Below are positions 1 to 47,036 of a DNA stretch of 47,036 nt, piece after piece. The stretch's first letter is position 1, and every line of letters begins with the position of its first letter. Source of the DNA: Bacteroidales bacterium (GTDB taxonomy: Bacteria; Bacteroidota; Bacteroidia; Bacteroidales; Tenuifilaceae); NCBI GenBank assembly GCA_016931855.1, contig JAFGDZ010000075.1, positions 1 to 47,036 of the forward strand, in the 5' to 3' direction. A model generated the notes under the pieces. That model was not told the origin of the DNA. It saw nothing but the letters and a program-made list of their open reading frames with translations, and searched no databases. The position numbers and the translations under genes are program-made.

Positions 1-415
1 ATACTGAATATCAGGGTTTTATTCAAATGTTTTTAATTGTTATTTAGTTGATTTACAATTATTTAACAGTTTTGTCATGTACTAAGGTTCAGGTTATAAG
101 TTGATAAGTAAGAAACGGTACATGTTGTAGTTTTATTTTTAACCAAAGGTTAAGTGTAGGCAAAAGCCCTCTTTTTTGGGGTATAGAATTGTAACATTTG
201 ATTACGAGCACAATTACAGGCAATAAAACAGCGTGCTTGTGTGTGCGTAAGGTCAGTTTACGTCAAATTAATAGATATCTTTCACTCCTTTATTCAGACG
301 AGTATTCTGAGATAAATAAAAATAAGTACTTTTAACCACCGTTTTTTTGATTTTAGTGCAAAGCAATAAAAGAGATAATACACAGTTTACCGTTAGTGCA
401 ACCATTTACAGCATA
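1..415. other. Intergenic region upstream of the porP-like gene
   Basis: This AT-rich stretch has no convincing coding region. The downstream reading frame can be extended back to a TTG at 347, but residues before the ATG at 416 do not look like a signal peptide, so I treat 347-415 as leader. A short inverted repeat (TCAGA...TCTGA) lies near 295-311. No clear promoter was identified. Confidence 0.4.
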
Positions 416-1405
416 ATGCTAAAGCAGGTTATAACAATATTAGTTACCATTATTATAGTAGGCCTACTCCCTTCCTCTGTAAAGGGGCAAGATCCTGGTT
501 TGTCGCAATTCTACTCAACCCCACTGTATTTAAACCCTGCCTATGCAGGTACGTTTAAATACAGGCGATTAGGAGTAGTTTACAGGAATCAGTGGTCGGG
601 GTTGGGGCAGCCGTATGCAACCTATGGGGTTAGCTACGACCAGGAGGCACGATCCATAAAGAGTGGTTTGGGCATTAGCGTTATGAACGATGTTCAGGGC
701 GATGGCGCAATAAATAGAATTTCAGCCGATTTTATTTATGCGTACGGGGTTCAAATTGGCTATAACTCACACATTAGGGGTGGATTGCAAGCATCGCTTA
801 TACAAAAGAGTCAGAATCTTTCCAAGCTAACCTTTCCCGATATGCTTGACCCCACGGGAACAGTTACGCAACCAGTTAATGCAAGTCCTACTAATAGCCT
901 AGTACCCGATTTCTCTGTTGGTTTGGCAATGGATTGGGATATTTTTTATGGAGGATTAGTTGTGCATCATCTAGCAGAGCCAGTTGACTCCAGAATAGGC
1001 GGAACAAAAACTAAGGTAGAACGAAAATATACTATACACGCTGGATGCGAAATAAACCTATATGAACGTTATCGGTTTAAAGATAAATTTATCTTTTCGC
1101 CAAACATCATTTATTTGCAGCAGGGTGATTTTCGTCAGCTAAACTTGGGGGTTACATTTACCCGTTTAAATATAGTTGCAGGGTTGTGGTTTAGAGAAAA
1201 TCTTGATTTAAAGGGACATACCTTTGTTGTAATAGCAGGGTACTCTAACGATCAGTTCCGTTTTGGCTATAGCTATGATTTTAGTTTACTCTCAGGAGGC
1301 TTTAGAGGGTTAGAAACTTCAACACATGAAGTAACCTTTGGGCTATATTTTGAGTATAAGCAGAAGAAACGAAAATTCAGGTATATGAAATGCCCCAAAT
1401 TTTAG
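416..1405 (+). CDS. PorP/SprF family type IX secretion-associated outer membrane protein
   Basis: The ATG at 416 gives a 329-residue protein with a classic signal peptide (MLKQVITILVTIIIVGLLPS, then a polar cleavage region). The mature start, with the phrase QFYSTPLYLNPAYAGT, is characteristic of the PorP/SprF family, followed by alternating beta strands typical of an outer-membrane barrel. Family members are outer-membrane proteins linked to type IX secretion or gliding machinery, often one of many paralogues. The next gene is a GldJ-like lipoprotein 91 bases downstream on the same strand, which supports a T9SS role. An upstream TTG at 347 is open but would bury the signal peptide. Family assignment is firm; whether this is the core PorP or a SprF-like paralogue cannot be told. 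Confidence 0.85.
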   Translation: MLKQVITILVTIIIVGLLPSSVKGQDPGLSQFYSTPLYLNPAYAGTFKYRRLGVVYRNQWSGLGQPYATYGVSYDQEARSIKSGLGISVMNDVQGDGAINRISADFIYAYGVQIGYNSHIRGGLQASLIQKSQNLSKLTFPDMLDPTGTVTQPVNASPTNSLVPDFSVGLAMDWDIFYGGLVVHHLAEPVDSRIGGTKTKVERKYTIHAGCEINLYERYRFKDKFIFSPNIIYLQQGDFRQLNLGVTFTRLNIVAGLWFRENLDLKGHTFVVIAGYSNDQFRFGYSYDFSLLSGGFRGLETSTHEVTFGLYFEYKQKKRKFRYMKCPKF

Positions 1406-1446
1406 TTTTTTACGTTATTAATATATCAGGAGAGTCAAAATATTTC

Positions 1447-1454
1447 TATATTTG
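1447..1454 (+). promoter_or_regulatory. Candidate Bacteroidota -7 element (TATATTTG) upstream of gldJ-like gene
   Basis: TATATTTG matches the Bacteroidota -7 consensus TAnnTTTG and lies 42 bases before the chosen ATG at 1497. I see no good -33 TTG at the usual spacing, so this is only a candidate internal promoter between the porP-like and gldJ-like genes. Confidence 0.35.
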
Positions 1455-1496
1455 GAGTTGAATAACAGTAGAACGTACAGGAAAAACGCATTAATT

Positions 1497-2993
1497 ATGA
1501 GCTTGAAGTACAAGTTTATCCTACTATCCTTAACCTCAGTATTCGGGCTATCGTCATGCGGAATGCTTGGAGGTGGAAACAAAGGAGCTTCCTCTACCAC
1601 AGGGTGGGCATACAACGACGAAGCGTTCGGGAACTTTAAAGTTGTTACTGATTATAGCCCTAAAACAGGGCCAGGATTAGTTTTTGTAGAAGGTGGTACA
1701 TTCATCATGGGTCGTGTAGAACAGGATGTGATGTATGACTGGAACAACACCCCACGTAGAGTTACCGTGGCCTCATTTTATATGGATGAAACAGAGGTAA
1801 GCAACGTGGATTATCGTGAGTACCTATTCTGGTTACGCCGTGTTTACAAGGATTACCCACAGGTTTACCGTAACGCACGTCCGGACACACTTGTTTGGCG
1901 CTCGCCACTAGGTTATAACGAGCCTTACGTTACAAACTATTTCCGCCACCCAGCATACAACGATTATCCTGTTGTTGGAGTTAGCTGGCTACAGGCTAGC
2001 GACTACTGCTTGTGGCGTACCGATAGGGTAAACGAGCTCATGCTTGTTAACGAAGGCTACTTGGAACTTGATCCAAACCAAACCAACGAGGATAACTTCA
2101 ACTCCGACGCTTATCTTGCGGGCTTTTATAAGTCAACCGTTACCTCTGAGGGTGGCGAAGGCGATGCTCCTTCTCGGGTATCATTTGAAGATGGGGTTAT
2201 GTTCCCTAAGTATAGGCTCCCAACCGAGGCTGAATGGGAATTTGCTGCATCGGGTCTAATAGGTAACACCTACGATGAGCGTATGGTTGAGCGTAAAATA
2301 TATCCATGGAATGGGCACAACGTTCGTAATAGCGATCAAAAGAACCGTGGTGAGATGATGGCTAACTTTGTTCGTGGTAATGGAGACTATATGGGTGTTG
2401 CTGGCAACCTTAACGATGCAGGGCCTATTCCTGTTCCTGTAAAATCGTACTGGCCTAATGACTATGGCTTGTATTGCATGGCAGGTAACGTAAACGAATG
2501 GGTACTTGACGTTTACCGTCCACTTTCATTCGAAGATTTTGATGAGTTCCGTCCATACCGTGGTAACGTATTTACTACCCCTGTTGTTAACGAGGATGGT
2601 ACATATAAAGGTGTTGACTCTTTAGGCCGATTGCTTTACCGCGAGGTTACAGAGGCTGAGGCAGCCAACAGAAGAAACTATAACAAGGGATACTACATTA
2701 ACCACAAAGATGGCGATTTGGCTTCAACCATTGATTACAACAAGGGAGCTCCACGCGAGAAGAACTCTATGTTAATGTATGACGAGGGTAAGAGCGAGGC
2801 CGCTGCTCGTAATCAGGGTATGACTACTTTGGTTAACGACCGTGTTAGGGTTTACAAAGGCGGATCGTGGAGAGACCGTGCGTACTGGTTAAGCCCTGGT
2901 ACCCGCCGTTTCCTTGACGAGGCTTCCTCTCAAAACGACCTAGGTTTCCGTTGTGCAATGGAGGCAGTTGGTTCTCAAACTAGAGAGAAATAA
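1497..2993 (+). CDS. gldJ: GldJ-like T9SS/gliding lipoprotein with sulfatase-modifying-factor (FGE/SUMF1) fold
   Basis: The ATG at 1497 gives a 498-residue protein starting with a lipoprotein signal (hydrophobic stretch ending LSSC), so Cys is the likely lipidated residue; an upstream ATG at 1452 would displace the signal. The body is an FGE-sulfatase/SUMF1 domain: GGTFIMG near residue 75, MDETEVSNVDYREYLFW, RLPTEAEWEFAASG, MAGNVNEWV, and a terminal GGSWRD...LGFRCAM. GldJ and GldK/PorK both have this fold. I prefer GldJ because murF follows directly, an arrangement I recall for flavobacterial gldJ, and because no porL/M/N genes follow. Family members are structural or assembly lipoproteins, not active formylglycine enzymes. 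The GldJ/GldK choice is inference. Confidence 0.78.
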   Translation: MSLKYKFILLSLTSVFGLSSCGMLGGGNKGASSTTGWAYNDEAFGNFKVVTDYSPKTGPGLVFVEGGTFIMGRVEQDVMYDWNNTPRRVTVASFYMDETEVSNVDYREYLFWLRRVYKDYPQVYRNARPDTLVWRSPLGYNEPYVTNYFRHPAYNDYPVVGVSWLQASDYCLWRTDRVNELMLVNEGYLELDPNQTNEDNFNSDAYLAGFYKSTVTSEGGEGDAPSRVSFEDGVMFPKYRLPTEAEWEFAASGLIGNTYDERMVERKIYPWNGHNVRNSDQKNRGEMMANFVRGNGDYMGVAGNLNDAGPIPVPVKSYWPNDYGLYCMAGNVNEWVLDVYRPLSFEDFDEFRPYRGNVFTTPVVNEDGTYKGVDSLGRLLYREVTEAEAANRRNYNKGYYINHKDGDLASTIDYNKGAPREKNSMLMYDEGKSEAAARNQGMTTLVNDRVRVYKGGSWRDRAYWLSPGTRRFLDEASSQNDLGFRCAMEAVGSQTREK

Positions 2994-3010
2994 GAAACTT
3001 CCAATAACAC

Positions 3011-3049
3011 AAAGAAACCTCATTGACAAAATGGGGTTTCTTTTTTTTA
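3011..3049 (+). terminator. Intrinsic terminator after gldJ-like gene
   Basis: AAAGAAACCTCATT at 3011-3024 pairs with AATGGGGTTTCTTT at 3030-3043 (one G-T pair) around a 5-base loop and runs into T8. It ends only about 10 bases before the murF start codon, so murF either depends on readthrough or starts from a promoter inside the hairpin region. Confidence 0.8.
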
Positions 3050-3059
3050 TCCCCCTACC

Positions 3060-4367
3060 ATGAATAGTTACCTAGAGCAGCTGTATGATATATACCTAGA
3101 GCAGCGCGCCATATCAACCGATTCTCGGAATATTAGCACTGGAGATATTTTCTTTGCCCTTAAGGGCGAGAACTTTAACGGAAACGCATTTGCACTAGAT
3201 GCAATAAAGCGCGGAGCTAAGTTAGCCGTTGTTGATGACATTGCGCTTAAAGGCGAAAAGGGCTGTTTTTATGTGTTAGATACGCTCGAGGCCTTACAGC
3301 AGCTGGCTAACTACCATCGTAAGCGGTTGCAAATACCCGTTATAGCAATTACGGGAAGCAACGGAAAAACAACAACCAAGGAGCTGCTTGCCTGTGTGCT
3401 TCAAGCAAAGTTTAAGGTATTTGCTACTAAAGGTAACCTTAACAACCACATAGGCGTTCCTCTCTCCATCCTTTCAATTGCTGATGATACCGAACTTGCC
3501 ATAATTGAGATGGGGGCTAACAACCTTGGCGAAATAGCGAATCTAGCATCTATTGCCGAGCCAAATTATGGCATTATAACCAATATTGGGAATGCCCATT
3601 TAAAGGGTTTTGGCTCGTTTAATGGCGTTAAGCAGGCAAAGGGTGAGCTGTACGACTATATTGCAAAAAAAGGCGGTGCTGTATTTGCAAACATGGGCAA
3701 TCCGGTAATAGCAGAGCTGGTTTCGTTACATGGACTAAGCGGCAACGTTATAACGTACGACACCAGCGTATTTAGTGCTACCGCTCAGGTTTCTGCCGAT
3801 TTACCCTACTTGAATGTGAGCATAACGGTGCCTCAATTGAGCGAGAAGGTTACTATTCACACCTCACTAGTAGGCGCATACAATATGGAGAATGTACTTG
3901 CGGCCATCCGTGTTGCGCTATACTTCAATGTGGATGTTGCGTTAATTAGTAGTGCCCTTGAGGGGTACAAGCCATCTAATAGTCGGTCGCAGCTACTTAA
4001 AACCAAAAGCAATACCGTTATTGTTGATGCTTACAATGCAAATCCAACTAGTATGGAAGCGGCATTGCGTAACTTTGGCAAGCTTCCCTGTTCAAAAAAG
4101 GTAGTAATACTTGGTGAGATGCTGGAACTAGGCGATTACTCCGTAGCGGAGCACCAGCGGATACTCTCCATTGCGCAGGATTTAGGATGCGATGAGACTA
4201 TTCTTGTAGGAGAGGGCTTTAGAGAGCATGCCGTATCAAATAACACCTTCTTCAACAATGTTGATGAGTGTTTTTGCTACTTAGCCCAGCGGCCAATTAC
4301 TGGAGCATACATTCTTGTGAAGGGATCGAGGGGCGTACGATTGGAGAAGGTTTTGGAGCTGCTTTAA
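3060..4367 (+). CDS. murF: UDP-N-acetylmuramoyl-tripeptide--D-alanyl-D-alanine ligase MurF
   Basis: This 435-residue protein is a Mur ligase of normal length. It has the N-terminal substrate domain (STDSRNISTGDIFFALKGENF, residues about 20-40), the central ATP-binding domain with ITGSNGKTTTKE near residue 99 and NNHIGVPLS, and the C-terminal domain with VDAYNANPTSMEAAL and VILGEMLELG. MurF adds D-Ala-D-Ala to UDP-MurNAc-tripeptide in the cytoplasm, the last soluble step of peptidoglycan precursor synthesis. The DAYNANP signature separates MurF from MurC, D and E. It follows the GldJ-like gene and its terminator closely. Identification is firm. Confidence 0.95.
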   Translation: MNSYLEQLYDIYLEQRAISTDSRNISTGDIFFALKGENFNGNAFALDAIKRGAKLAVVDDIALKGEKGCFYVLDTLEALQQLANYHRKRLQIPVIAITGSNGKTTTKELLACVLQAKFKVFATKGNLNNHIGVPLSILSIADDTELAIIEMGANNLGEIANLASIAEPNYGIITNIGNAHLKGFGSFNGVKQAKGELYDYIAKKGGAVFANMGNPVIAELVSLHGLSGNVITYDTSVFSATAQVSADLPYLNVSITVPQLSEKVTIHTSLVGAYNMENVLAAIRVALYFNVDVALISSALEGYKPSNSRSQLLKTKSNTVIVDAYNANPTSMEAALRNFGKLPCSKKVVILGEMLELGDYSVAEHQRILSIAQDLGCDETILVGEGFREHAVSNNTFFNNVDECFCYLAQRPITGAYILVKGSRGVRLEKVLELL

Positions 4368-4420
4368 GGCTTTTTAATAGTTGTTGTTAGATAAAGAAAT
4401 GCTTTGCAGCACTTTTTTCT

Positions 4421-4428
4421 TACTTTTG
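4421..4428 (+). promoter_or_regulatory. Candidate -7 element (TACTTTTG) for ppa
   Basis: TACTTTTG matches TAnnTTTG 22 bases before the ppa ATG. The nearest TTTG upstream (4393-4396) is about 24 bases away, slightly long for a -33 element. The preceding AAGAAATGCT...AGCACTTTTTTCTT could be a weak murF terminator. Confidence 0.4.
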
Positions 4429-4449
4429 CTTTAAATAACCGAATTATAA

Positions 4450-5121
4450 ATGAACAACAGGATTATGGATCCCATAGTTGGTAAATTAATGGGGCTCCGG
4501 TACAAGTCTCACCCTTGGCACGGTATTGATTTAGGTGAGGATGCGCCATCTGTAGTGACCTGCTTTATAGAAATGGTACCTACCGATACAGTGAAATACG
4601 AAGTTGATAAAACATCGGGGTATTTGAGGTTAGATAGACCTCAGAAATACTCTAATGTGGTTCCTGCGTTATACGGTTTTTTACCCCAAACCTACTCTGG
4701 CGATAAGGTTGCCAAACTTGCTCAGGAAAAAACTGGGAATCCAGATATTGAGGGTGATGGTGACCCATTAGATATTTGTATCCTTACCGAAAAGGCCATT
4801 ACTCACGGTGATATTATTGTGGAGGCGCGCCCTATTGGTGGATTTAGGATGATTGATAACAATGAGGCTGACGATAAAATTATTGCCGTGCTAAATAACG
4901 ATGCAGTTTACGGCGGCTATTCCGATATTAAGGACTGTCCGGCTCTTGTTATAGATAGACTAAAGCACTACTTTCTTACCTACAAGGACTTACCTGGCGA
5001 AAAGCGTCATTGTGAGATTACGCATATTTATGGTATTGAGGAGGCGCAGCATATTATTACACAGGCAATGCAGGATTATACCGATAGGTTTTATAACCTG
5101 GAGTCCATGCTTAAAATCTAA
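4450..5121 (+). CDS. ppa: Soluble inorganic pyrophosphatase (family I)
   Basis: This 223-residue protein carries the family I pyrophosphatase metal-binding signature DGDPLDICIL and the downstream acidic motif NNEADDKIIAV, plus the substrate-side KYEVDKTSGYLRLDR and YGFLPQTY segments. It hydrolyses cytosolic pyrophosphate to phosphate, pulling biosynthetic reactions forward. The length is slightly above the roughly 175-residue bacterial form, with extra N-terminal sequence (HPWHGIDLG) seen in the longer form of the family. A second ATG at 4465 would remove five residues and cannot be excluded. The gene has its own candidate -7 element and ends in a strong shared terminator. Confidence 0.93.
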   Translation: MNNRIMDPIVGKLMGLRYKSHPWHGIDLGEDAPSVVTCFIEMVPTDTVKYEVDKTSGYLRLDRPQKYSNVVPALYGFLPQTYSGDKVAKLAQEKTGNPDIEGDGDPLDICILTEKAITHGDIIVEARPIGGFRMIDNNEADDKIIAVLNNDAVYGGYSDIKDCPALVIDRLKHYFLTYKDLPGEKRHCEITHIYGIEEAQHIITQAMQDYTDRFYNLESMLKI

Positions 5122-5162
5122 TTACCATTTCGGTCTTTTTTAATGAGGATATGGGAACCAAT

Positions 5163-5202
5163 AAAAGAGTGAAGCGCATGTTTTTATGCGCTTCACTCTT
5201 TT
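5163..5202. terminator. Bidirectional intrinsic terminator between convergent ppa and HTH genes
   Basis: A perfect 17-bp stem (AAAAGAGTGAAGCGCAT at 5163-5179 with its complement at 5186-5202) surrounds a 6-base loop. It has A/T flanks on both sides, so it can end both the rightward ppa transcript and the leftward HTH transcript. It overlaps the first bases of the HTH stop codon. Confidence 0.88.
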
Positions 5203-5410
5203 ATTCTACTTCGGCCCATTCTAATATATCTCCTGGTTGGCAATTTAGCTCCTTGCAAATTGCTTCTAGTGTACTAAATCTTATGGCTTTGGCTTTGCCC
5301 GTTTTAAGTATTGATAGGTTGGCAGTAGTTATTCCTACCCTCTCCGATAGCTCATTAAGCGATATTTTTCGCTTTGCCATCATAACATCAAGGTTTACTA
5401 TTATTGGCAT
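5201..5410 (-). CDS. Small Xre/YozG-type helix-turn-helix regulator
   Basis: This 69-residue protein is almost entirely one HTH domain: KRKISLNELSERVGITTANLSILKTGKAKAIRFSTLEAICKELNCQPGDIL follows the Cro/C1-type five-helix pattern, with the recognition helix around ITTANLSILK. The length fits the short YozG-like regulators that commonly accompany DUF2975 membrane proteins. It starts six bases after the DUF2975 stop codon on the same strand, so the two are co-transcribed with the regulator second. It probably controls its own operon; the signal is unknown. Confidence 0.87.
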   Translation of the reverse strand: MPIIVNLDVMMAKRKISLNELSERVGITTANLSILKTGKAKAIRFSTLEAICKELNCQPGDILEWAEVE

Positions 5411-5416
5411 AGCAAA

Positions 5417-6097
5417 TTAAACTGTTAGGTCGTTTTCCATTTTCATCTCACTTCCCCTTTGCAGCACCTCTGCAATAATAAGTACCGCTATGCCTAGTAC
5501 TAGAAATAGGACGTCGGTATGCGGTTTGGCTACTAGGTAATCAGAAAAATCAAACAACAGGCAGTTTGTTTGATATGTGGCATAGTTTACTCCATATGTA
5601 GCAGCGTATAGCAGAACTAGTTCCGCACCCATAAACCTGACCGTTTTTGCGCTACTTCTAGAGAATATGTAGTTTCGTTTGACGTCACCAATCATCAAAA
5701 AGAATTGAATGGGAAGTACAACTGCAAGAATTCCCATTGCTATTATGCATATAAACTCAAGCGTATTGTATGGGGTAAGGTTAATTTCGGAGTTTACTTC
5801 CTTGTGGCGCAGGATCTTTATGTTGACATGTTTTGCAGGGTGCAAGTAAGTATTCATGTTGCTATTTACCGTACTAGGGAAATGTGACGCTCCATTCTTT
5901 GCTTTGAGTGAAACGTAGTGTAGGGTGTTTGAGAAGAGCTGAGAGTCGTTTGTTCCTATCGATTCACGTGATTGATTGTATCCAAGACTAAAATCCTCTT
6001 TACCATTAATAAACGAAGTGGCAACAAAAAGAATGTACGCAATAATTGCAAGTGTAGATAAAATTCTAATTCTGTTTTCGGGTTTAAGTAATACCAT
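5417..6097 (-). CDS. DUF2975 family four-helix membrane protein
   Basis: This 226-residue protein has four predicted membrane segments: ILSTLAIIAYILFVATSFI near the N-terminus, then after a roughly 85-residue polar loop LEFICIIAMGILAVVLPIQFF, MGAELVLLYAATYGVNYATY, and DVLFLVLGIAVLIIAEVLQRG. The last segment with a following glutamate-rich tail is typical of DUF2975. These proteins sit beside small Xre regulators, as here, and their function is unknown. The extended extracytoplasmic loop between helices 1 and 2 (about residues 30-110) could be a sensor, which is my inference. Confidence 0.75.
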   Translation of the reverse strand: MVLLKPENRIRILSTLAIIAYILFVATSFINGKEDFSLGYNQSRESIGTNDSQLFSNTLHYVSLKAKNGASHFPSTVNSNMNTYLHPAKHVNIKILRHKEVNSEINLTPYNTLEFICIIAMGILAVVLPIQFFLMIGDVKRNYIFSRSSAKTVRFMGAELVLLYAATYGVNYATYQTNCLLFDFSDYLVAKPHTDVLFLVLGIAVLIIAEVLQRGSEMKMENDLTV

Positions 6098-6235
6098 AAC
6101 AATTTAATTTTAGTTGATGTTTTTTGTATTACAAATATAGCTTGCATTGTAGTTTAAACAATAAGAAAATATTGAAAAACAATAAATATATATTGATATA
6201 AAATCTAACGACCACTTCGTTCAGCATTGATAGGA

Positions 6236-6264
6236 ATAAAAAAGGCAGATTGTTACATCCGCCT
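6236..6264 (-). terminator. Intrinsic terminator for the acyl-CoA synthetase transcript
   Basis: Read on the minus strand, AGGCGGAT (6264-6257) and ATCTGCCT (6250-6243) form an 8-bp stem with one mismatch, followed by a run of T from the A-run at 6238-6243. It lies about 30 bases after the minus-strand stop codon at 6293. Confidence 0.65.
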
Positions 6265-6292
6265 CTTTAAAATCAATACCTAATAGGTTGGT

Positions 6293-7993
6293 CTAACTAT
6301 TCTTAATCGTAGTGTAAATATACCTCTTGATTTTATGCGTAGGAGTTTTCTCAAAAGGTTCAACCTGCTCTACTACTGCATAAATTCTGGAGAAGCCCGA
6401 TACTTTAGAGTTTACGTGTAGCTTTACCTCTTCCATAATATCGTTTACCTTACCCTGTACCATTTGCTGTGCATATAACGCCGATTCCTTAAACTCAGCG
6501 TACTTGGACTCTATGGCATCGTAGTTAAAGTGTACTTTGGCAATTAGCTTCCCTTTCATTTCGTAAACAAGAGATTCAAGTACCATTGAGTGGTTGTTTA
6601 TAACATCCTCAATATCTTCAGGATATATATTTTCGCCACTTGGCCCAAGGATTAGGCTTTTAAGTCGTCCCCTAATCTCTAGGAAGTTGTTCTTATCAAG
6701 GTATCCCAAGTCGCCAGTTTTAAGCCAGCCGTCGCTTGTAATAATGTCCTTTGTTAGCTCGGGTTCTTTGTAGTATCCCATCATAACGTTTGCTCCGCGA
6801 ATGTAAATTTCACCTTCGCCAGTTTCTGCGTTAGGGTTAGCTATCATTACCTCTTGGCCTGGAATGGAGAACCCAGTGGAACGGAACCTAACCAGCTTGG
6901 GTTCGCACCCTGCAATTAGAGGCGAGGCCTCGGTCATGCCGTAGCCAATGGAGTAGGGGAAACCGCCCTCGTAAAGGAAGCGCTCCACCTCGTAGCTTAG
7001 CTTAGAGCCACCTATTCCAAAGAAGTGCAGCTCTCCGCCAAATGTTTCCATTAGCTTCTTGGCTGCTACGCGGTGCATAATTCTCCTTGTGAAAGGGATG
7101 CTGTAGAGCTTGCTTTTTAGCTTTGATGAGGTTAGCTCAGGCTGAATCTTATTCTTAAAAATCTTCTCAATAATTAGCGGAACCGACAGTATCATGGTTG
7201 GCTTTACCTCCTTAAAGGCGGGGATAAGAACCGATGCTGTTGGTGGTTTGCTAAGGTATTTGACCGATGCACCACGCATTACAGGGATTATTAGTCCCAA
7301 CGTGCACTCGTAGGTGTGGGGCAGTGGTAGTATGGATACAAATCTGTCGGCAGAGGTAACATTTTGAATGCCAAGTGTTGACAGGGCGTTGGAGATGATG
7401 TTCTTATGCGAAAGCATAACCCCCTTAGGCCGCCCTGTTGTTCCTGATGTATAGATAATTGCAGCCAAATCCTCCTCCAATGGGTCGGGGAATTGTAGCT
7501 CGCAAAAATCAACATTTAGAATGGGCTCTGGAATAGAGTAGGCATTTGCCTCATCGGCTGGTTGGAAGTTGTTATCCACAACCGAGAAGTTATTGAGCAG
7601 GATAAGAGCCTCTGCTTTATCCTTAACATTCTGCGACAGCTTTGGAAAAAGCTTATTGCTAGCAATAACTATTTTAGTTTCGCTGTGCAAAAAGATCTTC
7701 TCAATTTCATTTTCAGAAAAGTCGGGCAGTACCGGAACTATTACTGCGCCTATAGATGTTACTGCAAGGTAGCTAATGCCCCAGTTTGGGCTATTCTCTC
7801 CTAGAAGTAGCACTTTGTCGCCTTTCTCAATGCCAAGTGTTATAAGAATGCCCGAAATGTTACGAACCGCGATGGCCAAGTGGCTGTACGGAATGGGCTG
7901 TTCTCCTATAAAAGAAAGGGAAGGACGATCGGAATGTTGAATCCGAGTTTGGTTTAGCGCCTCTCGGATTGTTAAACGCTTAAGATTGATCAT
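6293..7993 (-). CDS. AMP-forming acyl-CoA synthetase (long-chain fatty acid--CoA ligase type)
   Basis: This 566-residue ANL-superfamily enzyme has the AMP-binding P-loop IIYTSGTTGRPKGVMLSH, the A5-type motif GYGMTEASPL, the adenylate-binding GWLKTGDLGYLD, and the hinge RGRLKSLILGPSGENIYPEDIE. A late lysine in TPTHKIKRYIY fits the catalytic Lys. It would activate a carboxylate, probably a long-chain fatty acid, to an acyl-adenylate and then to acyl-CoA in the cytoplasm. The substrate cannot be fixed from the sequence, and acyl-ACP synthetase activity is possible. It is monocistronic, with a terminator after it and a candidate promoter element upstream at 8039-8046. Confidence 0.88.
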   Translation of the reverse strand: MINLKRLTIREALNQTRIQHSDRPSLSFIGEQPIPYSHLAIAVRNISGILITLGIEKGDKVLLLGENSPNWGISYLAVTSIGAVIVPVLPDFSENEIEKIFLHSETKIVIASNKLFPKLSQNVKDKAEALILLNNFSVVDNNFQPADEANAYSIPEPILNVDFCELQFPDPLEEDLAAIIYTSGTTGRPKGVMLSHKNIISNALSTLGIQNVTSADRFVSILPLPHTYECTLGLIIPVMRGASVKYLSKPPTASVLIPAFKEVKPTMILSVPLIIEKIFKNKIQPELTSSKLKSKLYSIPFTRRIMHRVAAKKLMETFGGELHFFGIGGSKLSYEVERFLYEGGFPYSIGYGMTEASPLIAGCEPKLVRFRSTGFSIPGQEVMIANPNAETGEGEIYIRGANVMMGYYKEPELTKDIITSDGWLKTGDLGYLDKNNFLEIRGRLKSLILGPSGENIYPEDIEDVINNHSMVLESLVYEMKGKLIAKVHFNYDAIESKYAEFKESALYAQQMVQGKVNDIMEEVKLHVNSKVSGFSRIYAVVEQVEPFEKTPTHKIKRYIYTTIKNS

Positions 7994-8038
7994 TTAACGC
8001 TTATGATGGAGCCATAAAAACGGACTCCGGTTACTTGG

Positions 8039-8046
8039 CAAATATA
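8039..8046 (-). promoter_or_regulatory. Candidate -7 element (TATATTTG, minus strand)
   Basis: On the minus strand the sequence reads TATATTTG, matching TAnnTTTG, 46 bases upstream of the acyl-CoA synthetase ATG. A TTGG lies about 24 bases further upstream, somewhat long for the usual spacing. Confidence 0.38.
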
Positions 8047-8144
8047 TACATTTAAAGCAAATGGGTATCGCCAAGCGGGGTAATGTTAATCAAAGATAAG
8101 GATGATGTGTATCATGTGCCTGTTTTTGTGATTAGTACAGGCCT

Positions 8145-9173
8145 TTACTGAGGGTTGTTTAGACTCAGTTTACTGAAGGCTCTTTTTCGAAGGAAAAAGA
8201 AGGTTAGGACAATATTTGGGACAAGAACCTGTGCGTGGCGCTTGGTTTGTATTGGGCTAAGCGCTTTTTTTGCTTTTAGGTTAGGGATTGCTTTTATATA
8301 GTCAACATGGGCCTTAAGTACTGCCTTTGCAAAGTTTTTACGCTTGGTTAGCAGGTAAACTACTGCCGATGCTATATCAAGCATCATTCGTAGGGGTATA
8401 ATAGTGTAAACCTTGAGTAACGGAAGGTTTTTGAATAGCAGGAATAGGTTGTTGCGGTAGTTTAGGTACAGCTTGCGTGGGTTATTGTTTGGAAGTGTAC
8501 CTCCCCCCACATGAAAAACCTCCGATTGTGGGATGCACCATATTTGGCGCCCCATGTTTTTTAGTCGCCAGCAAAGGTCAATCTCTTCCATGTGGGCAAA
8601 GAAATCGTCGTCTAGGCCTCCCGCTTTGTGGTAGTCTGTGGAGCGGATAAAGAGGCATGCACCCGATGCCCACATTACCTGCATGGGGGCGTTGTACTGC
8701 CCCAGATCCTTCTCTATGCACGAAAGGATTCGGCCACGGCAAAACGGATAGCCCAGCCAATCGATAAAACCACCAGCGGCGCCAGCGTACTCAAAGTTCT
8801 GAGGGTTGTTGTAATCGAGTATTTTGGGCATGCATGCAGCAGCATTTGGGTTGCTCTCCATGAATTGAATAAGTGGGGATAGCCAGCTTTCAGGTACATC
8901 AACATCGGAGTTTAGCAGCACGTAGTATTTGGCTCTTATTTGGCTGAGTGCACGATTGTACCCCCCTGTAAAGCCGTAGTTCTTTTTAAGGGGAATAATG
9001 CCCACTTCGGGAAAACGGGTTTTGAGCAGCTCCAAGGAGCCATCGGTTGAGCCGTTATCGGCAACAATAACCTGTACATCGGGATGGGCAGAGTTTGCCA
9101 CAACGTTAGGTAGGAATTTCCTGAGAAACGACTCCCCGTTCCAGTTAAGGATAACAACCGCTACGTTAAGCAT
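8145..9173 (-). CDS. GT2 family glycosyltransferase (rhamnosyltransferase-like)
   Basis: This 342-residue protein opens with the GT-A fold strand VAVVILNWNGESFL, then VIVADNGSTDGSLELL and YYVLLNSDVDVPESWL, where DVD is the DXD metal/sugar-nucleotide motif. EEIDLCWRLKNMG is the acidic ED motif near the catalytic base. The arrangement fits GT2 enzymes annotated as rhamnosyl- or N-acetylglucosaminyl-transferases acting on surface polysaccharide. Its start overlaps the end of the upstream acyltransferase gene by 8 bases, so the two are translationally coupled, pointing to envelope glycolipid synthesis. Donor and acceptor are unknown. Confidence 0.88.
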   Translation of the reverse strand: MLNVAVVILNWNGESFLRKFLPNVVANSAHPDVQVIVADNGSTDGSLELLKTRFPEVGIIPLKKNYGFTGGYNRALSQIRAKYYVLLNSDVDVPESWLSPLIQFMESNPNAAACMPKILDYNNPQNFEYAGAAGGFIDWLGYPFCRGRILSCIEKDLGQYNAPMQVMWASGACLFIRSTDYHKAGGLDDDFFAHMEEIDLCWRLKNMGRQIWCIPQSEVFHVGGGTLPNNNPRKLYLNYRNNLFLLFKNLPLLKVYTIIPLRMMLDIASAVVYLLTKRKNFAKAVLKAHVDYIKAIPNLKAKKALSPIQTKRHAQVLVPNIVLTFFFLRKRAFSKLSLNNPQ

Positions 9174-10074
9174 TGGACTGAATCTTTGAGTTGTTGGGCA
9201 GGTTTGCCTTTTTGTGTTTCCATCGGCGATGCGACCATAGCCAGTACTGGGGTGCCTCGCAAATTATTCGCTCAAGAGCCTTTACGTGAGCCTCGGTAAT
9301 TTCGTAGGGTAGGGTATCCGTTGGTGTGTCGGTTATTAGCTCAAGGAAAACTTCGTATCGGCCTCGCTTCACCTTTCGCATTTGGCAAAAGAAAACGGGT
9401 GCATCAACCTTTTTAGCAATTTTTTCCACACCAAGAAAAGCGGCCGTTTCCTGATTTAGGAAGGTTGTAAAGTATCGGATATCCCTTCGGGCAGGGGTTT
9501 GGTCGGTAATTAGGCCAAGTAGAGCGGGGGTTCCGTTGTGCTCAAATTGGAGCAGGGTTTTAAAGGCATCGCGCATGGGGACTGCAACGGCTCCAAAGCG
9601 TTCGCGTGAGAGATTCAAAAACCGTTCGAATCGTTTGTTGTTTAGCGGCTTGTAAACCCCCAGTATCTTGTGCTTTATGCTATAGCTTGCAAGTGTTAGC
9701 AGCTCCCAGTTACTGTAATGACCGGCTGCTATAATTACGCTACGCCCCTGATTGTGGTACTTTTCTAACACCTCAGCATTGAGGAATTTACAGGTTCTTA
9801 GGGCTTTTTCTTTGCTTGCATGGAGCAGAACAAAGTTCTCTAGGAATAGGTCGCACAGATGGGTGTAGAATTTCCTTTCGATGGATTTGAGTTCCTTAGG
9901 TGTTTTCTCTGGAAACGATTTTTTAAGATTGGTGACTACTACACCACGCCTGTACCGTAGTATGTAGTAAAGTACAAACTTTACTACATCGGAGATACCA
10001 TAGAGCGCCCAATTGGGTAGCTGGGCTATTAGCCAGGTTAATGCGTAGAAAAGAAAGAATAGTATCGACCTCAT
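9166..10074 (-). CDS. LpxL/HtrB-like lipid A or phospholipid acyltransferase
   Basis: This 302-residue protein has an N-terminal hydrophobic anchor (ILFFLFYALTWLIAQLPNW) and the acyltransferase catalytic motif HYSNWE (H-x4-E) inside AAGHYSNWELLTL, followed by LLGLITDQTP and the TAAFLGVEKIAKKVDAPVFF block typical of the bacterial lipid A biosynthesis acyltransferase family. It would transfer an acyl chain to a lipid A precursor or related lipid at the inner-membrane face. It sits between the inositol-monophosphatase-family gene and the GT2 gene with an 8-base overlap into the latter. Whether the acceptor is lipid A is inference. Confidence 0.88.
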   Translation of the reverse strand: MRSILFFLFYALTWLIAQLPNWALYGISDVVKFVLYYILRYRRGVVVTNLKKSFPEKTPKELKSIERKFYTHLCDLFLENFVLLHASKEKALRTCKFLNAEVLEKYHNQGRSVIIAAGHYSNWELLTLASYSIKHKILGVYKPLNNKRFERFLNLSRERFGAVAVPMRDAFKTLLQFEHNGTPALLGLITDQTPARRDIRYFTTFLNQETAAFLGVEKIAKKVDAPVFFCQMRKVKRGRYEVFLELITDTPTDTLPYEITEAHVKALERIICEAPQYWLWSHRRWKHKKANLPNNSKIQSNA

Positions 10075-10085
10075 TCTTAGGCGAT

Positions 10086-10880
10086 TTATTTGAGCATAAA
10101 GTTGGCAATAATTTCCTGAAAATCCTTATACGCGTTGCTGTTTGCTGCAACTATCTCCTTACCAAATATGTGGTTGGAGCCTCCGCTAAAATCGGTAACC
10201 ACACCGCCAGCACGTTCAACAATTAGCGCTCCTGCTGCTACATCCCATGGCTGAAGGCTATACTCGTAAAAGGCTTCAAAGCGGCCGCAGGCAACGTATG
10301 CCAAATCGGTTGCGGCGGAACCCAGGCGGCGTAAGCCGTGCGAATGGCGCATAAAATGCTCCATTGTTGCAAAAAAGGGTTTAATGCGGTCGTAGTCGTA
10401 GTAGGGGAAACCCGTAGCAATTAGCGAATCGCTTATTTTTGCTTTGTCCGATACGCTTATCCGCTTTCCGTCCATATAGGCATTACCGGTTGCTGTAGCC
10501 CAGAAGCACTCGTTTTGCCCAACCTCGTAAATAACGCCTAGTAACAGCTTGTTGTTTTCCATTAGGGCAATGCTTACGGCAAAGGGAGGTAGGCTGTGAA
10601 TAAAGTTGGTGGTTCCATCAAGCGGATCGATAACCCAGTTTAGACCCGACTGGTTGGGTGTACCGGTTCCCTCCTCGGCAATAAAGCCTGCTTGCGGAAG
10701 GATTTTCCTAAGGCCATCAACAATTAGCTGCTCCGAGCCTTTGTCCACATAAGAAACAAAGTTATGAAGTCCCTTTACCTCAATGCTACTGCTGTTAAAC
10801 TGGTTGCGCTCTTTACGAATGAACTCGCCAGCCTGCTTGGCAATGGCAACGGTTTGTTCGCACAGTATATCTAAATTCAT
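10086..10880 (-). CDS. Inositol monophosphatase family phosphatase (SuhB-like)
   Basis: This 264-residue protein has the metal-binding signatures of the FIG/IMPase superfamily: EEGTG (first metal Glu), WVIDPLDGTTNFIH (Asp pair) and WDVAAGALIVERAGG (third Asp). It hydrolyses a small phosphomonoester such as inositol 1-phosphate, or may act in SuhB-like RNA processing, or as a CysQ/3'-phosphoadenosine phosphatase relative; motif spacing favours the IMPase/SuhB group. The gene follows mtaB by 2 bases and precedes the acyltransferase by 11, so it is in the same minus-strand operon. The true substrate is unknown. Confidence 0.9.
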   Translation of the reverse strand: MNLDILCEQTVAIAKQAGEFIRKERNQFNSSSIEVKGLHNFVSYVDKGSEQLIVDGLRKILPQAGFIAEEGTGTPNQSGLNWVIDPLDGTTNFIHSLPPFAVSIALMENNKLLLGVIYEVGQNECFWATATGNAYMDGKRISVSDKAKISDSLIATGFPYYDYDRIKPFFATMEHFMRHSHGLRRLGSAATDLAYVACGRFEAFYEYSLQPWDVAAGALIVERAGGVVTDFSGGSNHIFGKEIVAANSNAYKDFQEIIANFMLK

Positions 10881-10882
10881 TG

Positions 10883-12184
10883 CTAGTTCTGCTTTAGGGT
10901 AACCTGCATGGTTTCGTTGCTTGTTACCTGTTTGTACTCAACTTCAACTACTTTACCAATGAGAGCTTTGTTGTACTCGGTTTCAACCTTTATGTAGTTT
11001 TCGGAGAAGCCGTGCATTACTCCGCCCTTACGGGTGCTTTCAAATAGCACTTTGCCCGAACGGCCAACATTTATATGGTAAAAATCCATGTGCATGCTAT
11101 CGCTTAGCTCCTTTAATTGCTTTGCACGATGATTTGCATCGTTGGGCTTTACCTTACCCTCCATTTCGGAAGCAGGGGTGTTTGGCCTTTCGGAGTATGG
11201 AAATATGTGTAGGAACGATGGGTTTACCTGCTTAATAAATTGGTAGGCATCCTCAAAATCGGCATCGGTTTCGCCAGGGAAGCCCACAATAATATCAACC
11301 CCAATAAATGCGTAGGGCATAATGCGCTTAATGGCCTCTATGCGCTCCTGAAACAGCTCGCGGCGGTAGCGGCGGCGCATTAGGCCTAAAATACGGTTGC
11401 TGCCCGATTGGAGAGGGATGTGGAAGTGAGGTAGGAACTTGTCCGATTGGGCAACAAACTCAATTACCTCATCGGTAATAAGGTTTGGCTCTATGGACGA
11501 TATGCGGTAGCGCTCAATGCCCACTACCTTATCCAGTGCCTTTATAAGGTCTAAAAAGGTTTCGCCAGTTGATTTCCCAAAATCGCCTGTGTTAACACCG
11601 CTAAGAATTACCTCCTTTGTGCCGCTGGCTCCAATGGCTGTGGCTTGCTCAATTATTTTTTCGATGGGCATGTTACGGCTTTTCCCGCGCGCTAGGGGTA
11701 TGGTGCAGTAGCTGCAATGGTAGTCGCATCCATCCTGAACCTTAAGGAAAGAGCGCGTTCTGTCGCCCGATGAGTATGCGGGTAGAAAATCGGACACGGC
11801 ATCTATATCGCAGCTGTAAACCTTTGCGGTGGCCAGCTTGCGGTTATCGTTAATTAGCAGCGGCAGGTTAAACTTATCCGAAGCGCCAAGCACAAGGTCA
11901 ACGCCCTCTATCTCGGCAATCTCCTCTGGTTTAAGCTGGGCGTAGCAGCCAACAACGGCCACAAAGGCGTTGGGCGATTTGGTTATGAACTTACGTATAG
12001 CCTGCCGGCACTTCTTGTCGGCGTGCTCGGTTACCGAGCAGGTGTTAATAACGTAAACATCGGCACCGTTATCGGGCGAAACCCTTTCGAATCCCATATC
12101 CTGAAATTGCCTTGCAATGGTTGACGACTCCGAGAAGTTTAGCTTGCAACCCAGCGTATAGAAAGCAACTTTTTTCCGCTCCAT
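10883..12184 (-). CDS. mtaB: tRNA (t6A37) methylthiotransferase MtaB
   Basis: This 433-residue radical-SAM enzyme has the three MTTase domains in order. The N-terminal UPF0004 domain carries cysteines in YTLGCKLNFSES, INTCSVTE and VGCYAQ, which bind the auxiliary cluster. The radical-SAM core has CDYHCSYCTIPLARG (CxxxCxxC) near residues 152-159 and SGVNTGDFG. A C-terminal TRAM-like region follows. It converts t6A37 to ms2t6A37 in tRNAs decoding ANN codons. The TLGCKLN start and CTIP phrase place it in the MtaB/YqeV clade rather than MiaB or RimO. It is tightly coupled to the IMPase-family gene (2-base gap). Confidence 0.92.
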   Translation of the reverse strand: MERKKVAFYTLGCKLNFSESSTIARQFQDMGFERVSPDNGADVYVINTCSVTEHADKKCRQAIRKFITKSPNAFVAVVGCYAQLKPEEIAEIEGVDLVLGASDKFNLPLLINDNRKLATAKVYSCDIDAVSDFLPAYSSGDRTRSFLKVQDGCDYHCSYCTIPLARGKSRNMPIEKIIEQATAIGASGTKEVILSGVNTGDFGKSTGETFLDLIKALDKVVGIERYRISSIEPNLITDEVIEFVAQSDKFLPHFHIPLQSGSNRILGLMRRRYRRELFQERIEAIKRIMPYAFIGVDIIVGFPGETDADFEDAYQFIKQVNPSFLHIFPYSERPNTPASEMEGKVKPNDANHRAKQLKELSDSMHMDFYHINVGRSGKVLFESTRKGGVMHGFSENYIKVETEYNKALIGKVVEVEYKQVTSNETMQVTLKQN

Positions 12185-12300
12185 TCCCTTTTCCCTTTAT
12201 TTAGAATGTGCAAAAATAAGAAAAAGTATGGAGTAAGGCAGGCTCTTGCTTGTTGTTACTCCTAATTTGCGTTAAGGATACTGGATTTTCCTTGTTTTCC

Positions 12301-13443
12301 TTACTTTACGTGAAAGCCCTGGCTTGCCATTTCTGATGCCCGGTAGCTCTCGTAAAGAATAGGGTTAAGTGGGTAGTCCCAGCAGCCCTGTCGGTGGTGT
12401 ATGGTGCCTCCAAAGCCCGTTTTAAAGCGGTAAAGTCCATACATGGGGTGCTCTGGATTTGGTGTGCCAGATATGCCAAACATATCGTACTCGGCACAAC
12501 CAGCAGCCTTAGCCAGCTTTATGGCCTCCCATTGCAGGGCGTAAGGCCCCATAAAATTGCGGTTTACCGAGGTTGATGCACCGTAAAGGTACGTTGCCCG
12601 ATCCTTTGACAGGGCAAGGAACATTCCCGATAGGGGCTCGCCGTTGGCCTCGGCAATTAGCAGCTTTACCTGTGCTGGCGATAGGGTATCGCTAGCGCTG
12701 GTTTGTAGCACGTTGCTAAAGTAGCTAATGCTGTCTAGCACAATCCTGTTTCGCTGGGCTGTTTGCTGGTACATACGGAACCATGAAGGGAGCTCCTCTG
12801 GCGTAGCTTCCCTAACGTGAACCTTTTTCCGCTGTGCCAGCCCAATGTTGTAACGCGTTTTTGGTTTCATCTTTTGCAATAGCGTATCCTCATCGGGAGT
12901 TAAGTCTAGAAAGACGGTGTTTGAGGGGAGTATATCGGTTGGTGCTTTGCGGAGGTTCCAGTGGGCAGAGCCAATATTCATCCTAATCTCCTGCGACTTG
13001 GGATCGGGAGGGCCAAGCCACTCACCTTTTGAGGAGTAGTACTGGCTATCGGTTGCCCAAATGGATTTCCAGTTAAGGTCGTACCTAATAAGGAAGCAGG
13101 TTTCGGGGAGGTAGTGCCGTAGCCTTTCCGATAGCACCTCAAGCCAGCACCCGCGGTCGTCGTCGTGCGGAAGCGCTTCGGGGCCGTAGGGGACGTAGGC
13201 TATTTGGGCATTATGCCCAACATCCTTAAGGGTGATAAGAATATCGCCAGCAGTAATTTTGTGGTAGCCATTTTCGGCAGAGTAGGGTAGGGCTGCTAGG
13301 CTGTAGTTACTATCAATATTGATATTGTAGGCCTGGGTTCTCCAGCCTTGGCGCGATTTTACCTTTGCCCAAAAGGCGGTTTGCTGTAGTATGGGAGTTG
13401 GAAGTATTTGCTGTGTGGGCTTGGGTTCAACATCAAGAAGCAT
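12301..13443 (-). CDS. FemAB/GNAT-type peptidyltransferase-like protein
   Basis: I start this 380-residue protein at the second methionine (MLLDVEPKPTQQILP), because the first 14 residues of the longer frame (from 13485) are cysteine- and lysine-rich and not family-like. The ILQQTAFWAKVKSRQGW opening, the central MKPKTRYNIGLAQRKKV basic motif and the C-terminal YGLYRFKTGFGG block are hallmarks of FemAB/FemX-type proteins, which use aminoacyl-tRNA to add amino acids to lipid II, and of related GNAT-fold proteins of unknown acceptor. In Bacteroidota the substrate is often unclear. The residues WEAIKLAKAAGCAEYDMFG match the acceptor-side GNAT subdomain. Function beyond the fold is inference. Confidence 0.82.
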   Translation of the reverse strand: MLLDVEPKPTQQILPTPILQQTAFWAKVKSRQGWRTQAYNINIDSNYSLAALPYSAENGYHKITAGDILITLKDVGHNAQIAYVPYGPEALPHDDDRGCWLEVLSERLRHYLPETCFLIRYDLNWKSIWATDSQYYSSKGEWLGPPDPKSQEIRMNIGSAHWNLRKAPTDILPSNTVFLDLTPDEDTLLQKMKPKTRYNIGLAQRKKVHVREATPEELPSWFRMYQQTAQRNRIVLDSISYFSNVLQTSASDTLSPAQVKLLIAEANGEPLSGMFLALSKDRATYLYGASTSVNRNFMGPYALQWEAIKLAKAAGCAEYDMFGISGTPNPEHPMYGLYRFKTGFGGTIHHRQGCWDYPLNPILYESYRASEMASQGFHVK

Positions 13444-13554
13444 AACTCTTTTCTTTGAAATGGGATAAATGCAAAAGCATAACACAGGGAAACCAGATGG
13501 TTGCCTGCATGTACTTTCGAAAACTATAATTTGTGGGTTGATATGCGGAATAAC

Positions 13555-13616
13555 AATCCGCCACGAGGTTAGTGAAACTATCCTCGTGCTAGTCGGGGTA
13601 AGACTCTAAGGCGGCT
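13555..13616. other. Compact three-way-junction-like inverted-repeat structure
   Basis: In a 298-base gene gap, CCGCC at 13558-13562 can pair with GGCGG at 13610-13614 and enclose two hairpins. The first is ACGAGG...CCTCGT (13563-13568 with 13582-13587, inner TAGT/ACTA around GAA). The second is AGTC...GACT (13591-13594 with 13602-13605). A further hairpin GCGCAT...ATGCGC follows at about 13636-13658. No T-run follows, so a simple terminator is unlikely. It may be the leader of the FemAB-like gene or the trailer of the kinase operon, both on the minus strand. Confidence 0.35.
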
Positions 13617-13741
13617 TATAAGAAGTGTTTTACAGCGCATGAGTGTTAAAATGCGCCACAAAGGTAAGGTTTTGTGTAAACTAAAGAAATGCTATTGAGC
13701 ATATTGCTTTCTGGTTCTACCTTAGATACAGGGTGTTGCTG

Positions 13742-14917
13742 CTATGCGAAAGGGAACACCAACGTTACGGTAGATCCTTTTGTATGGTTGTTTTTGATAT
13801 CAATCTCCCCGTCGTGAGCCGTCATTATTAGCTTAGCCAGTGCCAGCTGTAAGCCGCTATCCTTATCTACAGGATCGGCTCCTGGAGCAAAAAGTTTGAA
13901 CTTATTCTCTAGGGCTTTCTCGGAGAAGCCTTTACCATTGTCTATAAACTCGCAAAGCGTACTTGTATTGGTTTTAGATACTTTAATCTCCACGTGGCTT
14001 CCTGCTTCGGAGTACTTTATGGCGTTGTCGAGAATGCTCTCAAAGCAGGTTTGAAGCAAAAGCTCGTTGCCAGTAACTACAGGTTCGGTGCTGGGTATTG
14101 TAATATGTAAGTTGATAGCCTTATCGGCAATGGCTTCGTTTAGGTTTTTTTGGGCGATGGCTATAATATCAGCAATATTTATGGCTGATGTGTTTAGCGC
14201 TCGTTTAGTTGTTCTAAGCTCGGTAAGAAGGATGCTGGTTTTTGAAAAGCGCTCTAAGCGAGCGGCAGAAATTTCAAGGTAATGAATCCAGTTAAAGAGA
14301 TCGGAATCCTGAAGTTGGGTTTTAAGCAAAGTAGCAAAGCCAATAATTCCATTTAAAGGGGTATTAATTTCGTGGCTTATTATGCGCAGAAAATCAGTTT
14401 TTGCCTCGTCGAGGGTATTGAGCTCCTTGTTGGCTTTTTGGAGCATAAGGTTAGCTTCGTTAAGATCCTTGGTGCGCTCAAGAACCTTCTCTTCAAGCCA
14501 TTTATTAACCTCCTTAAGTTTATCTCTACTATACTTTAGCTCTATGTGTGTGCTTACGCGGGCAAGCAGTTCCTCGGTGTTAAATGGCTTGGAGATGTAG
14601 TCGTGCCCTCCCGCTTTAAATCCTGTTACAATGCTTTCGCTATCGTTGTGGGCAGTGAGAAAAATGATGGGAATTTCCATCGTTTTTGGATTCTTGCGAA
14701 TTGCCTTGCAGGTGTCGTACCCATTAAGGCGCGGCATGTTTACGTCTAGCATAATTAGGTCGTAATAGGGCGAGGCTTCTAGTATTTCTAGCGCTTGCTG
14801 CCCATCGGTTGCAAAGCCAACGCTATAGTTTGCCTTTCGGAGTACGCTGCCTATTACCTGTATATTCTTGGGGTTGTCGTCAACAGCAAGAATTTTAAAG
14901 CGTTTGTTCGTTTCCAT
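13742..14917 (-). CDS. Response regulator-histidine kinase fusion (REC-HisKA-HATPase)
   Basis: This 391-residue cytoplasmic protein begins with a receiver domain (AVDDNPKN acidic pocket, phospho-acceptor Asp58 in LIMLDVNMP, conserved Lys in ISKPFNTEE). A coiled-coil linker follows, then a HisKA dimerisation domain with SHEINTPLNG (His about residue 182) and a HATPase_c domain (N box DNAIKYS, G1 DNGKGFS, a shortened G2 with SGLQLA where GLGLA is usual). REC-first kinases commonly receive phosphate from, or are coupled to, a partner kinase. The start overlaps the end of the nine-PAS kinase gene by 23 bases, so the two are translationally coupled. Output is unknown; neither protein has a DNA-binding domain. 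Confidence 0.9.
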   Translation of the reverse strand: METNKRFKILAVDDNPKNIQVIGSVLRKANYSVGFATDGQQALEILEASPYYDLIMLDVNMPRLNGYDTCKAIRKNPKTMEIPIIFLTAHNDSESIVTGFKAGGHDYISKPFNTEELLARVSTHIELKYSRDKLKEVNKWLEEKVLERTKDLNEANLMLQKANKELNTLDEAKTDFLRIISHEINTPLNGIIGFATLLKTQLQDSDLFNWIHYLEISAARLERFSKTSILLTELRTTKRALNTSAINIADIIAIAQKNLNEAIADKAINLHITIPSTEPVVTGNELLLQTCFESILDNAIKYSEAGSHVEIKVSKTNTSTLCEFIDNGKGFSEKALENKFKLFAPGADPVDKDSGLQLALAKLIMTAHDGEIDIKNNHTKGSTVTLVFPFA

Positions 14918-17900
14918 TTTTCTTTTCCTCCTTTAGTGCATTTAGATGCTGAATAAGCTCTTGAAATAGATTTAATGTGCCCATTAGTTGCTCAATGTCA
15001 AAAGAATCGGCAAAGGCGGAGATGTCGTCGCCTAGCTTGGTAAGGTAGGGTTGTGCTGTTTGCTGGCCTAGGCGTTTTAGCTCCTTTCCAAAAAGTTCCA
15101 TTTGGTCAATTTGCTGACTACGTAGCGCTTCTTCGTAAACGGGGAGCAGTTTCCCTTCTATGGTTTGGAGTAGCTTGTTAAGCGCAGTGAGGCTAAGGTT
15201 ACCTGCTGTAAATCCCTTTACCCCACGAATGGTATTGGTGGCCGAAGCGCTGGTTTTTGCATCGATATATTTAGTTAGTGCTTTTACAAGAGCCGCTACA
15301 TCAATGGGTTTAAGCAGGAACTCATTAAACAGCGTAAGGGAGAACTGCTCCTTTAGCACTATTTTTGAGGATGCCGATATGGCAATTATTGGTGTTGAGC
15401 TTATGCCCTCAGTTTTTCTTATCACCTTTGTTGCTTCGTAGCCATTCATAATGGGCATACGTAAATCCATAAGTATAACGTTGGGCTTGTACTGAATTGC
15501 CTTTTCCAGCGCCACCTTTCCGTTTTCGGCTTCGATGGTGGCTATCTCCGTTTTCTCGAAAAGATCTATGAGCAGCTTGCGATTCTCATCGTTGTCGTCG
15601 GCAATAAGAATTGTTGCAGGTTGGAATTGTACGGTTGTTATATCAAAGGCCGTTTCGTCATGCTTAATATCATCGGCATTGGCAATTTGGATACTGGGCA
15701 GGGTAATGCGGAATGTACTTCCCTTTCCAACGTCACTTTTAAGGGTTATGCTACCGCCCATGGCTTCAATCAGTTTTCGGCTAATGGTTAGCCCAAGCCC
15801 GGTGCCTCCATACTTTTTCTCTAGCTGCCCTTCTTGCTGGCTAAAGGCTTCGAATATTAGCTTTTGCTGCTCCTTAGGTATTCCAATGCCAGTATCCTCT
15901 ATGGAGATAATAAGGTCGAGTTGCTCTGTGGTACACTGGGTTTTGTCTAGGGTAATAATAACGCTTCCCTTATCGGTAAACTTAAGGGCGTTACCAATAA
16001 TATTGAATAGAATTTGCCTAACCCTAGTCTCGTCGAGGAGCAGGGCGCGGGGTATTGTTTTTTCAATTTCGATGTATAGCGCGATGTTCTTTTCGGCCGC
16101 TCGCTGGTTAAACATTAGCTCAACCTCCGATATTAGTTTGGTAATGTCAACTGGTTCTTGCTGTATTACCACCTTTCCCGACTCAATTTTAGACAGGTCA
16201 AGTATATCGTTAATAATTTTAAGCAGATTTTTTCCGCTTGTTCTAATGGAGTTAACCTGCGAGCGCTGCTTATTGTCCTTAACCGAGTTAAGCAGCAGCT
16301 CGGAGAAGCCAATAATGGCGTTCATAGGGGTTCTAATCTCGTGGCTCATGTTGGCAAGGAAAAGGCTTTTGGCGGTGTTTGCCGCTTCGGCCTTTTGTTT
16401 GGCCACCTCAAGTTCCATTTGTATTTGCTTAATATTGGTTACATCGAGCACCGAGCCTAGCACCAGCACTACTTTTCCCTCTTCAATAATTGGTTTTGCT
16501 GAGGATATTACATGGGCAACCGTTCCGTTGGTTCGCTTAATTTTTAGGTCGATGCTAAAGGGCTTGAGTTCCTTTTGTAGTAGCTCTAGTTTTTGTATAA
16601 GCTTAAGCCTATCCTCTTTGTAAATGTAACTTAGGTACTGGCTAAAGCTAGGGTTTCCGGCGTTGGGGTTTCTGCCGTGAATGGTAAACGTTTCCTCGGA
16701 CCAAATAAGCGATTGGTTTTGGGGGTAGTACTCCCAGTTGCCCATTTTGCTCATTTTTTGACTCTCTATAAGCTTTTGCTGGCTTATGTATAGCTCTCTG
16801 GTGCGCTCTTTTACCATCTCCTCAAGGTTCTCTTGGTAAAGGCGTAGCTCCTCTTCCTGTTTTTTTCTTATTGTTACATCGTTTTGTATTCCAACGTAAT
16901 GAGTAACTAATCCCCGCTCATTGTAAACAGGGGCTAGGTACAGCTCGTTCCAGAATAGTTTTCCACTCTTTGTGTAGTTCCGTAGCTCAACACGGCACTC
17001 TTTCCCTTCTTTTATGGCGTTGCGAATTGTCTCAAGGCCAGTCTGGTTGCAATCGTCTTTTTGCAGTAAACGGCAGTTTTTCCCTATTACCTCCTCCTGT
17101 TTGTACTCTGTAGTTCGCTCAAAGGCCTCGTTTACCTTAATAAGTGGCATATCGGGTTTGCGGGCATCAGCAATTACAACTCCATGGGTAGATTTTGCAA
17201 AAGCTCGGTCTAGGATTCGAGCGGCCTCTTCCTGTTTCCGTATTTGGGTAACATCTCTACCCTCGGCAATAAGAAGGATAACATTGTTGCTACTATCCTT
17301 AATTGGTGTTATGGTTAAATCAATGGTTATTTCAATGCCATCTGCACTTGTAATTTCAGCATCGTAACGTATAAATTCGCCGTTACACGCTTTTGCTACC
17401 GCGTCTTTAATTCTATTAAAGGATTGCTCGTTTCTACGCCAAACCTTGGAATCCCAGAATGGGTTGTGCTGCAAATCGTTCAGCGTAATGCCGCTAAAGG
17501 TTAACGCGCCTTGGTTTACTTCAATTATGTTACCCTTACTATCTAAAATTCCAATAAAGGAGAACATGCTGTTAAATATGGCTCTAAAGCGGGTTTCGCT
17601 TTCGCGGAGGGCAACTTCCACTTTTTTTCTATCGGTAATATCCTGAATAATACCGTGTAGCCTAACAACTTTTCCCTCATCGTTTTTAATAATCTCTCCA
17701 GCCTCGCCCCATACATCTCTAACGGAGCCATCGGGCCACACCAAACGGAACTCTAGTGGAGCGGGATTCTGCTCGTTAAGTGCAGCAATATTCCATTGGG
17801 TAAGCATTTGCTGGTCGTCGGGATGTACTGTTTGGTTTACTATGTCGTTCACGCTTCCGGAAAAGGTCTCCTTGTTTACGCCAAAAACCCGGTACAGCTC

Positions 17901-19946
17901 GTCCGACCATACTACCGAGTTGGAATCAACGTTCCATATCCAATGCCCTAGCCGTGCAATGGCTTGCGCATTGTTTAGGTTGGTTTCGCTTTCCCTAATG
18001 GCTTTTTCTGCTTGCTTTTGCTGGGTGATATCCTGTAGCATCCCCACCATAACCTGAGTAGCTCCATCGGAGCTTGAGTTAAGCATTCCCTCGTCAAGGG
18101 CGCTTATGTAATGCCCATCTTTATGGCGGATTCTATACTCAAGGTGGTAGTTGCTGTTTGTTGATATTGCCTCGTTCCATTTTGCAATTACAGAGTCCCT
18201 GTCTGAAGGATGAACTATTGCGTACCATGCCTTTACGTCGCCGTTAAGCTCCTCGTCGGAGTAGCCAAGCACATGCTCCGTACTATTCCCAAGCTTTATG
18301 TAACGGGTTTTAATGTCGAACTCGTAGGCAATTTGTCCCGATGCAGCCGTTGCTCTGTCGTAGCGCTCTTTCCATTGAGTGAGTTCCTTTATGGCCTCTT
18401 TTCGCTCTGTAATATCGTTAAATGTGGCGTAAACCTGATAAGGTTTAGTTTCTCCCATGCGGAATAGCGGTGCCGCATTTACGTTTAGCCACACGTACTT
18501 CTTTTTGCTAGGGTTGTAAATCCCCATGGTGGCATCTTTAACCGTTTTTCCTGAGTTTAGAGCAACCATTGCAGGATGCTCGTCTCCCTTAAATGGTATT
18601 CCATCCTCGTGTATTGCTTCCCAGTCGGAGTCGTACGAGGTTTTGCCTGTTAGCTGATCAAAGCTAAAGCCTAGAAGTTCCTGTGCTGCATAGTTTGCCG
18701 AGGTTATCTCTCCCTTTTCATTCTGAAAAACAACGCCTTGGGGGATGGTTTCAAAGAGTAATCGGAACTTCTCCTCACTTTTTCGCAGCTCAATTTCCGC
18801 ATTAATGCTATCGGTAACATTATTTATAAGTACATGTCGGGCTTTGCGCCCGTTGTACTCAATAAAGTGGAAGGTTATTTCAACGTAAATTACCTCGCCG
18901 TTCTTTTTTAGGTGCCTATGAACGCCTACCCTGTTGTACGGATCCTTTGTGCTTATTAGTATATTATTTAGTGCGTTTGCATCTTCTTTAGGTCTTATAT
19001 CGCGAATGGTAAGGGTTTGAAATTCCCCTCTGGTGTAGCCATACAGGGCAATTGCCGCCTCGTTTACTTCAAGTATTTTTAGCGACGCATCGTCGAAAAC
19101 CCACATAGGCTGTGGGTTTAACATAAAGAGCTGCCTATACTTCTCCTCGCTCTCCCTTACCTTTTTGCTAGCTTCTTTTTGCTCGTGAATATCGTAGGTA
19201 AAAAGAGTAACTTCCTTTACTTCATTGCCAATAATAACCGGGCTAAAAACCACATCGTACCAGTGGTAGTCGCGTGAATCTGTTTCGGCAATAAACTCAA
19301 TTTGCTTTGTCGATTTTGTGCTAATAGTATCTAAAAATGTTTTCCAAACGTTATCTCGGTGTGCAGGGTGGGTTATGTCCAGTAGGTTTATGCTATGGAA
19401 CTGCTCATCGGTTTCGCGCCTGCGCCTCCTGTTAACAAACTTGAAGTTGCCTTCTAAATCGGTAACTACAATGTAGCTGGGGTTGCTACTTAGCACCGAT
19501 TCCAGAAAACTTTCCGCTTTCTGAAACCTATCCTTAGCGAGAATATGTTCCGTTATGTCGGTAAAGGAAACAAATACTTGGTAGGGTTTTGGCTCTGAGC
19601 CGTTGAACTCGGGAAACGCACTTACCTGCAGCCACGTTATTGAGTTCTCCTTTTTTAATCCGATAACCCTATTGGTTACCGTTTGCCCTTTTTCTAGGGC
19701 AATGGCCGATGGCGTTTCATTTGCTAGTAGCGGCGTTTTGTTTGGCTTAATAAAGTGGAGCGGAATAGTTGTTGGGCTTAATATGGTGAGCTGTTGGCCT
19801 AAAACGCTCTCTGCCATTTTGTTGTATAGAATAACTTCGCCCCTGTTATTATAGTAAATAACACCCTGATCTATCGTATTAAAGAGCCTTTTGAATTGAT
19901 CTTCAGTACTACTATTCCCTAATAATTTAGTTTTTTTGCTACACAT
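14895..19946 (-). CDS. Soluble nine-PAS hybrid sensor histidine kinase
   Basis: At 1683 residues this is the largest protein in the window and has no membrane segment, so the sensor is cytoplasmic. I count nine PAS units (starting near FKRLFNTIDQG, AESFLESVLSS, YRQLFMLNPQP, FRLLFETIPQG, WKERYDRATAA, NLNNAQAIARL, FRAIFNSMFSF, ILDRAFAKSTH and KLIESQKMSKM), most followed by PAC-type YQVF...DITE segments. Then come HisKA (NMSHEIRTPMN, about 1200), HATPase (GTGLGLTISRKL, about 1380) and a receiver (ILMDLRMPIMNGYE, Asp about 1492). The last 100 residues are helical, like an HPt domain, but lack a recognisable HPt histidine motif. It is the first gene of a two-gene operon with the REC-kinase. Ligands such as flavin or heme cannot be assigned. 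Confidence 0.92.
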   Translation of the reverse strand: MCSKKTKLLGNSSTEDQFKRLFNTIDQGVIYYNNRGEVILYNKMAESVLGQQLTILSPTTIPLHFIKPNKTPLLANETPSAIALEKGQTVTNRVIGLKKENSITWLQVSAFPEFNGSEPKPYQVFVSFTDITEHILAKDRFQKAESFLESVLSSNPSYIVVTDLEGNFKFVNRRRRRETDEQFHSINLLDITHPAHRDNVWKTFLDTISTKSTKQIEFIAETDSRDYHWYDVVFSPVIIGNEVKEVTLFTYDIHEQKEASKKVRESEEKYRQLFMLNPQPMWVFDDASLKILEVNEAAIALYGYTRGEFQTLTIRDIRPKEDANALNNILISTKDPYNRVGVHRHLKKNGEVIYVEITFHFIEYNGRKARHVLINNVTDSINAEIELRKSEEKFRLLFETIPQGVVFQNEKGEITSANYAAQELLGFSFDQLTGKTSYDSDWEAIHEDGIPFKGDEHPAMVALNSGKTVKDATMGIYNPSKKKYVWLNVNAAPLFRMGETKPYQVYATFNDITERKEAIKELTQWKERYDRATAASGQIAYEFDIKTRYIKLGNSTEHVLGYSDEELNGDVKAWYAIVHPSDRDSVIAKWNEAISTNSNYHLEYRIRHKDGHYISALDEGMLNSSSDGATQVMVGMLQDITQQKQAEKAIRESETNLNNAQAIARLGHWIWNVDSNSVVWSDELYRVFGVNKETFSGSVNDIVNQTVHPDDQQMLTQWNIAALNEQNPAPLEFRLVWPDGSVRDVWGEAGEIIKNDEGKVVRLHGIIQDITDRKKVEVALRESETRFRAIFNSMFSFIGILDSKGNIIEVNQGALTFSGITLNDLQHNPFWDSKVWRRNEQSFNRIKDAVAKACNGEFIRYDAEITSADGIEITIDLTITPIKDSSNNVILLIAEGRDVTQIRKQEEAARILDRAFAKSTHGVVIADARKPDMPLIKVNEAFERTTEYKQEEVIGKNCRLLQKDDCNQTGLETIRNAIKEGKECRVELRNYTKSGKLFWNELYLAPVYNERGLVTHYVGIQNDVTIRKKQEEELRLYQENLEEMVKERTRELYISQQKLIESQKMSKMGNWEYYPQNQSLIWSEETFTIHGRNPNAGNPSFSQYLSYIYKEDRLKLIQKLELLQKELKPFSIDLKIKRTNGTVAHVISSAKPIIEEGKVVLVLGSVLDVTNIKQIQMELEVAKQKAEAANTAKSLFLANMSHEIRTPMNAIIGFSELLLNSVKDNKQRSQVNSIRTSGKNLLKIINDILDLSKIESGKVVIQQEPVDITKLISEVELMFNQRAAEKNIALYIEIEKTIPRALLLDETRVRQILFNIIGNALKFTDKGSVIITLDKTQCTTEQLDLIISIEDTGIGIPKEQQKLIFEAFSQQEGQLEKKYGGTGLGLTISRKLIEAMGGSITLKSDVGKGSTFRITLPSIQIANADDIKHDETAFDITTVQFQPATILIADDNDENRKLLIDLFEKTEIATIEAENGKVALEKAIQYKPNVILMDLRMPIMNGYEATKVIRKTEGISSTPIIAISASSKIVLKEQFSLTLFNEFLLKPIDVAALVKALTKYIDAKTSASATNTIRGVKGFTAGNLSLTALNKLLQTIEGKLLPVYEEALRSQQIDQMELFGKELKRLGQQTAQPYLTKLGDDISAFADSFDIEQLMGTLNLFQELIQHLNALKEEKKNGNEQTL

Positions 19947-20070
19947 TTTATTTAGTCTTTTAAAAAGTGAGGGTTGCTAAATATCGAGAAGATGACTAAA
20001 AAACATATTTACAAGATATTGATAAGAGAAATATAAATCAACTTTTACCAAGAGGCAATTGGCTTATTTG

Positions 20071-20078
20071 TAGTTTTG
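20071..20078 (+). promoter_or_regulatory. Candidate -7 element (TAGTTTTG) for truA
   Basis: TAGTTTTG matches TAnnTTTG and lies 31 bases before the truA start. The region at -33 (CTTTTACC) is only a weak match. Confidence 0.4.
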
Positions 20079-20108
20079 CGTTAATTAGCTAGTAAAAAAT
20101 TACACGCA

Positions 20109-20870
20109 TTGCGATACTTTATACACCTAGCCTACAATGGGCTAAATTACCGTGGCTGGCAGCGACAGGCTGGAGTAACAACCATACAGGAGGTGCTTGA
20201 GGAGAGCCTTAAAACGATTTTTAAGCGTAGGATATGCCTTATTGGTTGCGGCCGTACCGATGCTATGGTACACGCCAACCAGTACATTGCTCATATTGAT
20301 ATTGCTGAGCCCTTCGATTTTGACCTGAAGTACCGATGGAACAGGGCTTTGCCCCCAGATATATCCATTTTTGATGTTATACCCGTTGAGGGAAGAGCCC
20401 ACGCACAGCGCGATGCCCTTTGGCGAACCTACGATTACCATATACATACCTACAAGAATCCCTTTTTGGCTGGGTACAGCTCCTATTACCCCATTGCAAA
20501 CCTTAATTTGGATGCTATGAAGCAGGCTGCCACTCTGCTAACACAGTACACCGATTATAGCGCATTTTGCAAGAGCCCGCAAAAGAACGATAGTAATATC
20601 TGCAATGTGGTATCAGCATTCATTGTTGCCGATAAGGATAAGGAGCGGATTCGATTTCAGATTACGGCCAATAGGTTCCTTAAGGCAATGGTTCGCATTA
20701 CGGTGCGCCGTTTGCTCGATGTGGGCGAAGGCCGTATCTCTGTAAGCGATTTTGAAAGTTACCTAGCCGGAACACAAAAGGCTCCCGAGGTTTTTCCTGC
20801 TTACCCACAGGGGCTTTACTTATCAAAGGTTGTTTACCCTTTTCTTGAATTACCAACACGGGAACGATAA
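20109..20870 (+). CDS. truA: tRNA pseudouridine(38-40) synthase TruA
   Basis: This 253-residue protein begins MRYFIHLAYNGLNYRGWQRQ, the usual TruA opening, so the TTG at 20109 is the genuine start although no ATG is present. The catalytic aspartate is in GCGRTDAMVHANQ (near residue 52), with the later YDYHIHTYKNPF and DYSAFCKSP segments and the FRFQ-like region IRFQITANRFLKAMVR. TruA isomerises uridines 38-40 in the anticodon arm of many tRNAs. The gene stands alone between a divergent kinase gene and a strong terminator. The GRTDAMVHA motif has Met where Gly is usual (GRTDxGVHA), a minor deviation. Confidence 0.94.
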   Translation: MRYFIHLAYNGLNYRGWQRQAGVTTIQEVLEESLKTIFKRRICLIGCGRTDAMVHANQYIAHIDIAEPFDFDLKYRWNRALPPDISIFDVIPVEGRAHAQRDALWRTYDYHIHTYKNPFLAGYSSYYPIANLNLDAMKQAATLLTQYTDYSAFCKSPQKNDSNICNVVSAFIVADKDKERIRFQITANRFLKAMVRITVRRLLDVGEGRISVSDFESYLAGTQKAPEVFPAYPQGLYLSKVVYPFLELPTRER

Positions 20871-20881
20871 TATTCTATAAA

Positions 20882-20923
20882 AAGCAAGGGATTGCCTATC
20901 TTGTGGTAATCCCTTGTTTCCTT
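20882..20923 (+). terminator. Intrinsic terminator after truA
   Basis: AAGCAAGGGATTGCC (20882-20896) pairs with GGTAATCCCTTGTTT (20905-20919) around an 8-base loop, followed by CCTTTC. It begins 11 bases after the truA stop. Confidence 0.75.
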
Positions 20924-20947
20924 TCACTCCCTCATATTAGTGACAAG

Positions 20948-21236
20948 TTACAGATAGAACACAGATTAGACGGATGGCACGGATTACATATAGAACACAG
21001 ATTAAACAGATGTTACGGATTTACACTAATTTTTATTTGTGAAACTAGGGATTTCAGTTACTACTTCCTCTCCTTCCTCATCCTCATCTTCCTTAATTAG
21101 TTACAAGTTACATATAGAACACAGATTAAACAGATGTTACGGATTTGCACTAATTTTTATTTGTGAAACTAGGGATTTCAGTTACTTCTTCATCTCCTTC
21201 CTCTTCCTCATCTTCCCTAATGAGTTACGAGTTACG
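20948..21236. repeat. Tandem 124-bp repeat (two full units plus truncated leading copy)
   Basis: Units at 20984-21107 and 21108-21231 are nearly identical and begin TTACATATAGAACACAGATT. A shortened, diverged copy precedes them at 20948-20983, and the first bases of a third (TTACGG) follow. Each unit ends in a pyrimidine-rich tract (TCCTCATCTTCC type). Both units are open in one frame, which reads as low-complexity sequence and is not a convincing gene. Confidence 0.85.
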
Positions 21237-21300
21237 GCATTCCGACAACTTCCGTTATCTCCTTCAAATTCATCCTATTCATCTAATTCCTCTGCTGTTT

Positions 21301-21369
21301 CACCCCTTCGGGGTTTAAAGAAAAGAGGGAGCCCTTTCTTTCTATAAATATGCCACCCCGCTGGGGTTG
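21301..21369. repeat. REP-like cluster of three palindromes
   Basis: Three short palindromes follow each other: ACCCCTTCGGGGT at 21302-21314, AAAGAAA...TTTCTTT with a GGG/CCC core at about 21317-21341, and ACCCCGCTGGGGT at 21355-21367. Similar CCCC/GGGG palindromes occur in intergenic regions of Bacteroidota; here they lie in the same spacer as the tandem repeat. Confidence 0.5.
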
Positions 21370-21384
21370 AAGAGTACTTAAATA

Positions 21385-21522
21385 ATTCCGATAACTTCCG
21401 CTGTCTTCCGACTACTTCTGTTGTTTTCCATCAACTTCCGCTGTCTTCCGACTACTTCCTCTTCCTCTTCCTCTTTCTCCTTCCTCTCCCTCATCTTCCT
21501 CATCTTCCTCATCTCCCTCCTA
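21385..21522. repeat. Degenerate CTTCC-rich simple repeat
   Basis: The phrase AACTTCCGCTGTCTTCCGAC occurs twice (about 21391 and 21433), followed by a long TTCCTC/ATCTTCCTC microsatellite running up to the stop codon of the leftward nitroreductase gene. No gene is seen in this spacer. Confidence 0.65.
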
Positions 21523-22155
21523 GTAAGATACCGGATGATTGATTATGGGGTGCTGCGTTTCCGATAGCTTAAGCACCTCGCGTAGCTTTTCTAGGTTCAT
21601 CGATACACGTGGACGGGTTTTTAGGCTAAGGGCAGCGCAAGCAATGGACGCGTTTTGCGACACAATACCCGCATCAATGGCTCCCATTTTTAGCTTAGAG
21701 GTATCGTCGCCACGAGTAAAGCGGGCGATATCCGATATCATAACCAGCATAACGGGTGCGTTGGCAAAGTTTGCTTGCCTGTCGGATACCAATGCGCGGT
21801 GGTCGCCTTCCGTAACCAGAGTAAGCTGATGATTCTTAGTGTCGTAAAGGTATGCACCTGCCTTAAGGATTACGTACACATCAACATCTTGGCAGTTCAT
21901 GGCCGATGGCGCAGTGCGCTTGCCCGTTTCGGGGCGGTTAATGCCATTGGTTGCCCATAGCAAATCCGATAGATCCTGTAGCTCCAGCTCCTTGTCGGAG
22001 AAAGCCGTTGCCGATGCTCTTTGTTGTATTGCCTGCATGGCGCTTAAACCCCTATCGGTATTTGGAGTGTTAAGTTTAACTTTTGCTGGTACTTGGGCTA
22101 TTACAGTGGGCACAAACAGCGCCACAATGGCTAGTAGTAAAAGATGTTTTTTCAT
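21520..22155 (-). CDS. Exported SagB/ThcOx-like nitroreductase family protein
   Basis: This 211-residue protein has a signal peptide (MKKHLLLLAIVALFVPTVIAQ) and a nitroreductase-fold domain in the SagB-type dehydrogenase style: LSDLLWATNGINRPETGKRTAPS, where the Arg/Ser pair contacts FMN phosphate, then VDVYVILKAGAYLYD and a C-terminal GAIDAGIVSQNASIACAAL helix. The family binds FMN and oxidises or reduces small molecules. Export of a flavoprotein in this fold is common in Bacteroidota but its substrate is unknown. There is no thiazole-peptide precursor or cyclodehydratase nearby, so I do not infer a RiPP pathway. Confidence 0.85.
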   Translation of the reverse strand: MKKHLLLLAIVALFVPTVIAQVPAKVKLNTPNTDRGLSAMQAIQQRASATAFSDKELELQDLSDLLWATNGINRPETGKRTAPSAMNCQDVDVYVILKAGAYLYDTKNHQLTLVTEGDHRALVSDRQANFANAPVMLVMISDIARFTRGDDTSKLKMGAIDAGIVSQNASIACAALSLKTRPRVSMNLEKLREVLKLSETQHPIINHPVSY

Positions 22156-22290
22156 TGGTGTTGATTGGTTAAGGTTCTGGCTGCAAAGTAGTAATAAGCG
22201 TACAAAGATTCAACAGGTGAGCCGCAAATGGGCTTACTAATCCAGCTTGCCATTGTGCTAAACAAAACTTTTTTTACATTTACTTTACAC

Positions 22291-22322
22291 AGGGGTAGAA
22301 TTTTCTACTCCTAATTTTTTTA
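22291..22322 (+). terminator. Terminator-like hairpin in the leader of the DUF4328 gene
   Basis: AGGGGTAGAA at 22291-22300 pairs with TTCTACTCCT at 22303-22312 (one G-T pair; inner pairs open to form the loop) and runs directly into AATTTTTTTAT. It lies 24-55 bases before the ATG at 22346 with no plus-strand gene upstream, so it may act as an attenuator. Confidence 0.45.
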
Positions 22323-22345
22323 TAAACCCCATTAACCCCTTTTTT

Positions 22346-23152
22346 ATGAGCCAAATAGATACCTGTATGCGGTGTGCCAACCGAAAGCACGATATGCAGC
22401 AGGGTGTAATTTGTGGACTTACAGGAGCAAAGCCCACGTTCTTGCTACAGTGCAGCGAGTATAGCTACGACCCAACTACCGAGAAGGTTACCTTTGATGG
22501 AGGAGTTAGACCCAATGACCAGCGCGCAAAGTTGGCCATGCTAATGGTTGGTATTGTAATGCTGCTGGACATAGTATCGTTCTACTCCGATTACCTACAG
22601 TACTCCCTATTAACCGCTTTTCAGGCAGGCGAGTCGGTAACCGACGAGATGCTTACAAGCAACGATTCCCGCCAGCAGGTGGTTGGCATAGTATCGCTAA
22701 TTATTTATGTTATTTCCGGCATTACGTTTATACAGTGGTTTAGGCGAGGGTATTACAACTTACACCAGCGGATAAAAACGTGTAACCACACCGAGGGTTG
22801 GGCTGCAGGAGCCTGGTTTGTTCCCATTGTGTGCTTGTATCGCCCATACCAAATAATGCGCGAGATGTGGGTGGAGACAGCCTTAGTGCTAAAACGAAAA
22901 AATGAGGATTACATGCCATCGGAAAACCTAACGCTAATAGGCATTTGGTGGACTATCTGGATTATCTCCTCGTTTTTGGGTAACATCATATTCCGAACCT
23001 CGTTCCGAACCGAAACCGTTGACGGGCTTATGAACTCAACCGTAGCAAGTTTGGTGCTTTCCGTATTGGGAATTCCCTTAGCGCTGGTAACCATTGCCAT
23101 AATTAGGAAGTACGACCAAATGGAGCAAATGCTTGACAGTAAGCAGGCGTAG
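22346..23152 (+). CDS. DUF4328 membrane protein with N-terminal four-Cys module
   Basis: This 268-residue protein has an N-terminal cysteine module (about residues 1-48: CMRCANRKHDMQQGVICGLT then a distal Cys in LQCSEYSYD), probably metal-binding. It is followed by a DUF4328-like membrane domain with segments near MLMVGIVMLLDIVSFY, VVGIVSLIIYVISGITFI, GIWWTIWIISSFLGNIIF and ASLVLSVLGIPLALVTIAI. The motif WFVPIVCLYRPYQIMREMW is the DUF4328 signature. Function is unknown. The same Cys module heads an unrelated membrane protein at 30695. A terminator-like hairpin precedes the gene and a good terminator follows it. Confidence 0.8.
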   Translation: MSQIDTCMRCANRKHDMQQGVICGLTGAKPTFLLQCSEYSYDPTTEKVTFDGGVRPNDQRAKLAMLMVGIVMLLDIVSFYSDYLQYSLLTAFQAGESVTDEMLTSNDSRQQVVGIVSLIIYVISGITFIQWFRRGYYNLHQRIKTCNHTEGWAAGAWFVPIVCLYRPYQIMREMWVETALVLKRKNEDYMPSENLTLIGIWWTIWIISSFLGNIIFRTSFRTETVDGLMNSTVASLVLSVLGIPLALVTIAIIRKYDQMEQMLDSKQA

Positions 23153-23168
23153 GGCATCATCAATATAA

Positions 23169-23205
23169 AAAACTCCGATTGGGCTACTCAATCGGAGGTT
23201 TTTGT
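23169..23205 (+). terminator. Intrinsic terminator after DUF4328 gene
   Basis: AAAACTCCGATTG (23169-23181) pairs with CAATCGGAGGTTTT (23189-23202) around GGCTACT and continues into a T-run, 17 bases after the stop codon. Confidence 0.85.
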
Positions 23206-23430
23206 TGCTATACAATTCTCCGTCGGCTCCACATAAAGTACTTTGAAAAAACTCTGAAATAGTAGTGTAAGTACCATAATGCCTGTTGCAAAACACCCTT
23301 TGTAGCAGGCTTTTTTGCGCTGAATGGGCTGTTAGCGTGTGTAGCTGCAAGCGGGAAAAACACCGCGCCCTCAGCTAGCAGCTTCAATTTTATTGCTAGT
23401 TTTATACCCCAAACCTCATTTACTAAGCTT

Positions 23431-24342
23431 ATGGCAAAAGTTACTATCGATAGAATAGACGATAAGTCCGATTTACCCGTGTGGGCACGTATTGTGCTAG
23501 TTATTATAGCCTTTCTGTTTATTGGCGGTATATTCCAGTTCTTTGGCGCCCTAATCTCCGGCGTATCGCTAAAGGAGATGTCGGCCGTTAAGGACATTAG
23601 CCTCGATCGCCATTTAGTTATGCAGCTCTCCGGATTCCTAGGGACAATGCTTGTAGTTTACCTCTTCTGGTGCCTTATCGATAAGCAGCCCATAAAGCGC
23701 TTGGGCTTTGCAACGCAAGGAATTGTTGCCGATATAGTGCTTGGTCTTGTGGTAGCCCTTGTTATTATTGGTGGTGGTACGCTTATACTTATGGCAATGG
23801 GCGCCCTAACCATCACCGATATCAACGTTCACGTTCCCTCGCTGCTATACACCTTTGCGCTGTTTATTATAGTATCGCTAAACGAGGAGATACTTATGCG
23901 CGGCTACATTCTAAACACCCTAATGATGCGCTACAACCGTTTTGTTGGGCTGTTTGTAAGCTCTCTGCTCTTTGCCCTTATGCATGGCATGAACGCCAAT
24001 ATAACCTGGCTATCCATGCTAAACCTGTTCCTAGCAGGCGTAATACTTGGCTCTGTGTACATATACACCCGCAACCTATGGTTCCCCATTAGCCTACACC
24101 TGTTTTGGAACTACCTACAGGGGCCAGTGCTTGGCTACGCCGTAAGCGGGATGCCCATAAAATCTCTGGTATCGCACAAAACTATGGGGAACGATACCCT
24201 AACCGGTGGTCTGTTTGGCTTTGAGGGCTCCATTGTATGCTCCATACTGGTTACCCTTTTTGCCTTAGCCCTAATGCTCTACCACCGCAAAAAGGAGCAG
24301 GTACTACTGGCGCAGCGTGCGGCACAGCCCGAGGCCATTTAG
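23431..24342 (+). CDS. CPBP family intramembrane glutamic endopeptidase
   Basis: This 303-residue polytopic protein has the CPBP (Abi/CAAX-protease-like) motifs: EEILMRG (EExxxR) near residue 155, FALMHGMN (FxxxH) about 35 residues later, and the third motif HLFWNY. Eight or so membrane segments are visible, starting with ARIVLVIIAFLFIGGIFQFF. Members are membrane-embedded Glu proteases or protease-like proteins, variously linked to bacteriocin self-immunity or prenyl-protein processing. No bacteriocin gene is adjacent, so the role is open. It closes the ordinary chromosomal stretch before the AT-rich accessory block. Confidence 0.9.
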   Translation: MAKVTIDRIDDKSDLPVWARIVLVIIAFLFIGGIFQFFGALISGVSLKEMSAVKDISLDRHLVMQLSGFLGTMLVVYLFWCLIDKQPIKRLGFATQGIVADIVLGLVVALVIIGGGTLILMAMGALTITDINVHVPSLLYTFALFIIVSLNEEILMRGYILNTLMMRYNRFVGLFVSSLLFALMHGMNANITWLSMLNLFLAGVILGSVYIYTRNLWFPISLHLFWNYLQGPVLGYAVSGMPIKSLVSHKTMGNDTLTGGLFGFEGSIVCSILVTLFALALMLYHRKKEQVLLAQRAAQPEAI

Positions 24343-24372
24343 GTTGATATTTACAAAACGATACCTCTTTGT

Positions 24373-24406
24373 AAAAGGAACCGCATTTGCAGTTCCTTTT
24401 TTATTG
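24373..24406 (+). terminator. Intrinsic terminator after CPBP gene
   Basis: AAAAGGAAC (24373-24381) pairs with GTTCCTTTT (24392-24400), with additional GC pairs in the loop and six trailing T residues. Confidence 0.8.
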
Positions 24407-24440
24407 TAAAAACTTGTAGGGCAGGGTAGAACGGTAGGTT

Positions 24441-24536
24441 ATTTTTATTAGGTTTGATATGTACAACGGTTTGTCGTACCTATACCTTTTATTTTGGGTG
24501 GATATGTATGACGGGGGGCGGGGTACTTATAAGTAA
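24441..24536 (+). repeat. Leader segment similar to that at 46142-46234
   Basis: ATTTTTATTAGGTTTG at its start and an exact TTTTGGGTGGAT later, followed by a G-rich run and AAGTAAG, align with the segment upstream of the porin-like gene at 46272; I estimate about two-thirds identity by eye. It lies directly in front of the KAP NTPase gene. Confidence 0.55.
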
Positions 24537-24594
24537 GTTGGCGGTAATTTTTGGGGACAGTGCTATCGTCAAACGAAAGGACATAAAAAAGGAC

Positions 24595-26784
24595 ATGGAT
24601 AAAAATTTTTCATCGGATAGACCAATATCAAACCAACAGGACGACAAATTCCAGCGATATGAGTTTGCAAAGAGAATTGCGAACACGATTGTAGAGCGGG
24701 AAAGTGAGGACTGTATTGTTATAGGTGTTTACGGTGCTTGGGGTGAGGGTAAAACTTCCGTAATCAATTTCATTGAGACAGAACTCAAAGAGAAGCAGAA
24801 TATCATTGCTATCAAATTCAATCCTTGGAGATATAATGACGAAAACTCCTTGCTAATTCAGTTCTTTCAAAAACTTGCAGTAGCTTTAGACACAAACCTT
24901 AAAACGACTGGAGAAAAAATCGGTTCACTTTTCAAAAAGTATGGAAAGCTTTTAAAAATTGATATTCCCTTGATAGGTGTAAACATTGGTGATGCAGTTG
25001 AAGGTGCTGGTGACATACTTGGCGATGTTGATATTGAGACATTAAAAGAAAGAATTGGGGCAATTCTAAAAGAGAATAAAAGAAAGGTTGTAATATTCAT
25101 TGACGACATTGACCGCCTTGACAAAGTTGAAATACATTCAATTTTTAGGTTAGTAAAACTCACCGCAGACTTCCTAAACACCACTTATATTTTATCATTT
25201 GACGAGGAAATGGTGTCGGCAGCAATCGGAGAAAGATTTGGAGCAGGTAACCAAAAGTCAGGACAAAATTTTCTTGAGAAAATCATCCAAGTTCCTCTCA
25301 AAATTCCTGTAGCCCAACCTGAAGCATTAAAACAATTCTGCTTTCAACTAGTTGATAAAGCAATTAACTCAAACAACATTTCTCTAACAGAAGAAGAAGT
25401 AAGAAGATTTGTAAGTGAGTTCACAAGCAATATTCTAATAAAGTTAGACACTCCCAGATTGGCGGTGAGATACGGAAATACACTTTCATTTTCATTACCG
25501 CTTTTAGCAGGTGAAGTAAACTTGGTTGACTTGATGTTAATTGAAGCAGTAAAGATTTTTTATCCGAGCCATTACGAGTTTGTAAAATCAAATCCCGATT
25601 ATTTTATTGGGTCATACTCTGAAAGGTTCTCTTATGGAAAGGACACAGATAAAGTTAACTCGCTGAAAGAACACTTGGAACAACTTGGGAAAAATCTCAC
25701 AAAAAAGCAAAGGAGTTGTATTCAAAGTTTATTAGAAGAGCTTTTTCCACGACTAAATGAAGTGTTTCATAATCACGCTTCTTACGATGGTAGATTAACC
25801 AACGATTGGTTTAAACAAAAGAGAATTGTGTCACCCAAGTATTTTAACAAGTATTTTAGCTATGCTGTTATCAAAGGAGAAATCTCTGATATAGCGTTTC
25901 AAAATTTTCTGTCCGATGTTTCAGATCAATCAATTGATGAAGTTGCAAGTTCTATTAAGACGCTTGTAGAACAAAGTTCACCTGACAACTTTCTTCAAAA
26001 AATCCGCAGCATTGAAGAAGATTTTAATTGGGAAGAATCGGTGAAAATTGCTAAAGCAATTTCAATGGTTTCAGCAGTATTTCCCAAACGAGAAGGCTTC
26101 TCTTTTGCCTTTGGCTTTGAAACTCCTAATGGACAAGCTGCAATTTTCATTTATCAACTAATCAAAAAGCATAGCAATAAAGATGACCAGTTTGCACTTG
26201 CCAAAGAATTGATGAACGAGGCAAAGCATTTTGAGTTTGCCTATGAATTGAATAATTGGTTACGGAGTGGCGACACACCAGAACAAAAAATATTTAGTGC
26301 TGAGCAATACGGAGAATTAGCAATGCTAATGATTAAGCGAGCATTAAAGGAGGCAGAAGAGCAACCAATTTTTGAAAAATTTCCTGACCATGTAAACTAT
26401 CTATTTGCTTCATGGGCAGAACAAAATAAAAAGGCGGTTACAAAATATATCAACGGTATTCTAAAGAAAGATAAGACTAAAGTTATTGACTTGCTTCGTG
26501 CATTTACCCCGACAGGTTACAGCACGGCAGTTGTTGGACCATATAAAACAGATTTCACTAAAGACCGATACCAATTTTTTGTTTCAATGTTTGATAAAAA
26601 TATAATTGACAAAGCAATATCCAAAGTTTACAAAAACAGCCAAGTAAATTCCGAAGTAGTAAAATGGACACATATGAGAGATGATGGAACTCAATCTGAC
26701 ATTAATATAATCAGACAATTTCGCCATTGGTTTCAAGCAGACACCGTAACAATCGAAATAGAACCAACAGGAACAGAAGAATGA
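24595..26784 (+). CDS. KAP family P-loop NTPase
   Basis: I start this 729-residue protein at the ATG at 24595 (MDKNFSSDRPISNQQDDKFQ), since the open frame upstream to 24454 overlaps the repeated leader. Walker A is GVYGAWGEGKTS (about 44-55), followed by the KAP motif IKFNPWRYND. Walker B is VVIFIDDIDRLD near residue 170, and TYILSFDEEMVSAAIG is the sensor region. The C-terminal 350 residues are helical without a recognised domain. KAP NTPases occur sporadically in bacteria, often near defence genes. Some carry membrane helices inserted after Walker A; here that insertion is only weakly hydrophobic. Base composition is clearly more AT-rich than upstream genes, suggesting transfer. An antiphage role is inference. 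Confidence 0.88.
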   Translation: MDKNFSSDRPISNQQDDKFQRYEFAKRIANTIVERESEDCIVIGVYGAWGEGKTSVINFIETELKEKQNIIAIKFNPWRYNDENSLLIQFFQKLAVALDTNLKTTGEKIGSLFKKYGKLLKIDIPLIGVNIGDAVEGAGDILGDVDIETLKERIGAILKENKRKVVIFIDDIDRLDKVEIHSIFRLVKLTADFLNTTYILSFDEEMVSAAIGERFGAGNQKSGQNFLEKIIQVPLKIPVAQPEALKQFCFQLVDKAINSNNISLTEEEVRRFVSEFTSNILIKLDTPRLAVRYGNTLSFSLPLLAGEVNLVDLMLIEAVKIFYPSHYEFVKSNPDYFIGSYSERFSYGKDTDKVNSLKEHLEQLGKNLTKKQRSCIQSLLEELFPRLNEVFHNHASYDGRLTNDWFKQKRIVSPKYFNKYFSYAVIKGEISDIAFQNFLSDVSDQSIDEVASSIKTLVEQSSPDNFLQKIRSIEEDFNWEESVKIAKAISMVSAVFPKREGFSFAFGFETPNGQAAIFIYQLIKKHSNKDDQFALAKELMNEAKHFEFAYELNNWLRSGDTPEQKIFSAEQYGELAMLMIKRALKEAEEQPIFEKFPDHVNYLFASWAEQNKKAVTKYINGILKKDKTKVIDLLRAFTPTGYSTAVVGPYKTDFTKDRYQFFVSMFDKNIIDKAISKVYKNSQVNSEVVKWTHMRDDGTQSDINIIRQFRHWFQADTVTIEIEPTGTEE

Positions 26785-26795
26785 CGAATAAAACT

Positions 26796-26931
26796 GCCGG
26801 TAACAGGCGTTTGGCTCAATGGCGGGTGATGTGGTTAATTGAATATTCTGCCTCGCATCAACTATTGTTGTATATTGACAGTTTTGTGCTCCGAAATCCG
26901 CCACTGCGCCAAGCGCCAAAACGTTATTGCC
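26796..26931. repeat. Imperfect 136-bp palindrome after KAP gene (attC-like)
   Basis: The left arm (26796-26825, containing GGTAACAGGCGTTTGGC and CAATGGCGG) and the right arm (26898-26931, containing CCGCCACTGCGCCAAGCGCC and AACGTTATTGCC) are imperfect inverted repeats around an AT-rich centre. It begins 11 bases after the KAP stop, and another open start follows 31 bases after it. This gene-palindrome-gene order resembles integron cassettes, but the end motifs do not match the standard attC core (RYYYAAC/GTTRRRY). Confidence 0.45.
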
Positions 26932-26962
26932 AATAAATCGTTAAATAAATTAACGCCTTTTT

Positions 26963-27098
26963 ATGAAACATTTATTTATTTCTTTTTTATTTTTCATTTT
27001 GAGTTTTTTTCTTTTCTCAAAATAAGGATACTATCATTAATAGCATCTCGAATTATATAGATAAAATTAATTCAATTGACTCAGTTATTTCTTGGCAC
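26963..27098 (+). pseudogene. Truncated and frameshifted exported-protein remnant
   Basis: From the ATG at 26963 the frame reads a signal-peptide-like MKHLFISFLFFILSFFLFS and then stops. One frame over, the sequence continues as FSQNKDTIINSISNYIDKIN and onward as plausible Bacteroidota mature sequence (S-Q-N after the hydrophobic core is a normal cleavage context). It is then cut off where the GC-rich repeat begins near 27110. This suggests a small secreted protein broken by a homopolymer frameshift in the T-rich tract and by repeat insertion. Confidence 0.45.
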
Positions 27099-27109
27099 AA
27101 TCTCTCGTA

Positions 27110-27172
27110 CCCCGTTCGCCCAAGGCTCCCCCGCCCAGTATTACCGCGTTCGGCGGTTGGCTTCGCCACCGT
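27110..27172 (+). repeat. Partial copy of the 122-bp GC-rich repeat
   Basis: It contains CGTTCGCCCAAGGCTCC and CGCGTTCGGCGGTTGGCTTCGCC, matching parts of the full repeat immediately downstream, arranged in tandem with it. Confidence 0.65.
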
Positions 27173-27294
27173 CCCCCATTCGCCCAAGGCTCCAAAGCCC
27201 ATCATTGCCGCGTTCGGCGGTTGGCTCCCGCTAAAGAACATCGGGACAAGTTCCACCACCGTCGGACTATTCTTGCAGGCTCCTGCCTGCGGTT
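27173..27294 (+). repeat. 122-bp GC-rich repeat, left copy
   Basis: The segment from CCCATTCGCCCAAGGCTCC to CTGCCTGCGGTT has the same length as, and by eye only about five mismatches with, the copy at 31288-31409. It contrasts sharply with the AT-rich DNA around it. Confidence 0.85.
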
Positions 27295-27764
27295 CGTTCT
27301 TACATTAAGGTACACCTGTGCAGAACTAGCCTAATGCAAAAGCCTACAAGAAGTTATAACCACTAATTTTGGTTTGATAACGTACAGCTAGTTTGGTGCA
27401 AGAATTGCTAACTTTCCCGCACGGAATGCAATTCCGCACTAGCGGTGAACATGGGGACGAGTTGTTTTCTGCTAAACGAAATAGGTTTGTGCGGCAGCGG
27501 GGGGCGTTGCGCAGGCACAGCCTGCAAGAATAGCCCGACGGCGGCGAAGCCGACCGCCGAACGTCCGTGCCATTTACTATATTTGCTGGTAGAACCTGAA
27601 GGGATAGAGCGGTGAGTGGAAGGATTGGGTGAACGGTGGCTGGAGCCTTAGCCGAACTGGGAAAAGGTTGGTGTGTACTAATCGGGAATAGCTTTGGAAC
27701 CCCTCACAATAAATAGTGTTTGAGGACAAGGAACATATCTATAACTATTGCAAATACTAATAAC
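27295..27764. other. Intergenic stretch with degenerate repeat remnants
   Basis: Apart from the inverted repeat copy I see no gene here. A palindromic CACGGAATGCAATTCCGCAC lies near 27419. An open frame extends back to a TTG at 27720, but I do not use it as the start of the next gene. Confidence 0.4.
27511..27564 (-). repeat. Inverted partial copy of the GC-rich repeat
   Basis: CAGCCTGCAAGAATAGCCCG and GCGAAGCCGACCGCCGAACG are the reverse complement of the core and right half of the repeat. The core GACGGCGGC...GCCG-CCGCC can itself fold into a hairpin around GAA. Confidence 0.7.
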
Positions 27765-28490
27765 ATGGACTATTTTGAGATCGTTAAAGGCATAAATTAC
27801 TTTTCTTTTGTAACTGCATTTGCAAAATGGATCTTTCTATTTTTTTCTTTGAGTGTGGTTATATTGATTGTTTGTACACGTTTAGGGCTCTTTAAACGTA
27901 ATGCTAAGGTTGCACGATATTTAGTTAAAATATATTATATCCTAATCCCTATTTATTTTGTTGGATTTGCGATAAAATACGCACCATTAAAGAATTCGCA
28001 AATTGAAATAAATAGGTCGATTGATAATAACAAACAAGTAATCTCCGACTTTGCATATAGATTTGTTAGCTCAGTTATTTCTGATTCAATACTGACTCAA
28101 GAGAGTTCGGCAAAGGATATTGTAAATCGTTACTTGGATTGTTACATGTTAACAATGGATTCGATTACAAAGCCAAAAACGAGTAGGTTTTTCGAAGGGT
28201 TCTTTCTGGAAATCAAAAGAAATATTGAATACCGCTTCTTAGTAAGAGTTGTTGAGTCTAAAGTAATTGACAGATCTGCAGAATGGGTTGGGATTAGTAA
28301 AAAATCAGGAAAGGCGCTATACCGAACGCACTTTAATGAATTGTTTAAAGAAGGAGAACTGGTGGAGATATTTAAAGCAGAACTGAATAGGTACTTTAGT
28401 AGATATTTCAGGTTCGCTTTTATGATCTTCGCGTTGGGCTTGTTGATTCCTACAATTGAGATTGTTCTATCCAAAATTATTAAATATTAA
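27765..28490 (+). CDS. Uncharacterised membrane protein with central helical domain
   Basis: I do not recognise this 241-residue protein. The ATG at 27765 (MDYFEIVKGINYFSF) is preferred over the TTG at 27720. Hydrophobic segments occur at about residues 20-38 (WIFLFFSLSVVILIVC), 52-70 (IYYILIPIYFVGFAI) and at the C-terminus (FMIFALGLLIPTIEIVL), so a polar, mostly helical 140-residue middle is anchored at both ends. It is AT-rich, lies inside the 122-bp direct repeats and precedes the SPFH/NAD-kinase-like pair on the same strand with a 177-base gap. A role with that pair is only suggested by position. Confidence 0.65.
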   Translation: MDYFEIVKGINYFSFVTAFAKWIFLFFSLSVVILIVCTRLGLFKRNAKVARYLVKIYYILIPIYFVGFAIKYAPLKNSQIEINRSIDNNKQVISDFAYRFVSSVISDSILTQESSAKDIVNRYLDCYMLTMDSITKPKTSRFFEGFFLEIKRNIEYRFLVRVVESKVIDRSAEWVGISKKSGKALYRTHFNELFKEGELVEIFKAELNRYFSRYFRFAFMIFALGLLIPTIEIVLSKIIKY

Positions 28491-28667
28491 CTTTTCGCAC
28501 ACGCAGTAATAAATATAGGGCTAAAAGCACTAAATTTGAACCATACGATATTGAGTAAAACGCTTGGTAAGATGATAGGTAGGTGCTTTAAAATACCCGA
28601 TGTATAATTTATGATACAGTTAGCTGCATTGCAGTATAACTAAATGTTAACTTAAAACCCTAAATTT

Positions 28668-29711
28668 ATGTTTGGAATAAAATTTATTAAATTTGATTCA
28701 ATGACTTACGTGATGCAATACAAACACGGAAAAGTCAAAAGGGAGGGTAAAGGATTATCTTTTTATTATTATGCCCCAACATCCTCAATAACTGCTATTC
28801 CGCTTGGAAGCAAGGATATTCAGTTTATATTTAGTGAATCGACTAAAGATTTCCAAACAATTACAATTCAAGGACAAATTACCTATAAAATTGAGAATCC
28901 TAAGCAGCTTGCCGATTCGCTTGACTTTACATTAGACAATAACCACCGTTATAAGGATGATAACTTTGAGAAGCTTAACCAGAGGCTAAATAATGAAGCA
29001 CAAACTTCTACATCCTCCTTTATTCAAGGGTTAACATTAAAGGAAGCATTGCGAAGCGCTAAGTTTATAAGCGAGAAGATAAGTGATGGATTAAAAAAAT
29101 CTAATTCAACAAAAATACTTGGCGTTGAAGTGCTTGGTGTTGATGTGTTGGCTGTTAGGGCTACGCCAGAAATGGCAAAGGCACTGGAAACAGAAACAAG
29201 AGAATCCCTCCAAAAAGAAGCAGACCAAGCTATTTATGAACGTCGCAATTTCGCAGTAGAGCAAGAGCGAAAAATTAAGGAGAGTGAGATGAACACAGAG
29301 ATTGCTGTACAGGAAAAGAAGAAGCAAATAAACGAAAAACAAGCAGAAATAAAGATAAAAGAAGCCGAAAACGAAAGGCTATTAAGAGAGATGAGAATAT
29401 CTGCTGATGTGTCTATTGAAGAGCAAAAAACCAAGCTGATTGAGATGCAAGTTGAGAATGAAAAGAAACAGGCAGATTCAAAAGGTTACACTTTAGAAAA
29501 AACATTGAAGCCATACAAAGAGATGGATTGGAAAACACTTATGGCTTTAAATTCAAACGGTGTTTCTGCATTGGATAACATTGGATTTGCATTTAGGGAA
29601 TTAGCAGAAAATACAGAAAAGATAGGGACACTAAACATTACACCCGATTTCCTTGAAACGGTAATTGAAAATCAGAAGGAAAGCAAACGGCAGTTTAAAA
29701 AAGGGGAATAA
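28668..29711 (+). CDS. SPFH/Band 7 (stomatin-prohibitin) domain protein
   Basis: This 347-residue protein has an SPFH-type N-terminal domain (about 20-190: the Y-to-P strand region SSITAIPLGSKDIQFIF, TITIQGQITYKIENPKQLAD, then SFIQGLTLKEALRSAKFISE and VLGVDVLAVRATPEMAKALE). A long charged coiled coil (about 185-265) and a C-terminal helical tail follow. No membrane anchor is visible, unlike many stomatins, so it may assemble as a cytoplasmic or peripheral oligomer. The stop codon overlaps the next start (TAATG), which couples it tightly to an NAD-kinase-like protein. SPFH proteins scaffold membrane microdomains; this pairing suggests the partner is recruited to such an oligomer, which is inference. 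Confidence 0.85.
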   Translation: MFGIKFIKFDSMTYVMQYKHGKVKREGKGLSFYYYAPTSSITAIPLGSKDIQFIFSESTKDFQTITIQGQITYKIENPKQLADSLDFTLDNNHRYKDDNFEKLNQRLNNEAQTSTSSFIQGLTLKEALRSAKFISEKISDGLKKSNSTKILGVEVLGVDVLAVRATPEMAKALETETRESLQKEADQAIYERRNFAVEQERKIKESEMNTEIAVQEKKKQINEKQAEIKIKEAENERLLREMRISADVSIEEQKTKLIEMQVENEKKQADSKGYTLEKTLKPYKEMDWKTLMALNSNGVSALDNIGFAFRELAENTEKIGTLNITPDFLETVIENQKESKRQFKKGE

Positions 29712-30637
29712 TGGCAATTGAAAATGCAATAGTTATAGTCAACAAAACAAGGCTTGAACAGCTTACTGAGCGGTTTAACACAAAGGCTCAGGCAAAGTTT
29801 TATATAGAGCATTCAGGTGGAGACTTTGCTGATTATGAGCTAGAGCATTCAACCTTTAAGCGGTCCCTTGATACGGTTCAAAAAGCTTTATCCAATAGAA
29901 TTAAGCATAAATTAGTAGAGCGCAAATATCTCCCAAATTTCTTGTTTTCCGACAAGGATATTGCGATAGTGGTGGGGCAAGACGGATTGGTAGCAAATAC
30001 AGCTAAATATGTAAATGGATTACCAATATTAGCAGTAAATCCAGATATTGATCGGTTTGATGGGGTATTGCTTCCTTTTAATCCCGATAATTTTGAGCAA
30101 GGATTGTTGGCTGCCCTTGAGGATCGTGCGAGTTTTAAAAAAGTGACGATGGCAGAAGCCCTAATGAATGATGGACAACGGCTATTGGCCTTCAACGATT
30201 TCTTTATTGGCCCTTCTTCTCATATCTCGGCGCGGTACAAAATTACTCATAGAGATAAAACAGAAAATCATTCATCAAGTGGAATAATTGTTTCTACAGG
30301 TGCTGGTTCAACAGGATGGTTAAGCTCCTTAGTTAATATGACAAATGGCATAACCTCTACTTTTAATAAAGGGAGTAAAGGGTTAAGGATGAATATGAAG
30401 TGGGACGACAATAAGCTTGTGTTTATAGTGAGGGAACCTTTTCAGAGTAAGTACTCAGAGATTTCATTAACGGCTGGATTAATAACCAATGAGCTAAAAC
30501 TTAGGATTGAGTCTTTAATGCCATCGAACGGTTTGATTTTTAGCGATGGAATTGAAGCCGACTTTTTGAGGTTTAATTCGGGTTCGATTGTGGAGATTGG
30601 AGTTGCAAAACAAAAAGCAATGATAATCAATGGTTAG
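29711..30637 (+). CDS. NAD kinase/diacylglycerol kinase-fold protein with altered GGDG motif
   Basis: This 308-residue protein resembles NAD kinases. It has a strand-loop VVGQDG (residues 87-92) at the place of the GGDG nucleotide-binding motif, a following ILAVNPD strand, and a later SSGIIVSTGAGSTGWLSS segment equivalent to the T-P-T-GS-T-A-Y region. The second glycine of GGDG is replaced by Gln (GQDG), so catalysis may be changed or lost. It overlaps the SPFH gene by one base. The chromosomal housekeeping NAD kinase is expected elsewhere, so this is an accessory paralogue. Substrate (NAD, a lipid or a signalling nucleotide) is unknown. Confidence 0.75.
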   Translation: MAIENAIVIVNKTRLEQLTERFNTKAQAKFYIEHSGGDFADYELEHSTFKRSLDTVQKALSNRIKHKLVERKYLPNFLFSDKDIAIVVGQDGLVANTAKYVNGLPILAVNPDIDRFDGVLLPFNPDNFEQGLLAALEDRASFKKVTMAEALMNDGQRLLAFNDFFIGPSSHISARYKITHRDKTENHSSSGIIVSTGAGSTGWLSSLVNMTNGITSTFNKGSKGLRMNMKWDDNKLVFIVREPFQSKYSEISLTAGLITNELKLRIESLMPSNGLIFSDGIEADFLRFNSGSIVEIGVAKQKAMIING

Positions 30638-30694
30638 CTGGAATACTCATAAAAATCGGAGTAGGCCTGACTAAACAATCTAATTTACAATAAT

Positions 30695-31255
30695 ATGACA
30701 AGAGAGGAAAGGCTTGTTTTTTGCAAAATATGCGCAAACAGAAAACTTGATATGAGCGATGGGTTAATCTGTTCTTTGACTAATAAAGTAGCTGATTTTG
30801 ATAATAATTGTCCTGATTATGATTCAGATGAAAGAGCTGCAAAACAGGAACTCGAAAAGAAAAAAGAAAAAGATATAGCTGAGAAAGGGCGGAGAAAGAC
30901 ATTGAATGTGTTTTATGTACTGATTGGGTTATCAATATTTGTGATAATCTTTTCTCATTTAACATTCAAGCCAGTAAATGCACGGGAAATAGCCCAAGAG
31001 CTAATCAGGATAGGACTTGAGATTGGTTTATACTATGCTATTTTCCTTGGGAAAAACTGGGCAAGAACTTTAATGACAATATTATACATTTTGGGAATAA
31101 TACTTGGCTTCTTTTCGATGATTGCACTGCTTGGAAAATCACCTGTTGGACTAATCTTGCTGATAATGATACTTGTATATGGATTTGCTGTGTATTTCTT
31201 TAATGCCGACAAGGACTTTAAGACCTTTTTTGAATACCAAAAGAAAAACGCCTAA
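30695..31255 (+). CDS. Membrane protein with N-terminal four-Cys module
   Basis: This 186-residue protein begins with a cysteine module (CKICANRKLDMSDGLICSLT, then a Cys in NNCPDYDSD) nearly matching that of the DUF4328 protein at 22346. A charged Lys/Glu linker follows, then four membrane segments (TLNVFYVLIGLSIFVIIFS, ELIRIGLEIGLYYAIFLG, LMTILYILGIILGFFSMIAL, VGLILLIMILVYGFAVYFF). I do not recognise the membrane part. It is the last gene inside the 122-bp direct repeats. Function is unknown. Confidence 0.7.
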   Translation: MTREERLVFCKICANRKLDMSDGLICSLTNKVADFDNNCPDYDSDERAAKQELEKKKEKDIAEKGRRKTLNVFYVLIGLSIFVIIFSHLTFKPVNAREIAQELIRIGLEIGLYYAIFLGKNWARTLMTILYILGIILGFFSMIALLGKSPVGLILLIMILVYGFAVYFFNADKDFKTFFEYQKKNA

Positions 31256-31287
31256 TCCGCTTAAAATATTTATTTAGGTAATTAAGC

Positions 31288-31409
31288 CCCCCATTCGCCC
31301 AAGGCTCCAAAGCACATCATTGCCGCGTTCGGCGGTCGGCTCCCGCTAAAGAACATCGGGACAAGTTCCGCCGCCGTCGGACTATTCTTGCAGGCTCTTG
31401 CCTGCGGTT
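31288..31409 (+). repeat. 122-bp GC-rich repeat, right copy
   Basis: This is the direct-repeat partner of 27173-27294, in the same orientation, 33 bases after the Cys-module membrane gene. Together they bracket about 4 kb containing four genes. Confidence 0.85.
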
Positions 31410-31771
31410 AGCCAGAGTAGGGGCAATTCCACAAATAATTAGATGAGAACATTGGTAAGTTAGCTCGCCGCAAGTTTGCGCGAAGCAATTCAATCCCCCG
31501 TTCCTCCAACGCTCACAAGTCCAGTATTCTACTTGTACAGGAGGAGTGCCGAAAAGTAGTAGTGTACAACTCCCCATTACACCTTTAGGACAGCGACTAG
31601 CTGTTTAAAGGTGCTTCTTTATTTATGCCCATTGTTAAGTCATCTATATGTAATACAAGTACCAAATTTCTAAATGAATGAAATGCTGCAACCTAACTCT
31701 TTAATTATAATTTAATACGACACTTTTTTTATTTATTGATAAGTAAACAGCAATAATCTAAGAGAAATCAA
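31410..31771. other. Intergenic region between accessory block and LytTR genes
   Basis: It contains further degenerate GC-rich remnants to about 31540, a terminator-like hairpin at 31580-31613, and then AT-rich sequence that probably holds the promoter of the first LytTR gene. I see no protein-coding gene. Confidence 0.4.
31580..31620 (+). terminator. Terminator-like hairpin at right edge of accessory block
   Basis: CACCTTTA (31580-31587) pairs with TAAAGGTG (31606-31613), with inner ACAGC/GCTGT pairing, and is followed by CTTCTTTATTTA. Confidence 0.55.
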
Positions 31772-32119
31772 ATGCAGTTAATCAACGTAATTGAGATACC
31801 ATCTCAGAATTGTATCATGGTAATAAGGGAAAAACGAGTTACCCGCTTTATAACTCTAAATAACATTGTATATATAAGCAGTTGCAGCTATTTATCTGTA
31901 GTTCACACCACTTCGGGAGAAGAAATTATTGTATCCAAAATTCTAAAAGCATTTGAGCATAGCCTTGATGGTTTGGGATTCATTCGAATAAGCAGGAGCA
32001 TTATGGTTAACTTATTCTACGTTGATAGGTATGAAGCCGGAAAGCGATCAATGCTAGTAATGAGTAACGGTATGCTTTTCTCCGTAACAAGAAAGTATAG
32101 CATGTGTTTTAGTCGATAG
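31772..32119 (+). CDS. Stand-alone LytTR DNA-binding domain protein (first)
   Basis: This 115-residue protein is a single LytTR domain: a first strand region (CIMVIREKRVTRFITLNNIVYISSC), the YLSVVHTTSGEEIIVSKILKAFEHSL helix-strand segment, then GFIRISRSIMVNLFYVDRYE and a terminal RKYSMCF. There is no receiver or membrane domain. LytTR domains bind DNA with beta-strand insertions. It heads the DUF2589 gene run, with a second LytTR-only gene downstream, so the pair probably regulates this block. The signal input is not visible. Operator sites could lie in the gaps 32120-32408 and 32787-32949. Confidence 0.85.
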   Translation: MQLINVIEIPSQNCIMVIREKRVTRFITLNNIVYISSCSYLSVVHTTSGEEIIVSKILKAFEHSLDGLGFIRISRSIMVNLFYVDRYEAGKRSMLVMSNGMLFSVTRKYSMCFSR

Positions 32120-32408
32120 AAAAAGGTGGTGTAACTTGTTGCATCCCGCTATCCCTAGCTAGCATATTACTCAACTAATGCATCTTTATTAGGGCAAATT
32201 GCCACTTAGGGGAGAGTAGCCACAAACAATCACTGATAATAATGGTGTGCTTATTTCGAATACCCCCCCTTTTATTAGATATGTGTACCAGTAACTAAAT
32301 CAAAAGAGGTATTTAAATACATTGCACTAAAACTGCCTTCCTACAGAGTAATAGCGCCAATATCTGACAATTTTAAAAACCAACAATAACTATTAAGAGT
32401 CATTTACA

Positions 32409-32786
32409 ATGAAAAATTTAGAATTACAAGAAAGACCAATCCCAAGCAGCCTATCGCCTGAGCAAAAGATTGTTGTAAGAACAAAAACTGTAAGCCATGT
32501 CCTAAGTATTAAAGACATTACCCACTTGGTTTGCGACTGTTACCTCACAACCGTATACACCAAAACGGGAGAACATCTGATGGTGGCCAAACTACTAAAA
32601 GAATTTGAGCAGGAATTAGAAGGATGCGGATTTGTAAGGGTAAATAGGAATACCATGATCAATGTGGTACATGTTACCAGTTTTGCCACCGGACGAAAGC
32701 GTACCGTACAGCTATCGAACAGCACATCGTTTGTGATGTCGCGGCGAGGAATGGGACGGCTAAAGGAGCATATAGAGGTAAAATAA
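32409..32786 (+). CDS. Stand-alone LytTR DNA-binding domain protein (second)
   Basis: This 125-residue LytTR-only protein shares domain order with the gene at 31772: KIVVRTKTVSHVLSIKDITHLVCD, YLTTVYTKTGEHLMVAKLLKEFEQEL, GFVRVNRNTMINVVHVTSF and a basic end RRGMGRLKEHI. It differs enough to have distinct DNA specificity. It ends 163 bases before the first DUF2589 gene. No receiver domain is fused, so activation may be by expression level or by partner interaction. Role as regulator of the following genes is inferred from position. Confidence 0.86.
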   Translation: MKNLELQERPIPSSLSPEQKIVVRTKTVSHVLSIKDITHLVCDCYLTTVYTKTGEHLMVAKLLKEFEQELEGCGFVRVNRNTMINVVHVTSFATGRKRTVQLSNSTSFVMSRRGMGRLKEHIEVK

Positions 32787-32949
32787 CCTGAAAATAGGGC
32801 GGATAATTAGCCCAATAGCTCCACTCATTAGAAACCTCAACCACAATCAGTTTTCAGCGTTTACTGCCCGTAAATTAGCTATGTAATTAATTACAAGTGA
32901 ATGGTGTCGCCACTCTAAATGCAGCCAATAATTAATACTATACTTTTTT

Positions 32950-33591
32950 ATGGCAAATGAACTAGTTTCAATGGCGCAGGCGTTTTCTGGCCTGCCAATG
33001 GACTCCCTAATCGGAGGTCCGCTAAATGCTGCCGCAAAAGCAAACGCAGCAATGGCTCTTACCCAAACATCTTTCATGCTCGACACGTGCTTTGTAAAGA
33101 AAGGGGACAACAACTACGAGCCCATCATGATTTCGATGACCCTAACAAGAGGCGTTATCCAAGCCAGCGAGGATCCATCAGCGGCTCCTGTTATCGACTC
33201 ATTCCAAACCAAGTTCGAGCTGCCGCTCATCACCATCATTCCATTGAACTCTTTAGCAGTAGATAATGTAGACATTACTTTCGAAATGGAGGTAAAGTCG
33301 AGCTACGGCGAAGACACCAAGGAAGAAAAGTCGAAGCAGCTTAAGGCCGACTCGAGTTTTGAGGCAAAGATCGGTTATGGGCCATTCTCTGCAACCATTA
33401 AGGGTAGCGTAAGTTACGATCAAAAAGAGTCGTCCTCAAAGGATACTCACTACCAAAAGAGCAACTCCGCTAAGTACACCGTAAAGGTACATGCCGGACA
33501 GCTACCTCTTCCTCAAGGCGTTACTACCATCATCAATGCGTTCTCCAAGTCTGTTGAGCCTATTGAGATCAAGAAGAAAGACGCTAAGTAA
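32950..33591 (+). CDS. DUF2589 domain protein, full-length form 1
   Basis: This 213-residue protein has all parts I associate with DUF2589: an N-terminal amphipathic helix (SLIGGPLNAAAKANAAMALTQ), a strand block with LDTCFVKKGDNNYEPIMISMTLT, the family core LPLITIIPLNSLAVDNVDIT followed by FEMEV, a Lys/Ser-rich loop, and the terminal KVHAGQLPLPQGVTTIINAF. No signal peptide is present. The domain function is unknown. Neighbours include two further DUF2589-like proteins, a DUF2589-like divergent protein, and toxin-like genes. It is the first structural gene after the LytTR regulators and is followed by a strong hairpin. Confidence 0.85.
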   Translation: MANELVSMAQAFSGLPMDSLIGGPLNAAAKANAAMALTQTSFMLDTCFVKKGDNNYEPIMISMTLTRGVIQASEDPSAAPVIDSFQTKFELPLITIIPLNSLAVDNVDITFEMEVKSSYGEDTKEEKSKQLKADSSFEAKIGYGPFSATIKGSVSYDQKESSSKDTHYQKSNSAKYTVKVHAGQLPLPQGVTTIINAFSKSVEPIEIKKKDAK

Positions 33592-33656
33592 CAGTACGTT
33601 TACCAGCAGCCATTCATTCCGAATGGGCTGAGTAAAGTAACTAAGTTAATTTAAAA

Positions 33657-33691
33657 GCTACTCGCCGGATTGTTAAAAGCCGGCGGGTAGC
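33657..33691 (+). other. Strong hairpin between the first two DUF2589 genes
   Basis: GCTACTCGCCGG (33657-33668) pairs with CCGGCGGGTAGC (33680-33691) with one G-T pair and an 11-base loop, 23 bases before the next ATG. No T-run follows, so it is more likely an mRNA-stability or differential-expression element than a terminator. A weaker hairpin (CAGCCATTC/GAATGGGCTG) lies at about 33607-33631. Confidence 0.6.
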
Positions 33692-33713
33692 CACTAACCA
33701 CAAACATTACAGA

Positions 33714-34313
33714 ATGGAAAATAGCACCACCCTCGAACAAACGTATGGCAAGCAGCTTCCCAAAGTTGCAGACCTACTTAGCGCGCCACTGGTAGCCGCT
33801 GCTTCTGCCAACTCGTTCATGGTAAGAGAGCAAACCCGCTTTTTAATGGACACCTGCTTCGTTTCAAAAGGTGATAATCGCTACGAGCCAGTTATAATTG
33901 AGATGACTCTCACAAAAAGTGTTATTTCCGAAGGCGACAACAATGAGGTAACGAAGCAGGAAATTACCTCAACCTTTGGTATACCGCTTTTAACGCTTGT
34001 CCCGCTCAACTCGCTCGCTGTAGACAATGTAGATATCGACTTTAGCCTCGAGATTGTTTCGTACGAGGCCTCCCAATCATCTGGCAACGAAAGCAGAGAG
34101 GAGCAAGCCGGGAACCCCAATCAAACAACAACCAAGGAGCCGGTGCTAACAGGTAAGTTGAGTTATGATTCTAGCGACAAGAAGGAGAACAGGAGCCACA
34201 ATGCATCGAAGCTCAACGTTAAAATTCATGCAGGCACAATACCCCTTCCCGTAGGGTTGACCACTCTTATAGACCTTTACGTGAAATCGATAAATGCAAC
34301 TCCCAACAACTAA
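33714..34313 (+). CDS. DUF2589 domain protein, full-length form 2
   Basis: This 199-residue paralogue of the preceding protein shares the N-terminal helix (LLSAPLVAAASANSFM), FLMDTCFVSKGDNRYEPVII, the core IPLLTLVPLNSLAVDNVDID and the terminal KIHAGTIPLPVGLTTLIDLY. The intervening loop is shorter and rich in Ser, Glu, Asn and Thr. No export signal is seen. Having two similar but non-identical copies suggests a hetero-oligomer or paired components. The gene ends 11 bases before a small zinc-ribbon gene, so co-transcription is likely. Function is unknown. Confidence 0.85.
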   Translation: MENSTTLEQTYGKQLPKVADLLSAPLVAAASANSFMVREQTRFLMDTCFVSKGDNRYEPVIIEMTLTKSVISEGDNNEVTKQEITSTFGIPLLTLVPLNSLAVDNVDIDFSLEIVSYEASQSSGNESREEQAGNPNQTTTKEPVLTGKLSYDSSDKKENRSHNASKLNVKIHAGTIPLPVGLTTLIDLYVKSINATPNN

Positions 34314-34324
34314 ATACAGATAGC

Positions 34325-34534
34325 ATGGATAGCAAACTACAAAAGTTAGATTGCCCCATATGCGGGAATCACATATTCTTTGAGGTAACCCGCCTGCTAA
34401 AAGGCGAATCATTCTCTTGTCCCAACTGCCAAAGTGCCATTAGCCTAAGTTCTAGCAGCACTACCACGGTAGAAAGGGCAATGGTAGAACTTGAAAAGTT
34501 TAGCGTTAAGCACAATATCACCACAAAAAAGTAG
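34325..34534 (+). CDS. Small zinc-ribbon protein
   Basis: This 69-residue protein has two CxxC knuckles, CPICGN (residues 10-15) and CPNCQ (about 32-36), spaced for one zinc ion, followed by a Ser/Thr-rich linker and a short charged C-terminal helix (ERAMVELEKFSVKHN). It is wedged between two DUF2589-type genes (11-base and 7-base gaps), so it is probably a partner or assembly factor for them. I do not recognise a named family. Confidence 0.75.
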   Translation: MDSKLQKLDCPICGNHIFFEVTRLLKGESFSCPNCQSAISLSSSSTTTVERAMVELEKFSVKHNITTKK

Positions 34535-34541
34535 AATAACT

Positions 34542-35000
34542 ATGATTAGCTTAAAGACATTTATTGATGCAGTACACGATTCTATTGTTGCTGCAAATGA
34601 CACGCTTACTGATAGCAGCGTGGGTATTATTGCCAAGTTTTTCAAAAAGGCCGACCCAGAAGGGAACGGTGAAGCGCTGATACCCGAATCGATAGTAGTA
34701 AAATACCCCGTAACAACAGATAACGGGGTTAGAGAAGTGGACGTGAAAGTTCCGCTGCTTACGCTGGCTCCCCTAACTTGCCCAACCGTTGATCAAGTTG
34801 AGTTCACCACCAAGTTCGAAATGGAAGTGGTTGACAACGACCTACAGCTTAACTTTTCGAGGGATAACAAGGATACCAAGGATGTAACCTCTAACCGTTC
34901 GGGAATATTGAAAATTATGATATCACCGCAGGATATCCCGGAAGGACTAAAAACGCTGATAGAAGGTTACGAGCGAATCCTTAAATCTCAAATTCCATAA
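34542..35000 (+). CDS. Reduced DUF2589-like protein
   Basis: I start at the ATG at 34542 (MISLKTFIDAVHDSI), because the longer frame from 34491 overlaps the zinc-ribbon gene. The 152-residue protein keeps the DUF2589 hallmarks in shorter form: an N-terminal helix (FIDAVHDSIVAANDTL), a strand region PESIVVKYPVTT, the core VPLLTLAPLTCPTVDQVEFT followed by FEMEV, and the end LKIMISPQDIPEGLKTLIEG. The middle loop is shorter than in the two preceding paralogues. Function is unknown. Confidence 0.78.
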   Translation: MISLKTFIDAVHDSIVAANDTLTDSSVGIIAKFFKKADPEGNGEALIPESIVVKYPVTTDNGVREVDVKVPLLTLAPLTCPTVDQVEFTTKFEMEVVDNDLQLNFSRDNKDTKDVTSNRSGILKIMISPQDIPEGLKTLIEGYERILKSQIP

Positions 35001-35016
35001 TCAGGAGGTCTTGCTT

Positions 35017-35457
35017 ATGAGATTTTTCTGGACACGCAAGAAGAAGAAGTATACGATTGCGCTAAGCAAGTTGGTCGGTGACATCCGCGAGATGCTAAAT
35101 AGCAACCATTTAAACATGGAGCGATACCATGCTGAACGGTTAAAGATGCTTTTTGACGAGGATGGGACTCCTAAAAAAATGCGATGCAGAACAGGCGAGA
35201 GCTCCAGCATTGAGATTCCCCTATTCATGCTAACAAACCATCGCGTCATGCAGCTAAGCGAGATGAAGGTAAGCTTGCCCATAGTAGCCGATTCAATAAA
35301 TGTAGCCGACCTAAATGGCGACCAAAAGGATAGTATTGGAAGCTATACGGTGACTGTTTCAGAAAGAAGAAAAGGCAAAGGTGAGTGCACTATTGACATT
35401 CTATTTTGCCTTAAGGAGGATAATTTGCAGCACTCACCCAGTGAAATATCGGCTTAA
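35017..35457 (+). CDS. Highly divergent DUF2589-like protein with basic N-terminus
   Basis: A rare good Shine-Dalgarno (AGGAGG at 35003-35008) is 8 bases from the ATG at 35017, so I reject the TTG at 35011. The 146-residue protein starts MRFFWTRKKKKYTIALSKL, then a helical region, a strand block with IEIPLFMLTNHRVMQLSEMK at the position of the DUF2589 core, and a CTIDILFCLKED strand at the position of the terminal motif. I infer a distant DUF2589 relationship from this order; sequence identity is low. The four-lysine start could bind nucleic acid or membrane. It follows the previous gene closely. Confidence 0.6.
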   Translation: MRFFWTRKKKKYTIALSKLVGDIREMLNSNHLNMERYHAERLKMLFDEDGTPKKMRCRTGESSSIEIPLFMLTNHRVMQLSEMKVSLPIVADSINVADLNGDQKDSIGSYTVTVSERRKGKGECTIDILFCLKEDNLQHSPSEISA

Positions 35458-35515
35458 TAGTACAAACAGAGTCGCCGAAAACTGATTAGAGTAGGCATCA
35501 ATTAAACAAACAGCA

Positions 35516-35959
35516 ATGCCAATAAAAGACTACCAAAACTTCACCTACCTAGGATATACGGAGGGTGAAAAGGGATATCCTACGCTCTACTTTAAAGAGG
35601 GTAGGTATACCCAAAAGCACGATGATCCCGAGAATGAAGGATGGCATCCAGTAGATCAGCATTACCGTGGAGCCAACATCTTTAGGAAAGAATGGGAGCG
35701 CTATGTGAAGATGAGAGAAGGCAAAGATCAAAGCGGAAAGAACGCTTTTAAAGCGGCATTCATGAAAGGAACGTACGATAGCAATGAGTCTGATGCTAAG
35801 TATTTTGAATGCAGTTCAGCGGATGGAGTTAGCTGGATAGGTCACCCTTCACGATCTCGGTTCATTGAAGCAGGGAGCCACGGATGTAACCCACTATACG
35901 ACGCAGCATATGCTATGAGCATTTTAGAAAAAGGGAAGATAGCAGATAATGCAAAGTAA
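35516..35959 (+). CDS. Stand-alone copy of the N-terminal domain of the CdtB-like fusion
   Basis: This 147-residue protein is a single domain that I do not recognise in named families. It matches residues 1-140 of the next protein: YQNFTYLGYTEGE against YSDFTYIGYSLWY, PTLYFKEGRYTQKHDDPE against PTLYFAEGKYIQEHYEPD, then GWHP, a shared EC motif (FECSSADG against CECHVKNG) and a final DAAYAMSILEKG against DKSYAGKILAAG. It has no signal peptide. As a free copy of the toxin's own N-domain it might be a loading partner, a chaperone or an immunity-like protein; these are inferences. Confidence 0.75.
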   Translation: MPIKDYQNFTYLGYTEGEKGYPTLYFKEGRYTQKHDDPENEGWHPVDQHYRGANIFRKEWERYVKMREGKDQSGKNAFKAAFMKGTYDSNESDAKYFECSSADGVSWIGHPSRSRFIEAGSHGCNPLYDAAYAMSILEKGKIADNAK

Positions 35960-35980
35960 GCAACCTTAACCTCACCCAAT

Positions 35981-37147
35981 ATGGCAATTGACGGCTATTC
36001 CGATTTTACTTATATCGGCTATTCTCTTTGGTATGAAAAGCCAACCCTCTACTTTGCAGAGGGAAAGTACATTCAGGAACATTATGAACCTGATATTGTA
36101 GGATGGCATCCCAATCCCACCAACGATTGTATTCGGATAAATATCACAGCCGAGGCTGCCGAACTTTACTATCATATAAGAGATGAGAGCCAAAAGGTTA
36201 CAGAATTTGCCAGAGAGGTAGTTAACGGAACTTATAATGCGGCAGTAGGAGGGGCTTTATGCGAATGCCACGTAAAGAACGGCATGGTATACGCAGTTCA
36301 CATACTACAGGGACGGTTAATTCGCTTTACCGAGCCTAGCTTCAACAGGGCATTCGATAAGAGTTATGCAGGCAAGATTCTAGCAGCAGGAGTATTTGCT
36401 CCAAACAAAAAAAGTAGAACTATGAGCATTTTAACGTGGAACACACAAGGAATAAATCCATTAGGGTTTACCCTTAATCAAATGCAACAAAACTTTCCAC
36501 TAGCAACCCAAAGCCTTATACCCAACTATATCTGCTATCAGGAAGCAGGAAATGCCTGTTACGGGACTGCACTGGGATCTGCTATTACTTGTACATGGAA
36601 TCCGGCTCCATCGCTAGGTGTATATTATCAAATAACGAATGCCAACATAAACGGTACCCTCTACAATGGCTACCATGTTCCTTGGCGCGCCTCTGCCACC
36701 GGAAATCAACGTTGCAGCATGGCTATACTTTGGCGTGCTATTCTTGGTGGGCATGTCAGCTTCCCTATTGGTGCATTAGCCTCGGGGTACTCAAAACGCA
36801 GACCTGTAATTTGGGTTACACCTACCAGCGGCACTCCAAGAGTAGGATGCATCCATGCTCCTGCCGGAGGAAATATGAGTTATTTAACAGCAGCTTTAAA
36901 TGCCATTGCTATAGGGGCACCCGAATCTGGTTGGTATTTGGTTGGAGATATAAACATCGAACCAGAGAATCTTGGAGCACTTCCTCTGGGAGTAGCCGTA
37001 CAGCACACCGGAGGCTGGACACACATGGGTGAAGATGTAGACACCAACCTCGACTATCTTTTTCGCCACACAGCACCAGCGTTTGCCAACGTGCAAAGGG
37101 CAGGGAGCATAGTCCATTCAAATCATTTACAATGTAGGTTTGCGTAG
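35981..37147 (+). CDS. CdtB/DNase I-like nuclease fused to a novel N-terminal domain
   Basis: Residues 1-145 of this 388-residue protein are the domain shared with the preceding gene. Residues 147-388 match cytolethal distending toxin subunit B of the exonuclease-endonuclease-phosphatase superfamily: LTWNTQG (N154), YICYQEAGN (E188), RRPVIWV (R274), IHAPAGGN (H292), GDINIEP (D323, N325), NLDYLF (D358) and a terminal SNHLQCRF (H382). The usual SDH end has Asn381 in place of Asp, which could lower metal-dependent activity. There is no signal peptide and no CdtA or CdtC gene, unlike classical CDT. The N-domain therefore probably supplies delivery or targeting. DNA damage by the toxin is inferred from family. 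Confidence 0.85.
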   Translation: MAIDGYSDFTYIGYSLWYEKPTLYFAEGKYIQEHYEPDIVGWHPNPTNDCIRINITAEAAELYYHIRDESQKVTEFAREVVNGTYNAAVGGALCECHVKNGMVYAVHILQGRLIRFTEPSFNRAFDKSYAGKILAAGVFAPNKKSRTMSILTWNTQGINPLGFTLNQMQQNFPLATQSLIPNYICYQEAGNACYGTALGSAITCTWNPAPSLGVYYQITNANINGTLYNGYHVPWRASATGNQRCSMAILWRAILGGHVSFPIGALASGYSKRRPVIWVTPTSGTPRVGCIHAPAGGNMSYLTAALNAIAIGAPESGWYLVGDINIEPENLGALPLGVAVQHTGGWTHMGEDVDTNLDYLFRHTAPAFANVQRAGSIVHSNHLQCRFA

Positions 37148-37210
37148 GATCAAAGTTACCCCAATAAAGGGCCACTCCTGTACTTCCAGCAATTTCACCT
37201 CAAAATCAGA

Positions 37211-38905
37211 ATGCCAAAAGCATTGCCAAACAAACTAATTAAAAAGAACGCCATGAGTAACATCAGAGAACTTAAGAGACAACTTGATGCTGAACTTACA
37301 AAAAAGTTCATCGAAGAGTACCCCGAAAAGGGTTTAAATCTAGCCAAAGTTTGTGCTACCGAACTGGGTAAGTTGAAAGGCAGTTATTACCTCAAAGGAG
37401 GCAATGCAATTGCCATATTAAAGGGTGCGCCTGTAAGTGGAGACTGGGATTTTCAGTACTATCCAGAGGTCGAAGTGTACAATAGTTGGGCGACAAAAAT
37501 TCACGAAGTAGACACGCGGATAGTAAAGGTACTGGAAACCGTTGCGAAAGAATTTGTTAAGGATAAAACAATCCTGACAAAGTTGGAGGGGATCTTTTGT
37601 GGCCTAAAGCACGATCACATAAAACCTATTCCTAAAGAAAATGCTTACTTAAGCAACAAATGCACAGACTTTTCAATAGGCAGAGACGGCTACCTGAATA
37701 AAAGCTACTACCAAATAGTCAACAGCCCTAAGTTTATAAAAGACAAAACCACAGGAGAAGGTAGGTTGTCTCTCGACAAAAGTGAGATATGTTACAAAAA
37801 GCCCGCAGTAGATCCTGTAAAAGGTAATGTAAAACCTTGCATTTACGTAAACTATTCTATTCCTGGGTTTATATTATACCGGCTGGCAGTAAGGTACACC
37901 TACGAATTAAAGAAGCCGGAAGACTACTACGGTTCAGGTTCTGCTACAAAAACGGTAACCTTAAAATCCGAACTTATTGATATTTCGGTACCAAGAATAG
38001 GTAGTGCCGAAACCTGTATTTCTCAGGAAGGCATAATTACCAACTTCTTTGTAAAAGATAATATTAGGATACCTGGATGGGGGTATCACTTGTACGAAAA
38101 TATTAACCTTTTACAGGAGATTAAGCTAGGGATAAGCGGAAGCGCCCATAAAAAAGCGAAAAGAATAGAGCGGGGAAAAGAATCGTTAAACATGATTCTA
38201 CAACTAAATGAGAGTAGTAGCAAAAAGCTCACTGTTTCTGAATTTGTAAAAGTTGATACCCCTCTTAAAGATTCTGATTCTGGGAAGACCAAAGGATTTG
38301 TATCCATCCTTACAGAGATGATATCGGATCAAATTTTAAAAGAAGATGTCTGCAAGGCAATAAACGGACGGATCGAAACATCCAAGCTGCAATCATTTGA
38401 AGATCTCGTAAATTTTGACATCCAGTGGCAAGGGCGTCCATTGGGTTCTGAGATTGTTGGCTTTCTGAAAGGTCCTCTTAAGATTGTTGCATCCACAAAT
38501 AGTGTAGCAATGACTCTAATTGAAAAGGCAAAACTAGAATTTGAGCAACTCAAAAATTCAACAACATTCAGAATTATCTCTCCATTGCTGGATATGAAAC
38601 AGAGCGAGAAGTTTCCTCTTCCCTTTGTTCTGGTTGAAGTAAAATCGGAATTATTTGGGGTGCTAAACCCTAACAATAATTTTGTACACCAAAAATCAGG
38701 CGATAGCTTTAAGTTATGGCGGTTGTCCTGTCAAACCGAATCTCAACAATCTCGCAGCATAACCCCTTTTTACGTAAGATACCTATTTATTCGCAAGCAG
38801 GATAATTCGTTCTCCGCCTATTCCATTAATAACTTTTTGAGAAAGACAATTATCGAAAGTCAGCGAATGGCTTTGGCCGAAGCTTATCAGGGCATGGATC
38901 TATAA
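37211..38905 (+). CDS. Putative nucleotidyltransferase-fold protein in the DUF2589 cluster
   Basis: I do not recognise the family of this 564-residue protein. Residues 60-82 (YLKGGNAIAIL, then SGDWDFQ) resemble the core of the polymerase-beta-type nucleotidyltransferase fold: a GG motif followed by a DxD pair (D78, D80). The remaining 450 residues contain mixed helices and strands, with no signal peptide or membrane segment. An alternative start at 37253 would remove 14 residues. The position between a CdtB-like nuclease and an M15 peptidase suggests a second effector or a modifying enzyme. The fold assignment rests on one short motif and is tentative. Confidence 0.5.
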   Translation: MPKALPNKLIKKNAMSNIRELKRQLDAELTKKFIEEYPEKGLNLAKVCATELGKLKGSYYLKGGNAIAILKGAPVSGDWDFQYYPEVEVYNSWATKIHEVDTRIVKVLETVAKEFVKDKTILTKLEGIFCGLKHDHIKPIPKENAYLSNKCTDFSIGRDGYLNKSYYQIVNSPKFIKDKTTGEGRLSLDKSEICYKKPAVDPVKGNVKPCIYVNYSIPGFILYRLAVRYTYELKKPEDYYGSGSATKTVTLKSELIDISVPRIGSAETCISQEGIITNFFVKDNIRIPGWGYHLYENINLLQEIKLGISGSAHKKAKRIERGKESLNMILQLNESSSKKLTVSEFVKVDTPLKDSDSGKTKGFVSILTEMISDQILKEDVCKAINGRIETSKLQSFEDLVNFDIQWQGRPLGSEIVGFLKGPLKIVASTNSVAMTLIEKAKLEFEQLKNSTTFRIISPLLDMKQSEKFPLPFVLVEVKSELFGVLNPNNNFVHQKSGDSFKLWRLSCQTESQQSRSITPFYVRYLFIRKQDNSFSAYSINNFLRKTIIESQRMALAEAYQGMDL

Positions 38906-38939
38906 TGCGACTATACTACAACAACAAAAAAAACACACT

Positions 38940-39401
38940 ATGAACTTATCAAAAAACCTTACACTCGATGAGGTAACCAGTTCCTCAACTGCCGACAGGC
39001 TGCATATTCGAAACGACAATATGTCGAACGAAACGCTTGAGAACCTCAAGGCTATTGCCATCAATGTATTTCAACCGGCACGCGATATATTAGGCCCCAT
39101 AAGAGTATCATCGGGATACCGTTCGCCAGAGCTTAACAAGGCCATTGGCGGTGCTCAAAACTCACAGCATTCTGTTGGCGAAGCGCTGGATCTGCAAGGG
39201 ATAAGATCCAGCAATAACGAATTATTCCATTTTATCAAGGACAACCTCATTTTCGATCAGCTTATCTGGGAGTTTGGAAGTAACAGCAATCCGGATTGGG
39301 TTCATGTTTCATACCGAAGAGGAGGGGGAAATCGCAACCAGATTTTGATCTCTGTAAAAGAAAATGGGAAAACAGGGTATAAAAGGTGGCCATCAGTTTA
39401 A
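38940..39401 (+). CDS. Peptidase M15 family D-Ala-D-Ala carboxypeptidase-like protein
   Basis: This 153-residue protein has the zinc-ligand pattern of the M15 family: GYRSPELNKAIGG, SQHSVGEALDLQ (His77 and Asp84, H-x6-D), and WVHVS (His122), the third ligand. The length and order fit the small phage-endolysin-like M15A type that cleaves peptidoglycan peptides. It lacks a signal peptide, so it must leave the cell by a non-Sec route, by lysis, or act internally. In the cluster it could open a passage through the cell wall or be an antibacterial effector. No holin is seen nearby. Confidence 0.87.
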   Translation: MNLSKNLTLDEVTSSSTADRLHIRNDNMSNETLENLKAIAINVFQPARDILGPIRVSSGYRSPELNKAIGGAQNSQHSVGEALDLQGIRSSNNELFHFIKDNLIFDQLIWEFGSNSNPDWVHVSYRRGGGNRNQILISVKENGKTGYKRWPSV

Positions 39402-39524
39402 TACCTCTAATCATGTTTTAAATTCTGGAGATTAGCACTCAAATGAAAACTATTACCCGGATAATAGTAGGCAGAGCCGAATAGCCTTAATATAGTAGGC
39501 AAAATATCAAAAAACAAAAGACCT

Positions 39525-39767
39525 ATGAGCAAATATTATTGTTGGTTGCAGTATTACGATAATGATACCCTAAAGCAATCTAGTAGTGATGAAATAAAGT
39601 TTGAAGACAAGCATAAACATGGAGCTCAGCCCAGCAATGATAACTGGAATGCCTGTCTTGATAGCTTAGTTCTGAAAGTAAATGGTTTGAGAAAACCCCC
39701 ATTAATGCCTTTGTCAAGGGATACAATTAATAGTAAAGCAGAAAAAAAGACACGTTCTGAGCACTAG
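39525..39767 (+). CDS. Small uncharacterised protein at end of DUF2589 cluster
   Basis: This 80-residue frame (MSKYYCWLQYYDNDTLKQSS) is co-oriented with the cluster and is followed by a non-coding gap. The sequence is polar with a tyrosine-rich start and a basic tail (SKAEKKTRSEH). I recognise no motif. It could be a partner or immunity protein for the block. The ATG and the AT-rich upstream segment resemble those of its neighbours, which is the only positive support. Confidence 0.45.
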   Translation: MSKYYCWLQYYDNDTLKQSSSDEIKFEDKHKHGAQPSNDNWNACLDSLVLKVNGLRKPPLMPLSRDTINSKAEKKTRSEH

Positions 39768-39955
39768 TTCACCTTTTGTTTAGTTAAGGATAATTATAAC
39801 CAAAGATGTGTACTGCGAAAATTAAAGGGTTGAACTCTCACGGTGACAAAGTCGAAAAATAGCAGTGGAGTCCAAAACCCATTTCTCCGGGATCAAACCG
39901 GCACACCAGCACCGCAAAGGTTGCTGTAGGAGATTGTTGCTCCTAAAATCAAATT

Positions 39956-39992
39956 ACACCTCTCCAAGCGAGTTCTTGGAGAGGTGTATATT
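39956..39992 (+). terminator. Strong terminator hairpin closing the DUF2589 cluster
   Basis: ACACCTCTCCAAG (39956-39968) pairs exactly with CTTGGAGAGGTGT (39975-39987) around CGAGTT and is followed by ATATTCT. The T-run is short. It overlaps the possible ORF start at 39984, which argues for the later ATG at 40050 for the next gene. An AGGAG...CTCCT hairpin lies just upstream at about 39929. Confidence 0.65.
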
Positions 39993-40049
39993 CTACGTCC
40001 CAAGTGGTACATCCCCATAGCAAATGTCAACGAACAAACGAATTTGAGC

Positions 40050-42266
40050 ATGTTAAGACGGCACCACAAAAGGCTTACTGCTAAGCTAACCATCGTTGCA
40101 GTAGCAGCACTAACCTTTACCATCTACTATCAGTTTTTTCTTAACTCTCGAAAAGAGAGAGCTGATCTAATTGCCTATGCCAACGAGCTAAGCTTGCAAA
40201 TGAGAGACAGCCTTTTTGCAGAGATTAAATGTACCGAGCAGGCTGTACATAGCGCAAGCGCAGCGTTAACCAAACAGCTACACCCTCAACGCACGCAAGA
40301 AATAGATTCGACGCGTTTAAAAACTCAGGTTACAACCATGATGGAAACCTGTAAAGATTTGACTGGTGCCGTTATCGCTTTAGAACGGGATGGACGTCTC
40401 GATAGCAGTTCCGTTTGCGTTCTTCGAAAGAAAGACTCCTTCCTCCATTTCCGCTTATCAACTATATACAATACACCCGATAAGCTACTGCAGGCTCCTT
40501 GGCACATGCTGCCAAATGGCAACACTTCGGGCTGGGTTGCCCCATACTATAGTATAAACGCAAAGCAAAAAAATGCGGCATACATTGCCACCATTACACT
40601 TGCCAACAACATCAAGTGCTATGTTGTGGCGGCATACACAACCAACGACATCTACAACCAAATAAACCGATGGAAATCGGGCAGGTTGGGATATCCCTAT
40701 ATTGTAAACCAAAATGGGGATTTTATTGCACATCCAGCAGATGATAACAGAGCTCTACTGGAAATTGGCAAGCAGTACAACGAAAGTACGCTCATTAGGC
40801 TAGCTAACGACATAAAAGAAGGCAAACTTCTTGATGCATGGAACTACTACCACCTCAATACGGTTTCTAAGGCCATGTGCTGGGAGCATGTTATTCCCAT
40901 TGAAAGGCTAGGCTGGTTTTTAGGTATTTCTGTAACCGACCAGCAGGTATACAGCAACCCGTTGTTCTTCAACCAACAGCGAAAACATAAAATCCTTCTT
41001 TCCCTTCTATTCTTTGGTGCTATTTTAGTTATTGAGGTTTTAGTGTTCTCCTTTCTTTTTAAGAAAGCCGATATGCTTAAGCTTACAAGCATTGCTATTT
41101 CCATCTTTCTTGCGTTGGAGATAGTTCTAATATTCATAACAAGCCTACGTTACCCATCGTACAACTTTTCTGACATGGATCTGCATAGTCTTTTGCCCAA
41201 TAAGAACTACCCCGCATCTGTCAATTGCCAATCTAGCACGGACTACATCCAACCAGCTAAGTGGCACAGCAGATGGAACTACTCCATGCTTTTGGACAAT
41301 GAAGGTACTGCCGACTACATAAAAACTTACCTAAGCAACTTTAACAAAAAGAGCTCTTTCCCATTTATGCAAATTCCAACTGGAATTTATATAAAAACAG
41401 TTCGCTTTACCGACTCATATGCAACAACTATATCTGGTTACCTCTGGCAGCTATACCCTACTGCGCTGCCCGTAAAGCATGGTGTAATCCTTCCTGATGC
41501 TGAGACATCATGTATCGAACTTATAGATAGCACCACCGTAATTCTTCCCAACTACCAAAAAGCAAAGTTCTATAGGTGGCATTTTACAGCCGATATTCGT
41601 GAGCAGTACTCTTTTAAGCATTACCCTTTCGACTACAACGCTTTATGGCTTAGAATCTGGAGCGTCGATTTTGAAAACAATGTGATTCTCACTCCCGATT
41701 TCAGAGCTTATAAACTGCTTCATCCATCGTTTAATCCTGGACTTGATAATGATATAACCCTAGCCGGATGGAGTATAAAAGGAAGTTACTTCTCCTTTAA
41801 AGAAAAAAGTTACAATGCCAACTTCGATCCGGAGCACAATCTTGCCCGCGTTTCATTCCCCGAACTCAACTTTAATATAATTATAAAACGGGAATACTTC
41901 GACTCTATCATTACCCGAATGATTCCCCTGTTGGTGCTGCTGTTCATGACCTACTCTATTCTTTGTATTTCGAAACGAGAAGATGCGCTGAATGTAGCCA
42001 TAGCTTGTTCCGGACTTCTGTTTATTGCCGTGCTAGAGCATGTTAACCTTAGGCGAAACCTCGAAAGTTCCGGATTAATTTACATGGAGTACTACTACTT
42101 TGTTACCTATTTTCTACTCATGTTCGTTTCGGTAAACATCGTGCTAAACAATCGGTTTTCCAAACTCCTATCACGCCCGCTAAACATCTCTAGGCTATCA
42201 ACTATAGCCTTTTGGCCCATTGCGCTACTCCTAATATTTATTGCTACAGCAGTCACCTTTTTCTAA
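40050..42266 (+). CDS. Cache-domain sensor fused to a pentameric ligand-gated ion channel-like subunit
   Basis: From the ATG at 40050 this is 738 residues. TM1 (about 10-30) is followed by a Cache-like extracytoplasmic domain (LGYPYIVNQNGDFIAHP, late GWFLGISVT), TM2 (about 312-334) and TM3 (about 340-362). The next region (about 395-612) is beta-rich and matches a pLGIC ligand-binding domain: TGIYIKTVRF near 444, a WxP-like GYLWQLYP, and YPFD (525-528), the bacterial counterpart of the Cys-loop FPFD. It runs into KREYF and M1 (MIPLL, Pro626). M2 (646-667) follows KRED, M3 is about 679-699 and M4 718-738 after a basic loop. The topology leaves the N-terminus inside and the C-terminus outside, as in pLGICs. 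No kinase or chemotaxis output is present. Confidence 0.78.
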   Translation: MLRRHHKRLTAKLTIVAVAALTFTIYYQFFLNSRKERADLIAYANELSLQMRDSLFAEIKCTEQAVHSASAALTKQLHPQRTQEIDSTRLKTQVTTMMETCKDLTGAVIALERDGRLDSSSVCVLRKKDSFLHFRLSTIYNTPDKLLQAPWHMLPNGNTSGWVAPYYSINAKQKNAAYIATITLANNIKCYVVAAYTTNDIYNQINRWKSGRLGYPYIVNQNGDFIAHPADDNRALLEIGKQYNESTLIRLANDIKEGKLLDAWNYYHLNTVSKAMCWEHVIPIERLGWFLGISVTDQQVYSNPLFFNQQRKHKILLSLLFFGAILVIEVLVFSFLFKKADMLKLTSIAISIFLALEIVLIFITSLRYPSYNFSDMDLHSLLPNKNYPASVNCQSSTDYIQPAKWHSRWNYSMLLDNEGTADYIKTYLSNFNKKSSFPFMQIPTGIYIKTVRFTDSYATTISGYLWQLYPTALPVKHGVILPDAETSCIELIDSTTVILPNYQKAKFYRWHFTADIREQYSFKHYPFDYNALWLRIWSVDFENNVILTPDFRAYKLLHPSFNPGLDNDITLAGWSIKGSYFSFKEKSYNANFDPEHNLARVSFPELNFNIIIKREYFDSIITRMIPLLVLLFMTYSILCISKREDALNVAIACSGLLFIAVLEHVNLRRNLESSGLIYMEYYYFVTYFLLMFVSVNIVLNNRFSKLLSRPLNISRLSTIAFWPIALLLIFIATAVTFF

Positions 42267-42637
42267 TGCATGGTTATGTGTAGTCAAAAAAAATCTACAT
42301 TGTTGTACTGCAGGCTTTGGCTTTGTACTCCAATTTTAAATGTTACATCTGCTCCCTTACCTTGCTTAATATCAGAATAAAGTATCAGAATTTTACCAGA
42401 TGGATTCTATTGCATCATTCTAGGAGACACCACAACTCAGCAGTTCTCACGATAAAGGCGAGAGTTTGTATGGCAGAAAGTAAATGCGAACCAGCCCTTC
42501 TTTGGGTTAACCCAAACCCATGTAACCCGTTAGCCCTTTTAACTCACAAAACGCGATTGTAAGAGGTCGTAACCCACTTGTAAAAATGGCTAAGCCGCAA
42601 TATTTTTATACCTTGCCAATGCCAATTTGACGCTGCA
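42267..42637. other. Intergenic region before the LytTR membrane regulator
   Basis: I see no convincing gene or terminator in this stretch. A frame at 42317-42562 is open for 81 codons but has no recognisable features and a composition unlike a protein. Confidence 0.4.
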
Positions 42638-43441
42638 ATGAGTAAGCAATTCCCTAAGAACTTCATATTTCGTAAGCCCCTGTTGGGAGCTCTTTACTAC
42701 TGGCTGCTATGCCTTGGCTTTGTGCTGCTGTATATGCCTTTGGGTTCACATTCGTCAATGCATTTGGGGTATGCGGCCACAATGGCTGTATATACATTTG
42801 TGGCATCGGTTGCGGTACTGGTTGCATCGGTGGGGCTTGGCTACTTGCACTTTTTTAGCGGCACCTGGACCATTGCCAAGGAGTTTGTGGCCATAGTGCT
42901 GGTGCTAACCTTTATGGGAGCAGCGGTGTACGCCATTGGCTTTGCGCTTGAGCCCAGCAGTAATAGGCTTAACCTGTTCACCTTTGCCAACTCTTTTGGG
43001 CGTAGCTTCCTAATAGGTTTGGTTCCTTTTGCCCTTTTCACGGTGCTGGGGCGGCGTGTGGCTACACCCGTTATCCTCGATTCCGATGAGCACATCACCA
43101 TACAATCGCAGCTAAAAAAGGAGGTGCTGCGCATTGTTCCATCGCAGCTGCTGTACGCCGAGTCCGATGGCAACTACATCAACTTTTACCTGCTTAGCGC
43201 CGAAGGAGTAAAGCGGCACAGCATACGCAACTCCATAAGCAATGTGGAGCAGCAGCTGCAATCGCTGCCCTACATGGTGCGCACCCATCGGGCATTTATT
43301 GTAAACCTTAACCATGTAACAGGCAAGCAGGGCAACTCCGCAGGGTATCGGTTATCGGTTAGGGGAGTAGATGCCGAGGTGCCCGTTTCCCGTCAAAGGG
43401 TTGATGTTTTCGATTCGCTGTACAGTCAGTTCCCTAGTTAA
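42638..43441 (+). CDS. Membrane-anchored LytTR family transcriptional regulator
   Basis: This 267-residue protein has four N-terminal membrane segments (PLLGALYYWLLCLGFVLLYM, a Val/Ala-rich second helix near 48-70, FVAIVLVLTFMGAAVYAIGF and FLIGLVPFALFTVLG). A cytoplasmic LytTR DNA-binding domain follows (ILDSDEHITIQSQL..., YAESDGNYINFYLL, VRTHRAFIVNLNHV, and a terminal VPVSRQRVD). Such regulators typically precede an outer-membrane protein in Bacteroidota, as here (154-base gap to the TonB-dependent-type barrel). It probably controls that neighbour. It is distinct from the two soluble LytTR-only proteins upstream. Confidence 0.87.
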   Translation: MSKQFPKNFIFRKPLLGALYYWLLCLGFVLLYMPLGSHSSMHLGYAATMAVYTFVASVAVLVASVGLGYLHFFSGTWTIAKEFVAIVLVLTFMGAAVYAIGFALEPSSNRLNLFTFANSFGRSFLIGLVPFALFTVLGRRVATPVILDSDEHITIQSQLKKEVLRIVPSQLLYAESDGNYINFYLLSAEGVKRHSIRNSISNVEQQLQSLPYMVRTHRAFIVNLNHVTGKQGNSAGYRLSVRGVDAEVPVSRQRVDVFDSLYSQFPS

Positions 43442-43594
43442 CCTATCCATTCGTCACACTTTTTTGCCGTTGGTACTCGTGGTTATCTAGCTATTTGCCA
43501 CTGGTAACAAATCCTTGCATTGTATCCCATCTGTTTGGTTGTGAGCGGGCTTCTTCATCACTTTGTGACTCAAATCTCAAAACCGATGATACCT

Positions 43595-45928
43595 ATGAAG
43601 CGCCCATCTTCCATATCAAAATCAGCCATTGCGCTCTTTATTATTGTTGCCGCTACGCAGCTGTCGTGGGGGCAGCTGCTGCGCATTAGCGGAACCCTAG
43701 CGTGTGCCAGTAGCGGCAGTGCGCTACCCTTTGCAACCGTTGCGCTGCACTCGTTACCCGATTCGGCTCTTATCACCGGCACAACAACCAGCGCGCAGGG
43801 CGACTTTGCCCTTTCGGGGCAATGGCGCCGGGGGCACTACCTGCTAAAGGTGTCGTATGTGGGCTATAACCCTTTCCTGAAAGAGGTTTATGTTGATGCC
43901 GATTTGGATATGGGTTCCATTCTTCTGTCCCAATCATCCTTTGCTCTGGATGAGCTAGTGATAAGCGGCGAGAGGGTAAAGGCCAAGGTTAGCGGCAGCA
44001 AAACAACCTATAATATTGGAAGCGCTACCCTGCAATCATCGCTAAATGGTGTTGATGTGCTAAGTAGTATCCCCAGCGTACACGTTGATTTTATGCAGAA
44101 CGTAACCCTTGAGGGAGGCAAAAACCTAGTGCTGCTGGTTGATGGTAAGGAGCGTGATATTAGCTACCTGCGCCAGATTGATGCCAAGCAGCTGGAGCGT
44201 GTTGAGGTACAGGCGCTGCCCGATTCTCGTTACGGCTCTGAGAATGGCGGGGTTATTAGCGTTGTGCTAAAGGAGCGCCAAACGGGATTTGCTGGCAATG
44301 TTTACGGCGAGTTGCCCACCGCAAGCACTGAGGTTTACCTTTTTCCCAGCTACTCCTTTATCTATGGGAGTAGGCGGCTGGCGCTCCACACATCGTACAA
44401 TGGCGAGCTAACGCGAATGCGCATTACTGAGGTTAAGCACCGCGCATCGGAGGGGTATGCGCAGCACCACCTGCAACGGGTAATGCAGCGGGGGTGGTCG
44501 CATAGGTTTGGCTATGGCGCCGATTACCTCCTCAACCGCCGCACCACGCTGAGCTACTATGGCTATATCCGCCGTTTCTCGCAGGAGCACGATGGTACCG
44601 CCGAGGTTAACATCCAAAGCGCAAGCAGTGGGAGCACCACATGGCTTGCCTCTAAGGACGATACCGATATCAACACCCTTGCCTTCGGCTCCATTTACTA
44701 CAAGCAGCTGGTGGGCGATAAGGGTGAGCTTACGGCTCATCTAAGCCACTACTACCTTAATGCCCAAAGTTCAACCGCGTTTATCTCGTCCAGCACCACG
44801 GGTAACGTTATTAGCACCCAAAAACCGTTGCAGAACAGCCTATCATTAAAGGTTGATTATATGCAGCCCATGCAGCGGGGCCTTCTGTTTAGTGCAGGAG
44901 CAAAGCTGATGTATAGGGGGATGGAGGATAGGCTTTTGCCCCACTTTATGCACACCGAGGGCAGCATTGCTGCCTACTCCCAAGCCGATTACTCCACCAG
45001 CACCCTAACGGCTAGTGCAGGACTGCGGTACGAGCACTATTTGCTAAGTTCCAGCAATAATAAGGCATCGCAAAGCAATCACCTAATGCCTAGTGCAACC
45101 ATAAGCTATAAGCTGGCGCCCAAGCACACCATTAGCTTGGCCTACAGGCAATGGGTAGTTGCACCAACCGTTTACCAGCTAAGCCCAGCGGCTTACTCCC
45201 CCGATTTAAACACCACTCAAACAGGCAATCCGCAGCTAGGTAACGAGAGCCACTTTAAGCTAACCGCAGGCTACTCCGTACAAATGGGGAAAAGCCTAGT
45301 TACAGCGCAGCTGTTTGCCCACGCAACGCAAAATGCCATTGGCTACCTATACTCCGTTGATGCTAATAGCAAGCTAATGGGACAGGCAAACAACTTGGGG
45401 GCAATTGAGCGGCTGGGAGCGCAGCTAACGGGTGCCATAAGGATAACCAAATCCATTTCAGTTAGCCCTTTTGTTAAGGTTTACAGCGCAGTTGTAGCGC
45501 CTAACTCACTTGCAACGAGCAGGGGCGTAGGTACCCAAAGCGTAATGGTGCTGGAGTCTGGGTTATCGGCAACGGCAGCCCTTGGGCGCAGCATGGCGCT
45601 ATCGGTTGCGTTCCAGTACAACACCCCACAGCCCACTGTGCAAACCGAAACCTTTAGCGATGCCCTTTACTTTATATCCCTTACCAAAACCTTTAGGCAA
45701 CGGTACATGCTTGGCATAACCACAGCCATTCCATTTACCAAATCGTTCACTTACTTTGGCGCTAATACCCTTGGTAATGGGTTTAGGAGCCATAGCGAGG
45801 GCGTAATAGCCATGTCGGCCATCCCCTTGTGGCTAAAGTTCTCCTACAGCTTTAGCTCTGGTAAAACGGTATCGCAGCTAAATAGGGATAATGAGCCCTT
45901 TGATGCGCTACCACGCAAGGGGTTTTAG
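43595..45928 (+). CDS. TonB-dependent receptor-like outer membrane beta-barrel protein
   Basis: I start at the ATG at 43595, which gives a good signal peptide (SSISKSAIALFIIVAATQLS, then WGQ); earlier in-frame starts are not signal-like. The 777-residue protein has an N-terminal carboxypeptidase-regulatory-like domain (ISGTLACASSGSALPFATVA, GHYLLKVSYVGYNPF), a plug-like region (LSSIPSVHVDFMQNVTLEGG, LVLLVDGKERDISYL, VISVVLKERQ) and a long barrel with alternating aromatic strands to the C-terminus. This is the OMP_b-brl_3 type common in Bacteroidota. No TonB box is certain. It follows the LytTR membrane regulator and ends with a strong hairpin. Transported ligand is unknown. Confidence 0.87.
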   Translation: MKRPSSISKSAIALFIIVAATQLSWGQLLRISGTLACASSGSALPFATVALHSLPDSALITGTTTSAQGDFALSGQWRRGHYLLKVSYVGYNPFLKEVYVDADLDMGSILLSQSSFALDELVISGERVKAKVSGSKTTYNIGSATLQSSLNGVDVLSSIPSVHVDFMQNVTLEGGKNLVLLVDGKERDISYLRQIDAKQLERVEVQALPDSRYGSENGGVISVVLKERQTGFAGNVYGELPTASTEVYLFPSYSFIYGSRRLALHTSYNGELTRMRITEVKHRASEGYAQHHLQRVMQRGWSHRFGYGADYLLNRRTTLSYYGYIRRFSQEHDGTAEVNIQSASSGSTTWLASKDDTDINTLAFGSIYYKQLVGDKGELTAHLSHYYLNAQSSTAFISSSTTGNVISTQKPLQNSLSLKVDYMQPMQRGLLFSAGAKLMYRGMEDRLLPHFMHTEGSIAAYSQADYSTSTLTASAGLRYEHYLLSSSNNKASQSNHLMPSATISYKLAPKHTISLAYRQWVVAPTVYQLSPAAYSPDLNTTQTGNPQLGNESHFKLTAGYSVQMGKSLVTAQLFAHATQNAIGYLYSVDANSKLMGQANNLGAIERLGAQLTGAIRITKSISVSPFVKVYSAVVAPNSLATSRGVGTQSVMVLESGLSATAALGRSMALSVAFQYNTPQPTVQTETFSDALYFISLTKTFRQRYMLGITTAIPFTKSFTYFGANTLGNGFRSHSEGVIAMSAIPLWLKFSYSFSSGKTVSQLNRDNEPFDALPRKGF

Positions 45929-45947
45929 GCTCATTCCTATTACCATT

Positions 45948-45981
45948 TAGCCGCAGGGCTCCCCTGCGGCTAGATTAAAAA
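45948..45981 (+). terminator. Strong hairpin terminator after the outer-membrane receptor gene
   Basis: TAGCCGCAGGG (45948-45958) pairs perfectly with CCCTGCGGCTA (45962-45972) around CTC, 20 bases after the stop codon. The downstream run is A-rich and not a T-run, so it may work better for leftward transcripts. Confidence 0.6.
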
Positions 45982-46141
45982 TGCGCTCAATTATACTGAT
46001 TACTAACGGTTTTGATTTTTGCCTATAGGAAATACGTTATGCCACTTTCTCTTAGTTTTAATCCCACTTATAGTTCACTACCCACAACCCCATGCAGGGA
46101 TTTTAATTGCAATTGGTTGCTGGGTATAACAACCTACACAA

Positions 46142-46234
46142 ATTTTTACTAGGTTTGGATTAGCATAACCGTTGTTGTAACTATTCTTTTTGTTTTGGGT
46201 GGATGGGTGTGATGGGGGTGTATGTATAGGTAAG
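46142..46234 (+). repeat. Leader segment similar to that at 24441-24536
   Basis: ATTTTTACTAGGTTTGG at its start, an exact TTTTGGGTGGAT, a G-rich run and GGTAAG align with the segment preceding the KAP NTPase gene. It lies about 40 bases before the porin-like start. Confidence 0.55.
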
Positions 46235-46271
46235 ATATGCCCAATTTGAAAACTCTTTTAAACTTTACTAT

Positions 46272-46943
46272 ATGAAAAAAATTATAATTATTGTGTTTTC
46301 GATTATTGCAATTAGAACTTATGGACAGACTCAAACAGTAGGATTTCAATTCGGTCTTAATTTATCAAATATAACTGCAAGAGAACATTTTGAAGATACG
46401 AAATACCGAAAGGCTATTTCAACAGGAATTAAATATGAATTCCTCTTTTCAAACAAATACTCATTAGGATTAGATGTATTATACAGCCAACAAGGATTTA
46501 ATGAAAACATCGGTTATGCTATAGCGGATGAGTTTGGAGATATAATTACAGTTAAACCCGATGAAAAAACTAAATATATGTATGATTATCTGCTTGTTCC
46601 TTTAAAAGTCGGATACTCATTTGGAAATACACTTAAAATAAGCCCAAAATTTGGATTATGCCCAGCAATACTTTTAGATGCAAAGATGATTTTACCTGCG
46701 GTTAATGAGAACGGAATCAAAATCGATGAGCAAACATTTGAGCATAAAAATGTGAACAAGTTCGATGTGAGCGGACAATTAGAAATAGAAATAAAATATC
46801 CAATTAATAAAATGGAACTATTTACATCTGCCTTGTATAGAAAAAGTTTGACAAAATTCTCCAATGACAACTATTTTAAAGAAAGCAAAATGATGCATTT
46901 TGGTTTTAGTTTTTCTATCGGATTGGCGTATAGAATAAACTAA
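46272..46943 (+). CDS. PorT/porin family outer membrane beta-barrel protein
   Basis: This 223-residue protein has a signal peptide (MKKIIIIVFSIIAIRTYGQT) and an eight-strand-type outer-membrane barrel: TVGFQFGLNLSNITAR, YEFLFSNKYSLGLDVLYSQQG, YLLVPLKVGYSFGN, ISPKFGLCPAILL and a final FGFSFSIGLAYRIN ending in a C-terminal aromatic-rich strand. This is the porin-family PorT type common in Bacteroidota. Base composition is much more AT-rich than the adjacent receptor gene and like the 24-31 kb accessory block, and it shares a leader segment with the KAP gene, so it was probably acquired. No further gene is seen to the window end. Confidence 0.83.
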   Translation: MKKIIIIVFSIIAIRTYGQTQTVGFQFGLNLSNITAREHFEDTKYRKAISTGIKYEFLFSNKYSLGLDVLYSQQGFNENIGYAIADEFGDIITVKPDEKTKYMYDYLLVPLKVGYSFGNTLKISPKFGLCPAILLDAKMILPAVNENGIKIDEQTFEHKNVNKFDVSGQLEIEIKYPINKMELFTSALYRKSLTKFSNDNYFKESKMMHFGFSFSIGLAYRIN

Positions 46944-47036
46944 AAACTCGCCATAATATATAGGAGTCTGAGCGGTCGGCACGACCCAGCGATGACTCTC
47001 GGTTGAGCTACATCCCGTTAGGACTACAACCTGCTG

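What the first reader, a model, noticed from the sequence alone, without database searches (positions are those of the whole stretch)
40050..42266. Cache sensor domain fused to a complete pentameric ligand-gated ion channel subunit
The C-terminal half carries, in order, the landmarks of a pLGIC: a beta-rich domain with TGIYI, GYLWQLYP and YPFD, a pre-M1 KREYF, a proline-containing M1, a short basic M1-M2 link (KRED), M2, M3, a basic loop, and M4 at the extreme C-terminus. Ahead of it is a Cache domain bracketed by its own membrane helices, giving seven membrane passes with pLGIC-compatible topology. Cache domains normally feed kinases or chemoreceptors; here ligand binding may gate an ion channel. 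I cannot say whether this architecture has been described.
Basis: partly seen in the sequence, partly recalled or inferred. Interest (0 to 1): 0.78.

Follow-up and report, generated by a model that had tools for sequence, protein, structure and literature searches.

The report
Sensor-fused bacterial neurotransmitter-type ion channel
This bacterial gene encodes a single protein that joins a sensor domain of the kind found on chemotaxis receptors to a relative of animal neurotransmitter-gated ion channels, so a chemical outside the cell membrane would likely open or close a channel directly; such fusions have been on record since 2004, but the three extra predicted membrane helices seen here, and the family's occurrence in green sulfur bacteria in which the chemotaxis gene searched for was not found, were not described in the texts read.

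Summary

The theme is not new: Tasneem et al. (PMC549065) reported Cache/MCP-N fusions to prokaryotic pLGICs, described as signal peptide, extra domains, ligand-binding domain, four helices. Here Cache is bracketed by predicted membrane helices and a further helix precedes the channel's extracellular domain: seven passes. All 28 fusions scanned share the three upstream segments. The fusion occurs in 14 of 86 species of a green sulfur family; CheW was found in none of those 14, against chemotaxis as general role. In the window's subfamily the pore and proximal Cache lobe are conserved, the distal lobe varies.

Best reading: a Cache-gated homopentameric channel. Gating, ligand and ion are inferred. 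New variant of a known kind.

The parts
40050..42266 (+). Cache-pLGIC fusion gene, 738 aa plus stop
   Evidence: ORF; start supported by relatives P0001 (94%) and P0002; only match of the pLGIC profile A5 in its genome at E up to 0.01
40086..40142 (+). TM1, residues 13-31; N-terminal tail with 5 K/R and no D/E (predicted cytoplasmic)
   Evidence: hydropathy; helix in model
40143..40958 (+). dCache sensor domain with long N-terminal helix, residues 32-303
40281..40640 (+). membrane-distal Cache lobe, residues 78-197, variable (30% mean pairwise identity, 7% invariant)
   Evidence: boundaries set by hand from the model
40641..40958 (+). membrane-proximal Cache lobe, residues 198-303, conserved (60% mean pairwise identity, 36% invariant)
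   Evidence: boundaries set by hand from the model
40959..41057 (+). TM2, helix 304-336, hydrophobic core 315-333
41064..41150 (+). TM3, helix 339-367, predicted anchor of the channel's extracellular domain; a hydrophobic segment at the corresponding place is present in the Cache-less relative L002
41151..41291 (+). linker 368-414, low model confidence
41292..41894 (+). pLGIC extracellular (ligand-binding) domain, residues 415-615
   Evidence: beta-rich domain
41622..41633 (+). Pro-loop YPFD, residues 525-528
   Evidence: sequence; [F/Y]PxD signature as described in PMC4795631
41895..41969 (+). M1, residues 616-640, with P626; pre-M1 R614 is just upstream
41970..42059 (+). M1-M2 loop and M2 (641-670): D645 before M2, S654 (6'), L657 (9'), R668 (20')
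   Evidence: register from the GLIC alignment; most conserved segment, 82% mean pairwise identity
42066..42158 (+). M3, residues 673-703
42186..42263 (+). M4, residues 713-738, ends the protein
39955..39988 (+). 14-bp hairpin, 61 nt upstream of the ATG; role unknown
   Evidence: RNA -23.9 kcal/mol, z -6.3

Best explanation
The gene encodes a member of the pLGIC (neurotransmitter-gated channel) superfamily that carries, in the same chain, a dCache sensor bracketed by predicted membrane helices, and it likely assembles as a homopentamer whose channel would be opened or closed when the Cache domain binds an as yet unknown small molecule outside the inner membrane. Shown by calls or sequence: one chain, sequence and predicted-fold match to GLIC, predicted-fold match to dCache domains, three hydrophobic segments before the channel's extracellular domain and four after it, and one channel gene found in its genome. 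Inferred: homopentamer (single copy plus family precedent); ligand binding probably in the variable distal Cache lobe; transmission through the conserved proximal lobe and the helix leaving Cache (TM2) to TM3, then via the linker or by side contact with the outer ring of channel helices; opening at the L657 (9') girdle. A cation preference is a weak guess from the conserved acid D645 just before M2. The role would be direct conversion of an outside chemical signal into an ion flux or membrane-potential change, not chemotaxis as such.
Against: No function was tested, no pentamer was modelled, no ligand or pocket was identified. The two halves' relative placement is unknown (full-length pTM 0.49, linker pLDDT about 30). 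The channel's own extracellular domain is intact and conserved (58%), so it may bind the ligand itself. There is no basic residue at M2 0' (N648 here, aspartate in P0003, P0006 and P0007), where PMC4795631 reports 79% R/K; the same paper says pre-M2 residues do not predict selectivity in prokaryotes. Elsewhere in the order, G827 has two fusions, so heteromers are possible in some hosts. P0009 has three hydrophobic segments upstream but no Cache match, so the upstream helices need not serve Cache alone.
Confidence: 0.58

Rival explanations
1. The channel is gated through its own extracellular domain (classic inter-subunit site, protons or calcium), and the Cache domain only modulates or concentrates ligand, as Tasneem et al. 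proposed for such accessory domains.
For: The extracellular domain is complete and conserved; Cache-less relatives exist: L002 (386 aa) and P0009 have no Cache match; DeCLIC is modulated by calcium and carries an N-terminal accessory domain (PMC9897478, passages).
Against: The proximal Cache lobe is as conserved as the extracellular domain (60% vs 58%), which suggests more than a passenger.
Confidence: 0.25
2. The fusion serves chemotaxis: ion flux through it steers motility.
For: Proposed in PMC549065; the window's genome has MCP genes (19 matched stretches, 17 genes by my count) and CheW, as do G042 and G095 (CheW).
Against: CheW was found in 0 of 14 green sulfur genomes with the fusion, while the search rings in 7 of 14 control genomes (10 of the 14 are at least 90% complete); the window's genome has no flagellin match; none of the 20 window proteins scanned is a chemotaxis gene.
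Confidence: 0.1
3. A pseudo-channel: the pLGIC part no longer conducts and serves as a scaffold or conformational relay.
For: No basic residue at M2 0'; conduction has not been shown.
Against: M2 is the most conserved segment and keeps 6' Ser (Ala in P0003 and P0007) and 9' Leu; the cytoplasmic loops are short (11, 8 and 19 residues), so there is little to relay to.
Confidence: 0.05

Closest known systems
MCP-N/Cache-fused prokaryotic ART-LGICs of Cytophaga, Methanosarcina and Microbulbifer (Tasneem et al., PMC549065)
   Same: Cache sensor fused upstream of a pLGIC module in one chain; PMC4822843 regards MCP_N as part of the Cache domain (passages), so their MCP-N plus Cache corresponds to dCache.
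   Different: Their text describes an N-terminal signal peptide with the extra domains between it and the ligand-binding domain, followed by four helices. Here TM1 is followed by Cache, then two further helices precede the channel's extracellular domain. Their sequences were not retrieved or compared; their Figure 3 was not seen.
GLIC (Gloeobacter pLGIC)
   Different: Most GLIC chains listed are about 310-330 residues, without sensor or upstream helices; identity 18-20% in the fold alignments.
DeCLIC
   Same: [quoted passage not shown] passages only).
   Different: Its two lobes are described as homologous to regulatory regions including calcium-binding domains; the word Cache does not occur in either paper's text, and the passages seen mention no intervening membrane helices.
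dCache chemoreceptors, histidine kinases and SpoIIE-type phosphatases
   Same: Same sensor fold and TM-Cache-TM layout; the full-length profile A3 matches only Cache parts in 25 of 395 genomes of the phylum sample; the 15 of those genes whose ORF I printed end in kinase, phosphatase or chemoreceptor-like sequence, judged by eye.
   Different: Their output is cytoplasmic signalling; here the output is a channel fused after a further helix.

Membership tests
pLGIC (Pro-loop receptor) superfamily | [F/Y]PxD motif at the tip of the Pro loop, with absolutely conserved proline (PMC4795631, passages) | tested here: met
   YPFD 525-528; proline and aspartate of the motif are invariant columns of A6, 29 rows
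pLGIC (Pro-loop receptor) superfamily | Pre-M1 arginine that pairs with the Pro-loop aspartate, and proline in M1 | tested here: met
   R614 and P626, invariant columns of A6 (R220 and P232 there, 29 rows)
pLGIC (Pro-loop receptor) superfamily | Beta-sandwich extracellular domain followed by four membrane helices | tested here: met
   [not shown]
pLGIC (Pro-loop receptor) superfamily | Basic residue at M2 0' (79% in PMC4795631, so usual rather than defining) | tested here: not met
   N648 in the window, N or D in the seven close relatives
pLGIC (Pro-loop receptor) superfamily | Pfam Neur_chan_LBD / Neur_chan_memb profile match (an annotation aid, not a defining feature) | tested here: not met
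   No PF02931 or PF02932 match in 14 of 14 clade proteins scanned (window; two; ten; L073). Control: PF02931 is listed for 3 of 3 stand-alone Bacteroidia pLGICs, 2 of 3 above cut-off. Sequence and fold evidence outweigh this.
pLGIC (Pro-loop receptor) superfamily | Pentameric assembly with M2 lining an ion-conducting pore | not testable with these tools
   Only single chains could be modelled; experiment needed
dCache sensor domain | Two PAS-like lobes on a long N-terminal helix | tested here: met
   [not shown]
dCache sensor domain | Pfam match above the curated cut-off | tested here: not met
   24.7 bits vs 45 for the window protein; met by relatives L068, L074 and L073
Cache-pLGIC fusions of Tasneem et al. 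| Signal peptide, then Cache, then ligand-binding domain and four helices | tested here: inconclusive
   Order of domains agrees; the two helices between Cache and the extracellular domain are not in their text. Their proteins were not retrieved here.

The most novel reading that the evidence does not exclude
A distinct lineage of seven-pass pLGICs in which five membrane-tethered Cache sensors stand beside the pentamer and gate it sideways through 15 extra helices, a transmission route unlike the top-down ligand gating of the solved pLGICs, used for direct chemical-to-electrical signalling, also in bacteria without chemotaxis.
Probability: 0.35. Interest if true: 0.78.

Novelty: new variant of a known kind. 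Interest (0 to 1): 0.52.

Why it matters
PMC4795631 states that no biological role is known for any unicellular pLGIC and asks for the domain-architecture work begun by Tasneem et al. to be taken further (passages). This clade offers a handle: the sensor half belongs to a family whose ligands can be screened as a soluble domain, so the natural stimulus of a bacterial pLGIC becomes testable. If Cache gates the pore through membrane helices, it would show a second way of opening a Cys-loop-type channel. None of the 14 clade proteins scanned is recognised by Pfam's pLGIC models, so annotation that relies on them would under-count such channels.

Tried and rejected
Neighbourhood: the window neighbours (peptidase M15, LytTR protein, TonB-type receptor) suggest no operon; gaps of about 650 and 370 nt flank the gene, so it is probably a single-gene unit. 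Of 11 green sulfur loci, a two-partner-secretion transporter cluster (c1) occurs near the fusion in 6 and a secreted-partner cluster (c2) in 5 (one member of each scanned). These hosts may be close kin, so this is not used as functional evidence. In one of the 11 (L048) that script did not recover the fusion gene.

Chemotaxis as general role: CheW not found in 14 of 14 green sulfur hosts. Four of these genomes are under 90% complete, so the absence is strong but not proven for each.

Independent capture of Cache domains: BLAST shows the channel halves related (window vs eight green sulfur proteins, E 4e-19 to 1e-26) while the Cache halves are barely so (E 0.001 to 1.7 in seven, none in one). 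The L003 Cache is nearer to kinases and phosphatases (best E 7e-25) than to other fusions (best 2e-17, the partial P0008; next 1e-8). But the Cache tree puts the fusions on one side of a branch with support 67/83, so repeated capture is neither shown nor excluded. That tree left out P0008 and L008, used 8 of 14 green sulfur sequences, predates L068-L074, and warned of long branches.

Amino-acid-sensor motif (recalled expression for dCache_1): no match in 38 of 38 sequences, chemoreceptor-like ones included; without a positive control it says nothing.

Bacteroidota promoter consensus (recalled): 2 matches in the window where chance gives 2.1, none at this gene.

NCBIfam: two matches, both far below their cut-offs. 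PHROGs, PADLOC, the viral fold library and viral contigs were not searched.

L008 (Lentisphaerota): no Cache profile match for its N-terminal region, so it counts as a fusion by layout only. The two green sulfur proteins scanned have dCache_1 matches below cut-off (E 4e-4; 0.003).

Full report
What is there. The gene runs from ATG 40050 to the stop at 42264-42266 and encodes 738 residues; the mechanical ORF begins at GTG 39984, but the closest relatives P0001 (94%) and P0002 (70%) begin at the position of ATG 40050. Residue numbers below count from that ATG. Hydropathy gives seven membrane segments (starting at residues 13, 315, 345, 620, 647, 681, 719) and a basic N-terminal tail, consistent with N-terminus inside, Cache outside, TM2-TM3 turn inside, channel extracellular domain outside and C-terminus outside.

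The clade. Full-length relatives: P0001-P0007 (43-94% identity), of which P0003 is identical to L072; L003; L068 and L074 (two in one genome); L070, L071, L073; a Lentisphaerota protein L008; and 14 proteins of a family whose genomes carry the chlorosome protein Bac_chlorC in 13 of 14, that is green sulfur bacteria. In the order sample the channel profile matches 9 of 393 genomes at E 1e-10 or better, the window's own included: seven with full-length fusions, one (G095, L002) with a 386-residue channel without Cache, one (G926) with Cache and channel pieces in different frames. In the class sample it matches 7 of 395, the own included; the other six are stand-alone channels of 313-366 residues that begin, by eye, with signal-peptide-like stretches. 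In the green sulfur family 14 of 86 genomes carry the fusion. So it is rare and patchy. Of 28 full-length fusions scanned (L073, a 29th, was not scanned), all 28 show TM1, TM2 and TM3 in matching places; 17 show exactly 3+4 segments at threshold 1.4, and the other 11 differ by an extra candidate segment, a missed M3 or M4, or both. In P0007 the loop reads PLD, so the script did not split it. L002 keeps one hydrophobic segment directly before the extracellular domain, and P0009 has three upstream segments without a Cache match, so the upstream helices may be older than, or have outlasted, the Cache fusion.

Why it is overlooked. PF02931 and PF02932 match none of 14 clade proteins scanned, while PF02931 is listed for three of three stand-alone Bacteroidia channels, two above cut-off.

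Conservation. Among the window and P0002-P0007 (P0001 left out as a near copy), the M1-M2 loop with M2 has 82% mean pairwise identity, M1 76%, the extracellular domain 58%, the proximal Cache lobe 60% and the distal lobe 30% (segment borders set by hand from the model). Pore and proximal lobe are therefore under stronger constraint than the distal lobe, where many dCache sensors bind ligand (recalled). This fits a conserved coupling path with changing ligand taste, but it is indirect.

Function. Tasneem et al. suggested chemotaxis (PMC549065, section 8). The window's genome does have MCPs (19 matched stretches, 17 genes by my count) and CheW but no flagellin match. CheW was found in 0 of 14 green sulfur genomes with the fusion, 10 of them at least 90% complete, which argues against chemotaxis as the general role. 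One channel match per own genome points to a homopentamer here; G827 has two.

Prior art. PMC549065 (abstract, sections 6, 8 and 17 and passages read; figures not held) reports Cache and MCP-N fusions to prokaryotic pLGICs, so the theme is about twenty years old. Its text says all bacterial forms have an N-terminal signal peptide, with extra domains in some between it and the ligand-binding domain, and four C-terminal helices; in what I read, helices between Cache and that domain are not mentioned. PMC4795631 (passages) discarded terminal domains and called for such work. PMC4822843 (passages) lists ion channels among Cache outputs through VWA_N and VGCC_alpha2. Searches pairing Cache or dCache with channel terms, one pairing Chlorobium with the channel's name and three wider ones listed no study, judged by titles and abstract beginnings, of the structure or function of such a fusion; the library is open-licence only.

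Verdict. Observation confirmed, interpretation supported as anatomy, gating by Cache inferred. New variant of a known kind.

Noticed in passing
window 39955-39988: Perfect 14-bp inverted repeat with a 6-nt loop, 61 nt before the ATG of the fusion gene (z -6.3), without a clear T-run; terminator or leader hairpin.
   Followed up: partly
L047-L057 (green sulfur loci): A two-partner-secretion transporter cluster lies near the fusion gene in 6 of 11 loci and a TPS-domain secreted-protein cluster in 5 of 11.
   Followed up: partly
L008:9042-10463: The gene directly after the Lentisphaerota fusion is a Peripla_BP_5 substrate-binding protein, echoing the periplasmic-binding-protein neighbours reported in PMC549065.
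   Followed up: no
G827 (L068, L074): Two paralogous Cache-pLGIC fusions in one genome, so heteromeric channels are conceivable there.
   Followed up: no
G099:C10:22446-23108: Channel-only match of the full-length profile (E 1e-8, 398-residue frame) in another family of the phylum.
   Followed up: no
window 32950-35000: Three DUF2589 genes in a row.
   Followed up: no
window 14895-19946 (-): 1683-residue histidine kinase with many PAS domains and a receiver domain.
   Followed up: no
L002 / L066 (G095): pLGIC with a single N-terminal hydrophobic segment and no Cache match, unlike the stand-alone channels of the class sample, which look signal-peptide-bearing by eye.
   Followed up: partly
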